Notes under the pieces: model-generated
Told to the model about the DNA's origin: nothing
Database searches by the model: none
What the model saw: only the letters and a program-made list of their open reading frames with translations
Shown: positions 1 to 47,662 of the stretch, piece after piece
Position numbering within the stretch: position 1 is the stretch's first letter
Layout of the letters: each line of letters starts with the position of its first letter
Assembly: GCA_017964785.1 (NCBI GenBank)
Contig: JAGCRH010000030.1
Span: forward strand, 1-47,662
DNA: 47,662 nucleotides
Origin: Prevotella sp.
GTDB lineage: Bacteria > Bacteroidota > Bacteroidia > Bacteroidales > Bacteroidaceae
Reading direction: 5' to 3'
Program-made: the position numbers and the translations under genes

Positions 1-1277
1 ATGGCAAGGGTGCTGTGACCATCGCCACCAACATGGCCGGTCGTGGTACCGATATCAAACTCTCGCCAGAGGTGAAGGCTGCAGGCGGTCTCGCCATCAT
101 CGGTACAGAAAGACATGAGAGCCGTCGTGTGGACAGACAGTTGAGAGGTCGTGCCGGTCGTCAGGGAGACCCGGGAAGTTCCGTGTTCTATGTCTCCCTC
201 GAAGACAAACTGATGCGTCTGTTCGCCTCTGAGCGTATCGCCTCAGTGATGGACCGCTTAGGCTTCAAGGACGGAGAGATGATTGAGAGTCCGATGATCT
301 CGAAGAGCATTGAGCGCGCCCAGAAGAAAGTGGAGGAAAACAACTTCGGTATCCGTAAGCGACTTATCGAGTACGATGACGTGATGAACAAGCAGCGTAC
401 CGTCATCTATGAGAAGCGTCGTCACGCCCTCATGGGAGAACGTATCGGCATGGATATCGCGAATATCATCTGGGACCGTGTCGTGAACATCATTGAGAAC
501 AACGACTATCAGGGTTGTAAGGAAGAGTTCCTGCACATCCTCTCGATGGAGGTGCCCTTTACCAGCGATGAGTTCATCAACCAGCCACGTGAGGTGCTGA
601 CAGAGAATGCATTTCAAGCTGCCATCGGTAACTTCAACCGCAGGATGGAGAAGGTACAGAGCATCGCCCAGCCCATCATCAAGAACGTCTATGAGAACCA
701 GGGACACATGTACGAGCGTATCATGGTACCCCTGACTGACGGTCGTAGGATGTTCAATATCCCCTGTAACCTAAAGGAAGCCTACGAGACCGAGTCGAAG
801 TCGGTGGTGAAGGAGTTCGAGAAGGCCATCCTCTTGCACATCATCGATGATGCCTGGAAGGAGAACCTGCGCCAACTCGATGAACTGAAGCACTCTGTAC
901 AGAATGCCTCGTACGAGCAGAAAGACCCCTTGCTCATCTTCAAACTCGAGAGTGCCAAGGTGTGGGATACGATGATCAACGAGATGTACAACCGTATCAC
1001 CTCTATCCTCACCCGTGCCCAGATACCTGAGGTGCAACAGGTGCAGGAGGCAGCCCCTGAGCAACGCACCCAGCGCCAGCAGTATACGGAGAGTAAGCAG
1101 AATATCGGTGAGGAGCAACTCACGGATCCCGGGCAGGCCGCTGCTGCCCGCAGCGACACCCGTGCCCAGCAACCCAGGACCCCAATCATCAAGGACAAAC
1201 TGCCGGGACGTAATGATCCTTGTCCTTGCGGCTCAGGCAAGAAGTTCAAGAACTGCCACGGGAAAGGCATTGTATAG
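1..1277 (+). CDS. secA: Preprotein translocase ATPase SecA, C-terminal part (5' end outside window)
   Basis: SecA is the motor ATPase that pushes preproteins through SecYEG. The frame is open from the window edge and reads [20 protein letters not shown], the conserved region of the second helicase-like nucleotide-binding domain, so the true start lies upstream and the internal GTG at 15 is not a start. Arginine-finger-type sequence follows ([15 protein letters not shown]), then the helical scaffold and wing ([26 protein letters not shown]). A Q/E/A-rich linker leads to the C-terminal zinc-binding tail [14 protein letters not shown], which in the family binds SecB or ribosomes and lipid. About 425 residues are present and the gene is intact to its stop. 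The ABC ATPase gene follows after 34 bp with no terminator between, so co-transcription is likely. Identification is secure. Confidence 0.97.
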
Positions 1278-1311
1278 TTATTGTTTATAGTTTAATGTTT
1301 ATAGTTTATAG

Positions 1312-2022
1312 ATGATTACAATAAGCAATTTAAAAAAGGCATTTGGCAAGACGGTGGCCTGCGATATCCCTGAGTTTACGATTAATGATGGGGATATTCT
1401 CGGTCTTGTGGGTAATAACGGCGCTGGAAAGACTACGCTCTTCCGCATGATCCTCGACCTGCTCAAGCCCGACGAGGGGACGGTGACCCTCGATGGCATC
1501 AACCCCGCAGAGAGTGAGGAGTGGAAAGACCAGACTGGCGCTTACGTGGATGAAGGCTTCCTCATCGACTTTCTGACACCGGAGGAATATTTTGCCTTTC
1601 TCGGCAAAGTGAATAACATCTCTCAGGAAGAGGTGGAGGAACGCCTGAAGCCCTACGAGCGACTGGCCAGTGACGAGATCTTCGGGCAGAAGAAACTCAT
1701 CCGTAACCTCTCGGCAGGAAACAAGCAGAAGGTGGGTATCATCGCCGCCCTGTTTATGACCCCCAAACTGGTTATCTTGGACGAGCCCTTTAATTTCCTT
1801 GACCCGTCATCGCAGAATGTGTTGAAGCACGTGCTGACAGCCTATGCCAAGGATAATCAGGCCACGCTGCTCATCTCCAGTCATAACCTGGCCCACACGA
1901 TCGACATCTCCTCCCGCATCGCCCTGTTGGAGAAAGGCCGCATCATCCGTGACCTGCCCAACGAGTCGGGTAGTGCCAAGACAGAACTGGAAAACTACTT
2001 TGAGACAGAAGCAGAGGGTTAA
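1312..2022 (+). CDS. ABC transporter ATP-binding protein (orphan ATPase)
   Basis: This 236-residue protein is a single ABC ATPase domain. Walker A is GNNGAGKTT near residue 35, the signature LSAGNKQKVG lies near 133, Walker B LVILDEPF near 153, and the H-loop is in LISSHNL. Its closest look is to ATPases of ABC-2 type exporters (CcmA/YhaQ-like), which need a separate membrane partner. None is present: the gene upstream is secA and the downstream neighbour is convergent and secreted. The substrate therefore cannot be inferred. The start lies 34 bp after the secA stop, and the gap is filled with an imperfect repeat of GTTTATAGTTTA. No promoter is visible, so it is probably transcribed with secA. 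Its TAA stop shares the palindrome TTAA (2019-2022) with the stop of the opposing gene. Confidence 0.88.
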   Translation: MITISNLKKAFGKTVACDIPEFTINDGDILGLVGNNGAGKTTLFRMILDLLKPDEGTVTLDGINPAESEEWKDQTGAYVDEGFLIDFLTPEEYFAFLGKVNNISQEEVEERLKPYERLASDEIFGQKKLIRNLSAGNKQKVGIIAALFMTPKLVILDEPFNFLDPSSQNVLKHVLTAYAKDNQATLLISSHNLAHTIDISSRIALLEKGRIIRDLPNESGSAKTELENYFETEAEG

Positions 2023-2552
2023 TCCCCACTGCCTTTCAATTCTTCAGGTATGGCAATTGCCTGATGGACTTGCACCTCGCAAGTACCGTCAGGCAATTCT
2101 CGTGACATGACCAGTACAGGAAACACGCTCTTCAGGGTCTCCAGGGATAAACTCTTGATGCGGCCTTCCAAGGCGACTTTGCTCTCCGTTTCACCGTCAC
2201 CACCCTGCAGATTTGTTTGAGAGACCGTTGTTACTGAGGCGATAAGGGTATTCATACGTCTTACAATAGCCCCATTGGCTCTGGCACTCGCACTGGTAAG
2301 GCCCGAGTGATAGGTCTTCGACTTCTGCGTGGCAGACTCCACGATATAGCCCGTATGATTTGTATAATACAGGAAATCTGCCACTTGCTCTTCCAGCGTC
2401 TTGTCGCCCTTATTGACAGTCCAACCCTCCTTCTTGAAGGCCTTGGCCTGTTTCTTGGCCTCTTTCGTCACGGTGGACTGTGCCCAGGATGCCGGCATCA
2501 GGAATGCTGTCATCAACAAGACCATCATTATTCTCATTTTCTTACTTTTCAT
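2019..2552 (-). CDS. Small exported protein, LPP20-like character
   Basis: This 177-residue protein has a clear signal peptide (MKSKKMRIMMVLLMTAFLMP, cleavage likely after ASWAQ). The mature part begins with a Lys-rich stretch (KEAKKQAKAFKKEGW) and continues with a region containing SARANGAIVRRMNTLIASVTT. I do not recognise a named family with certainty. The pattern of a secreted protein with a helical Ala-rich segment resembles the LPP20-like protein encoded at 8165-10015, and the two may be distant relatives. The start at 2552 (ATG) is preferred to the in-frame GTG at 2555. A TAnnTTTG box on the minus strand at 2583-2576 gives a short leader. The gene is divergent from the PEGA-domain gene and convergent with the ABC ATPase. 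Its function is unknown. Confidence 0.8.
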   Translation of the reverse strand: MKSKKMRIMMVLLMTAFLMPASWAQSTVTKEAKKQAKAFKKEGWTVNKGDKTLEEQVADFLYYTNHTGYIVESATQKSKTYHSGLTSASARANGAIVRRMNTLIASVTTVSQTNLQGGDGETESKVALEGRIKSLSLETLKSVFPVLVMSRELPDGTCEVQVHQAIAIPEELKGSGD

Positions 2553-2575
2553 CACTTTTTTCCGTTAGTTTATCG

Positions 2576-2607
2576 CAAAGATATACTTTTTTTATAGATA
2601 AGACAAA
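2576..2607 (-). promoter_or_regulatory. Bacteroidetes-type promoter for the gene ending at 2019
   Basis: On the minus strand the -7 box TATCTTTG occupies 2583-2576, and a TTTG -33 box lies at 2607-2604, 20 bp upstream. Transcription would start near 2569, about 17 nt before the ATG at 2552. Confidence 0.65.
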
Positions 2608-2646
2608 AAAAAACGCGCAAAAATGCTTTTCTTTAGAATTTTTTCG

Positions 2647-2654
2647 TATCTTTG
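2647..2654 (+). promoter_or_regulatory. -7 promoter box for the PEGA-domain gene
   Basis: TATCTTTG matches the Bacteroidetes TAnnTTTG element. The predicted transcription start near 2661 leaves a leader of about 34 nt before the ATG at 2695. The -33 element is not clear. Confidence 0.6.
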
Positions 2655-2694
2655 CACCAAAATGATATAAATTAACTAAAAATATAACTATAAG

Positions 2695-4242
2695 ATGAAA
2701 AGATTTCTTTTATCGATTGCAGTCAGTCTGGCCTTCACCACAGGTGTGGTGGCACAAGGACTGAAAGTTGTGGACTTCAAGTTGCTGGAGACCGACCTGA
2801 CAGCCAACACACATGGTACCTCTAAACAAGACCAGAATGGTGAGACAGCAGCCTTGATTAAGATTGTGACGCCCGAGCGCGGCTTTACCTTCGACGGTGG
2901 TTCGCTGGGTATAGTAGCCACTGAGGAGCATGCCGGCGAGATATGGCTCTATGTGCCACGTCGCGCCCAGAAACTCATCATCCGCCACCAGACCTTCGGT
3001 GTGCTGCGTGACTTCTTCTACCCCATCCCCATTGAGGGTGCCCGTACCTACGAGATGCTCATCGACATCGGTACAGGTCGCTATGCTACCATCACCACAC
3101 AGGTGGCCAAGGCCAACGTCTATATCGATGGTGAGAACTGTGGCGAGGCGCCTCTTTACAACAAGTACCTGAACTACGGTAAGCATACCATCCGTGCCAT
3201 CAAGGACCGTTACGAGGGTCAGGAGGAGGTTGTGCTGACCACCTCAGAGGAAGACAACAAGACCATGTTCGTGAATGTGAACATGCGCGATATGTCTGAC
3301 CACTTCGGTAATGTGAACGTGACCGTAGAGAACCAGGCCGACATCTGGTTTGAGGGTCGTAATGTGGGAACAGGCTACTGGCAGACCCAGTTGCGTGAAG
3401 GTACCTACGTGGTGGAGACCCGTAAGGTGGACTGCGATCCTGAGAAGACATCCTTCACCGTGGTGGCACAAAGGGACAACAACATCAAGGCCGCTCCCCC
3501 GTCACCCCACACCGGTATCCTGTCACTCTATACTCGTCCACGTGACGTCAGTGCCATCAGCAACGGCTCTACGCCCATCGACCTGAGCGAGGCGCACACC
3601 CTGCCCATCGGTACCTATCAGTTGGCACTCTCCCGTAAGGGCTATGTGTCCAAGAACGTGGAATATACCGTGAACCATAACGAGACCACCCGTGACACCA
3701 TCACCCTCGACCGTGTGAAGTACATCAAGCCCAATGCCTTCTATTTCGGTGCAGGCTACAGCATCCGTCAGATGGGTGGCATCACAGCACTCGCAGGTGC
3801 CGTCTATAATAACATTGACCTGGAGGTCAGTTACACCTTCGGCCTGAGCAATTCCAGCGACATACCCTGGTATTCCACCGATGGCAACGACACCTATCTG
3901 AGTACGATGAACTATAAGCGCTCCACCTTGGCCTTCAAACTGGGTTATCAGATGGAGTTGGACACCCATCTGGGCATCACCCCACAGTTGGGCTATGAGA
4001 TGGAACGCCTCTCAGGTACAGTGACTGACGGTACCAACACCTATGGCGACGGTTCCACAGCCAACTGTATCAGCATCGGAGCCAAACTGCTGTATGCTCC
4101 CATACAGAACCTGTATCTCTTTGCTACCCCAGCCTTCTCTATTGGCATGAGCAAGGACTCTAACTTCGAGCGACTTGTCGACAACAGCGACATCACTGCC
4201 GGAGGCTTCATGATGACCATCGGCGCCATCTTCAATTTCTAA
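2695..4242 (+). CDS. Exported PEGA-domain protein with C-terminal beta-barrel-like region
   Basis: The protein has 515 residues. The N-terminal signal peptide is MKRFLLSIAVSLAFTTGVVA, with cleavage before or after QG. The first third (DFKLLETDLTANTHGTSKQDQNGETAALIKI) is a pattern I associate with Bacteroidales exported proteins. PEGA-like beta domains follow: one around residues 142-175 (ANVYIDGENCGEAPLYNK, then GKHTIRAIKDRYEG), a second near 205-250 (ADIWFEGRNVGTGYWQTQLREGTY) and a third near 270-325 (LPIGTYQLALSRKGYVSK). PEGA repeats are extracellular and often tie to the cell surface. The last 170 residues alternate in beta-strand style (AFYFGAGYSIRQMGG, DLEVSYTFGL) and end in F, as outer-membrane barrels do. 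The molecular role is unknown. It heads a run of exported proteins and lies 40 bp before the BACON lipoprotein gene, so the two are probably co-transcribed. Confidence 0.85.
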   Translation: MKRFLLSIAVSLAFTTGVVAQGLKVVDFKLLETDLTANTHGTSKQDQNGETAALIKIVTPERGFTFDGGSLGIVATEEHAGEIWLYVPRRAQKLIIRHQTFGVLRDFFYPIPIEGARTYEMLIDIGTGRYATITTQVAKANVYIDGENCGEAPLYNKYLNYGKHTIRAIKDRYEGQEEVVLTTSEEDNKTMFVNVNMRDMSDHFGNVNVTVENQADIWFEGRNVGTGYWQTQLREGTYVVETRKVDCDPEKTSFTVVAQRDNNIKAAPPSPHTGILSLYTRPRDVSAISNGSTPIDLSEAHTLPIGTYQLALSRKGYVSKNVEYTVNHNETTRDTITLDRVKYIKPNAFYFGAGYSIRQMGGITALAGAVYNNIDLEVSYTFGLSNSSDIPWYSTDGNDTYLSTMNYKRSTLAFKLGYQMELDTHLGITPQLGYEMERLSGTVTDGTNTYGDGSTANCISIGAKLLYAPIQNLYLFATPAFSIGMSKDSNFERLVDNSDITAGGFMMTIGAIFNF

Positions 4243-4282
4243 TCTACACCTTATTATATATAATATATAAAGACGAAACGAT

Positions 4283-5290
4283 ATGAAAACAAGAAATATC
4301 ATAGCCATACTGGCCGCACTGCCCCTCGTGGCAGGATTTACAGGCTGTAAGTCAGATGAAGAGACCGAGGCCAAGCCCGCCAAGGAAATACTGATTGTGG
4401 AAGGCGGAAGCATTGAGTTCCGAGGCAATGAAACAGACAAGAGCGTAGCCATCAACGCCGACTGCGGTTGGACGGTGGAATACGAACAGGGCACCTTCGA
4501 TGGCAAACTCACCGTACAGCCCCTGAAGGGCAGTGGTCAGGGAACACTGGTCATCACGGCCGATGAGAACACCTCCACGAGTGAGCGTACAGCATCCATC
4601 ACGCTGACCTCTGACGGTGGTCTGAAACAGAAGATTGCCATCCGCCAGACCAGTGGCGATCCCGCCATGAACGTATCTAAAGGCACGTTCAACTTCGATG
4701 CCGTCCCCACTGAGTCGCAACTGCTCACCATCACCAGTAACACCAGTTGGAGCATCCAGATGCCATCAGGCGTCAACTGGCTGCACCTGGACAAGACCTC
4801 CGGTGGTAACGGTGCTGAAGCCATCGACCTCTCTGTTGATGAGATCCAGAGCGATGCCGACCGTTCCGCCACGCTGACCATCAAGTATGGCAGCAACAGC
4901 ACCGAGGTTGTGGTGAACCAAAAAGGAAAGACGAATATCGAACTGTCCGTCTCTCCCAATGAGTTGCCCTACTTCCAGGCAGAAGGTGGTTCACAGATGT
5001 TCCAAGTGACCAGTAATGCTTCTTGGCGTGCCTATGTCCCCTCTTCAGCCCAGTCATGGCTGAGGGTAGAGCCCACTGAGGGCGTCGGTAATGGTGAGGT
5101 AAGAGTAACTGTCACCGAGAACCCCAACCCCGAACGTGAGCGCCTCTCTTTGGTCATCATCATTGCCGGATCCCAGAGTCCGAAGCAGGGCGATGTCCTC
5201 GTACAGCAGTACCGTGGCAATGAGGAGAACACCCAGCGTGAGCCAGACGAGGGCGACAATCCCGATCCGACACTCTCGCGCAAGCGCTAA
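4283..5290 (+). CDS. BACON-domain lipoprotein
   Basis: This 335-residue protein has a lipoprotein signal peptide whose lipobox ends in GFTGC. The cysteine is followed by KSDEE, an acid-rich sequence like the lipoprotein export signals that send Bacteroidetes lipoproteins to the cell surface. Three BACON-type beta domains of about 85-90 residues can be read. Their shared core is S-x(6-10)-l-x-V-x-SN-x-SW followed by W-L-x-(L/V)-x-P/K-x-x-G-x-G-x-G: near residues 45-125 (more divergent), 130-210 (NTSWSIQMPSGVNWLHLDKT) and 217-305 (NASWRAYVPSSAQSWLRVEP). BACON domains occur in surface glycan-acting and mucin-binding proteins. No catalytic domain is attached, so a binding or spacer role is the inference. 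The C-terminal tail (NTQREPDEGDNPDPT) is acidic and low complexity. A terminator follows at 5313-5353. Confidence 0.9.
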   Translation: MKTRNIIAILAALPLVAGFTGCKSDEETEAKPAKEILIVEGGSIEFRGNETDKSVAINADCGWTVEYEQGTFDGKLTVQPLKGSGQGTLVITADENTSTSERTASITLTSDGGLKQKIAIRQTSGDPAMNVSKGTFNFDAVPTESQLLTITSNTSWSIQMPSGVNWLHLDKTSGGNGAEAIDLSVDEIQSDADRSATLTIKYGSNSTEVVVNQKGKTNIELSVSPNELPYFQAEGGSQMFQVTSNASWRAYVPSSAQSWLRVEPTEGVGNGEVRVTVTENPNPERERLSLVIIIAGSQSPKQGDVLVQQYRGNEENTQREPDEGDNPDPTLSRKR

Positions 5291-5312
5291 AAGCCCTACA
5301 TAAACATACTGT

Positions 5313-5353
5313 AAGGGTCGGCATCTTTGTCGATGTCGGCCCTTCTTTTCTTT
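5313..5353 (+). terminator. Rho-independent terminator after the BACON lipoprotein
   Basis: Arms 5313-5325 (AAGGGTCGGCATC) and 5332-5344 (GATGTCGGCCCTT) form a 13-bp stem with two G-U pairs and a 6-nt loop. CTTTTCTTT follows. It separates the PEGA-BACON pair from the LamG gene. Confidence 0.8.
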
Positions 5354-5373
5354 AATGACAAACAAAAAAACGT

Positions 5374-8073
5374 ATGAAAAGAATATTTACCATTTTTGCA
5401 ATGATTTGTATGGCTTTTTGCGTTAATGCCCAGCCGGAACCTTATGCTGTGCTGGGCGACAGCAGCACCATACTGACGTTCTACTACGATGAAAAGAAGG
5501 CTGAGCGGAATGGCATGGATGTCAAGCCGACCACGTATACCTACGAGAACGATGAAATCAAAGACCTCATCACGCCTGACTGGTATGACTATCGTGACAA
5601 CATTAAGACCGTCGTGTTTGATGACTCCTTTGCCAACTGCTCTACACTCACCAGCACGGCATTCTGGTTCTTCGGATGCATCAACCTCACTTCCATCTCA
5701 GGCATTAATAATCTCAAGACCGACAACGTCACGGATATGGGATATATGTTCATTGGCTGTGAGAGTCTGGCAAACCTCGATATCAGCGGCTTCAACACCT
5801 CGAATGTGGAAACCTTCTACGCCATGTTTGCCAACTGCTCATCGCTGAGAGAACTCGATCTGACCAATTTCAACACAGCGAAGGCAACCCACATGAACGG
5901 CATGTTCTTCAGTTGTTCTGAATTAGAGACGATCTTCGTTGGTGAGGAATGGAGCACAGCCCACGTGACTGATGGCAGCGACATGTTTACGGACTGTAAT
6001 GCACTCGTTGGCTGGGAAGGCACACGCTACGATGAGAACCGTGTGGATCCAGCCTATGCCCACGTGGATGGCGGCACAGCCAATCCGGGTTACTTCACGG
6101 ACAAGGCTGCCATGGAGAGCCTCAGGAAAATGTTGTTCGACATGATTGCACAACTTGAAATGGAGACAAGTGTGTGCGAGTCATTGTTGGAGAGCAAAGA
6201 TCCGGAGAGGGCTTCCACCCTCTGGCAGGACATTAATTCCATCAAGGCTGCCATCGTGGATGTGAGTGTCCAAACGGAAGAATCAAAGACAAAGCCTGAG
6301 TTTGATGAATGTGAGAAGTATATCGACGTGATAGCCCATAAACTGAATGAGTTACGTCACGAAATAGAGAACTACAACAACACGCAAGAACCTGATCCCT
6401 ATGTCGACCCAGACATCGACAACAGTCTTGTGGCTTACTACCCCTTCAATGGCAATGCCAACGACGAGAGCGGACACGGGAACAATGGTGAGGTAATCGG
6501 TCATGTGGAACTCGTTACCGACAGGCACGGAAATCCCAATGGGGCTTATCGCTTCTTTGGAGAGCCGTTCAACTACATATCCGTTCCTGACAAAGAGATA
6601 CTACATCTAAACAAATTCACCCTGAGTGCATGGGTCTATTCCGATGCTGAGGATTATAGTTACGGCTATCTTATCAACAAAGGCCGGGATATTGAAGACG
6701 GAGCCTATCGCCTATGTGTAAAAAGTGTGGGAGCAACCAATGAGTATGGCGGCATCAACGACGCATATATAGAGGGCAACCCGCAGGTGGGTGTCTGGCA
6801 CATGATAACTGGTACTGTGGAAGGAGACCAAGCCAAATACTATCTTGACGGTGTACTGATGGATGAGAGAACACTTTCAAATCCTTTTGTATATATGAAT
6901 ACTGAACCATTGACACTGGGTATGCATTATTATGCAGGTGTCCCTGATATGTGGGCCTATCCATTACTTGGTGTTTTGGATGATGTAAGGATATATAACA
7001 GAGTCATGTCTTCATCGGAGATAAAGGAATTATATTATCAGGAAAATGAGAATCAAAGTTTTGCCACTTTCGACGGACTGACGGCTTGGGTGAGCGGAGA
7101 GGCAACACTTGATGAAGCCTTTGTAGAGGTGGAAGGTGGTCGTGAGGCGGCTGCACAGACGATTGCTGCCATTGTATGGAAGAACACGACTCCGTTGACA
7201 ACTGATATGTTGCGAGGCATCAATAATCCGAACTTGCTGATCTATGTGGAGGCAGATTCACTGGCGCCACAGGGTTTCAAGAACGTCGTGGTGAATGGCG
7301 TGGCAAAGGAGATCGTGTTGGCGGATGCCACCTCAGGCAACAACAACTGGTACAGTCCACAATCGTTCAGAGCCGAGAAGATCAGTTACACCCGTAACTT
7401 CAGGCAGCGGACGGAGGTTGGCATCAGTCGCGGTTGGGAGAGCATTGCCCTACCCTTCACCGTGCAGACCATCACTCATGCGACACAGGGACTGATCACA
7501 CCATTCGGTGCAAACGGCACGAAGCACTTCTGGTTGCGCGGCTACTCGGCAGAGGGTCTCCGCAGGGCAACGGTGCTGGAGGCCAACACACCGTACGTCA
7601 TCTCCATGCCGAACGACACGGAGGTCTATCCTTACGAGTACAACCTCAACGGACAGGTCACCTTCACTGCAGAGAACACCACCGTGCCTGCCACACCGTC
7701 TGTGGAGGAGATGATGGTCGTCCGCGACCTCATCATCATGGTGCCCACCTTCCAGTATATACCTGTGAACGAATACACCTATGCCATCAATGTGGGCCAG
7801 ACTCGTGACAGTTATCCCGAGGGCAGCGTCTTTGCACGCGAATTCCGCGAATTACGTCCCTTCGAGGTCTACACCACTCACGGCGACAACCACGGCGCAA
7901 GGCCCAGGAACATCCGCATTACCGCCCAGCCCAATGAGGATATTACAGGAATCAAGAACGTTGAGAATGATGAGTTCGAGGGTGACTGGTTTACCATCGA
8001 GGGTTACAAGATGCAGGGCGAGCCCCAAAGGAAGGGCATCTATATACAAAACGGTAAAAAGGTGAAAAAATAA
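5374..8073 (+). CDS. Large exported BspA-like (DUF285) and LamG-domain surface protein
   Basis: The protein has 899 residues. The signal peptide is MKRIFTIFAMICMAFCVNAQ. Residues about 90-240 hold DUF285/BspA-type leucine-rich repeats, each with the pattern NVTDMGYMF, LDISGFNTSNVE, MFANCSSL and LDLTNFNTAK. Residues 245-345 are helical and charged. Residues about 350-560 form a LamG/concanavalin-like lectin domain (SLVAYYPFNGNANDESGHGN through GVLDDVRIYNRVMSSSEIKE), a fold often used for glycan binding. The remaining 300 residues are beta-rich and unassigned. The tail KGIYIQNGKKVKK resembles the short C-terminal sequence of Prevotella surface proteins that are type IX secretion candidates. The likely role is a surface adhesin or carbohydrate-binding protein; this is inference from domains. 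No promoter is visible in the 20 bp between the terminator and the ATG. Confidence 0.88.
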   Translation: MKRIFTIFAMICMAFCVNAQPEPYAVLGDSSTILTFYYDEKKAERNGMDVKPTTYTYENDEIKDLITPDWYDYRDNIKTVVFDDSFANCSTLTSTAFWFFGCINLTSISGINNLKTDNVTDMGYMFIGCESLANLDISGFNTSNVETFYAMFANCSSLRELDLTNFNTAKATHMNGMFFSCSELETIFVGEEWSTAHVTDGSDMFTDCNALVGWEGTRYDENRVDPAYAHVDGGTANPGYFTDKAAMESLRKMLFDMIAQLEMETSVCESLLESKDPERASTLWQDINSIKAAIVDVSVQTEESKTKPEFDECEKYIDVIAHKLNELRHEIENYNNTQEPDPYVDPDIDNSLVAYYPFNGNANDESGHGNNGEVIGHVELVTDRHGNPNGAYRFFGEPFNYISVPDKEILHLNKFTLSAWVYSDAEDYSYGYLINKGRDIEDGAYRLCVKSVGATNEYGGINDAYIEGNPQVGVWHMITGTVEGDQAKYYLDGVLMDERTLSNPFVYMNTEPLTLGMHYYAGVPDMWAYPLLGVLDDVRIYNRVMSSSEIKELYYQENENQSFATFDGLTAWVSGEATLDEAFVEVEGGREAAAQTIAAIVWKNTTPLTTDMLRGINNPNLLIYVEADSLAPQGFKNVVVNGVAKEIVLADATSGNNNWYSPQSFRAEKISYTRNFRQRTEVGISRGWESIALPFTVQTITHATQGLITPFGANGTKHFWLRGYSAEGLRRATVLEANTPYVISMPNDTEVYPYEYNLNGQVTFTAENTTVPATPSVEEMMVVRDLIIMVPTFQYIPVNEYTYAINVGQTRDSYPEGSVFAREFRELRPFEVYTTHGDNHGARPRNIRITAQPNEDITGIKNVENDEFEGDWFTIEGYKMQGEPQRKGIYIQNGKKVKK

Positions 8074-8090
8074 AAAAAAACCAAATTCTT

Positions 8091-8120
8091 TTGGGGTTTC
8101 AGATATAATATGTACCTTTG
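8091..8120 (+). promoter_or_regulatory. Promoter for the LPP20-like gene
   Basis: A TTG -33 element at 8091-8093, a spacer of exactly 19 bp and TACCTTTG at 8113-8120 match the Bacteroidetes consensus. Transcription is expected from about 8127, 38 nt before the ATG. Confidence 0.75.
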
Positions 8121-8164
8121 CACAATAAAATTTAAGAGCAAAAGGAACTAAGGCAACAAAAGAT

Positions 8165-10015
8165 ATGAAGAAATGGGTTTTATTGATAGCCTGTCTGTGG
8201 CCTGTATGGGCTATGGCGCAGGATGAGATGGAAGAAGTGAACCGCATCAAGTCTGACCGTAACACCTACCTCTATGGTGAAGGTTATGGCGAGACAGAGG
8301 CCAATGCCGACAAGGAGGCGATGGCCAACCTGATGAGTAAGATATCGGTGCAGGTGAGCAGCGACATCGAGATCAACGAGCAACAGGTGAACACCGCTGA
8401 GGGCATCGACGCTACATCGGTGGTAGAGTCTGTGGTCAAGACCTACACTGCCGGAACACTGAAGAACACCCAGAGCATCATTGTCACCCCGGCTCCCAAA
8501 GCCTACGTGGTTCGCTACATCAAGAAGAGTGAGATAGAGCGTGTGTTCAAGGCCCGTGAGGAACTGATATTTGACTATATGCGTGGTGCCAAGGAGGCGG
8601 AAAAAGTCTATCGTATCGCTGATGCGCTACGCTATTATTATTGGGCATCGTGCCTGCTAATGAGTATGCAGCATCCACAGGAGATCAGGTATGTGGCCGA
8701 TGGGGAGATGCACCTGCTGGCCTCGTGGATCCCTGAACAGATACGCAGTATTCTCAGTCAGTTGAAGGCTGAGGTAACGAAAATAGAAGATCAGGAAATC
8801 AGTCTGCTGTTCACCTATCAGGGCAAGCCTGTGACCAACCTCGATTTCTGCTATTGGGATGGCATGAACTACAGTAACCTGTACTCCGTCAATAACGGCG
8901 TCTCTCAGATAGAGATGCGTCCTGGCGCTGATACGGAGAAAATAAAAATACAATATGAGTATGCGTTCGAAAGTCAGATGCAGCAGGTTCCGGAATTGAA
9001 GCAGTTGATGCAGATATTCAAGAGGATCCCCTACAGGGAGTCGGACGTGACCGTCTCCGCAGGCAAACGGGCTGATCAGAAGAGGGCTATGGCAGTCTAT
9101 CAAGCCTCTGTGGCCAGTGCAGGCACAGCCACTCATGCCGTCGCTGTGGAGGAACCAAAGGAGTATACGAAGTTGGTCGACAATATCGTCACTGCCATCA
9201 AGACAAAGAATTATTCTTCGGTGTCCAACCTGTTTACACCTGATGGCTATGAGATGTTCGACAAACTGTTGCATTATGGCAATGCGACGGTCTTAGGCAA
9301 CCCCCAACTGAACTTCTATCAGTTGAACGACCGTATCATCTGCCGTAGCGTACCCATGCGTTTCACCTTCAAGAACAACAACCGCGCCCTCATCGAGGAT
9401 GTCACCTTTACGTTTAATAAGGACAATCTGATTGAGTCGGTGGCCTTCGGACTGGACAAGGCTGCGCGCGATGATATCTTTAACCGCGATGCTGCCGCCT
9501 GGAACGACAGCGTGCGCATGGTCATCGCCACCTTCCTGGAGAACTACAAGACAGCCTTCGCCCTGAAGCGCCTCGATTATATCCAAAGCATCTTCGACGA
9601 CGATGCCATTATCATCGTGGGTCACATGACCAAGCAGGCCAAGAAGAGCATGGAGAACGGAAAGTATATCGACAACCAACTGGTGAAGTACACCCGTCTG
9701 GACAAGAATACCTATATCAAGAACCTGGAGCGCAGTTTCAAGAGCAATCAGTTCATTAATATCCGCTTCACTGACAATGAGGTAAAGAAGATGGGTAAGG
9801 GCGGACAGACCTATGGTATCCTGATCCATCAGGACTACTATTCCTCGACTTACGGTGATACGGGCTACCTGTTCCTGATGGTCGACCTGAACGATATGGA
9901 CCAGCCCATCATCAAGGTACGCACCTGGCAGCCTAACCGAGACCCGAACATCAACGGTAACTTCTCGAAGAACGATCCGTATTACGGCTTAATTTATGGA
10001 GGTAATTTCGATTAG
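8165..10015 (+). CDS. Exported LPP20-family-like protein of unknown function
   Basis: This 616-residue protein has a signal peptide (MKKWVLLIACLWPVWAMAQ). The mature N-terminus (YLYGEGYGETEANADKEAMA, then NLMSKISVQVSSDIEI) has the GxGxTxxEAxxxAxxxLxxxIxVxV pattern of LPP20/FlgP-like domains, which occur in envelope-associated proteins. Residues 200-330 look like beta domains (SLLFTYQGKPVTNLDFCYWDGM). Residues 335-610 contain two NTF2/SnoaL-like-looking stretches (KTKNYSSVSNLFTPDGYEMF and YKTAFALKRLDYIQSIFDDD), so a duplicated alpha+beta scaffold is possible. I do not know a specific function. It has its own promoter (8091-8120) and is the last of the exported-protein run before feoAB. Confidence 0.8.
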   Translation: MKKWVLLIACLWPVWAMAQDEMEEVNRIKSDRNTYLYGEGYGETEANADKEAMANLMSKISVQVSSDIEINEQQVNTAEGIDATSVVESVVKTYTAGTLKNTQSIIVTPAPKAYVVRYIKKSEIERVFKAREELIFDYMRGAKEAEKVYRIADALRYYYWASCLLMSMQHPQEIRYVADGEMHLLASWIPEQIRSILSQLKAEVTKIEDQEISLLFTYQGKPVTNLDFCYWDGMNYSNLYSVNNGVSQIEMRPGADTEKIKIQYEYAFESQMQQVPELKQLMQIFKRIPYRESDVTVSAGKRADQKRAMAVYQASVASAGTATHAVAVEEPKEYTKLVDNIVTAIKTKNYSSVSNLFTPDGYEMFDKLLHYGNATVLGNPQLNFYQLNDRIICRSVPMRFTFKNNNRALIEDVTFTFNKDNLIESVAFGLDKAARDDIFNRDAAAWNDSVRMVIATFLENYKTAFALKRLDYIQSIFDDDAIIIVGHMTKQAKKSMENGKYIDNQLVKYTRLDKNTYIKNLERSFKSNQFINIRFTDNEVKKMGKGGQTYGILIHQDYYSSTYGDTGYLFLMVDLNDMDQPIIKVRTWQPNRDPNINGNFSKNDPYYGLIYGGNFD

Positions 10016-10105
10016 ACAACAGCAAAACCTGATAAAGTATCCCCATTTGTAGGTATTTTAATAGACTTGCGACTGAATGCAACTCGGTTGCAAGTTTATT
10101 TTATG

Positions 10106-10113
10106 TACCTTTG
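10106..10113 (+). promoter_or_regulatory. -7 promoter box for feoAB
   Basis: TACCTTTG lies 20 bp before the FeoAB ATG, so the leader would be about 14 nt. The nearest TTG (10088-10090) is only 15 bp upstream, so the -33 part is weak. That could fit activation by a regulator, but no operator is recognisable. Confidence 0.6.
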
Positions 10114-10133
10114 CAGCATAATCAGCAAAGGAT

Positions 10134-12542
10134 ATGAAACTATCGGAGTTAAAGACAGGCGAGAAAGGAATTATTGTCAAGGTGCTAGGCCACGGCGGCT
10201 TCCGCAAGCGTATCATCGAGATGGGCTTCATCAAGGGTAAGGAGGTGGAGGTGCTGCTGAATGCGCCCCTGCAAGATCCCGTGAAATACAAACTGATGGG
10301 CTACGAGGTGAGTCTGAGGCATCACGAGGCAGAGATGATAGAAGTAGTGTCTGCCGATACCCCTATCGAGGCCACCCAGTTCGTCATTGACGACAACGAC
10401 CATATCCACGAGGAAGACTACATCCACCACGAAGCCATGAAGGAGCGTCGTACCATTAATGTAGCGCTTGTGGGTAATCCCAATTGCGGCAAGACCTCGT
10501 TGTTTAACTTCGCTTCAGGTGCCCACGGACATGTGGGTAACTATAGCGGTGTGACCGTTGATGCTACCGAGGCACATGCCTCGTTCTTCGGCTATGAGTT
10601 CAATCTGACCGACTTGCCCGGTACTTATTCGTTAAGTTGCTATTCGCCAGAGGAACTCTATGTCAGGGAACATCTGACAGAGAAGATGCCTGATGTCGTG
10701 ATCAACGTTATTGACGCCTCTAATTTAGAGCGCAACCTCTACCTGACCACCCAACTCGTGGACATGAACATGCGTATGGTCTGCGCCCTGAATATGTATG
10801 ATGAGTTTGAGCGACGGGGCGACTCTGTGGAGATCGACACGTTGAGTAACTTGTTCGGTATGCCGATGGTGCCGACCTCCTTTAAGAACGGAATGGGTGT
10901 GAAAGAGTTGTTCCGTACCGTCATTCAGGTGTATGAAGGCACCAACAAGGCCTCCCGTCACTTCCACATCAATTACGGCCACGAGATAGAGGATGGTATC
11001 GCCCATATCCAGAAATACCTGAAGGCTGACGAGCATATCACCCAGCACTACTCTACCCGATACCTCGCTTTGAAACTCTTGGAGCACGACAGTCAGGTGC
11101 TCGACTACTTAGGTAAGCACATGGCCGGAGAACAACGTATGCAGGATTTCCGCAATCTGACAAATGCCCGTGACAAGGCCTCTGCTCGCGTGAAGGAAGA
11201 GACTGGCGACGATTCTGAAACTGCCATCATGGATGCTAAGTACGGTTTCATCAACGGAGCCTTGACCGAAGCAGGCTATAAGACTGGCACAAAGGAAGAT
11301 ACCTACAAAACAACCCACCTCATCGACGGGGTGTTATCGCACAAGTATTTCGGTTTCCCCATCTTCTTCCTGTTGCTCTATGTGATGTTTGAGACCACTT
11401 TTTCACTAGGTCAATATCCAATGGACTGGATAGAAGAACTGGTGGCGTGGTTAGGTGAGAAACTCACCGTGACAATGCCTGACGGACCGCTGAAGGCCAT
11501 GCTCGTGGATGGTGTCATCGGCGGCGTTGGTTCTGTCATCGTGTTCCTGCCTCAGATCCTGATCCTATACTTCTTCATCTCACTGATGGAAGACTCTGGC
11601 TATATGGCCCGTGCCGCTTTTATCATGGACAAACTGATGCACAAGATGGGACTACACGGTAAGTCGTTTATTCCTCTGATCATGGGTTTCGGTTGTAATG
11701 TACCTGCCGTGATGGCCACAAGAACCATTGAGAGTCGACGGTCCAGAATCATCACGATGATGGTCCTACCGTTCATGAGTTGTTCGGCCAGACTGCCCAT
11801 CTACATCATGATTACAGGAACGTTCTTCTCACTCACATACCGTTCCTGGGTGATGTTGTCGCTCTATGCCATCGGTATCGCGATGGCTGTAGTCGTCAGT
11901 AAGATTTTTTCTTCTTTGGTCATCAAGGGAGAGGACACACCGTTTGTGATGGAACTGCCCCCCTACCGTTGGCCCACCGCTAAGGCGATTGCCCGACATA
12001 CGTGGGAGAAGGGCAAGGAATACCTGAAGAAGATGGGAGGTATCATTCTAGTGGCATCCATCATCGTCTGGGCACTCGGCTACTTCCCACACAATGAGAG
12101 CCTTAGCCGTGAGCAACAACAGGAACAGAGTTATATCGGACGAATGGGTAAGACCATCGAGCCTATTTTTACCCCACAGGGTTTCAACTGGAAACTCGAT
12201 GTGTCGTTGCTGGCAGGCGTGGGTGCCAAAGAGATTGTGGCCTCCACCATCGGTGTGCTCTATAGTGGTGATGACTCATTCGGCGACGATGAGGAGTTCT
12301 CTGATGACAACGAGAAATATACGCACCTGCGACAGTTGATGCTCAATGACGGCATCACCCCACTCGCCGCCTTCGCGTACCTTATATTTATTTTACTTTA
12401 CTTCCCCTGCATCGCGACCATTGCAGCCATCAAGAATGAGACAGGCTCGTGGCGCTGGGCTACCTTCGCCGCCCTCTATACTACCATCGTGGCATGGATC
12501 ATGAGCGCACTTGTCTATCAAATCGGAGGATTATTTATATAG
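10134..12542 (+). CDS. feoB: Fused ferrous iron transporter FeoA-FeoB
   Basis: This 802-residue protein imports Fe(II) across the inner membrane. Residues 1-75 are an SH3-like FeoA domain ([17 protein letters not shown]). Residues 86-100 form a linker rich in His and acidic residues ([14 protein letters not shown]). The FeoB G-domain follows: G1 GNPNCGKT at 114-121, G3 in DLPGTYSL and G4 NMYD. The membrane part starts near residue 395 and contains the Gate motifs, including [20 protein letters not shown] and SCSARLPIY, and ends in several transmembrane segments. FeoA-FeoB fusion is usual in Bacteroidetes. The ruvC start lies 1 bp after the stop, so this gene leads a feoAB-ruvC-ATPase transcript. 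The His/Asp/Glu linker could bind metal; that is inference. Confidence 0.96.
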
Positions 12543-12543
12543 G

Positions 12544-13122
12544 ATGGAAAAGATCATATTGGGAATTGACCCCGGCACAAACCTGATGGGCTATGGATTG
12601 CTGAAAGTGACTGACGGCAAGGCCAGTATGATAACCATGGGTGTCATCGACCTGCGTAAGTTCTCGGATGGCTACCTGAAACTCGGCCATATCTTCGAAC
12701 GGGTGACGGGTATCATCGACGGGTATCTGCCTGACGAGATGGCCATTGAGGCACCATTCTTCGGAAAGAATGTACAGTCGATGCTCAAACTGGGTCGTGC
12801 ACAAGGAACAGCCATTGCCGCTGCCATCCATCACGGTGTACCCATCCATGAATATGCCCCAATGAAAATCAAGATGGCAATCACCGGTAATGGCAATGCC
12901 GCCAAGGAACAGGTGGCCGGGATGCTACAACGGCTGTTGAAGATTCCCAACGAGGAGATGTCGAAATTCATGGATGCCACCGATGCCCTGGCTGCGGCCT
13001 ATTGTCACTATATGCAGATGGGACGTCCTGAGAGTGAGGTCAAGTATCGAGGATGGAAGGACTTCGTGAACAAGAACAAAGAAAAGGTGTCCAAACGAAA
13101 GACGAAGGATGAAGACGATTGA
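12544..13122 (+). CDS. ruvC: Holliday junction endonuclease RuvC
   Basis: RuvC cuts Holliday junctions together with RuvAB. The protein has 192 residues from the ATG at 12544 ([20 protein letters not shown]); a longer in-frame start at 12511 would sit inside feoAB and is rejected. Acidic catalytic residues are visible in [16 protein letters not shown] and the C-terminal [13 protein letters not shown]. The length is normal, with a Lys-rich tail. It starts 1 bp after the feoAB stop, and its last 14 bp overlap the next gene, so translation of the three is probably coupled. The pairing of iron uptake with a recombination enzyme looks like simple genome packing. Confidence 0.96.
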
Positions 13123-14551
13123 GATGATCAATGCAAGGGCCAGAAAACCGGAATGGTCGATGGCGGAGCCTGTGAACTTCTGTTTGGAGGAAGGTGAGCA
13201 TATCGCCATCATTGGCAGAAACGGATCAGGCAAGAGTCTGTTCGTGGATATGATCACGGGGCGTCATCCTGCCTTTCCTGATATGGTGAAATACGCCTTC
13301 GACGAGCCTTACAATAATCTGAAACATATCTCCTTCCGGGATACCTATGGTGGAGACAATGACCGAACCTATTTCCTCCAACAGCGCTGGAACCAGATGG
13401 AGATTGATGAAGAAACGCCTACCGTCGGCCAAAAACTCGAGGAAGCCTTCCAACTGGCAGGTGAAGATACGGCAGAGCGAAGAGCCTTGCAACACCACAT
13501 CTATCAGTTGTTCCATCTGAAACCGCTATTGGATAAATACGTTATCTTGCTTTCAAGCGGAGAACTCCGCAAGTTTAAACTTGCCGCCTCACTTTTCACC
13601 CATCCGAAGGTGCTGATTATGGAGAACCCCTTTATCGGACTAGATGCAGAGACGAGAGATCAGTTGAAAGAACTGATGACGATGCTGGCCAAGGAACAGG
13701 GACTGCAAATCATACTCGTATTGGCAAAGACGGATGAGATTCCCGACTTCATCACACATGTCGTGGAGGTGAAGGAAATGAAGGTTCTGCCAAAGTCAGA
13801 GGTAAGAAGTAAGAGGTTAGAGGTAAGAGAACACCCTCAGCCACAGACCATTTCTCTCACCTCTCACCACTCATCACTCACCACAAAATCCGAGGTCATC
13901 CGATTCAACAACGTCACCATCCGCTATGGAGAGCGAACGATATTGAAGGATCTCGACTGGACAGTGAGGAAAGGTGAACACTGGTCACTATCCGGACAAA
14001 ACGGCTCCGGTAAGTCTACCCTACTCTCCCTCGTTTGTGCCGACAACCCGCAGAGTTATGCCTGCGACATCGCCCTGTTTGGGCATAAACGCGGCTCAGG
14101 AGAAAGCATCTGGGACATCAAGCGCCATATCGGCTACGTCTCACCTGAGATGCACCGTAGTTACAAGCAAAACATCCCGTCGATTCAGATTGTGGCCAGC
14201 GGACTGAAAGACACCATCGGACTCTACACCCGTCCCAACGAGGCAGAGAAGGAACAATGCCGGAAATGGATGAATGTCTTTGGTGTCGGTCATTTAGTAG
14301 AACGCAGGTTCATGGAGATGTCAAGCGGTGAGCAACGACTTGTCCTATTGGCAAGAGCCTTCGTTAAAGAGCCCGACCTGCTGATTCTCGACGAACCGTT
14401 ACACGGACTGGATGATGAGAACCGCAGGATGGTGAAGGCTGTGGTGGATAAGTACTGTCAGAATTCTGATGTCACACTCATTTATGTGACCCATTATCAA
14501 AATGAGTTACCAACATGCATTGATAACTCATTGTATCTGAAAAAGAATTAG
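13109..14551 (+). CDS. Tandem ABC ATPase, ModF-like
   Basis: The 480 residues hold two ABC ATPase domains in one soluble chain, the architecture of E. coli ModF. Domain 1 has GRNGSGKSL (near residue 35), [11 protein letters not shown] and VLIMENPF, where the Walker B glutamate position reads EN rather than DE. Domain 2 has [10 protein letters not shown] (near 295), [26 protein letters not shown] and an H-loop histidine in YVTHYQNE. No membrane partner is nearby and the function is not established; ModF itself is linked loosely to molybdate genes. The linker between the domains (residues about 229-262, [13 protein letters not shown], then [11 protein letters not shown]) is encoded by two blocks of intergenic-type short repeats at 13796-13891. 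The gene overlaps the ruvC end by 14 bp. Confidence 0.87.
13796..13891. repeat. Intergenic-type short repeats inside the ModF-like ORF
   Basis: The first block repeats AGAGGTAAGAAGTAAGAGG-like heptamers (13799-13830). The second (13856-13884) repeats CTCACCTCTCACCACTCATC-like units, the same kind of sequence as CACTCTTCACTCTTCAC before yihY at 29483-29500. The reading frame is open across the whole stretch. Confidence 0.7.
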
Positions 14552-14556
14552 TTTAT

Positions 14557-15159
14557 TTATCTGTCTTCCAACAGCGCTGCCGTCCGCACACGGGATAAGG
14601 TCTCAGGAGTCATCTGCAGATAACTGGCAATATAAACCAGAGGGGCACGAAGCACTAACTGTGGCTGGTTCTTCACCAGTTTCTGGTAACGATCCTGCGC
14701 ACTCTCGAAGCGCAACATATCGGCATGGTGCTGGCTCAGGATGAGCGATTCCTCAAGAATCTTACGATAGAGGATCTGTATGTTCACACTCTTCATGGCC
14801 ACAGCCTCCAGATCACTCTTCGGCATGGCAATGATGATCGTCGGCTCCAGCGCCTTGATCTGCAATTGTGACGGTTTCTCACGGAACAGACTCTCGATAC
14901 ACATGACAATCGAATTCTCGGTAGCCATATACTCCGTCAACTCCTTACCATTCTTATAATAGAACTGTCGGACAAGTCCTTTCACGATCCAGTAGATATT
15001 CGTACAGGTCTCTCCCTCACGGAGCACCATCTCGTTTTTCGCAAACTTCAGCGGCACGAGAATACTTTCCAGCAAATCGAGTTCCTCATGCGTCATCGTA
15101 CTGTATCGACGGGCCAGTTCCCGAGCGACGTCTCTTGTTGTGATGCTAATGTTAGCCAT
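14557..15159 (-). CDS. Crp/Fnr-family transcription regulator
   Basis: This 200-residue protein has a cyclic-nucleotide-binding-type beta-roll at residues about 25-125 (LVPLKFAKNEMVLREGETCT, then NIYWIVKGLVRQFYYKNGKE). A dimer helix and a C-terminal helix-turn-helix follow (LVYIASYLQMTPETLSRVR). There is no cysteine set for an Fe-S cluster of the FNR type, so the ligand is unknown. Size and layout match the many Crp/Fnr regulators of Bacteroidetes. It starts 18 bp after the lepA stop on the same strand and has no promoter of its own, so it is probably co-transcribed with lepA. Its 3' end is 5 bp from the convergent ModF-like gene. Confidence 0.9.
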   Translation of the reverse strand: MANISITTRDVARELARRYSTMTHEELDLLESILVPLKFAKNEMVLREGETCTNIYWIVKGLVRQFYYKNGKELTEYMATENSIVMCIESLFREKPSQLQIKALEPTIIIAMPKSDLEAVAMKSVNIQILYRKILEESLILSQHHADMLRFESAQDRYQKLVKNQPQLVLRAPLVYIASYLQMTPETLSRVRTAALLEDR

Positions 15160-15177
15160 AGGTCTTATCTTATGTTA

Positions 15178-16959
15178 TTAGTCAAGTTTCAACACAGCCA
15201 GAAAGGCCTTCTGTGGCACTTCCACATTACCGATCTGTTTCATACGTTTCTTACCACGCTTCTGTTTCTCCAGCAGTTTACGCTTACGGCTGACATCACC
15301 GCCATAGCACTTGGCTGTCACATCCTTGCGCACCTGCTTCACCGTCTCACGGGCAATGATCTTCGCCCCGATGGCAGCCTGAATGGCAATATCGAACTGC
15401 TGACGCGGAATGAGTTCCTTGAGTTTCTCACACATTCGCCGACCGAAGGTCACAGCATTGTCCTGATGTGTCAGCGTTGAGAGCGCATCAACAGGTTCAC
15501 CATTGAGGAGGATATCCAGTTTCGCCAATTTTGAAGGACGGAAACCGTCAATATGATAGTCAAACGAAGCATAACCCTTGGAGATAGACTTCAGTTTATC
15601 ATAGAAATCTATCACGATCTCACCCAACGGCAACATGAAATGCAGTTCCACACGATTACCACTGACGTACTGCTGATCTATCAGTTCACCACGCTTATCA
15701 AGACAAAGGGTCATAATTGGCCCGATAAAATCTGCCGCAGTGATGATAGAAGCACGGATATACGGTTCCTCGATATGGTCGATCATCGTCAGATCAGGCA
15801 GTCCGGAGGGATTATGTACCTCCTTCACCTCTCCTTGTTTGGTGTAACACATATACGAAACATTAGGTACCGTCGTGATGACATCCATATCAAACTCGCG
15901 GTCGAGACGCTCCTGAATAATCTCCATGTGTAACAGTCCAAGGAAGCCACAACGGAAACCGAATCCCAGGGCCACAGAACTCTCCGGCACAAAGGTCAGC
16001 GACGCATCATTGAGTTGGAGTTTCTCCAAAGAGGCCCGCAGGTTTTCATAATCCGTAGGATCAATGGGATAAACACCGGCGAACACCATCGGCTTTACTT
16101 CCTGAAAGCCTTCGATGGCCTTGTCACAAGGCTTTGATACATGCGTAATCGTATCACCCACCTTCACTTCCTTCGAGTCCTTGATGCCACTGATGATATA
16201 TCCCACATCACCCGTACGCAGTTCCTTACGGGGGATCATATCCATCTTCAACACCCCGATCTCGTCGGCATCATACTCCATACCCGTATTAAAGAACTTC
16301 ACATTGTCTCCCTGACGTATCACACCATTCACAATCTTGAAGTAGGCAATAATACCACGGAAAGAGTTAAACACCGAGTCGAAAATCAAGGCCTGAAGAG
16401 GAGCCTCCTCATCCCCCTCAGGATGAGGAATACGTTCCACCACAGCATCAAGCACCTGTTCGATACCCTCACCTGTCTTGCCAGAGGCACGGATAATATC
16501 GCTATGGTCACAGCCTATCAGGTCGACAATCTCATCTTCCACCTCGTCGGGCATGGCAGAGGGCATATCAATCTTATTGATGACCGGGATAATCTCTAAA
16601 TTATGGTCGATGGCCATATAGAGATTGGAGATGGTCTGCGCCTGTACGCCCTGTGTAGCATCCACCACCAAGAGGGCACCCTCGCAGGCAGCAATGGAGC
16701 GCGACACCTCGTAAGAGAAGTCCACATGTCCTGGGGTATCAATCAGATTGAGGATATATTTCTCACCTTTGTACATATACTCCATCTGGATGGCATGACT
16801 CTTGATGGTGATGCCACGCTCACGCTCCAGATCCATGTCGTCGAGCATCTGTCCCTCGGTGACCTGGATGGTTTTCGTAAACTCCAGCATACGGTCAGCC
16901 AAGGTCGACTTACCATGATCGATATGCGCAATGATACAAAAGTTTCTTATATGATTCAT
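15178..16959 (-). CDS. lepA: Elongation factor 4 (LepA)
   Basis: LepA is a ribosome-bound GTPase that back-translocates or remodels stalled ribosomes. The protein has 593 residues and starts [21 protein letters not shown]1 is AHIDHGKST, switch I is [11 protein letters not shown]3 is DTPGHVDF and G4 is NKID. The EF-G-like domains follow, and the unique C-terminal domain ends [20 protein letters not shown], as in the family. It has a minus-strand promoter (TACTTTTG at 16992-16985) with a leader of about 19 nt. The Crp/Fnr gene follows 18 bp downstream. Confidence 0.97.
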
Positions 16960-16984
16960 TTGTAGTAATCAACTCTTTGAAATG

Positions 16985-16992
16985 CAAAAGTA
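16985..16992 (-). promoter_or_regulatory. -7 promoter box for lepA
   Basis: TACTTTTG on the minus strand matches TAnnTTTG. Transcription would start near 16978, 19 nt before the ATG at 16959. The -33 element is not evident. Confidence 0.6.
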
Positions 16993-17033
16993 CAAAAAAT
17001 CCCTCGTATTACCAATAATTTTGCTTTTTTTTG

Positions 17034-17041
17034 TATCTTTG
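17034..17041 (+). promoter_or_regulatory. -7 promoter box for the small lipoprotein
   Basis: TATCTTTG lies 22 bp before the ATG at 17064, so the ORF extension that begins at 17031 lies largely upstream of the likely transcription start. It is divergent from the lepA promoter, about 40 bp away. Confidence 0.6.
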
Positions 17042-17063
17042 CACCGAAAAAATAGCATTCATT

Positions 17064-17450
17064 ATGAAAAAGGTATTCGTATTTGCCTGTTTGGCATTGT
17101 TATTTGCCGCCTGTCAGGAGTCATTGGAAGACAGATGCGCACGTGAGGCCAAAGAGTACACAGCCAAGAACTGCCCTGCAAAAATGGGAGAGAATATTAT
17201 TCTCGACAGTCTGACATTCGAAAAGGGTACACATACCCTACACTATTACTATCGTCTGACGGATCTTGCCGACAAGGAGGGTATACTTGACTCTGTGGAG
17301 GCCACCAAAACCCTGAAAGACGGATTGAAAAACACAACGGCCATGAAGACTTACAAAGACAACGGGTATAACTTCACCTACACCTATTTCTCGAGCAAAG
17401 ACCCGAGAAAGGTGCTATTTGAGGCAAAGTTCACAGAAAAGGACTATTAA
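17064..17450 (+). CDS. Small putative lipoprotein
   Basis: This 128-residue protein starts MKKVFVFACLALLFAACQES, with lipobox LFAAC and an acidic stretch after the cysteine (QESLED). The mature domain alternates strands and short helices (KGTHTLHYYYRLTDLADKEG; YKDNGYNFTYTYFSSKD), a small alpha+beta shape. I do not recognise a family. The start at 17064 is chosen because it gives the signal peptide and lies 22 bp after the promoter box. The gene stands alone on the plus strand between lepA and yebC, with its own promoter and a shared terminator. Confidence 0.82.
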   Translation: MKKVFVFACLALLFAACQESLEDRCAREAKEYTAKNCPAKMGENIILDSLTFEKGTHTLHYYYRLTDLADKEGILDSVEATKTLKDGLKNTTAMKTYKDNGYNFTYTYFSSKDPRKVLFEAKFTEKDY

Positions 17451-17452
17451 CA

Positions 17453-17480
17453 AGAAAGCCCCCAGAGTTGGAGGCTTTCT
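17453..17480. terminator. Bidirectional terminator between the lipoprotein gene and yebC
   Basis: AGAAAGCC (17453-17460) pairs with GGCTTTCT (17473-17480). An inner CCA/TGG pairing follows beyond a C-A mismatch, with loop GAGT. It fills the 32-bp gap between the two convergent stops. Confidence 0.75.
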
Positions 17481-17482
17481 GT

Positions 17483-18208
17483 TTATTCTGGCTGCATGTT
17501 GGTGTAAACCGTCTGGACATCATCGAAGTCCTCGAGTTTCTCCACCATCTTGTCGATGGTCTCACGCTGCTCTGGCGTCACCTCTTTCAGGTCGTTGGGG
17601 ATACGGGTGAACTCAGCACCTGTCACCTCAAAGCCATTCTCCTCCAGATGTTTCTGGATAGCACCAAATGAAGAAGGATCGCCATAGATGGTGATGCTGT
17701 TCTCCTCCTCATCCTCATCGAACTCATCCTCCACACCGTAGTCAATCAAGTCGAGGATCATCTCGTCCATATCCAGTCCGTCCTTCTTCTTGAAGGTGAA
17801 CACAGCCTTGTGGTCGAAGAGGAAACTCAGTGAACCCTGAGTACCCAGGTTACCATTGAACTTGTTGAACACTGAACGGACATCACCCACAGTACGGGTC
17901 GTATTGTCAGTCAGTGTCTCTACGAAGATAGCGATACCGTGAGGACCATATCCCTCGTAGGTCACTTCCTTGTAGTCACTCTGATCCTTACCCATTGCAT
18001 TCTTGATGGCACGCTCGATATTATCCTTCGGCATGTTCTCGCGCTTGGCATTGGCGATGATAGCACGCAGCGTAGGATTGTTCTCCGGCTCTGGACCGCC
18101 TGCCTTCACAGCAATGGCAATCTGCTTACCGATCTTTGTAAATGTCTTGGCCATGTGGCCCCATCGCTTCAGTTTTGTAGCCTTGCGATATTCAAATGCT
18201 CTTCCCAT
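17483..18208 (-). CDS. yebC: YebC/PmpR-family regulator (TACO1-like)
   Basis: The protein has 241 residues. Family members bind DNA or the ribosome; TACO1/YebC relatives are now linked to translation of proline-rich stretches. The N-terminus MGRAFEYRKATKLKRWGHMA and the following KTFTKIGKQIAIAVKAGGPEP are diagnostic, as are NMPKDNIERAIKNA and GPHGIAIFVETLTDN. The C-terminal region is acidic (EDEFDEDEEENS). It lies 36 bp downstream of pheT on the same strand. The gap is an AT-rich imperfect repeat (ATAATTCATAATGCATAATT), with no separate promoter seen, so a pheT-yebC transcript is likely. Length is normal. Confidence 0.95.
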   Translation of the reverse strand: MGRAFEYRKATKLKRWGHMAKTFTKIGKQIAIAVKAGGPEPENNPTLRAIIANAKRENMPKDNIERAIKNAMGKDQSDYKEVTYEGYGPHGIAIFVETLTDNTTRTVGDVRSVFNKFNGNLGTQGSLSFLFDHKAVFTFKKKDGLDMDEMILDLIDYGVEDEFDEDEEENSITIYGDPSSFGAIQKHLEENGFEVTGAEFTRIPNDLKEVTPEQRETIDKMVEKLEDFDDVQTVYTNMQPE

Positions 18209-18244
18209 ATCTTTAATTCATAATTAATAATTCATAATGCATAA

Positions 18245-20692
18245 TTAGCGCAACTCAGCATTGAGTTGTTTCTTAATGTTGGTAATGAGTTTCTGCATGA
18301 TGGCGTCGATCTGCTTGTCACCCATCGTTTTCTCCTCATCCTGAAGGATGAAGTTCACAGCGTACGACTTCTTGCCGGCAGGCAGTTTGTCACCCTCGTA
18401 GACATCGAAGAGTTCCACCTTCTTCAAAAGTTTCTTCTCCGTCTGACGGGCTATCTGCTCAATCTGTGCAAATTCCACGCTGTTGTCCACCAACAGGGCG
18501 AGGTCACGGCTCACTGCCGGGAACTTCGAGATTTCCGTATAAAGCACCTCGTTCTTCTTCGTGGCCTTCATCAACTGCGACCAGTTCATCTCGGCATAAT
18601 AGACGGGATTGTCGATACCAAACTGCTTCTGGAGTTTCTTGGTGATGATACCCATCTCCACCAGTTTCTTACCCCCACGGTTCTCGATGGTGATACCGGC
18701 CGAGAAGATTTCATTCTCAGACTTCTTACGAACGGTCATACCCGGTTTCAGACCAATACGACGCAGGATGTTCTCCACATAAGCACTCAACTCATAGAAG
18801 GTGGCATCCTCATTAGCATGGGCCCAAGAGCCCTCTACACGCTTACCCGTCACCCAAAGACCACAGTGATACTGCTCCTTATAGGCCAGCATTGGATCGT
18901 CCTCATTCTGCTTCTCGGGATCGAAGGTATACACATTGCCGAACTCGAAGAAGCGCAGGTTCTGGCGTTTACGGTTCACGTTGTGCTGGATGCTCTCCAA
19001 ACCACCAAAGAGCAGTGTCTGACGCATCACGTTCAAATCGCTCGACAGAGGATTCATAATCCGCACCAATGTATCATTCTCACCATAATAGGCGCCCTTC
19101 GTCAATGAGTTGTTCAGAATCTCATTAAAGCCCTCGCCCACCAACTGCTCACTGACCAGATTGGCCAGTTTGTGCTTGCGGTCTTCCTCGCCCTTAATGA
19201 CGAGAGAACCCTTGAGTTGTGTCGGAATTTCCACATTATTATATCCGTAGATACGCAAAATGTCTTCCACTACATCACAGGGACGCTGCACATCGACACG
19301 GTAGGCTGGAACCTCCAACGTCAGAGCCTCAGCAGTCTCGCCAAGTACTTTCATCTCAAGACTCTCGCAGATGGCCTTGATGGTCTCCACGGGGATGGTC
19401 TTACCCACGAGATTGTGTACATATTCATAATTGAGTTCCACCACCGGGTTCTTCATCGGCTCGGGATAGACATCACAGATATCCATTGAGACCTTACCGC
19501 CTGCGAGTTCCTGACAAAGGATTGCCGCCTGTTGGAGTGCATAGATCGTACCATTAGGATCCACACCACGCTCGAAACGGAACGAGGCATCTGTGCTCAG
19601 TCCATGACGACGGGCTGACTTACGGATCCATGTGGGATGGAAATAAGCACTTTCCAGCACCACATTACGAGTGGTCTCATACGTACCACTACCCTTACCA
19701 CCGAACACACCAGCGATACACATCGGATCCTCGGCATTGCAGATGGCCAGATCACGGTCTGAGAGTTTGTGCTCCTCACCGTCGAGTGTCTGGAAAGGTG
19801 TACCCTCCGGCATCGTCTTCACCACAATCTTGTGACCCTTTACCATGTCTGCATCAAACGTATGCAGGGGCTGACCGTAGGCCATCATCACATAGTTGGT
19901 GATATCCACGATGTTATTGATTGGACGCAAGCCAACGGTGGTGAGTTTGTTTTTCAACCAGTCGGGACTCTCCTTCACCTCACAATCAGTGACAGAGACA
20001 CAAGCATACCGCTTACAGGCTTCCTGGTTCTCGATGACCACCTCGATGGGTAGGTTGTGATTGTCTACCTTGAATGCAGAGCAGTCAGGACGGTGTAATG
20101 AGGTCTTATAGCCGTTCTGCTTCAGCCAGGCATAAAGGTCACGGGCCACACCCCAGTGAGAGAGGGCATCGGCACGGTTGGCGGTGATATCCACCTCGAT
20201 GAGCCAGTCACTTTCTAAATGGTAGTATTCTGCGGCAGGCGTACCTACCACAGCACACTCTGGCAGCACGATGATACCAGAATGGTCGTTACCAATGCCG
20301 ATCTCATCCTCTGCGCAGATCATACCACAAGACTCTACGCCACGCAACTTCGACTTCTTGATGACAAACTCCTTGTCGCCGTCATAGAGTACACAACCCA
20401 GATCGGCCACGATCACCTTCTGGCCCGCAGCCACATTCGGTGCGCCACACACAATCTGCGAAGGTTCGCCCTTACCTAAGTCTACCGTTGTCACATGCAG
20501 ATGGTCGCTGTCGGGATGGGCCTCACACGTGAGCACCTTACCCACATAGAGTCCCTTCAAACCACCTTTGATACTCTGTACTTCTTCCAATGCGTCGACT
20601 TCGAGACCCGTTGACGTCAGGGCGTCACACACCTGCTGCGCCGTGAGGTCGAAATCCACGTATTCCTTCAACCATTTGTAGGAAATATTCAT
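18245..20692 (-). CDS. pheT: Phenylalanyl-tRNA synthetase beta subunit
   Basis: PheT joins PheS (not in the window) to charge tRNA-Phe. It has 815 residues, full length. The start MNISYKWLKEYVDFDLTAQQ is typical. An OB-fold tRNA-binding domain lies at about 40-150 (VGKVLTCEAHPDSDHLHV), then the B3/B4 editing region (YHLESDWLIEVDITANRADA), the B5 domain, the catalytic-like core (LFGGLESIQHNVNRKRQNLR) and a C-terminal anticodon-binding ferredoxin-fold domain (KFPAVSRDLALLVDNSVEFA). A good promoter lies at 20737-20768. yebC follows. No leader peptide or attenuator is seen. Confidence 0.97.
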   Translation of the reverse strand: MNISYKWLKEYVDFDLTAQQVCDALTSTGLEVDALEEVQSIKGGLKGLYVGKVLTCEAHPDSDHLHVTTVDLGKGEPSQIVCGAPNVAAGQKVIVADLGCVLYDGDKEFVIKKSKLRGVESCGMICAEDEIGIGNDHSGIIVLPECAVVGTPAAEYYHLESDWLIEVDITANRADALSHWGVARDLYAWLKQNGYKTSLHRPDCSAFKVDNHNLPIEVVIENQEACKRYACVSVTDCEVKESPDWLKNKLTTVGLRPINNIVDITNYVMMAYGQPLHTFDADMVKGHKIVVKTMPEGTPFQTLDGEEHKLSDRDLAICNAEDPMCIAGVFGGKGSGTYETTRNVVLESAYFHPTWIRKSARRHGLSTDASFRFERGVDPNGTIYALQQAAILCQELAGGKVSMDICDVYPEPMKNPVVELNYEYVHNLVGKTIPVETIKAICESLEMKVLGETAEALTLEVPAYRVDVQRPCDVVEDILRIYGYNNVEIPTQLKGSLVIKGEEDRKHKLANLVSEQLVGEGFNEILNNSLTKGAYYGENDTLVRIMNPLSSDLNVMRQTLLFGGLESIQHNVNRKRQNLRFFEFGNVYTFDPEKQNEDDPMLAYKEQYHCGLWVTGKRVEGSWAHANEDATFYELSAYVENILRRIGLKPGMTVRKKSENEIFSAGITIENRGGKKLVEMGIITKKLQKQFGIDNPVYYAEMNWSQLMKATKKNEVLYTEISKFPAVSRDLALLVDNSVEFAQIEQIARQTEKKLLKKVELFDVYEGDKLPAGKKSYAVNFILQDEEKTMGDKQIDAIMQKLITNIKKQLNAELR

Positions 20693-20736
20693 TATACCGA
20701 TTCTTTAGTAATTACTAACTTTGAAATTTCAGCGTG

Positions 20737-20768
20737 CAAAGGTACTAAAAAATCGGTACACTGACAAA
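20737..20768 (-). promoter_or_regulatory. Promoter for pheT-yebC
   Basis: TACCTTTG lies at 20744-20737 on the minus strand and TTTG at 20768-20765, with a 20-bp spacer. The leader is about 38 nt. Confidence 0.75.
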
Positions 20769-20804
20769 TTTTTCCTGCGAAATCTGTGTAATCTTTGGCT
20801 AAAA

Positions 20805-21425
20805 CTACTCGATACACTTCATTATGAAGTCTGCAGCCCCGTTTACGCCGAATGTCCGCACGTCGAGTGAGATATCATAATTGCGTGCATCCGTCCAGTC
20901 CTTGCCGGTAAATGTCTTCGTGTAGAGTTCACGACTGTAATCGTTGTCCACCACCATCGCAGCAGCATCCCTCAGGTCCAGACCGTACTTTTCAGCAATA
21001 CGACGTTTCCGGCAGTCCTCCGACGAATGGACGAAGATTTTCAGGGCATTGGGGTGATTCTCGAAAATATGGAAGCCACAGCGACCTACGATGACACACG
21101 ACTCCTCCTCCACTATCTGACGGATGATGTCTGCCTGCGCCTCAAAAAGGTCGTGCGAGGTCTGGTCGTGTTCCAGTCCGCTGTACTCTGCCCTACTCAT
21201 ATAGTTACGGTAGAAATCGGTGAAGTCATCACGCCACAAGGGGTTACGGGCCTCAATTTTCTCCATCGCCTCCTCTACAACCCTGCTTCTCTTGGCCATC
21301 TCATTCAAAATCTGCTTGTCGAGCAACTTGACACCAAGGCGACGGGCCAACTCTGCTCCGATCTCATGGCCGCCCGTTCCGAACTGGCGACTGATCGTTA
21401 TGACAAATTGTTCTTCCCTGTTCAT
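20805..21425 (-). CDS. Cytidylate kinase-like nucleotide kinase
   Basis: This 206-residue P-loop protein belongs to the cytidylate-kinase-like family (Cytidylate_kin2). It starts MNREEQFVITISRQFGTGGH, where GTGGHEIG replaces the classical GxxGxGK loop, followed by LARRLGVKLLDKQILNEMA. SCVIVGRCGFHIFENHPN and VHSSEDCRKRRIAEKYGL resemble the NMP-binding and lid regions. The substrate is not known; in Bacteroidetes this family exists beside a standard Cmk. It has its own promoter (21459-21490) with a leader of about 27 nt. The pheT promoter lies between its stop and pheT, so they are separate units. Confidence 0.88.
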   Translation of the reverse strand: MNREEQFVITISRQFGTGGHEIGAELARRLGVKLLDKQILNEMAKRSRVVEEAMEKIEARNPLWRDDFTDFYRNYMSRAEYSGLEHDQTSHDLFEAQADIIRQIVEEESCVIVGRCGFHIFENHPNALKIFVHSSEDCRKRRIAEKYGLDLRDAAAMVVDNDYSRELYTKTFTGKDWTDARNYDISLDVRTFGVNGAADFIMKCIE

Positions 21426-21458
21426 AATGCATTGAATTTTTAGTTATTTTTGATGCCA

Positions 21459-21490
21459 CAAAGATACGAAAAAGTATCGAAACTTCCAAA
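21459..21490 (-). promoter_or_regulatory. Promoter for the cytidylate-kinase-like gene
   Basis: TATCTTTG at 21466-21459 and TTTG at 21490-21487 on the minus strand are separated by 20 bp. A small GATAC/GTATC inverted repeat (21463-21478) overlaps the -7 box. Confidence 0.7.
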
Positions 21491-21497
21491 TATTTGG

Positions 21498-23099
21498 CTA
21501 TTTTTTTTGCAAATAAGCCGCAGCCATTTCCGCACAGCGTTCTCCATCGACACCTGCCGAGACGATTCCCCCAGCGTATCCGGCACCCTCGCCACAGGGG
21601 AAAAGTCCTTGAATACGAATATGTTGCAGCGTCTCTCGATCTCTCACGATGCGCACCGGACTACTGGTTCGAGTCTCTACGGCAATCAGCACCGCCTCGT
21701 TGGTCAAAAAACCATGTGCATTACGTCCAAAGGTCTTAAAACCCTCTTGCAACCGGTGGGAAATCATCTTCGGCAACCAGAAATGGAGAGGACTCGATAT
21801 CAGTCCTGGGGCATACGACGACTTGGGCAGGTCATAACTCAACTTCCCGTTCACGAAATCTGCCATCCTTTGTGCCGGAGCCGTCTGCCGCATATTTCCC
21901 TGTTGCCAGCATATCTTTTCAAGTTCTTCCTGAAATTGAAGAACTTTTAATTGAGAATTGACAATTGATAATTGAAAATTAGAATTATCCATTATCCATT
22001 TTCCATTATCCATTGAATCAACGTCTTCTGGCCTCACTTCGACCACCATCCCAGAGTTCGACCACGCCGTTCCCCGACTCGCCGGACTCATCCCATTCAC
22101 CACAATCTGCTCCTTATCTGTTGCTGCCGGAATGACAAAACCACCTGGACACATACAGAACGAATACACGCCCCGACCTTCCACCTGCGTCACCATCGCA
22201 TACTCTGCGGCAGGCAGATACTTGCCTCTTCCCTGTTTATTATGGTACTGAATCTGATCTATCAATTGTGACGGATGTTCCAGTCGCACACCCACTGCAA
22301 TGCCTTTCGCCTCTATCTCTATCTTCGCTTCAGCCAAATATCTGTAAACGTCTCGTGCTGAGTGACCTGTGGCGAGTATTATGGGGCCAACATATTCTCT
22401 GTCAGCAATGCATCCAACGACCTTATCGCCATTGAGAATCAACTGTGTCATCTTCGTCTGAAAATATACCTCGCCCCCACAATTAATAATCGTGTTCCGC
22501 ATGGCCTCGATCACCTTCGGCAACCTGTCTGTGCCAATATGCGGATGGGCATCCGCCAGTATCGCCGTCGAGGCTCCATGCTGACAGAACACATTCAGGA
22601 TCTTGTCCGTATTGCCCCGTTTTTTTGAACGGGTGTAGAGTTTCCCGTCCGAGTAGGCGCCTGCCCCACCCTCACCGAAACAGTAGTTGCTCTCAGGGTC
22701 CACCTTCTGTGTCTTTGTGATGTTCGCCAAGTCCTTCTTACGCTCATGCACATTCTTGCCCCTTTCCAGCACAATAGGCCTGTAACCGAGTTCTATCAGT
22801 CGCAGCGCAGCAAACAGTCCTCCGGGACCTGCACCCACAACAATTACCTGTGGCCGTCCCTCCACATTCGGATAGTCCGTATGCTGGTATTCATCGTCGT
22901 GCGGCTGCTCATTGATATATATACGCACTTTCAGGTTCACGTATATCTGCCGTTGGCGGGCATCGATGCTCCGTTTCAGGATTCTCACGCCATAGATCGT
23001 CCTCACGTCAAAACCCTGCTCCTGAGCGAGATAAGCCTTCAACCTATCCTCTTGTGCCGCAACCTCTGGCACCACCCGTATCTGATACTCATTCGTCAT
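21498..23099 (-). CDS. FAD-dependent oxidoreductase (COG2509-type)
   Basis: The protein has 533 residues from the ATG at 23099 (MTNEYQIRVVPEVAAQEDRL). The dinucleotide-binding motif VVGAGPGGLFAALRL lies at residues 87-101. Family features follow: ERGKNVHERKKD, NYCFGEGGAGAYSDGKLYTR, GHSARDVYRYL, CMCPGGFVIPAATD, and the C-terminal FAD contact FPCGEGAGYAGGIVSAGVDG. The substrate is unknown. The 29-residue upstream extension is rejected because a promoter box lies inside it. Residues about 361-386 (NGKWIMDNSNFQLSIVNSQL) are encoded by intergenic-type repeats (21938-22013). The predicted transcription start near 23101 would make the mRNA nearly leaderless. Confidence 0.9.
   Translation of the reverse strand: MTNEYQIRVVPEVAAQEDRLKAYLAQEQGFDVRTIYGVRILKRSIDARQRQIYVNLKVRIYINEQPHDDEYQHTDYPNVEGRPQVIVVGAGPGGLFAALRLIELGYRPIVLERGKNVHERKKDLANITKTQKVDPESNYCFGEGGAGAYSDGKLYTRSKKRGNTDKILNVFCQHGASTAILADAHPHIGTDRLPKVIEAMRNTIINCGGEVYFQTKMTQLILNGDKVVGCIADREYVGPIILATGHSARDVYRYLAEAKIEIEAKGIAVGVRLEHPSQLIDQIQYHNKQGRGKYLPAAEYAMVTQVEGRGVYSFCMCPGGFVIPAATDKEQIVVNGMSPASRGTAWSNSGMVVEVRPEDVDSMDNGKWIMDNSNFQLSIVNSQLKVLQFQEELEKICWQQGNMRQTAPAQRMADFVNGKLSYDLPKSSYAPGLISSPLHFWLPKMISHRLQEGFKTFGRNAHGFLTNEAVLIAVETRTSSPVRIVRDRETLQHIRIQGLFPCGEGAGYAGGIVSAGVDGERCAEMAAAYLQKK
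21938..22013. repeat. Intergenic-type short repeats inside the FAD oxidoreductase ORF
   Basis: AATTGAGAATTGACAATTGA-like units (about 21949-21983) are followed by TATCCATTATCCATTTTCCA-like units (about 21986-22012). Both types recur between genes in this window (for example 46502-46535 and 27152-27181). The stretch is in frame and adds about 25 residues. Confidence 0.75.
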
Positions 23100-23107
23100 A
23101 TTCGCTA

Positions 23108-23139
23108 CAAAGGTACAAATAAGTGAGAAGAAAACCAAA
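23108..23139 (-). promoter_or_regulatory. Promoter for the FAD oxidoreductase, implying a near-leaderless mRNA
   Basis: TACCTTTG at 23115-23108 and TTTG at 23139-23136 on the minus strand are separated by 20 bp. A start about 7 nt downstream falls at 23101-23102, two or three bases before the ATG at 23099. Confidence 0.68.
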
Positions 23140-23189
23140 TAAAACAGGAAAAAACCGTTCAAAACCCAGGAGAAGATTATGCACACCGT

Positions 23190-23262
23190 GCAAAAATCAG
23201 GCCTAAATCTCAGGCAAGTCTCTACCCCCTGTGCATAGGTGTGTCCCAGATTTGAGGCAAGG
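23190..23262. repeat. Dispersed repeat element, copy 1
   Basis: The segment 23225-23261 (five C, TGTGCATA, then GTGTCCCAGATTTGAGGCAA) closely matches 40661-40698 (five C, accGTGCATA, then GTGCCCCAGATTCAAGGCAA). The preceding 23190-23217 carries the related GCCTAAATCTCAGGCAA in the other orientation. It lies between the divergent promoters of the FAD oxidoreductase and thrA. Confidence 0.65.
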
Positions 23263-23319
23263 TTTTCAAACTTTTGGATGGGTTTTTAAATGATTTGATC
23301 GTAATTTAAGAATATTTTC

Positions 23320-23350
23320 TTTGTCGTTTCGAAAATAATGTCTACCTTTG
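23320..23350 (+). promoter_or_regulatory. Promoter for the threonine operon
   Basis: TTTG (23320-23323), a spacer of exactly 19 bp and TACCTTTG (23343-23350) give one of the best promoter matches in the window. Transcription is expected from about 23355-23358. Confidence 0.8.
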
Positions 23351-23354
23351 CACC

Positions 23355-23395
23355 GCCGTTGGAGAAGTCCCCCATTGTGAAGGGGTACCGACGGC
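23355..23395 (+). promoter_or_regulatory. 5'-terminal hairpin in the thrA leader
   Basis: GCCGTTGG (23355-23362) pairs with CCGACGGC (23388-23395) over 8 bp with one G-U. Inside it CCCC (23370-23373) pairs with GGGG (23382-23385). The stem begins at the predicted 5' end of the mRNA and the ATG follows 20 nt later. No run of T follows, so it is not a terminator. It may protect the mRNA or act in regulation. Confidence 0.55.
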
Positions 23396-23415
23396 AAGAT
23401 AAATTGCATAGAAAT

Positions 23416-25878
23416 ATGAAAGTAATGAAATTCGGCGGAACGTCCGTAGGTTCCGTAAAAAGCATTTTAAGCTTGAAAAACATTGTGGAGGCAGAGGCTC
23501 GGACGCAACCTGTCATAGTAGTAGTTAGCGCACTCGACGGCATCACGGACAAACTGATTGCCACGTCGCAGATGGCCAAACAGGGCGACGAGCACTATCG
23601 CGAGGAATTCGACGCGATGGTGAAGCGCCACCACCAGATGATAGACACCATCATCACCGACGACAAGAAGCGCGTTGACTTATTTAATAATGTGGACCAA
23701 CTCTTCGACCAGTTGAAGAGCATCTACTACGGCGTGTACCTCATTCACGACCTGTCGAAGAAGACGGAGGACACGATTGTATCGTATGGCGAGCGCCTGA
23801 GTTCGAATATCGTGGCTGCCCTCATCAAGAACGGTGTCCGTATGAACAGTCGAGACTTTATCCGGACGGAGAAGAAATTGGGCAAGCACGTGCTGGCTAC
23901 AGAGGAGACAAAGCGATTGGTGAGGGAAGCCTTCAAGGATATGAACGAGAAGAGCGTGTACGTGGTGCCGGGCTTCATCGCCAGAGACCTTGACTCGCAC
24001 GAGACGACCAACCTGGGTCGTGGCGGCTCTGACTATACGGCTTCGATCATCGCCGCCACCTTGGATGCCGAGGTGCTGGAGATCTGGACGGATGTGGACG
24101 GCTTTATGACAGCCGACCCGAAGGTGATCAAGAGTGCCTATACCATCAACGAACTTTCGTATGTGGAAGCGATGGAGTTGTGTAACTTCGGTGCGAAAGT
24201 AATCTACCCGCCGACCATCTATCCCGTCTGCGTCAAGAATATACCTATTAAAGTTAAGAATACCTTTAACCCCGAACACCCGGGAACACTCATCAAGGAA
24301 ACGATTGAGGACGACAATAAGCCCATCAAGGGTATCTCTTCGATTAAGGGCACCTCGCTGATTACAGTGACAGGTCTCTCGATGGTGGGTGTGATTGGTG
24401 TGAACCGTCGTATCTTCACCACCCTGGCCAACAAGGGCATCTCGGTCTTCATGGTGTCACAGGCCTCGTCTGAGAATTCCACCTCTATCGGTGTGCGCGA
24501 CGAGGATGCTGAGGCTGCCGCAGAAGTGCTGAACGCCGAGTTTGCCAAAGAGATCGAGACTGGTGCTATGTTCCCCATGTTGGTGGAGAGTGGTCTGGCC
24601 ACCATCGCCATCGTGGGTGAGAACATGAAACAGACACCGGGTATCGCCGGAAAGTTGTTCGGTACACTCGGACGTTCAGGTATCAGCGTGATTGCCTGTG
24701 CCCAGGGTGCCTCTGAGACGAATATCTCATTTGTGGTGGACGGCCGATTCCTGAGGAAATCGCTCAACGTGCTGCACGACTCGTTCTTCCTGTCGGAATA
24801 CAAGGTGCTGAACCTCTTTATTTGTGGTATTGGTACGGTGGGCGGCATGTTGCTCGAACAGATCCGTACCCAGCAGCAGTTCCTGATGCAGTCACGTCGT
24901 CTGAAACTGAACGTGGTGGGTATCTCGGACGTAGACAATTTCGTACTGGATCGCGACGGTATCGACCTCGACAACTACGAGAAGATCCTGCGTGCAGGTT
25001 TCCCTGCCAATACGGAACACATGCGCGATGAGATTGTGAAGATGAATATCTTCAACTCGGTATTCGTAGACTGTACCGCCAGTCGTCAGATTGCCCAACT
25101 CTATCAGACCTTCTTAGAGCATAATATATCAGTGGTCGCAGCCAACAAGATTGCCGCTTCGAGCGACTATGACAGTTATCTGAGACTGCGCCAGACGGCT
25201 CGCGACAAAGGCGTGTGGTTCCGCTACGAGACCAATGTTGGTGCCGGTCTGCCAATTATCGGTACCATCAACGACCTGTGCAACTCGGGTGATAAGATCT
25301 TGAAGATCGAGGCCATCTTGAGTGGTACGCTGAACTTCATCTTCAACGAGATTGCTGCCGACGTACCCTTCTCAGAGACCGTTCGCAGAGCCAAGGAACA
25401 GCGTTATTCAGAGCCCGACCCACGTATCGACCTCAGTGGTACGGATGTCATCCGTAAACTGGTCATCCTGACCCGTGAGGCTGGCTATAAGGTGGAACAG
25501 GCCGATGTGGAGAAACATCTTTTCGTGCCCGACAGTTACTTCGAGGGCAGTATCGACGACTTCTGGAAGAAGTTGCCTGAACTGGACGCCGACTTTGAAA
25601 CCCGTCGCCAGAAATTGGAGGCAGAGAACAAGCGTTGGCGTTTTGTGGCCACAATGGAAGCCGACGAGAACGACCCATCATCATTCAAGACCAGCGTTGC
25701 CTTGAAAGAAGTTCCCTATGGTCATCCGTTCTACGGACTGGAAGGCTCGAACAATATCGTGCTACTGACGACAGAGCGCTATAAGGAGTACCCGATGCTT
25801 ATTCAAGGCTATGGTGCCGGTGCAGCAGTTACGGCTGCCGGTGTGTTCGCGAATATCATGAGTATTGCAAATATTTAG
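23416..25878 (+). CDS. thrA: Bifunctional aspartate kinase / homoserine dehydrogenase I
   Basis: ThrA catalyses the first and third steps from aspartate to homoserine. It has 820 residues from the ATG at 23416 (MKVMKFGGTSVGS). The open frame reaches back to 23338, but that start lies upstream of the promoter's -7 box and is rejected. The aspartokinase domain covers about 1-290 (KFGGTSVGS; LGRGGSDYTASIIAATL; WTDVDGFMTADP). Two ACT regulatory domains follow at about 310-460 (SLITVTGLSMVGVIGVNRRI; LATIAIVGENMKQTPGIAGK). Homoserine dehydrogenase starts near 465 with NLFICGIGTVGGMLLEQI and contains VAANKIAAS and SGTLNFIFNEI. The next gene starts 4 bp after the stop, so the operon is tight. Feedback inhibition by threonine is expected from the ACT domains. 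Confidence 0.97.
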   Translation: MKVMKFGGTSVGSVKSILSLKNIVEAEARTQPVIVVVSALDGITDKLIATSQMAKQGDEHYREEFDAMVKRHHQMIDTIITDDKKRVDLFNNVDQLFDQLKSIYYGVYLIHDLSKKTEDTIVSYGERLSSNIVAALIKNGVRMNSRDFIRTEKKLGKHVLATEETKRLVREAFKDMNEKSVYVVPGFIARDLDSHETTNLGRGGSDYTASIIAATLDAEVLEIWTDVDGFMTADPKVIKSAYTINELSYVEAMELCNFGAKVIYPPTIYPVCVKNIPIKVKNTFNPEHPGTLIKETIEDDNKPIKGISSIKGTSLITVTGLSMVGVIGVNRRIFTTLANKGISVFMVSQASSENSTSIGVRDEDAEAAAEVLNAEFAKEIETGAMFPMLVESGLATIAIVGENMKQTPGIAGKLFGTLGRSGISVIACAQGASETNISFVVDGRFLRKSLNVLHDSFFLSEYKVLNLFICGIGTVGGMLLEQIRTQQQFLMQSRRLKLNVVGISDVDNFVLDRDGIDLDNYEKILRAGFPANTEHMRDEIVKMNIFNSVFVDCTASRQIAQLYQTFLEHNISVVAANKIAASSDYDSYLRLRQTARDKGVWFRYETNVGAGLPIIGTINDLCNSGDKILKIEAILSGTLNFIFNEIAADVPFSETVRRAKEQRYSEPDPRIDLSGTDVIRKLVILTREAGYKVEQADVEKHLFVPDSYFEGSIDDFWKKLPELDADFETRRQKLEAENKRWRFVATMEADENDPSSFKTSVALKEVPYGHPFYGLEGSNNIVLLTTERYKEYPMLIQGYGAGAAVTAAGVFANIMSIANI

Positions 25879-25882
25879 TTAT

Positions 25883-27151
25883 ATGAAGCATATCATCATT
25901 CTTGGAGATGGCATGGCCGACCTTCCCGTAGAGCGGCTCGGTGGGAAGACACTACTGCAATATGCCAATAAACCCACGATGGACCTGTTGGCCCGTGAAG
26001 GTCGCTGTGGCCGACTGATGACCGTGCCCGAAGGATTTCCTCCAGGGTCAGAGGTGGCCAACACGTCTATCCTCGGTTACGACCTGGTTCGCGTCTACGA
26101 GGGTCGTGGACCACTTGAGGCCGCCAGCATCGGCTATGAGATGGGCACTGACGATCTGGCGCTGCGCTGTAACATCATCACGGTGCAAGACGGTCGGATT
26201 ATCACCCATAATGGCGGGAACCTTGAGACCGCCGACGGCGATGTGCTGATAAAGTATCTGAACGAAAAACTCGCTAAGCCCATCAACGAGGAGGCTGGTT
26301 TCGAGCGCGTCAAGTTCATCACAGGTATCCAGTACCGCCATCTGCTCATTATCAAGGGTGGCAACAAACATATTGTCTGTGCCCCACCCCATGATCATCC
26401 CAATCAGGAATGGTTCCCTCTACTGGTGAAGGCCGAATCGAGGAACACCTTCCATCACACAGGCTCTGTGCGATTATCGTCTGCGGAGACGGCAAAACTG
26501 CTCAACGAACTCATCTTCAAATCGCAGGAACTACTCGCCGCACACCCCTTCAACATAGAACGTGCCAAACGTGGGGAGCGTCAGGCCAATAGTATCTGGC
26601 CCTGGAGCGGAGGCTATCGTCCCTCGATGGAGACACTGATGCAGCGCTATCCGCAGATAAAGACAGGTGCTGTAATCTCTGCCGTCGACCTCATCCGAGG
26701 AATTGGCCACTATGCCGGTTTGAAGAACATACGTGTGAAGGGGGCCACCGGTCTGGCCGATACCAACTATGAAGGCAAGGCTGAGGCCGCCATCGAGGCG
26801 CTGCGCCGCAATGACTTCGTGTTCGTCCATGTGGAGGCGAGTGATGAGGCTGGTCATGACGGCGACCTCGAATTAAAACTCAAGACCATTGAGTATCTGG
26901 ACCAGCGACTTATTGCCCCTATATATAAAGAGGTATGCACGTGGAAAGAGCCTGTCTGCATTGCCGTATTGCCAGACCATCTGACACCTGTAGAGCAGCG
27001 CATCCACGTAGGACAGGCTGTGCCGTTCCTCATCTGGCATCGTGGCATTAAGCCCGATGGTGTGCAACAGTACGACGAGGTATCGTGTGTCAGCGGCTCC
27101 TACGGTCTCCTTCTTCACGACCAGTTTATGCAGGCCTTTATGAAATATTAA
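25883..27151 (+). CDS. ApgM-like phosphoglycerate mutase family protein, proposed homoserine kinase
   Basis: The 422 residues have the alkaline-phosphatase-superfamily fold of archaeal-type cofactor-independent phosphoglycerate mutases. They begin MKHIIILGDGMADLPVERLG and contain PEGFPPGSEVANTSILGYDL (metal/nucleophile region), the downstream metal-site residues VHVEASDEAGHDGD, and IAVLPDHLTPV. In Bacteroidetes a protein of this kind stands between thrA and thrC where thrB would be. It has been proposed (TIGR02535) to be an unusual homoserine kinase. No GHMP-type ThrB is present here. The ATG at 25883 is chosen, 4 bp after the thrA stop. Either activity is possible; position favours a role in threonine synthesis. 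Confidence 0.9.
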   Translation: MKHIIILGDGMADLPVERLGGKTLLQYANKPTMDLLAREGRCGRLMTVPEGFPPGSEVANTSILGYDLVRVYEGRGPLEAASIGYEMGTDDLALRCNIITVQDGRIITHNGGNLETADGDVLIKYLNEKLAKPINEEAGFERVKFITGIQYRHLLIIKGGNKHIVCAPPHDHPNQEWFPLLVKAESRNTFHHTGSVRLSSAETAKLLNELIFKSQELLAAHPFNIERAKRGERQANSIWPWSGGYRPSMETLMQRYPQIKTGAVISAVDLIRGIGHYAGLKNIRVKGATGLADTNYEGKAEAAIEALRRNDFVFVHVEASDEAGHDGDLELKLKTIEYLDQRLIAPIYKEVCTWKEPVCIAVLPDHLTPVEQRIHVGQAVPFLIWHRGIKPDGVQQYDEVSCVSGSYGLLLHDQFMQAFMKY

Positions 27152-27181
27152 CTCCCCATTAAACCCATTATCCCCATTAAT

Positions 27182-28510
27182 ATGAATTACTACAGTACCA
27201 ATGGGAAGGCTCCCATCGCCGACCTGCACAAAGCAGTGGTTAAAGGCTTGGCTGAGGATCGTGGCCTATATATGCCAGAAGAAATCAAGATACTGCCGAA
27301 GGTATTCTTCGACAACATTAAGGATATGAAGTTCCAAGACATTGCCTACAATGTGGCCAGTGCCTTCTTCGGAGAAGATGTGGATCCCGATGCCCTCCAG
27401 GACATCGTTTACGACACGCTTTCCTTCGATTGTCCAGTTGTCAAGGTGAAGGATAATATCTATTCTTTGGAACTCTTCCACGGCCCTACTCTCGCCTTTA
27501 AGGATGTAGGGGCCAGATTTATGGCAAGACTCCTGCAATATTTTATCCGCCAGGAAGGTCAGCATGAGCAGGTGAATGTCCTCGTCGCTACATCGGGCGA
27601 TACGGGTTCTGCGGTGGCTAATGGCTTCCTTGGCGTGGAGGGCATCCATGTCTATGTGCTCTATCCGAAGGGAAAGGTGAGCCCCATTCAGGAATGTCAG
27701 TTTACCACACTGGGACAGAACATCACCGCCGTCGAGGTGGACGGTGTCTTCGACGACTGTCAGGCGTTGGTCAAAAACGCCTTTATGGACGAGGCGCTGA
27801 ACAAACACATGAAACTCACCTCTGCCAACTCCATCAACGTGGCCCGTTTCCTGCCACAGGCTTTCTACTATTTCAACGCCTACGCCAGAATGCAAGAAAT
27901 TGTAAATTGTAAATCTCTTGTGATGTGCGTACCTTCTGGTAATTTCGGCAATATCTGTGCAGCCCTCTTCGGACATGCCATGGGACTCCCCATCAAGCGC
28001 TTCATCGCTGCCAACAATGCCAACGACATCGTCTTCAAGTATCTGCAGACAGGCAAGTACGAGCCGAAGGCAAGCGTGCAGACACTGGCCAATGCGATGG
28101 ATGTGGGTGATCCGTCTAACTTTGCCCGCATCATCAATCTTTACAGTCAGAATAACAAGTTGACAAACGAGGCTACGCATCATCGTATCACCAACCTGAT
28201 CAGTGGAGCCACCTACATCGACGAAGAAATTAAAGAGGCCATGCGTCAGTGCTATGCAGATACGGGTTATATTCTCGATCCTCACGGCGCTTGTGGCTAT
28301 CAAGCGCTCGCAGACGGACTACAGGAGAGCGAAGTCGGCGTGTTCTGTGAAACCGCCCATCCGGCTAAGTTCAAGGAGAAGGTGGATGATATTCTCGGTA
28401 TCGACGTGGAAATTCCTGACCGTCTCGCCGCCTTCATGAAGGGCAAGAAGCAGAGTATCCCGATGACCAAGGACTTCAAGGACTTTAAGGACTATCTGAT
28501 GAAGCAATAA
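27182..28510 (+). CDS. thrC: Threonine synthase
   Basis: ThrC converts O-phosphohomoserine to threonine using PLP. The protein has 442 residues and starts MNYYSTNGKAPIADLHKAVV. The PLP lysine is Lys107 in LFHGPTLAFKDVGARF. The phosphate-binding loop is ATSGDTGSAVANGF, and SANSINVARFLPQAFYYFNA and CVPSGNFGNICAALFG are family signatures. It follows the proposed homoserine kinase by 30 bp, a gap made of CCCCATTAAACCCATTATCC-like repeats. Residues 239-245 (EIVNCKS) are encoded by AAATTGTAAATTGTAAATC, an intergenic-like repeat in a poorly conserved loop. A terminator follows at 28514-28539. Confidence 0.97.
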   Translation: MNYYSTNGKAPIADLHKAVVKGLAEDRGLYMPEEIKILPKVFFDNIKDMKFQDIAYNVASAFFGEDVDPDALQDIVYDTLSFDCPVVKVKDNIYSLELFHGPTLAFKDVGARFMARLLQYFIRQEGQHEQVNVLVATSGDTGSAVANGFLGVEGIHVYVLYPKGKVSPIQECQFTTLGQNITAVEVDGVFDDCQALVKNAFMDEALNKHMKLTSANSINVARFLPQAFYYFNAYARMQEIVNCKSLVMCVPSGNFGNICAALFGHAMGLPIKRFIAANNANDIVFKYLQTGKYEPKASVQTLANAMDVGDPSNFARIINLYSQNNKLTNEATHHRITNLISGATYIDEEIKEAMRQCYADTGYILDPHGACGYQALADGLQESEVGVFCETAHPAKFKEKVDDILGIDVEIPDRLAAFMKGKKQSIPMTKDFKDFKDYLMKQ

Positions 28511-28513
28511 GAA

Positions 28514-28539
28514 AAAGCGCCTCCGCAAAGGGGCGCTTT
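28514..28539. terminator. Terminator of the threonine operon, shared with yihY
   Basis: AAAGCGCC (28514-28521) pairs with GGCGCTTT (28532-28539). The loop is CCTCCGCAAAGG-like and can add pairs. A T-rich stretch follows on plus, and AAAAAG precedes it, so it can also serve the opposing yihY (stop at 28544). Confidence 0.8.
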
Positions 28540-28543
28540 ATTA

Positions 28544-29485
28544 TTATAGTGAATCGATTCTATCAGCATAGAGTTCTCTGGCCTCCTCTCCTAATTCATC
28601 ATCGGTCATATCGACAAGAGGATGCATGACAGTCTCCAGTTCTAAATTAATACCGATGCGGTTCATGTTTTGGTTGGTGTACGTCAACTGCGCCCCAAAC
28701 AGACAAATAGTCCATGAGATCTGCACCCAGAGCATAAAGAGCGGCAAGGCGGCAAAAGAGCCATAAATGGCATTATAACCCGTCACCCAGATTTGCGAAT
28801 GGATATAGAACATCTGCAATACCTGCATGGCAATACCCGCCAAGATGCCAGGAACAATAGCACACGAAAGGCGCACCTTTGTATTAGGCAAGTAGACATA
28901 GAGACCTATGAAAAGCAGCGTGATGATGATATATGTTGTGAGGTCTAGTAACTGTGGCAATGCAAATCCCAGGAACGTATCACCACTGACAGTTTTTGCA
29001 ATGGCAGCCATGAAGATAGTCAAACCTGTCGACACAATGATAAGAATGGGAAAGAGCAAGAACATGGCTAAGTAATTGACAAAGGAGCGCATGATGGGGC
29101 GAGAGTTACTCACCTGCCATATCTGATTGAAGGTCTCCTCCACATTGTTCATCAGCATCAGCACGGTATAGAGCATAAAGATCAGTCCGATACCGAGGAA
29201 GATACCGCTTTGGGTATGAACGAGATAGCCGTTCACAAAACCGACGATGGCCTCAGCGGCCTGGGGCTGGGATGAGAAGGCATCGCGAAACCAGTATTCT
29301 ATGTACTTGTTGAATCCGAACCCCCTTGCAATGGCAAATATCACAGCCAGAATAGGGACAATGGCCAATAGTGTGGAATAAGTAAGAGCCGATGCCTGTG
29401 CCATCACCCGCTTCGTCGTAAAGAATCGGATGGTGAGGTACAATATCCGATAAATTTGCTTCAACCACTCTTTCACCTTTTTCAC
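28544..29485 (-). CDS. YihY/BrkB-family inner membrane protein
   Basis: The 313 residues have about six transmembrane segments. FTTKRVMAQASALTYSTLLA and IVPILAVIFAIARGFG are the family's N-terminal signature; GSFAALPLFMLWVQISWTIC and LFGAQLTYTNQN are near the end. Members were once called ribonuclease BN, which was an error; the true function is unknown and may involve transport. The start is a GTG (29485) in a run of GTGAAGA-type repeats, and the next ATG is residue 28, so the exact start is uncertain. No promoter is seen before it. Its start lies about 20 nt after the 3' end of rnpB on the same strand. Confidence 0.88.
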   Translation of the reverse strand: MKKVKEWLKQIYRILYLTIRFFTTKRVMAQASALTYSTLLAIVPILAVIFAIARGFGFNKYIEYWFRDAFSSQPQAAEAIVGFVNGYLVHTQSGIFLGIGLIFMLYTVLMLMNNVEETFNQIWQVSNSRPIMRSFVNYLAMFLLFPILIIVSTGLTIFMAAIAKTVSGDTFLGFALPQLLDLTTYIIITLLFIGLYVYLPNTKVRLSCAIVPGILAGIAMQVLQMFYIHSQIWVTGYNAIYGSFAALPLFMLWVQISWTICLFGAQLTYTNQNMNRIGINLELETVMHPLVDMTDDELGEEARELYADRIDSL

Positions 29486-29505
29486 TCTTCACTCTTCACT
29501 TAAAA

Positions 29506-29852
29506 AGAAAGCACTGCCTCCGTAAGCCGGGTTCTGTTTTAGCCTGTCATCTATCTAATCCACGAGTCACCCCGTGGCTCAAGCGTTCTACCCTCCATCG
29601 TAAATCGGGCGGGCAACCCTCAGACGATGGTATACGCGAACTTGCAGCCCCCAGTCGGCACAGCCCGACGATCACCCGTCGGCTGGTGGTCTCTTACACC
29701 ACCTTCTCACCCTTACCTTTCGGCGGTTATTCTCTTCTGCCGGCACTTACTGTCACCAATAACTTCCACTTTCAGAAGTGGGGCGCCCTGTGCTGCCCGG
29801 ACTTTCCTCTTGTGTCAGACTGACACCAGCGACAAGCCGAGGCAGTGTTTTC
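29506..29852 (-). ncRNA. rnpB: RNase P RNA (bacterial type A)
   Basis: On the minus strand the conserved 5' core GAGGAAAGTCCGGGC lies at 29809-29795 and the 3' core ACAGAACCCGGCTTA at 29537-29523. Helix P1 is formed by CACTGCCTC (29847-29839) and GAGGCAGTG (29520-29512). The P4 strands and the GATAGATGACAGG segment upstream of the 3' core are also present. A TACTTTTG promoter box (29865-29858) sets the 5' end near 29852; the 3' end is placed in the T-rich stretch after P1. The RNA is the catalytic part of RNase P, which trims the 5' ends of tRNAs. Length is about 345 nt, normal for the class. Confidence 0.96.
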
Positions 29853-29857
29853 GAGGG

Positions 29858-29865
29858 CAAAAGTA
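29858..29865 (-). promoter_or_regulatory. -7 promoter box for rnpB
   Basis: TACTTTTG on the minus strand lies about 11 bp before helix P1. The -33 region (TTTCG near 29888-29884) is only partly consensus. Confidence 0.65.
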
Positions 29866-30160
29866 CAAAATATTATTGAAATACGAAAGGATTACAAGAA
29901 AGAATAATGATAAAAATACAGATGATTGCTATATTTTAATTATAAATACTCACTGTTCTTAAATTTGTCAACCATTTAAGATTTAAAGTGTTAATCGCAA
30001 ACAGCCGTTAAGTACGGTGTAAGAATTGTTAAATTGGGACAAATATTCACGACATTTTGTCAGTTTCACGAAAAATGCACCTATCTTTGCAAACGAAAAC
30101 AACGAGCATACTCCGGTGCTCAGAGTCAACAAACATGTATAATTTAAAATCATAACAAAA
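29866..30160. other. Gene-free spacer between rnpB and htrA
   Basis: This 295-bp AT-rich spacer separates the divergent rnpB and htrA promoters. Apart from the two promoter boxes and a small hairpin in the htrA leader (GAGCA at 30104-30108 with TGCTC at 30117-30121), nothing convincing is seen. Short antisense frames are not credible genes. Confidence 0.6.
30082..30089 (+). promoter_or_regulatory. -7 promoter box for htrA
   Basis: TATCTTTG, with TTTG at 30056-30059 (22-bp spacer, slightly long). Transcription is expected from about 30096, giving a leader of about 65 nt. Confidence 0.62.
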
Positions 30161-31666
30161 ATGAACGCAAATATGAAAAAGATTGTAAACGTCGCTACAC
30201 CAGCCGTATGCGCTGTAGCACTGGTACTGTCTGTTGTCTCATTCAACAAGACGAATGCAGCCAACACACCCGCACCCGTTGTGGCTTCCATGCCAGCAGA
30301 ACAACCCGTAGACCTGACCTATGCTGCCGAAAAGGCACTGCCCTCAGTGGTCTACATCAAAAACACGCAGAACTCAAAAGTTCAGACAGTCGAATACTCC
30401 GACCCCTTTGAGGATTTCTTCTCTGACCCATTTGGCGGTTTCTTCGGACGTGGACAGGGACAAGGCAATGGCGGACGACGCCAGCGTCAGGTTCAGACCC
30501 CAAAGCGCGTAGGAGCGGGATCGGGTGTCATCATCTCTGCCGACGGTTATATCGTGACCAACAACCACGTGGTGGATGGTGCCGACGAACTTCTGGTGAC
30601 TCTCAATGACAATAAAGAATATTCTGCCCGTATCATCGGTGCTGACGCTACCACGGACTTGGCACTCATTAAGATCGATGCCAAGAACCTTCCCGCCATC
30701 CAGATTGCTAACAGTGACGACGTAAAAGTAGGCGAATGGGTACTGGCTGTGGGTAATCCCCTTGGACTCAACAATACCGTTACTGCCGGTATCGTATCAG
30801 CAAAGGCCCGTTCCATGCAAGAGCCTGGTAAGGTGACATCTATGATCCAGACAGATGCCGCCATCAACCAAGGTAATTCAGGCGGTGCGCTGGTCAACAC
30901 CAACGGTGCCCTTATCGGCATCAATGCCATGATCTACTCCCAGACGGGTTCAAATATCGGCTACGGCTTCGCCATCCCTACATCTATTATGAATAAGGTT
31001 ATCGACGATATCAAGAAGTACGGTACCGTACAGCGTGCCATGATCGGTATTCAGGGTCAGGATGTCAACATCTATGTAGACAGTGAGAAGGAAAAGGGTA
31101 ACGAGGTGGACCTTGGCACAATGGAAGGTATCTATATCGCTAAAGTCATCGAGGATGGTGCTGCTGATGATGCCGGTCTGAAAGAAGGCGATGTCATCAC
31201 CCATATCGACGGACAAAAAGTTCCTAAGTTCGGCGACCTGACAGGTATCATTGCCCAGAAGCGTCCCGGCGACAAGGTCACCATCACCTATCTGCGCAAC
31301 AAGTCGAAGAAAACCGTTACCCTCACCCTAAAGAACGAGAAGGGTAACACCAAGGTTGTGAAAGGCACCGTAGACCTCGACATTCTCGGTGGACAGTTCC
31401 GTCCTATCACCGACTCCCAGAAGGAGCAGATGAATATCGGCTACGGTCTGCAGGTATTCAAGGTAAGTGGTGGCAAGTTGAAGGATGCCGGTGTACCTCA
31501 GGGCTTCATCATCCAGCGTGTCAACGAGCAGAGTGTCAAGACGATTGACGACCTGCAGAAGATTGTCCAGGATGCCAACAAGTCGAAAGAACCCGTACTT
31601 TATATCCAGGGTATCTATCCGACTGGCAAGAAAGGCTATTTCGCCGTACCTTTGGAAGACGAATAA
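30161..31666 (+). CDS. htrA: Periplasmic serine protease DegP/HtrA
   Basis: HtrA degrades or refolds damaged envelope proteins. The protein has 501 residues; ATG 30161 is used, though ATG 30173 (MKKIVNV) is equally plausible. An N-terminal signal/anchor segment ([17 protein letters not shown]) is followed by a flexible F/G-rich loop typical of the LA loop ([20 protein letters not shown]). The catalytic triad is visible: His136 in NNHVVDG, Asp166 in TTDLALIKI and Ser240 in [10 protein letters not shown]. Two PDZ domains follow, near 290-400 ([20 protein letters not shown]) and 405-500 ([15 protein letters not shown]). A strong terminator ends the gene. Confidence 0.96.
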
Positions 31667-31688
31667 GCACAAATCAACCCAAGAAAAG

Positions 31689-31719
31689 CCGCAAATGTAA
31701 AAAATTTGCGGTTTTTTTT
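31689..31719 (+). terminator. Rho-independent terminator after htrA
   Basis: CCGCAAAT (31689-31696) pairs with ATTTGCGG (31704-31711), with a 7-nt loop and then eight T (31712-31719). The T run overlaps the -33 element of the rpoD promoter. Confidence 0.9.
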
Positions 31720-31748
31720 GGTGATTCCGTTTTTTTGCCTTACCTTTG
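31717..31748 (+). promoter_or_regulatory. Promoter for rpoD
   Basis: TTTG (31717-31720), a 20-bp spacer and TACCTTTG (31741-31748) give a start near 31755, 19 nt before the ATG at 31774. The -33 box is embedded in the htrA terminator T run. Confidence 0.78.
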
Positions 31749-31773
31749 CACTTTGGCTAAGAACAACAATGCG

Positions 31774-32634
31774 ATGAGACAACTGAAAATCACGAAGTCA
31801 ATCACAAACCGAGAGAGTGAAGCCCTTGACAAATACCTACAGGAAATCGGCAAGGAGGAAATGATTTCGGTGGAAGAAGAAGTGGAACTGGCACAGCGCA
31901 TCCGCAAGGGTGACCGCAAGGCCTTAGAGCGTCTTACCAAGGCGAATCTCCGCTTCGTCGTCTCCGTGGCCAAACAGTACCAGAACCAAGGGCTTTCCCT
32001 ACCCGATCTCATCAACGAGGGTAATCTGGGACTTATCAAGGCCGCCGAGAAGTTCGACGAGACACGTGGTTTCAAGTTCATCTCGTATGCCGTGTGGTGG
32101 ATCCGCCAGAGCATCCTTCAGGCCATCGCCGAGCAAAGTCGCATCGTGCGCCTGCCACTGAATCAAGTGGGCTCCGTCAACAAGATCAATAAGGTGCTCA
32201 GCAAGTTTGAACAAGAAAACGAGCGTCGCCCGTCGGTTGAGGAAATCTCCGAGAAACTGGACATCCCTGAGGATAAGGTCGACGAGGCTATGAGTGTCAA
32301 CGGTCGCCATGTATCGGTGGATGCCCCATTTGTCGATGGCGAAGACAATAGTCTGCTCGATGTGCTGGTAAACGATGATGCGCCGATGGCTGATAAGACG
32401 CTGGTTATGGAATCGCTCAAGGCCGAAATCAACAATGCTCTCAAGATGCTGAACGAAAGGGAGCGTAACGTCATTGAGGCATTTTACGGCATCAACCAGC
32501 CCGAACTGACGCTCGAGGAGATTGGTTCAAAATACAACCTTACCCGTGAGCGTGTCCGTCAGATTAAAGAGAAAGCCATCCGCCGCCTCCGTACGTGCAC
32601 AAAAAACAAAGTATTAAAAACTTTTTTAGGATAA
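31774..32634 (+). CDS. rpoD: Primary RNA polymerase sigma factor RpoD
   Basis: The 286 residues match the short Bacteroidetes primary sigma factor that reads TTTG/TAnnTTTG promoters. The start [20 protein letters not shown] is diagnostic; a start at 31735 would precede the transcription start. Region 1.2 ([14 protein letters not shown]), region 2 ([39 protein letters not shown]), region 3 and region 4 with helix-turn-helix ([20 protein letters not shown]) are all present. Region 1.1 is absent, as is usual in this phylum. Its TAA stop shares an A with the ATG of the next gene (TAATG), so translation may be coupled. Confidence 0.97.
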
Positions 32635-33059
32635 TGAAATATATCAAATATACATTTTTCGCCATGATGATGGCCTTCGTAACCACCACGGCCAGTGCCA
32701 AGTCCGTCGTTTCACCCAAGGGCTATATGTTTGGCTTTATCGCCAACTTCTCTGACTCTGTGGTCTATTTTACAGACATTCAAACGGTCGATAGTGTGTG
32801 GTACGACCATAAGCACAAGTTTCTGTTGGGCAGGAGTACTTACTCCAACCAGTTGCGGCAATATTTCGCCAACACGCTCAACCTGCCACATCGCACCTGT
32901 ATTGTCATCTTCGCACTCACCCGCAAGGAGATTGAAAAGAAATACCTCAAGTTGAAGAAACAATATACAGGCAAATATGCCAACCGATACGATGTGAGGA
33001 CGCTGAATGAAAATGAGTTCCGGTTCTCATCTGTCAATATGGCACCAGAAGACAAATAA
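32634..33059 (+). CDS. Small exported protein downstream of rpoD
   Basis: This 141-residue protein has a signal peptide ([22 protein letters not shown]). The mature part has alternating strands (GYMFGFIANFSDSVVYFTDI), a conserved-looking TYSNQLRQYFANTLNLPHRT and a Lys-rich helix (RKEIEKKYLKLKKQ). I do not recognise a domain; its function is unknown. The start is the ATG overlapping the rpoD stop by one base, because it gives a clean signal peptide. Its last codons form one arm of the terminator hairpin at 33053-33085. Confidence 0.8.
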   Translation: MKYIKYTFFAMMMAFVTTTASAKSVVSPKGYMFGFIANFSDSVVYFTDIQTVDSVWYDHKHKFLLGRSTYSNQLRQYFANTLNLPHRTCIVIFALTRKEIEKKYLKLKKQYTGKYANRYDVRTLNENEFRFSSVNMAPEDK

Positions 33060-33085
33060 TCCTCGGCATTACCGAGGATTATTTG
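33053..33085. terminator. Bidirectional terminator formed by the ends of two convergent genes
   Basis: CAAATAATCCTCGG (33053-33066) and CCGAGGATTATTTG (33072-33085) pair perfectly over 14 bp with loop CATTA. The left arm includes the end and stop of the small exported protein gene; the loop and right arm encode the stop and last residues of the aminotransferase. Confidence 0.82.
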
Positions 33086-34379
33086 TTTCGAATATCTGCA
33101 TCCGTTCTTCAAGCAACGCGTACTGGTGATCCTCGATAAACGAGGTACAGACGCGCAGACCCTCCTGTTCGGAACCACAGGTGATAAGACAGATGGCGGA
33201 GACACCATAATACATCAGTTCAAGGGCCAACTGCCCGCTGGTCATACCAGGATAGCCAATGGTGAAATAAAAACCATCGGCCACGGGTTCATCAAGATCC
33301 TTATCGTAGACCACATAGAAGTTATGGCGACAAAATATCTCCTTCAGTTTCTTGGCACGCTCACCGTAGACACTCACCTCTTTTCGGAAGTCGTACTTGC
33401 CCTCATAGGCTGCCTTCAACATGGCAGCCATCGCATACTGCGCACTATGGCTAGTACCTGACGAGAGGGCATAAAGCATACGTGTGGAAAAGACGGGACC
33501 GAAAGGCAGACCCTGATAACGTGCTGACAAGTCATCGAAATGACGATGGAACAGTTTGTCACTAATACAGGTGACACCGATACGTTCACCGGCATAACTG
33601 AAAGCCTTGGAACCACTGATGAGCAACATGTAGTTGTCGGTATAGCGAGCGACAGTAGCCTGATAAGGCGGTTGGAACGGTGTGGAGAGATCCTTGCGGA
33701 AGTCCATAGCAAAATAGGCAAGGTCCTCCATCACAATAGCATCGTACTTCGTGGTGAGTTCGCCGATTACCTGCAACTCCTCCTCACGCAGACAGATCCA
33801 CGAGGGGTTATTGGGGTTCGAATAGACAATGGCGCAGATGTTACCCTTAGAGAGATAACTTTCGAGTTTCGGTCCCAGTTTCGGGCCACGGAAGTCATAG
33901 ACGTCGAAGGTCTCATACTTCACGCCCATCACCTGCAACTGCATCTTCTGGACAGGGAAGCCCGGATCAATGAAGAGTACAGTGTCTTTCTGTTTGTCAC
34001 GCTGTGAACAAGTAAGGAACGAGGCGAATGTACCCTGCATAGAGCCACTGACGGGGATACAACCCTCCGGAGCAATATCCACACCAATAAAAGCCTTCAC
34101 AAATTGCGAGGCTGCCTCTTTCAGCACAGGAGCACCCTGAATGTCGGGATAACTGTGGGCGATTCCGTCCTGCAGAGCCTTGATCTGTGCATCTACACCT
34201 ACCTGGGCAGCAGGCAGACCGGGGATACCCATCTCCATCTTGATGAACTCTACCCCACTCGCCTTCTCAGACTTGGCAGCGACTTGCTTCACCTCACGGA
34301 TCGTAGCCTTGGCAAAATCCTTAATACCCAACTCGGCTACCAACGAGTCAACAATCTCTTTCTTGATCGGCGTATTCAT
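33069..34379 (-). CDS. PLP-dependent aminotransferase (class I/II)
   Basis: The 436-residue fold-type I aminotransferase has its PLP lysine in SGSKAFSYAGERIG (near Lys256). The cofactor-contact residues lie in YSNPNNPSW and VMEDLAYFAMDF, and the N-terminal substrate region is EMGIPGLPAAQVGVDAQI. Its start overlaps the iorB stop by 4 bp (ATGA), so the two are translationally coupled. With iorA and iorB it suggests conversion between aromatic amino acids, aryl-pyruvates and aryl-acetyl-CoA. The direction cannot be told from sequence: degradation, or reductive synthesis from arylacetates, is possible. Substrate choice is inference from context. Confidence 0.9.
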   Translation of the reverse strand: MNTPIKKEIVDSLVAELGIKDFAKATIREVKQVAAKSEKASGVEFIKMEMGIPGLPAAQVGVDAQIKALQDGIAHSYPDIQGAPVLKEAASQFVKAFIGVDIAPEGCIPVSGSMQGTFASFLTCSQRDKQKDTVLFIDPGFPVQKMQLQVMGVKYETFDVYDFRGPKLGPKLESYLSKGNICAIVYSNPNNPSWICLREEELQVIGELTTKYDAIVMEDLAYFAMDFRKDLSTPFQPPYQATVARYTDNYMLLISGSKAFSYAGERIGVTCISDKLFHRHFDDLSARYQGLPFGPVFSTRMLYALSSGTSHSAQYAMAAMLKAAYEGKYDFRKEVSVYGERAKKLKEIFCRHNFYVVYDKDLDEPVADGFYFTIGYPGMTSGQLALELMYYGVSAICLITCGSEQEGLRVCTSFIEDHQYALLEERMQIFETNNPR

Positions 34380-34948
34380 TTCTGTGCCTCCCTTCCGATG
34401 GCGAGTGCCTTGATGTTGGCTTCGACGATGGCCTCACCTTTGCGTCCGAAGACACGACGGATGGCATCTTCCAGTTTATCATACTCAATACCCAGAGCCT
34501 TCTGGGCAGCACCCAGCAGGATGACATTGGCCGAGCGGGGCACGCCATTATCCTTAGCAGCCTGTTCGATGTCGAGCACAATCACGTTCTTGATACTATT
34601 CAAGTCGCTCTTAATCTTCTCAATATCAGGATAATTGGGAATATTTACGAAAGGCGTGCTCGAAGTGATGATCCAACCGTCTTTCGAGAGGAACGGCAGG
34701 TAGCGCAGAGCCTCCATCGGTTCCATAGAGATAATCACATCGGCACCACCCAAAGCAATCAGATCACTGTTGATGGGATTGGAAGAGATGCGCAGGTTCG
34801 ACTGCACATCACCGCCACGCTGGCTCATACCATGTACCTCGGCCTGCTTAATATAGAGGTTCTCCTTCATGGCGGCCTCGCCAATGATGGTGGCAATCGA
34901 GAGGATACCCTGACCGCCTACTCCACAAAGAATTATATCTGTTTTCAT
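34376..34948 (-). CDS. iorB: Indolepyruvate:ferredoxin oxidoreductase beta subunit
   Basis: The 190-residue gamma-type domain of 2-oxoacid:acceptor oxidoreductases begins MKTDIILCGVGGQGILSIAT. GVGGQGI is the nucleotide-like loop, and AEVHGMSQRGGDVQSNLRIS is the family signature. It pairs with IorA to make aryl-acetyl-CoA from aryl-pyruvate (or the reverse) with ferredoxin. It lies between iorA and the aminotransferase. The 33-bp gap to iorA holds a GAACTTTGAAGTTTGAAATT-type repeat. Confidence 0.94.
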   Translation of the reverse strand: MKTDIILCGVGGQGILSIATIIGEAAMKENLYIKQAEVHGMSQRGGDVQSNLRISSNPINSDLIALGGADVIISMEPMEALRYLPFLSKDGWIITSSTPFVNIPNYPDIEKIKSDLNSIKNVIVLDIEQAAKDNGVPRSANVILLGAAQKALGIEYDKLEDAIRRVFGRKGEAIVEANIKALAIGREAQK

Positions 34949-34981
34949 AGAACTTTGAACTTTGAAGTTTGAAATTTATGA

Positions 34982-36589
34982 TTACTTCTTCTCGGCAGCC
35001 TTCTTTTGTTTAAGGTGGCGCTGGAGAGTCTGCATGCACTCACGTCGGGGGATAATGACGCTGACACCGTGGTAGTTGATCTCCTCACGGATGGCAGCGG
35101 TGATCTCCGGCATGTTCTTGGGAATGGGGTTCACCACTTTCAGATGATCCTCACTCAGACCGAGACCCTTACAGATGGCCTCAAACTTATTGGTACCTGC
35201 CGAGTCCTGTCCGCCGGTCATGGCGGTGGTCAGGTTGTCGGAGATAATCACCGTAATGTCAGCATTCTCGTTGATAGCATCCAACAGTCCCGTCATACCA
35301 CTGTGGGTAAAGGTTGAGTCACCGATGATAGCCACAGCAGGCCACTGACCGGCATCACTTGCACCCTTTGCCATCGTGATGGAAGCGCCCATGTCCACAC
35401 ACGAATGGATGGCCTTATAGGGGGGGAGGAAACCAAGTGTATAGCAACCGATATCGCCGAACACACGGGCGTTGGGATACTCGCGCAGCACTTCGTTGAG
35501 TGCTGTATAGACATCACGGTGTCCACAACCCTGACAGAGTGCAGGTGGACGGGGTGTCACATCCTCACAGGGCGCATAATTTTCACCGCTCTCGATGCCG
35601 AGGGCCTTCTTCAGGAAGTCGGGATTGAGTTCACCTGTACGGGGCAGTTCACCCGTCAGACGACCCTTGATGACCGCATTGCCAGGCATCACGCCACGCA
35701 CCTGATCCTCGATGAACGGCTGACCCTCCTCAGCAATCAGTACAAACTCACAGTCGTCGGTCATCCGACGGATGAGTTTCTTCGGCAGCGGATACTGGCT
35801 GATTTTCAGCACGGGATACGGACAACCATCAGGATAGCACTCCATCAGGTAGTTATAAGCGATACCGCTGGCGATGATGCCAAGTTTATGATCCTTACCG
35901 TCGATATACTTGTTATATTTGCTGTCAACAGCCATCTGTTCGAGAATGGGCTGCTGACCTGTCACAACTACATTACGCTTGCGGGCAAAGGCCGGGAGGA
36001 GCACCCAGTTGGAGGCCTGGGCCTCGTAGTTCAGTTCGTTCTGTGGACGTGGCTCGTCCGCAACCTCAACGACGGCACGAGAGTGCGCCATACGGGTGGT
36101 GACACGCATCAGCACGGGCAGATGCATCTGCTCCGACAACTCATAGGCCTCGGCCATCATGTCGTAAGCCTCCTGCTGCGAACTGGGTTCCAGCGTAGGA
36201 ATCATGGCGAACTTACCGTAGAAACGGCTGTCCTGCTCATCCTGCGAGGAGTGCATCGAGGGGTCGTCGGCCACCAGGACGATGATACCGCCGTTGGTAC
36301 CTGTCATGGCCGAATTCACAAAGGGGTCGGCACAGACATTCAAACCGACATGTTTCATACACACCAGGGCCCGCTTACCCATATACGACATACCGAGGGC
36401 AGCCTCCATAGCCGTCTTCTCGTTGGTACTCCAACGGCTGTGGACACCACGCTCCTTAGCCAGCGGTGACTCCTGGATATACTCTGTAATTTCCGTGGAG
36501 GGAGTGCCTGGATAGGCGTACACGCCGCTTAGACCGGCATCGAGTGCGCCCTGTGCAATGGCCTCGTCTCCTAATAAAAGCCTTTTCAT
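34982..36589 (-). CDS. iorA: Indolepyruvate:ferredoxin oxidoreductase alpha subunit, without ferredoxin domain
   Basis: The 535-residue TPP-dependent catalytic subunit starts at the ATG at 36589 (MKRLLLGDEAIAQGALDAGL); a start at 36658 lies upstream of the promoter's -7 box and is rejected. The N-terminal domain contains GVYAYPGTPSTEITEYI and MKHVGLNVCADPFVNSAM. The TPP-binding half has PALCQGCGHRDVYTALNEVL and FGDIGCYTLG, and GDSTFTHSGMTGLLDAINEN supplies the Mg/TPP motif. The chain ends PRRECMQTLQRHLKQKKAAE. The C-terminal domain with two CxxCxxC clusters, found in archaeal IorA, is missing. Promoter, iorB and aminotransferase complete the operon. Confidence 0.93.
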   Translation of the reverse strand: MKRLLLGDEAIAQGALDAGLSGVYAYPGTPSTEITEYIQESPLAKERGVHSRWSTNEKTAMEAALGMSYMGKRALVCMKHVGLNVCADPFVNSAMTGTNGGIIVLVADDPSMHSSQDEQDSRFYGKFAMIPTLEPSSQQEAYDMMAEAYELSEQMHLPVLMRVTTRMAHSRAVVEVADEPRPQNELNYEAQASNWVLLPAFARKRNVVVTGQQPILEQMAVDSKYNKYIDGKDHKLGIIASGIAYNYLMECYPDGCPYPVLKISQYPLPKKLIRRMTDDCEFVLIAEEGQPFIEDQVRGVMPGNAVIKGRLTGELPRTGELNPDFLKKALGIESGENYAPCEDVTPRPPALCQGCGHRDVYTALNEVLREYPNARVFGDIGCYTLGFLPPYKAIHSCVDMGASITMAKGASDAGQWPAVAIIGDSTFTHSGMTGLLDAINENADITVIISDNLTTAMTGGQDSAGTNKFEAICKGLGLSEDHLKVVNPIPKNMPEITAAIREEINYHGVSVIIPRRECMQTLQRHLKQKKAAEKK

Positions 36590-36627
36590 TTGACTATTTG
36601 ACAATTTTACGATTTCACAATTTCGTG

Positions 36628-36635
36628 CAAAGGTA
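36628..36635 (-). promoter_or_regulatory. -7 promoter box for iorA-iorB-aminotransferase
   Basis: TACCTTTG on the minus strand places the transcription start near 36621, about 32 nt before the ATG at 36589. The leader consists of TTTGACAATTTTACGATTTC-like short repeats. Confidence 0.7.
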
Positions 36636-36656
36636 CGACTTTTCAGCCGAATAAAC

Positions 36657-36688
36657 AAAAAAAAGCGGCCTTATTTGCATAAAGCCGC
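36657..36688 (-). terminator. Terminator after the FadL/OmpP1-like gene
   Basis: Read on the minus strand, GCGGCTTTAT (36688-36679), loop GCAA and ATAAGGCCGC (36674-36665) form a 10-bp stem with one G-U, followed by eight T (36664-36657). The GCAA loop is a stable GNRA tetraloop. Confidence 0.88.
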
Positions 36689-36714
36689 ATTTTTATACAA
36701 AAGTTTTTCCTTTT

Positions 36715-38316
36715 TTAGAAGGTGTATCCCAAGGTCAGGAGCACCTGATGACGCTTGTTGCTCACTGAGGTAGCACCTACAGCGTAAGAGTCATACTGCT
36801 GGAAGGGATAGAAGTCGCCATCGGTGGCAGAATACTGATAAGCCAAGTCGATGTTCATGTTGCCTGCCTTGAAACCGAGACCAGCAGTGAGGCGGTTCGT
36901 TGACTTCCAGTTGGTGTAGTCGGCAGTAGAGGCATACATCACACCAGGAGAGTCGAGCATCATGTTACGATAGCCATCCTCCTCGTAGGCAGCCGACACA
37001 TAGTTGTAGCCAAAGCGCACGGCCATCTCAGGGATGGGCTTGAACTCTGCACCGACCTTCAGCGTATGCACGCCCTTCAACGAGGTCTCTGTATTACGCT
37101 TCATCGGCTCATCAGTATAGGAATCCTCATTGCCGTATCTGTCCCAACCATCGTTGATACGATTGCGGGTTGCGCCATAATCGGAGAATTCGTAACTGGC
37201 ACCCAAGGCGAGGTTGTTGCCTACGGTATGACCCAGGCTGAGACCGAACTTCCAAGGTGTAAAGAGTTTGAACTTATACTCCTCATCGTCTGAACCGTAG
37301 TCATAGCAACCATAATCACTGCCGTTCACAATCTCCGTATAGTTGTTGGTTGTCAAATCATAGAATGTCGGAGTCGAAATAGTCAGGCCGATACGGAAAG
37401 GAGAGGTCTCAATAGGGCGAAAGATGATACCAGCCGTGACATCGCCGCCAAAGCCCTTGATCTTCCTTTCATCACCGTAGGAGATGACACCTGCATCCCG
37501 ACCCGTGCTGGTGACCATTCCCTCAGTATATTGCGAGTAACCCTTATAATTAACGCTATGCAGGCCGATGGTAACTCCCCAGAAGAACCTGTCATTCTCG
37601 TTTCCACTGATGTTAAAGTCGTAATCATTGATCCACCCCCTGTGCGAACGGTCAAAGGCAAACTCGTCGGCAGCCAGATCGAAGATATAAGGTTCGCCCT
37701 TGTCCATCAGGTTCTTATAGTCTGCATCGAGCAGCACGGCGTTTGCGTTCAGATAATCCAGTGTGCTGAAGGTCTGTGAACGATAGTCGCTTGTGCTTGT
37801 CTCCCAACCCACCAGGTCGCCATCGTTGTTGAAATCGAGATCATAGCCACCACTCATCACGTTCCCCCTCGCGGCCTTGTTGTACGACAAAGCGTTACTC
37901 GACACATCCTTCAACCTATTGGCAGCCGAAAGAATCTGGTCAAAATTACGGCTCTTGTGGTAGTTGAACGCGAAATTCAAATACGATGTGCTCGACATCC
38001 GGGTGGAATAGACAAAGCCAATCTGGTCAAAACTCATGTTCGTCTTTCCAAGTCCGTCAAACTTCTGGGCATCCTGTTGCGACACCAATCCAAGTGTCAT
38101 GCTCACCGTAGAGTGGCGGAATAATCCTATACCAGCGGGGTTTGAGCCGATGGTGGAGATGTCAGCACCCAGTGCTTCCATCGCACCACCCATACCCACG
38201 TAACGGGCGGTTCCGTTCAGATCCTCGCCCAACAGACGGGCACTTTCGTATGTATCCTGTGCAGCCGCTGGCACTACCGCCGCCATGAAAAAGGCTGCAT
38301 AAACTATCTTCTTCAT
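36715..38316 (-). CDS. FadL/OmpP1-family outer-membrane protein
   Basis: The 533-residue protein has a signal peptide (MKKIVYAAFFMAAVVPAAAQ) followed by YESARLLGEDLNGTARYVGM and GGAMEALGADISTIGSNPAG. This is the plug region of OmpP1/FadL/TodX transporters in Bacteroidetes, often annotated as hemin receptor. Alternating strands run to the end, which closes on HQVLLTLGYTF, an aromatic C-terminus as in barrels. The ligand is unknown; fatty acids or other hydrophobic compounds are the usual substrates. It lies 42 bp downstream of the Tyr-rich protein gene with no promoter between, so the two are probably co-transcribed. Confidence 0.9.
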   Translation of the reverse strand: MKKIVYAAFFMAAVVPAAAQDTYESARLLGEDLNGTARYVGMGGAMEALGADISTIGSNPAGIGLFRHSTVSMTLGLVSQQDAQKFDGLGKTNMSFDQIGFVYSTRMSSTSYLNFAFNYHKSRNFDQILSAANRLKDVSSNALSYNKAARGNVMSGGYDLDFNNDGDLVGWETSTSDYRSQTFSTLDYLNANAVLLDADYKNLMDKGEPYIFDLAADEFAFDRSHRGWINDYDFNISGNENDRFFWGVTIGLHSVNYKGYSQYTEGMVTSTGRDAGVISYGDERKIKGFGGDVTAGIIFRPIETSPFRIGLTISTPTFYDLTTNNYTEIVNGSDYGCYDYGSDDEEYKFKLFTPWKFGLSLGHTVGNNLALGASYEFSDYGATRNRINDGWDRYGNEDSYTDEPMKRNTETSLKGVHTLKVGAEFKPIPEMAVRFGYNYVSAAYEEDGYRNMMLDSPGVMYASTADYTNWKSTNRLTAGLGFKAGNMNIDLAYQYSATDGDFYPFQQYDSYAVGATSVSNKRHQVLLTLGYTF

Positions 38317-38358
38317 ATTTATTAAATTTTTAATATCCTTTAACTGTCAACCCATAAC

Positions 38359-39351
38359 TTATCTGCGACCGCCAAGACTTCCGCCACCACTACGGCCACC
38401 ACCGCCACCGCTGCTGAACGAACCTCCGCCACCACTGCTGAACGAGCCACTACTACTGCTCCGTGAACTACCACTGTTGCTATATGAACTGGTACTGTTG
38501 CTATATGAACTGGTACTGCGGCTTCCGCTGAAATTACCGCTGTTACTACTGCGGTTGTTCCTGATGCTGCTATTAGTGCTATCGTTGATACGCGAGCGAT
38601 GCTCACCCACAGTACGATTACGCAAACTGCTGGAACGGTTGCTATTCACACTGGATGAATATGTGTGCGAAGCCTTTGATCGGTCTCCGGCAAAATAACC
38701 ATGAGTACGACCGTTACGGTTGATCGTACCCGTATTGCCAGTATAGGAATAGCGACGGGGCGCACCGCCATAGTAAACCGTTGTATAATAGGGATAGCCC
38801 AGGTCGTAGTAGCCATAGTAGCCATAGCGCCAGGGATCGTACCATCCATAGTATCCATAATAGAAGGGATCATAATAACCATAATACCAAGGATCGCGCC
38901 ATCCATAGTAGCCGTAGTACCAGGGATCGTAATAGCCATAGTACCAGGGATCATAGAAACCTCCGTACCAGCCGTAACGGGTGTAATACCATGGCGAATG
39001 CCAACTCAATCCCCAGTTCCAGGTGTCACGTCCGAGGTGATAGCCTGCCCAGAAGGCTGCATTGTCGGAGAGATCGTAATCATCGAACCGTTGCATCCTC
39101 TTGGTCAGTTCAAAATCCTCTGTAACGATAGAATCGGGATATACACCTTTTTGACCATCAAACTCAATGATGTCATTAGTAGAGTCGTTCTGAATCACCT
39201 CGTATTGGCTCTTCACACGATTATTGATTGGTGTCGTTACTTCCACCACCTCTGCTCTCTTCTTCTTGGGAACGAAGTAGAGGTCATCCTGAGCCACCAT
39301 CGAGAGTGGCAGGGCTCCCATCAGGACTGAGATCATGAAAAACTTCTTCAT
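38359..39351 (-). CDS. Exported Tyr/Trp/Gly-rich low-complexity protein
   Basis: The 330-residue protein starts MKKFFMISVLMGALPLSMVA, followed by QDDLYFVPKKK. Residues about 30-110 are ordinary sequence. Residues about 115-200 are a repeat based on DPWYYGYY and GWYDPWRYGYYGYYD. The last 110 residues are Ser/Asn/Arg-rich and end in GGGG(SFSSGGGGG)RSGGG blocks. Similar YGYY-rich exported proteins occur in other Bacteroidales, but I know no function. Tyr-rich repeats can form sticky, cross-linkable or amyloid-like matrices; that is speculation. ATG 39351 is chosen over 39360 because it opens the signal peptide. The promoter is at 39387-39380. Confidence 0.82.
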   Translation of the reverse strand: MKKFFMISVLMGALPLSMVAQDDLYFVPKKKRAEVVEVTTPINNRVKSQYEVIQNDSTNDIIEFDGQKGVYPDSIVTEDFELTKRMQRFDDYDLSDNAAFWAGYHLGRDTWNWGLSWHSPWYYTRYGWYGGFYDPWYYGYYDPWYYGYYGWRDPWYYGYYDPFYYGYYGWYDPWRYGYYGYYDLGYPYYTTVYYGGAPRRYSYTGNTGTINRNGRTHGYFAGDRSKASHTYSSSVNSNRSSSLRNRTVGEHRSRINDSTNSSIRNNRSSNSGNFSGSRSTSSYSNSTSSYSNSGSSRSSSSGSFSSGGGGSFSSGGGGGRSGGGSLGGRR

Positions 39352-39379
39352 ATTCGTCACATTTTAATGATTCACGCTG

Positions 39380-39387
39380 CAAAATTA
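39380..39387 (-). promoter_or_regulatory. -7 promoter box for the Tyr-rich protein gene
   Basis: TAATTTTG on the minus strand fits TAnnTTTG. Its -33 position falls inside the left arm of the 39404-39450 inverted repeat. Confidence 0.6.
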
Positions 39388-39403
39388 GTTATAATTTTAC
39401 TGC

Positions 39404-39450
39404 AAAAATAGGGAAAAACCCTAAACAACGATAGGTTTTTCCCTATTTTT
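39404..39450. promoter_or_regulatory. 17-bp perfect inverted repeat between divergent promoters
   Basis: AAAAATAGGGAAAAACC (39404-39420) and GGTTTTTCCCTATTTTT (39434-39450) are exact inverted copies separated by 13 bp. They cover the -33 region of the promoters on both sides (-7 boxes 39380-39387 minus and 39453-39460 plus). The right arm ends in a T run, so a terminator role on plus is also possible, but no gene end needs it. Confidence 0.75.
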
Positions 39451-39452
39451 TG

Positions 39453-39460
39453 TAAATTTG
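39453..39460 (+). promoter_or_regulatory. -7 promoter box for prmA
   Basis: TAAATTTG fits TAnnTTTG. Transcription from about 39467 gives a 15-nt leader before the ATG at 39482. It lies 2 bp after the inverted repeat. Confidence 0.65.
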
Positions 39461-39481
39461 CACCAAATTTTAACATCCAAT

Positions 39482-40447
39482 ATGAAATATTACGAGGCAA
39501 TATTCGAATTAAGAATTGAGAATTCAGAATTAAGAGAGATGATGCAGGATGCACGCGATGTGCTGGCAGCCCTTGCAGGAGAGGCAGGTTTCGAGACTTT
39601 CGAGGAAACGGAAACAGGACTCAAAGGCTATGTGCAGCAGACACTCTTCGACGAGGACGCCCTCAAAACGGCCCTCGACGATTTCCCCTTTGATGGCATC
39701 ACCGTCACTTACGACATCCGCGAGGCAGAGGATAAGGACTGGAACGAGCAATGGGAACAAGAAGGCTTTGAGCCCATCGTCGTGAAAAGCGGAGATGCGA
39801 ACAGTGAAAAGTGTATTGTAATCCACGACGGCCGCCATCTCCCCGAAAATCTCTCAATTCTTAATTCTAAATTCTTAATTGAAATAGATGCCAAACTCGC
39901 CTTCGGCACTGGTACCCATGAAACCACCCGTATGGTCTGCTCCACCCTCCTTGAACACATGGGGACTGTCCCCTCTGTGAGCAGGGAGCACAGCGACCGA
40001 ATTACAGGGGGACTGTCCCCTGTGTGTTCTCCCCGCGTTCTCGACTGCGGCACCGGTACCGGCATTCTCTCCATCTGCGCCCTGAAACTCGGAGCCGCTT
40101 CCGCCGTCGGCTACGACATTGACGAATGGAGCGTCGACAATACCCGCCATAACGCCGTCATCAATCAGGTTGACGACCGTTTCACCGCCCTCCTCGGTGA
40201 TGCCTCTATATTATATAATAAGGTGGAAGGACTATTCGACCTCGTTCTGGCAAACATCAACCGCAATATCCTCCTCAACGACATGCCCCTGTTCCGCCAA
40301 AAGATGACTCCCAATGCCCGTCTCATCCTCAGCGGTTTCTATACCGACGACATCCCCCTACTCGTGGAACGTGCCGCCACCCTCGGTCTCACCCTCGAAT
40401 CCCAAAAACAAGACAACTCCTGGGCCTGCCTCACCTTCCGCTCATAG
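39482..40447 (+). CDS. prmA: Ribosomal protein L11 methyltransferase with three repeat-derived inserts
   Basis: PrmA methylates ribosomal protein L11 with SAM. The protein has 321 residues, longer than the roughly 280-295 I would expect. It begins MKYYEAIF, with the N-terminal domain DVLAALAGEAGFETFEETE. FGTGTHETTRM, the SAM loop VLDCGTGTGILSICALKLGA, YDIDEWSVDNTRHN and VLANINRNILLNDMP are all present. Three stretches look foreign to the family and match intergenic repeats: ELRIENSELREMM (39506-39537), NLSILNSKFLIE (39851-39882) and GTVPSVSREHSDRITGGLSP (39960-40035). The frame stays open and the motifs are intact, so the enzyme is probably active. Its stop lies inside a downstream tandem repeat. 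Confidence 0.93.
   Translation: MKYYEAIFELRIENSELREMMQDARDVLAALAGEAGFETFEETETGLKGYVQQTLFDEDALKTALDDFPFDGITVTYDIREAEDKDWNEQWEQEGFEPIVVKSGDANSEKCIVIHDGRHLPENLSILNSKFLIEIDAKLAFGTGTHETTRMVCSTLLEHMGTVPSVSREHSDRITGGLSPVCSPRVLDCGTGTGILSICALKLGAASAVGYDIDEWSVDNTRHNAVINQVDDRFTALLGDASILYNKVEGLFDLVLANINRNILLNDMPLFRQKMTPNARLILSGFYTDDIPLLVERAATLGLTLESQKQDNSWACLTFRS
39506..39537. repeat. Intergenic-type AT repeat inside prmA, site 1
   Basis: GAATTAAGAATTGAGAATTC and more units of the same type lie at codons 9-19 of prmA. It is the same family as 46063-46098 and 46502-46535. Confidence 0.75.
39851..39882. repeat. Intergenic-type AT repeat inside prmA, site 2
   Basis: CTCTCAATTCTTAATTCTAA continues with ATTCTTAATTG. 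It is the same family as site 1, in the opposite orientation. Confidence 0.75.
39960..40035. repeat. GGGGACTGTCCCC repeat pair inside prmA, site 3
   Basis: Two exact copies of the near-palindrome GGGGACTGTCCCC (39961-39973 and 40008-40020) flank a 34-bp core. Both are followed by a similar CTGTG or TGTGTG tail. The whole is in frame just before the SAM-binding motif. Confidence 0.8.
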
Positions 40448-40509
40448 GCTGCTTTATGGCTGCTTCTAGGTTGCTTTATGGCTGCTTATAGGCTGCTTTA
40501 TGGCTGCTC
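40445..40509. repeat. Tandem 22-bp repeat, three copies
   Basis: Units at 40445-40466, 40467-40488 and 40489-40509 share TAGGCTGCTTTATGGCTGCT with few changes; the third lacks one base. The first begins with the TAG stop codon of prmA. Confidence 0.88.
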
Positions 40510-40561
40510 TAGGCCTAAGGGTATAGAGGAAGTATAGAGAATCTCATAAGGAAGTATAGAA

Positions 40562-40616
40562 AGGTCTATGAGAAGTCCATGAGAGGTCCATGAGAGGTCC
40601 ATGAGAGGTCCATGAG
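40562..40616. repeat. Tandem 11-bp repeat, five copies
   Basis: Five consecutive units of AGGTCCATGAG (the first has AGGTCTATGAG, the second AAGTCCATGAG) run without spacers. The 11-bp period is close to one helical turn. Confidence 0.92.
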
Positions 40617-40635
40617 CAGATCACACAAAAAAAAT

Positions 40636-40700
40636 CATGCCCCAGATTCGGGGCAGATTTCCCCCACCGTGCATAAACGTGCCCCAGATTCAAGGCAAAT
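40636..40700. repeat. Dispersed repeat element, copy 2
   Basis: It contains GCCCCAGATTCGGGGC (a small hairpin) and the 40661-40698 segment that matches 23225-23261. Its core GCCCCAGATT is the reverse complement of the AATCTGGGGC core of the adjacent 42-bp array. Confidence 0.7.
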
Positions 40701-40701
40701 A

Positions 40702-40835
40702 ATTCCGACTCAGTGATTGCCTACCTGAAATCTGGGGCATATTATTCCGACCCAGTGATGGCTTGCCTGAAATCAGGGGCATAATATTCCGACCCAGTAA
40801 TTACCTGCCTGAAATCTGGGGCTAATTATTCTGAC
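40702..40835. repeat. Tandem 42-bp repeat, three copies plus a fragment
   Basis: Units start at 40702, 40744 and 40786, each ATTCCGACYCAGT followed by TRCCTGAAATCTGGGGC-like sequence. A fourth partial copy (ATTCTGAC) lies at 40828-40835. There are no unique spacers. Confidence 0.88.
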
Positions 40836-41142
40836 TTCAAAATGATGTCTCTCAATTTTAGGACAAATCTTTCTCACACGGAGCCACTATGCCAGAAAAA
40901 ACAGGCTCTACATTCGGACATAGAGGCTCTGTTCCCTCCAATAGAGCCAAGATGTTGCCAGCGTACACTTTTTTTACTCCTTGCCGAATGGACTCTACTT
41001 TGCGCCCTGCCTAAGAAACAAGTGTTCCCACACTGGGGAATTTTTGTTGCCTAGGCAAGCCGCAAATTCTATATCCTTATCGACAATGCAAGGGTACGGC
41101 ACATTTGTAAAACTTTATTCCTTGCGCTTATATGATGGCAGT

Positions 41143-41209
41143 TCTGACAGATGGCAGATGGCAGTTAACTAAACGCCAAAAACCTAATTGCCATCTGCCA
41201 TCTGCCAGA
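41143..41209. repeat. 21-bp inverted repeat
   Basis: Arms 41143-41163 and 41189-41209 (TGCCATCTGCCATCTGCCAG) are complementary at 20 of 21 positions, with a 25-nt loop. Each arm is itself two copies of GGCAGAT. No T run follows, so it is not a classical terminator. Confidence 0.82.
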
Positions 41210-41304
41210 AATATCCGCTTTCCCTAAAATAGTCAAAGGAATAGGAACTATCTTCTTACTAAACCGTCATTTTTAGTCCATTGTGCAAAATAATTAGCCA
41301 AAAG

Positions 41305-41336
41305 TTTGGAACTTATATCTTTTTTGTCTATCTTTG
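41305..41336 (+). promoter_or_regulatory. Promoter of the BspA-like gene and its long leader
   Basis: TTTG (41305-41308), a 20-bp spacer and TATCTTTG (41329-41336) form a good promoter. The start is expected near 41343, 218 nt before the ATG at 41561. Confidence 0.75.
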
Positions 41337-41342
41337 CAACCA

Positions 41343-41560
41343 GAGTGGGAAGGACCCGCTCGGCAGAAGGAGCGTTATGCACCAACCTTGCGAATGGAAA
41401 CCTGAGAATCTTTCATTCTAAAGTGCAAGAGGGCACAACGGCATCCGCGCTATATGCGTGGGGCTGTGGACCCAATTTCACTTTAAGGTTTTCTCAGGAC
41501 CTCCATTCGGAACTGGTAAAGCAGTCCCGCGCTTCTGCTATTAACTCATTTAGAACGAGT
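41343..41560 (+). ncRNA. Candidate structured RNA leader, one 176-nt irregular hairpin
   Basis: From outside in, complementary blocks are: GCAGAAG 41363-41369 with CTTCTGC 41532-41538; GCG 41372-41374 with CGC 41528-41530; TGC and ACCA 41378-41384 with TGGT and GCA 41514-41523; CGAATGGA 41391-41398 with TCCATTCG 41502-41509; CCTGAGAA 41401-41408 with TTCTCAGG 41491-41498; TAAAGTG 41419-41425 with CACTTTA 41479-41485; GGG-CACA 41431-41437 with TGTG-ga-CCC 41465-41473; and the apical stem CCGCGC 41445-41450 with GCGTGG 41456-41461. All are nested in order. The shape resembles 6S RNA, but no terminator follows, so a cis-acting leader is equally likely. The class is unknown. Confidence 0.62.
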
Positions 41561-44500
41561 ATGGAAAAGAAATTCTTGTTATTGATGCTGGTTTTGCTAA
41601 ATAGTATAGCAGCGTGGTGTGCTGACGGCGATACATTTACAGCATACGTAGAAGTACCAAAAACTTCTAGTTGGACTATTCAAGTAAAAATGACAATAAA
41701 AATAATAAGTGAATCAAATAAGACATGCCAAATAGGTGACGACACAAATCGGGCTATTGACGGCTATCCAGACCTTACAAAACTTGAATTGCCAGATAAA
41801 GTGAACAACTATAAAATTGTTCGAATAGGAGATAAAGCTTTTGCTCAAGGTGGATTGTGTGATATAACTACAGTAATTCTACCATCCTATGTTACAAGTG
41901 TTGGTAAAAGGGCTTTCTATACGTCAAACTTAGAAAGTATAACTTTCCCGAGTGGCTTCACTACTATTGGTGAAGAAGCATTCGCTTATAGCAAAATTGC
42001 GAATATAAATATACCATCAACGGTAACAGATATTGGTGATAAAGCTTTTGCCTCATGCTTAAATCTAACGTCTTTTACAATTCCAGAAGGCGTTTCTGTA
42101 CTCAATAACGGATTATTCTCTGGATGTAAAAAGTTATCCAGCATTGCATGGCATAACAGGGTTACTTCAATTGGTAATCATGTTTTTAATGGCTGTACAT
42201 CACTTGCAAGCATTAGCATTCCTAATAGCGTAACAACTATCGGAGTAGGCGCTTTTGGAAACTGCTCTTCCCTATCATCAGTTTCGCTGTTTAATGGATT
42301 AACAGACATTCAGTCAAGTGCTTTTTCAGGCTGTACCAGCCTTAACTCAATAACCCTTCCTAATAGTGTGACTACGTTGGGAAGCCAAGCTTTTTATCAG
42401 TGTACAAATCTGTCAACTATTAATTTGTCTTCTAAATTGCGAATGATAGATCAGTCTACTTTTAATGGGTGTACAAGTTTGCAATCTATCACGATTCCAA
42501 CAAAAGTTGCAAGCATAGGAGCAGGAGCATTCCAAGGCTGTACACAACTTGAAACCATTTCAATTCCTGGTAATGTAAAAACGATAGATGCTTATGCTTT
42601 TTATGGTTGTTCAAATCTTGGCCAACTTGAACTCTCGGAAGGAATAACCAAAATTGGCTATGATGCCTTTTATGGCTGTATTTCCTTGGGCTCAGTAACA
42701 ATTCCAAGTACTATTAGCACATGGGAGAGTTATTGTTTTGATGGTTGTACAGGTCTTACAAATATTGTATTCACTAATGGACTCACTTCTATTGGAATCG
42801 GTGCTTTTCGAAGTTGTACCAGTGTAAAATCTGTTTCCATTCCAAGTAGTATTACAACAATCGGTGAATGTGCGTTTGAGGGATGTAGTGCATTGCAAAC
42901 AGTTACAACTGAAGAAGGATTGTCTGTTATTGGGAAGGGGGTTTTTAACAATTGCACAAGTTTATCGTCTTTCATTTTTCCTGAATCCATAACATCAATA
43001 GGACAAGGCGCTTTTGGTGGATGCCAAAGTTTAACCTCAATAATAATACCAAATAACATAACAACTCTCAATGGTGAAACTTTTGCGAATTGTATAAATT
43101 TGGTAAATGTAAAGTTACCAGATAATTTAACGACAATACATGTATATGATTTTTATGGCTGCACTGCGCTACAGAAGATTTCAATTCCTGAAAGTGTCAC
43201 AACAATCAAAGACTATGCGTTTAATGGCTGTAATACACTGACCTCAGTGACGGTTGGAAATCCTGTGCCTGTTCTAATTTCAGAAGAAACATTTTCGAAT
43301 GCTGTTAACTCCACACTTTTTGTTCCAGCAGGAAGCAAGGCTGCATACGAGGCTGCTGATTATTGGAAAAACTTCAAGGAAATCAGAGAACCTTCACCGA
43401 TTATTATTTTTGCCGATGCAAATGTCAAAGCAATCTGTGTGGCAAACTGGGACACTGACGATGACGGAGAACTGAGCGAGGCTGAGGCATCTGCTGTTAC
43501 AGACCTTGGAAGTGTCTTTGGTTCTAATAATAATATCAAGACCTTTGAAGAACTGAGATATTTCACCGGACTAAAGAGTATTCCCAATAGGGCTTTTACT
43601 TCCTGTAAGAGTCTTGCTACTATAGAAATCCCAGAGACAGTGGAGACAATCGGTGATTACGCCTTTAATGGTTGCAGTACACTGAATATTGTTAACCTGC
43701 CAAATGGTGTAAAGACCATTGGACTCTATGCCTTTGCACAATGTACAAATATGACAAAAATAGATATTCCACAAAGCGTAACCACTATAGACCAATATGC
43801 TTTCTATGAATCGAGTGTTCTGACAGAAGTCGTATTGCCGGAAACATTAACCTCGTTGTCATGGCATTTGTTTGACGGTTGTAGTGGGCTGAAGAACATT
43901 TCCATTCCTAATAGCGTCAAGTCCATCGGACAATATGCTTTTTCTGGCTGTAGCGGGTTGGAAACCATTGCTATGGGTGATGGGGTGACCAGCATAGGCG
44001 AAAAGGCTTTCGATGGCTGTAACGCTTTGAAGGAAGTGAATGTCGCAGATTTGGCGAAATGGTGCAATATAGACTTCTCTCTCTATCAAGCAAATCCCCT
44101 CAGTTTTGCCCATCATCTTTATGTGGATGGCGAAGAAGTGATAAATCTGCTAATCCCAGAAGGAGTAACCTCCATCAAACAAACTGCGTTCAGTGGTTGC
44201 AGTAACATGGTCTCCGTTACCATCTCGTCTGGTGTGACAAGTATTGGTCAAAGTGCATTTTCTAACTGTTCAAAAGTTACGGAGATTACTATCGGTAATG
44301 CCGTCAATTCTATCGGTGACCGGGCTTTCGCCAATTGTACGGCTTTATCATCAGTTGTTATCCCTGATGCCGTTCAGATAATCAGGCCAGATGCGTTTGG
44401 TGGCTGCACAAACCTTGTGGACATTACGATAGGAAGTGGTGTCACAGAGATATGGCAGGGGGCATTTGGTTCCAGTGACACAAAGATTGCTTCTGTCTAT

Positions 44501-45019
44501 TGCCGTGCCGAGACAATACCTACAACAAACAGTCAGGCTTTCTATCCTTCAGACATCAGTCAGGCTACGCTCCGTGTTCCGGCCTCGTCATACGATAGTT
44601 ATATGGGGCAAAGTCCTTGGAGTCAATTCGGAACGATTATCAAAGACAAGTACAAACTGATATATGTCGTTGATAATGTAGAATATAAGCAGTATGAAGT
44701 TGAAGTCAACACAATTGTTCCTGTGGAGGAAAACCCGACAAAGGAAGGCTATACATTCTCTGGTTGGAGTGAGATACCAGAAACCATGCCTGCAAAGGAT
44801 GTAACAATCACAGGTACATTTATTAAAGACAATGAAGCAGGTGATGTCAACAGCGATGGCAAGGTGGATGCCAAGGACATCGTGGATATCGTGAGCCATA
44901 CGATGGGCAAGCCCACTTCAACAGGAACGTTCAATGAGATGGCTGCTGATATCAACGAGGATGGCGTGGTGAATATTGCTGATGTCGTGAAGATAGCAAA
45001 TATCATCATGGAGAAGTAG
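41561..45019 (+). CDS. BspA-type leucine-rich repeat surface protein with dockerin
   Basis: The 1152-residue protein starts MEKKFLLLMLVLLNSIAAWC (signal peptide); the open frame from 41306 lies in the leader and is rejected. LRR_5/BspA repeats of about 23 residues (pattern AFxGCTSLxSIxIPxSVTxIG) fill residues about 90-600. An EF-hand-like insert near 610-640 (NWDTDDDGELSEAEASAV) precedes a second LRR block (about 655-1000). An InlB-type repeat follows (KEGYTFSGWSEIPETMPAKD, near 1055), and residues about 1092-1150 are a type I dockerin (GDVNSDGKVDAKDIVDIV; ADINEDGVVNIADVVKIANI). BspA proteins mediate adhesion to host proteins and other bacteria. The 5' two-thirds is much more AT-rich than its surroundings. 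Confidence 0.92.
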   Translation: MEKKFLLLMLVLLNSIAAWCADGDTFTAYVEVPKTSSWTIQVKMTIKIISESNKTCQIGDDTNRAIDGYPDLTKLELPDKVNNYKIVRIGDKAFAQGGLCDITTVILPSYVTSVGKRAFYTSNLESITFPSGFTTIGEEAFAYSKIANINIPSTVTDIGDKAFASCLNLTSFTIPEGVSVLNNGLFSGCKKLSSIAWHNRVTSIGNHVFNGCTSLASISIPNSVTTIGVGAFGNCSSLSSVSLFNGLTDIQSSAFSGCTSLNSITLPNSVTTLGSQAFYQCTNLSTINLSSKLRMIDQSTFNGCTSLQSITIPTKVASIGAGAFQGCTQLETISIPGNVKTIDAYAFYGCSNLGQLELSEGITKIGYDAFYGCISLGSVTIPSTISTWESYCFDGCTGLTNIVFTNGLTSIGIGAFRSCTSVKSVSIPSSITTIGECAFEGCSALQTVTTEEGLSVIGKGVFNNCTSLSSFIFPESITSIGQGAFGGCQSLTSIIIPNNITTLNGETFANCINLVNVKLPDNLTTIHVYDFYGCTALQKISIPESVTTIKDYAFNGCNTLTSVTVGNPVPVLISEETFSNAVNSTLFVPAGSKAAYEAADYWKNFKEIREPSPIIIFADANVKAICVANWDTDDDGELSEAEASAVTDLGSVFGSNNNIKTFEELRYFTGLKSIPNRAFTSCKSLATIEIPETVETIGDYAFNGCSTLNIVNLPNGVKTIGLYAFAQCTNMTKIDIPQSVTTIDQYAFYESSVLTEVVLPETLTSLSWHLFDGCSGLKNISIPNSVKSIGQYAFSGCSGLETIAMGDGVTSIGEKAFDGCNALKEVNVADLAKWCNIDFSLYQANPLSFAHHLYVDGEEVINLLIPEGVTSIKQTAFSGCSNMVSVTISSGVTSIGQSAFSNCSKVTEITIGNAVNSIGDRAFANCTALSSVVIPDAVQIIRPDAFGGCTNLVDITIGSGVTEIWQGAFGSSDTKIASVYCRAETIPTTNSQAFYPSDISQATLRVPASSYDSYMGQSPWSQFGTIIKDKYKLIYVVDNVEYKQYEVEVNTIVPVEENPTKEGYTFSGWSEIPETMPAKDVTITGTFIKDNEAGDVNSDGKVDAKDIVDIVSHTMGKPTSTGTFNEMAADINEDGVVNIADVVKIANIIMEK

Positions 45020-45031
45020 GACCTCTTTCAA

Positions 45032-45092
45032 GTCCCCTTGAACCTCTCTGGCAGTCCCCTTGAAGCGGACTACCCGAGAGGTACAAGGGGAC
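45032..45092. terminator. Long hairpin after the BspA-like gene
   Basis: GTCCCCTTGAACCTCTC (45032-45048) and GAGAGGTACAAGGGGAC (45076-45092) pair over 17 positions with one mismatch. The 27-nt loop holds another GTCCCCTTG that could compete for the right arm. No T run follows, so true terminator activity is uncertain. Confidence 0.55.
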
Positions 45093-45122
45093 GAAATGTC
45101 TGCAAGGCACTTACGCAATGAT

Positions 45123-45185
45123 AACCCAGCCTTATTTGACAATAACCAGCCCTTATTGCCAGACAACCCAGCCTTATCAATTGGC
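45123..45185. repeat. Tandem 21-bp repeat, three copies, overlapping the GH25 gene end
   Basis: Units start at 45123, 45144 and 45165, each beginning AACCCAGCCTTAT or AACCAGCCCTTAT. The third contains the stop and last two codons of the GH25 gene (stop 45179-45177 on minus). Confidence 0.82.
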
Positions 45186-46070
45186 ATAGGCTTTCTCGCC
45201 GATGGTCTCTTGGGAACCGATGGTCATCTGACGGAGGTCGTAGTAGGATCCATTATAGATATTGAAGTCCACATTACCCTTGATGCCCGGCAGACGCCCC
45301 GCATCAGTATGCTGCCAGAACTTCCAAGGACCTTTGTATTCCAAGGAGTCCACATAGTAGTGGGCAATCCAGTAGGGATACTGGTTAAAGATGGAATCGC
45401 TCAAATAGCGAGTCTTGAATTTAAAATAGGTGTAGATAATCGGTTTCACCTGATAGTGTTTTTCCACGATGTCGAGCCACTCCAGCACACTGGCCTTGAA
45501 CTCATTATCGGTCTGATTCTTAGGTTTGTGCTCCACGTCGAGCACAGGGGGCAGGTCGCCATTCTCCAGTTTCGCCACCTTTAGGAAATTATATGCCTGT
45601 TCCTCAGCCGGCGAATGGACGCTGTAGAAATGGTAGGCTCCACGGGTAAAACCGTTCTCACGGGCCTGATAGAAATTCTCGCGGAAGTTCTCGTCGGTCT
45701 GCGTGGCACCTTCCGTCGCCTTAATCATCACGAAACGGATGGGACACTTGTTGATCATGCCCTCGTCCTTTAGTTTGTCCCAGTCGATACGTCCCTGGTG
45801 GTGGGAGATATCGATACCATGAATCTCAAAGCCCTCGGGATAGGACACGTCGCCATAGAGGGCGCGCCAACGGAAGCCAAAGGGGGAGACGAAGAAATAG
45901 TAGAAGAACCAGACATAGCCTGCCACGATGGCTGCGCCGCCGATCCACCATCCCCAGGATGGAACTCTCTGTAAAAAGCGCACAAGCACATTCGGCTTAC
46001 GACGGCCTCTTGGTCCGTGGTAAGTATGGGTCGTTCCGATGCCCTTACGGCGAACAATGCGCTTTTTCAA
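45177..46070 (-). CDS. GH25 muramidase (lysozyme), membrane-anchored
   Basis: The 297-residue glycoside hydrolase family 25 enzyme cleaves the MurNAc-GlcNAc bond of peptidoglycan. A basic N-terminus (MKKRIVRRKGIGTTHTYHGP) precedes one transmembrane segment at residues 41-61, so the catalytic domain faces the periplasm. Catalytic-site acids are visible: Asp87 in GIDISHHQG, Glu120 in MIKATEG, and Asp178 and Glu180 in PVLDVEHK. WKFWQHTDAGRLPGIKGNVD is the conserved C-terminal segment. The likely role is cell-wall remodelling. It lies 14 bp downstream of the four-helix-bundle gene; that gap and the region before its start are made of AATTTAGAATTAAGAATTAA-type repeats. No separate promoter is seen. 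Confidence 0.93.
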   Translation of the reverse strand: MKKRIVRRKGIGTTHTYHGPRGRRKPNVLVRFLQRVPSWGWWIGGAAIVAGYVWFFYYFFVSPFGFRWRALYGDVSYPEGFEIHGIDISHHQGRIDWDKLKDEGMINKCPIRFVMIKATEGATQTDENFRENFYQARENGFTRGAYHFYSVHSPAEEQAYNFLKVAKLENGDLPPVLDVEHKPKNQTDNEFKASVLEWLDIVEKHYQVKPIIYTYFKFKTRYLSDSIFNQYPYWIAHYYVDSLEYKGPWKFWQHTDAGRLPGIKGNVDFNIYNGSYYDLRQMTIGSQETIGEKAYAN

Positions 46071-46098
46071 TTTAGAATTTAGAATTAAGAATTAAGAG
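46063..46098. repeat. AT-rich repeat, left flank of the four-helix-bundle gene
   Basis: GAATTTAGAATTAAGAATTAAGAG-like units. The 18 bases at 46081-46098 (AGAATTAAGAATTAAGAG) are the exact reverse complement of 46502-46519. The block overlaps the start of the GH25 gene and the end of the S23 gene. Confidence 0.82.
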
Positions 46099-46453
46099 AG
46101 CCTGCGGACTCCTTTGTCTTCTTGATAATTGAAACTAATATTTTAATAATCTCCTGCAATTCAGAATCAAGAGAATCAAATTGTTCTTGGTTGATATAGT
46201 CTATCTTCAGAAACAATTGCAACCAATAAGAAGTTTCATCTGCTTCCTTTAATGCTATTTGCAATTTATTGATGAAATCTGCAGTACTCTGTGCACTTCG
46301 ACTTTCCATAGAATTTGCACCTATACTTGTTCCACTTCTTAATATCTGTCTTGGTAAATCAAACTCCTTTTGAGTTTTAATCAGATATTTGTATAGTTTC
46401 ACAATCCTAACAGCAAAATTCAAGGTTTTATCATGCAAGATATTATACTTCAT
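46085..46453 (-). CDS. Four-helix-bundle protein (S23 family)
   Basis: The 122-residue all-helical protein begins MKYNILHDKTLNFAVRIVKL. It contains the family's core FDLPRQILRSGTSIGANSME, SRSAQSTADFINKLQIALKE and ADETSYWLQL. Members occur as orphans in many bacteria, inside 23S rRNA intervening sequences of spirochetes, and as distant relatives of the Avd protein of diversity-generating retroelements. No reverse transcriptase or rRNA gene is here, so the role is unknown. It is bracketed by inverted 18-bp copies of an AT-rich repeat (46081-46098 and 46502-46519). The left copy overlaps its last codons. Confidence 0.9.
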   Translation of the reverse strand: MKYNILHDKTLNFAVRIVKLYKYLIKTQKEFDLPRQILRSGTSIGANSMESRSAQSTADFINKLQIALKEADETSYWLQLFLKIDYINQEQFDSLDSELQEIIKILVSIIKKTKESAGSLNS

Positions 46454-46470
46454 CTTCTTATTGGAAAGAG

Positions 46471-46504
46471 GAGGGACTCCGCACTTACCAGAGCGAAGCC
46501 CCTC
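46471..46504 (-). terminator. Hairpin after the PPi-phosphofructokinase gene
   Basis: On the minus strand GAGGGGCTTCGC (46504-46493) pairs with GCGGAGTCCCTC (46482-46471) over 12 bp including two G-U pairs, with a 10-nt loop. CTCTTTCC follows (minus), a weak T-rich tail. Confidence 0.6.
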
Positions 46505-46535
46505 TTAATTCTTAATTCTCAATTCTTAATTCTCA
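46502..46535. repeat. AT-rich repeat, right flank of the four-helix-bundle gene
   Basis: CTCTTAATTCTTAATTCTCA continues with ATTCTTAATTCTC. It is the exact inverted partner (first 18 bases) of 46081-46098, and it touches the stop codon of the phosphofructokinase gene. Confidence 0.85.
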
Positions 46536-47662
46536 CTTGGTCTGCTCAAGTGCCAGCGTCTTGGTGGGCTGGTCACAGACCTCCGTGGGCCCCCAGTACT
46601 GGATAGGACCAGGATAGACGTAGCAAGTCTTGCGAGCCCACTCCTCACGATGAGCGGCAAACGCCTTGAAGGGAGCACCATCGAGTTCGACGAGGGCCTT
46701 GCGGATCACAGGTTTCATCTCACCGGCACGCTTCTCCATGTTCATCATCATCGTGATGGGCACACCACCGGCAATCCACTGCTCAGCAGGAGCAGTCGTG
46801 TTCTTCACGACAGCCATATAACCGGTCTTGCCGTTGGCAATCAACTGGGCGGCTGAGGTGCCGAGGGCATAGCAATAGTCTGCATCGAAGTTAGAAGGCG
46901 CAGCACAGCGTCCCTCGTAACCGAAGAAGTGGTGCATAGCGGAGAACTTACCCACATACTTGCCTTCCTTCTTCATCTTCTCCAACTTCTGGGCCACCAT
47001 CGTGGAGAGCAGTTTCTCAGTCTCGATGAGTGATACCTGTACGTTACCGTGAGGATCGCGGTCAAGGGCCAACTGACGGGCCACGCCAACAGGCAGGCTG
47101 TTGAACACGGCAAGGTTCTCTGCAGTCAGATGAGCCTTCACGAAGTCCACCTGCTCGTCACGGCTGATATCCTTTGCCTCAGGCATAGCCAGCACGTCGT
47201 TGAGTTGGGCAATCAGTTTCTTGATGGCGGGGATGAACTCGATGACGCCCTCGGGGATAACCACTGAACCGAAGTTGTTACCATCGGCAGCACGTGCAGC
47301 AACAGCATCAGCAATATAGTCCACGATATCGTCGAGGCTCATGGCCTTAGCCTCAATCTCCTCAGAGACGAGACAGATATTCGGCTGTGTCTGGAGTGCA
47401 CACTCCAAAGCGATGTGAGAAGCCGAGCGACCCATCACCTTGATGAAATGCCAGTATTTGCGTGAAGAGTTACAGTCGCGCTCGATGTTACCGATGAGTT
47501 CAGAGTAAACCTTACAAGCGGTATCGAAACCGAAGGAGGTCTCAATCTGCTCGTTCTTCAGGTCGCCGTCGATGGTCTTCGGACAACCGATCACCTGTAC
47601 GCCATAGTTCTTGGCAGCATAGTACTCAGCCAGCACACAAGCGTTGGTATTGGAGTCGTCAC
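46533..47662 (-). CDS. pfp: PPi-dependent 6-phosphofructokinase (partial, N-terminus outside window)
   Basis: Diphosphate:fructose-6-phosphate 1-phosphotransferase catalyses a reversible glycolytic step using PPi. About 376 C-terminal residues are present, and the frame is open to the window end ([18 protein letters not shown]), which continues the conserved GGDDSNTNA motif, so the start lies beyond. [11 protein letters not shown] carries the lysine that marks PPi use rather than [33 protein letters not shown] and the fructose-6-phosphate region ([20 protein letters not shown]) indicate the long (about 550-residue) form. It is followed on the same strand by the four-helix-bundle and GH25 genes. 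Confidence 0.95.

Follow-up and report, generated by a model that had tools for sequence, protein, structure and literature searches.

In-frame heptanucleotide arrays in prmA and other Prevotella genes as probable parts of small dispersed repeats

Three blocks of repeated DNA lie in frame within the gene for a core enzyme, the ribosomal protein L11 methyltransferase PrmA, in the window (the whole stretch of 47,662 nucleotides analysed here, from a Prevotella draft genome of 2.88 Mb in 147 contigs, 81% complete). The locus raises the question of what these blocks are and how they came to lie there. A sequence-only reading had described them as three independent inserts of intergenic-type repeats that spread or expand actively while selection asks only for frame and loop position, and that interpretation was supported in part. 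According to the present analysis, the blocks are probably small dispersed repeats of the whole genome that tolerate insertion into genes, belonging to an element like a REP dimer with 7-nt arms that would have spread by copying.

The prmA gene and its repeat blocks

The following features were located in the gene, all on the + strand.

39482..40447, + strand: prmA, ribosomal protein L11 methyltransferase, 321 aa (Pfam PF06325, 146.3 bits, 1.7e-42; NCBIfam NF001785, 244.8 bits)
39506..39535, + strand: E1 (block 1), four GAATTNN heptamers, purine-rich in the sense strand, residues 9-18 (TRF and own scan)
39782..39813, + strand: site A, degenerate AGTGAAA-like array identified by eye; relatives have clear arrays here
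39852..39880, + strand: E2 (block 2), four heptamers, pyrimidine-rich in the sense strand, 5' of FGTGTHETT (TRF and own scan)
39961..40020, + strand: E3 (block 3), two GGGGACTGTCCCC and a 34-bp core, 5' of the SAM motif VLDCGTGTG

The NF001785 score is above the cut-off of that model (188) and places the ORF in the PrmA family, with TIGR00406 and three other PrmA models below their own cut-offs; the closest named relatives of the gene are found in rumen Prevotella and Prevotellaceae. Both period-7 arrays and the palindrome pair were recovered, and the reading frame is open through all three blocks, as had been described. E2 is the reverse complement of the E1 family, and both are thus one period-7 family in opposite orientations. 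Their resemblance to other arrays in the window was confirmed at 46069-46097 and 46503-46533, with a best match of 97% over 31 nt. Block 3 had also been taken for a between-gene repeat, and for it no between-gene match was found within the window; its composition was correctly described, the two GGGGACTGTCCCC copies (39961-39973 and 40008-40020, 34 bp apart) being exact. The E3 RNA is predicted to form a hairpin (-51.2 kcal/mol, z -5.9).

To speak of three independent inserts was an overstatement: E1 and E2 share a family, E3 falls into another class, and the relative G018 has E2 letter for letter. The run identical to the prmA locus L002 measures 41 nt in genes that are 72.9% identical outside E2, and a 26-nt identical run occurs elsewhere too. 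E2 swaps out part of a variable stretch (20 residues, compared with 18 in the array-free L011), and the N-terminal segment containing E1 has 35 residues, against a median of 28 in array-free genes. Judged from its letters, the degenerate array at about 39782-39813 is probably a fourth insert. The absence of the blocks from relatives held for E1 and E3, which appear in no other row of a 28-sequence alignment, but not for E2, which is present in G018 and is not a clean addition. Locus L053, which lies outside that alignment and is the best match (79%) among the best 80 of 247 named loci, has no E1; its E2 site is filled by a different array, and its E3 site contains a short GGGGACAGT.

An AlphaFold model of the protein (mean pLDDT 90.3, 50 sequences) predicts coil at site A and at E3, the latter with low confidence (pLDDT about 53-63), a short helix and the first residues of a strand at E2 (residues 124-133), and the end of strand 1, a turn and the start of helix 1 at E1. 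The expected loop positions are therefore confirmed in part. Similarly, frame and freedom from stops do act as screens, but selection on frame and loop position only is too narrow a reading, as two of the blocks are partly helix or strand in the model. The DNA directly downstream of prmA contains arrays with units of 11 and 22 nt and three copies of a 42-nt repeat (40445-40616 and 40694-40835).

Period-7 arrays in prmA genes of relatives

The prmA genes compared came from 60 relatives (30 loci), from the best 80 of 247 named loci and from 299 genus members (26 further loci). A PrmA frame was found in 133 of these 136 loci, and 112 distinct genes were left after 21 with a protein identical to another's were removed; three rows (L022, L028 and L099) with no recognisable motif were left out, as was the partial L023 from the site tally and the tree. 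Arrays were scanned as self-matches at periods 4 to 22 with a score of at least 12, and 20 codon-shuffled sets served as control. The scan revealed 61 period-7 arrays in the 112 genes and none in the shuffled sets, which argues that the arrays are not due to chance. Single arrays appeared at periods 8 and 12; the multiples 14 and 21 accounted for 38 and 17, and all remaining periods for none. When only the smallest period was kept, the numbers were 61, 1, 1, 8 and 5 at periods 7, 8, 12, 14 and 21, with a period-7 array in 36 of the 112 genes; at a laxer cut of 10, 72 arrays were counted at period 7, but periods 6 and 12 then gave 9 and 4.

The four sites E1, A, E2 and E3 hold all of these arrays but one (L097, near the C-terminus), and relatives fill the prmA sites with other arrays species by species, which supports the sequence-only reading. 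The units include GAATTNN in this genome and L002, CAACTCT in L019, ACTATTC in L003, CGAGGAA in L013 and GATGTCA in L017, and elsewhere AGATGGA, ACTCCWC, CTCTCAC and others, amounting to 2 distinct units at E1, 13 at A, 13 at E2 and 7 at E3. Segments with an array are longer than those with none (medians of 25.5 and 14 residues at A, 22 and 18 at E2, 24 and 18 at E3, and 36 and 28 at the N-terminus), and 34 of the 62 best arrays are 29-33 nt long. On a tree of 111 genes built from 272 conserved columns, array presence requires at least 3 changes at E1, 12 at A, 13 at E2 and 7 at E3, compared with 3.0, 22.3, 17.8 and 14.4 for shuffled labels. The smaller numbers at A, E2 and E3 indicate that much of the array presence is inherited, a point against the preferred reading, and 74 of the 111 genes carry no array at the cut used. 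A general origin as assembly artefacts was rejected, because the complete isolate genome of P. communis E15-14 (L132) has a 52-nt in-frame array at E2.

Polarity depends on the site. Taking the best array of each gene, E1 and A are purine-rich in the sense strand (3/3 and 24/24), and E2 and E3 are pyrimidine-rich (19/19 and 15/15). The reverse complement of A resembles E2 of the same gene (0.805, against 0.677 when shuffled; 6 of 5000 shuffles, 9 genes) and also E3 (0.792, against 0.707; 46 of 5000 shuffles, 12 genes). The likeness of E2 to E3 within a gene was not above chance (638 of 5000 shuffles, 7 genes), which counts against copying. In L087 the A array, the native IVIHDGRHLP segment and E2 are predicted to fold as a single hairpin (z -9.8), and in L057 (124-1113) the A insert includes an exact 43-nt reverse complement of the E3 insert; a GTAG-headed hairpin was also observed in that A insert. 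The two halves in prmA surround native sequence, which simple insertion does not account for and which counts against the preferred reading as a dispersed, copied element.

Arrays in other genes and genomes

Further arrays were found in the window, as follows.

13795..13884, + strand: inverted pair of heptamer arrays (AGAGGTA.. followed by CTCTCAC..) within the frame of an ABC ATPase gene, 5' of the second ABC domain (279-431)
21949..22014, - strand: two arrays side by side and opposite in polarity, in frame in a gene for an FAD-dependent protein (21504-23186, -)
27897..27914, + strand: AAATTGT array of 18 nt, in frame in the threonine synthase gene
41142..41210, no strand assigned: inverted (CAGATGG)n pair, 17 nt apart, between genes
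46069..46097, no strand assigned: GAATTNN-family array at an ORF edge, of the E1/E2 family
46503..46533, no strand assigned: intergenic array of the GAATTNN family, matching the reverse complement of E1 (97% over 31 nt)

In the whole draft, the exact 20-mer CTCTCACCTCTCACCTCTCA, that is (CTCTCAC)3, occurs at 12 distinct loci, all of them inside genes with a Pfam match: TsaE, P-type ATPase, DPBB protein, LicD, DUF4922/SpoIID protein, HisS, ornithine/DAP/arginine decarboxylase, KdtA, XseA, SufB/D, QueA and GH3. Genes occupy most of the genome, and this result therefore indicates absence of avoidance and not preference. All 12 loci are in the stop-free sense (no stop in any frame), the opposite sense having one stop per unit, and the frame is kept at 11 of them. 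In the exception, the hisS gene (L226, G000:C92:100-1700, array at 799-823), the frame switches and the Pfam matches 66-240 and 238-308 fall in separate ORFs, either through real instability or through an assembly error. Translational bypass was not favoured, as the frame is kept across inserts. The term intergenic-type, used earlier for these repeats, did not fit the CTCTCAC family; only GAATTNN is mostly found between genes or at their edges, with 3 of its 11 loci wholly inside an ORF, 5 at an ORF edge and 3 between ORFs (Fisher 0.0003). GAATTNN units mostly contain a stop, and the avoidance of genes by this family counts against a general tolerance of insertion into genes.

Beyond the window, the genes for a peptidase M3, Mfd and FolK also carry arrays in frame, and 19 array-bearing genes, prmA included, have been named in this draft. 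The 221 kb of this genome analysed, on contigs chosen for repeat hits, contain 27 arrays of period 7, 8 of period 22, 7 of period 8 and 6 of period 11; period 7 thus dominates less beyond prmA than within it, which also counts against the preferred reading. One reversed-pattern control of the repeat search is not independent, as it matches the same arrays too. In other genomes, 60 kb of G016 and 40 kb of G024 contained 3 and 0 period-7 arrays, respectively.

Some arrays were noticed for their position. Three different in-frame heptamer arrays occur in the gene for the exonuclease VII large subunit (L229:356-819). Pyrimidine-rich arrays lie in apparent signal peptides, e.g. MKRLLTILFTFHFSLFTSTAQ, as if giving the hydrophobic core (sites resembling signal peptides at L159:2106-2137, L161:15135-15165, L162:9767-9799, L167:1848-1880 and L223:767-800). 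Non-genic arrays adjoin or sit between TAnnTTTGC-like promoter boxes, and some of these arrays have boxes facing opposite ways on their two sides (L161:250-282, L167:1713-1752, L168:190-219, L170:9908-9938, L172:3309-3340 and L173:4615-4643).

Arrays might instead be kept for a function, either as mRNA hairpins that tune translation or because positive selection acts on the peptide segments or the signal-peptide cores that they supply. The site-specific polarity in prmA, the very stable predicted hairpins, the arrays in apparent signal peptides and the ordered structure modelled at E1 and E2 are consistent with this proposal, but most prmA genes are array-free at the cut used, unit and length vary freely and the target genes are unrelated, and such a function is considered very improbable as the explanation. 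Tolerance would fit these data better than benefit, and the arrays within genes are presumably translated into peptide.

A comparison of 44 genomes, partly chosen for having arrays, has revealed genome pools for the two units tested. CTCTCAC is present in 24 of them and ACTCCWC in 13. A genome with one of these units in prmA always has further copies of it outside prmA (9/9 and 8/8 genomes; Fisher 0.002 and 7e-6, respectively), which supports the sequence-only reading; 15 and 5 genomes have the unit elsewhere only, and 20 and 31 lack it altogether. In an order-wide draw, CTCTCAC was found in 3 of 198 genomes, namely this genome and two others that each had a single hit. With a phage source in mind, IMG/VR was scanned for exact matches to the ACTCCWC pattern, and 29 stretches of viral contigs (L248-L276) contain it.

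Paired arrays were analysed in genomes of the ACTCCWC family (G159, G018, G329 and G330), in stretches that had been picked for paired hits. The pairs consist of a purine-rich arm, an AGAWTACYTY-like end, a variable middle, the complementary end and a pyrimidine-rich arm, and they measure about 80 to 190 bp. The first letters of the core are AGATTAC, AGAATA or AGGATAC in 15 of 20 cases. In-frame pairs were found in genes for a RecD-like helicase (two copies), MetH, UvrA (two copies), SufB/D, an RsmF-like protein and others, and the SpoU methylase has in-frame arms at two places with native protein in between. When UvrA is aligned with its solved counterpart 2r6f, 26 residues of the first insert stay unaligned and fall between positions 465 and 466 of that structure. 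The cores of two elements in the same gene are more alike (0.82, 0.69 and 0.98) than those of different genes (mean 0.55, sd 0.10). In the unpicked set from G330 (29 hits listed) an ACTCCWC array lies in an ORF in 16 of 16 stretches, one of these ORFs (L236) being of doubtful coding status and a minority having been Pfam-tested. Among neighbouring arrays of unlike polarity at most 200 nt apart, all 46 distinct pairs have the purine-rich array first and none the reverse order, and neighbours of like polarity comprise 1 purine-rich and 12 pyrimidine-rich pairs. This set combines stretches of this genome, G330, chosen stretches and prmA loci, and 17 of the 46 pairs come from stretches picked for paired hits.

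Of the palindromic class, exact copies of GGGGACTGTCCCC are confined in this genome to the genes prmA, mfd (C69) and that for 5-formyl-THF cyclo-ligase (C15), with one more place (C107:1604) when one mismatch is allowed; with two mismatches the numbers (27+28) are not far above those of the reversed control (17+23). The ligase gene has a second hairpin, with AGGGACGGTTCTTTTGTGTCA. The sole Y1_Tnp gene matched in this genome (L179:1364-2312) is flanked by perfect 26-bp inverted repeats, of which a further copy lies at 507-532. By eye, the AGGGACGGTTCTTTTGTGTCA hairpin resembles these repeats over about 16-20 nt, and a hairpin at the E3 site of L078 looks similar to that of the ligase and the Y1_Tnp flanks.

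Origin of the elements and comparison with known systems

In the mechanism proposed, the main class would be a half-element made of about four 7-nt units and a fairly conserved inner end, roughly AGAWTACYTY in the best-studied family. Two halves would often face each other, the purine-rich arm first, and fold into one hairpin like a REP dimer. Because a 7-nt unit shifts the frame each time it is repeated, three successive units are read in all three frames, and the cyclic heptapeptide that they encode does not depend on the frame in which the array is entered; as the pair is an inverted repeat, it presents a purine-rich arm, a core and a pyrimidine-rich arm in either orientation. By this arithmetic, neutral to frame and orientation, entry into genes would be screened mainly for stops, for a net length that is a multiple of three and for a tolerant site. 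TGA is avoided in some units by T in place of A at the variable position of the purine-rich arm. Copies would arise from other copies, near or far, after which the arms may change length in 7-nt steps, and local slippage surely contributes. E3 would represent a second, palindromic and REP-like class that is also in frame in mfd and in the 5-formyl-THF ligase gene. Spread by copying is suggested by the genome pools, the core ends, the inverted copies and L057. A bolder version is put forward tentatively, as somewhat short of an even chance. In it, a self-spreading hairpin element tolerates genes by its arithmetic and is kept open by unit variants that avoid stops; it would have entered many core genes of each genome and would go on refilling the same protein sites, and possibly signal peptides, with units that are new from one species to the next.

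Slippage could by itself have produced the arrays if each had started from a chance 7-nt duplication in place, with a polymerase that favours 7-nt steps and variable stretches that tolerate them. Heptanucleotide repeats are reported to be the commonest class of 5-11 nt in most bacteria, and slippage has been proposed as their source (PMC4679880, PMC4692102), so that local growth is possible without copying, against the preferred reading. The length of 29-33 nt shared by 34 of the 62 best arrays in prmA and the frame switch at the hisS array also agree with slippage. However, it would not explain one unit at many loci of one genome and its absence from other genomes, the constant membership of both tested prmA units in the pool of their own genome, the inverted pairs with similar core ends or the L057 gene, where 43 nt of an insert that is not made of heptamers recur exactly in inverted form. 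Slippage as the only process is therefore judged unlikely.

Alternatively, both classes could be ordinary REPs or REPINs that a RAYT (Y1) transposase mobilises, and the heptamers would then be a late addition. The likeness by eye of the Y1_Tnp inverted repeats to the second ligase hairpin and the L078 insert would support this, and intragenic REPs are known, including two dimers in uvrA (PMC3733652). On the other hand, Y1_Tnp had no match at E 0.001 in G324, G332 and G335, 3 of the 13 ACTCCWC genomes and drafts that may miss genes, where 43, 72 and 115 heptamer-family hits were counted. At the 51 ACTCCWC array junctions neither GTAG or its complement nor CGTC was found (0/51 for each), and the complement of CGTC was found at 1. 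RAYT as sole mover of the heptamer class was accordingly not favoured, and this explanation for both classes is quite unlikely; in the genomes compared, neither a mobilising enzyme nor a target-site duplication was found for the heptamer class, Y1_Tnp having no match in 3 of 13 genomes of the family, and this counts against the preferred reading as well.

Under the preferred reading, of dispersed elements spread by copying, in-frame repeats in housekeeping genes may show a route by which repeats spread through essential genes. Earlier cases of in-frame repeats in core genes are chiefly Rickettsia palindromic elements (RPEs) and scattered intragenic REPs. A single genus in which, across many species, the same enzyme site is empty or differently filled provides a natural experiment on the entry of repeats into essential proteins. 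It bears on the origin of new segments, perhaps of signal peptides, and on why seven is favoured in bacteria, and it is a warning for annotators and structure predictors that array segments are not domains.

Several known systems share some of these traits. Like the repeats described here, RPEs are small palindromes in frame in many unrelated metabolic genes (PMC10969869); in contrast, they are about 150 bp long with one conserved peptide per element and are reported to have a CGTC end, whereas here the arms are 7-nt tandem repeats with units that differ between species and CGTC occurs at none of the 51 junctions. GTAG- and CGTC-tagged REPs also form in-frame inverted dimers, encoding 20-30 residues, twice in uvrA and also in DNA ligase and tRNA-related genes (PMC3733652). 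They are palindromic and in frame inside genes, as are the repeats here, but the arms in Prevotella are tandem heptamers with no such tags at the 51 ACTCCWC junctions. One hairpin class here does, by eye, look like the repeats flanking a Y1 transposase gene. PARCELs and the coding palindromes of nematomorph mitochondria are coding palindromes too, but of other kinds.

Porphyromonas gingivalis, a relative of the same order, has in its BrickBuilt MITE a minisatellite within a small inverted-repeat element; however, its unit is of 23 nt and it is reported to be always intergenic. Heptanucleotide simple sequence repeats (SSRs) such as those of cyanobacteria, GGGAATC of Xanthomonas and TAACTGA of Beggiatoaceae share the 7-nt tandem unit, and four units are preferred in Xanthomonas and Nostoc. 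They are described as over-represented outside genes and with one or few units per organism, whereas the units found here are numerous, form inverted pairs with core ends and lie in frame in many of their copies. On the suppression in coding regions reported for them, the families differ: CTCTCAC lies in genes at 12/12 loci and ACTCCWC in G330 in ORFs in 16/16 regions, but GAATTNN is inside at 3 of 11 loci. A search of the open-licence literature revealed no description of heptamer arrays within the reading frames of Prevotella. REPs and RPEs that keep the frame of their host gene were known before, but heptamer arms on such a scale seem to be new.
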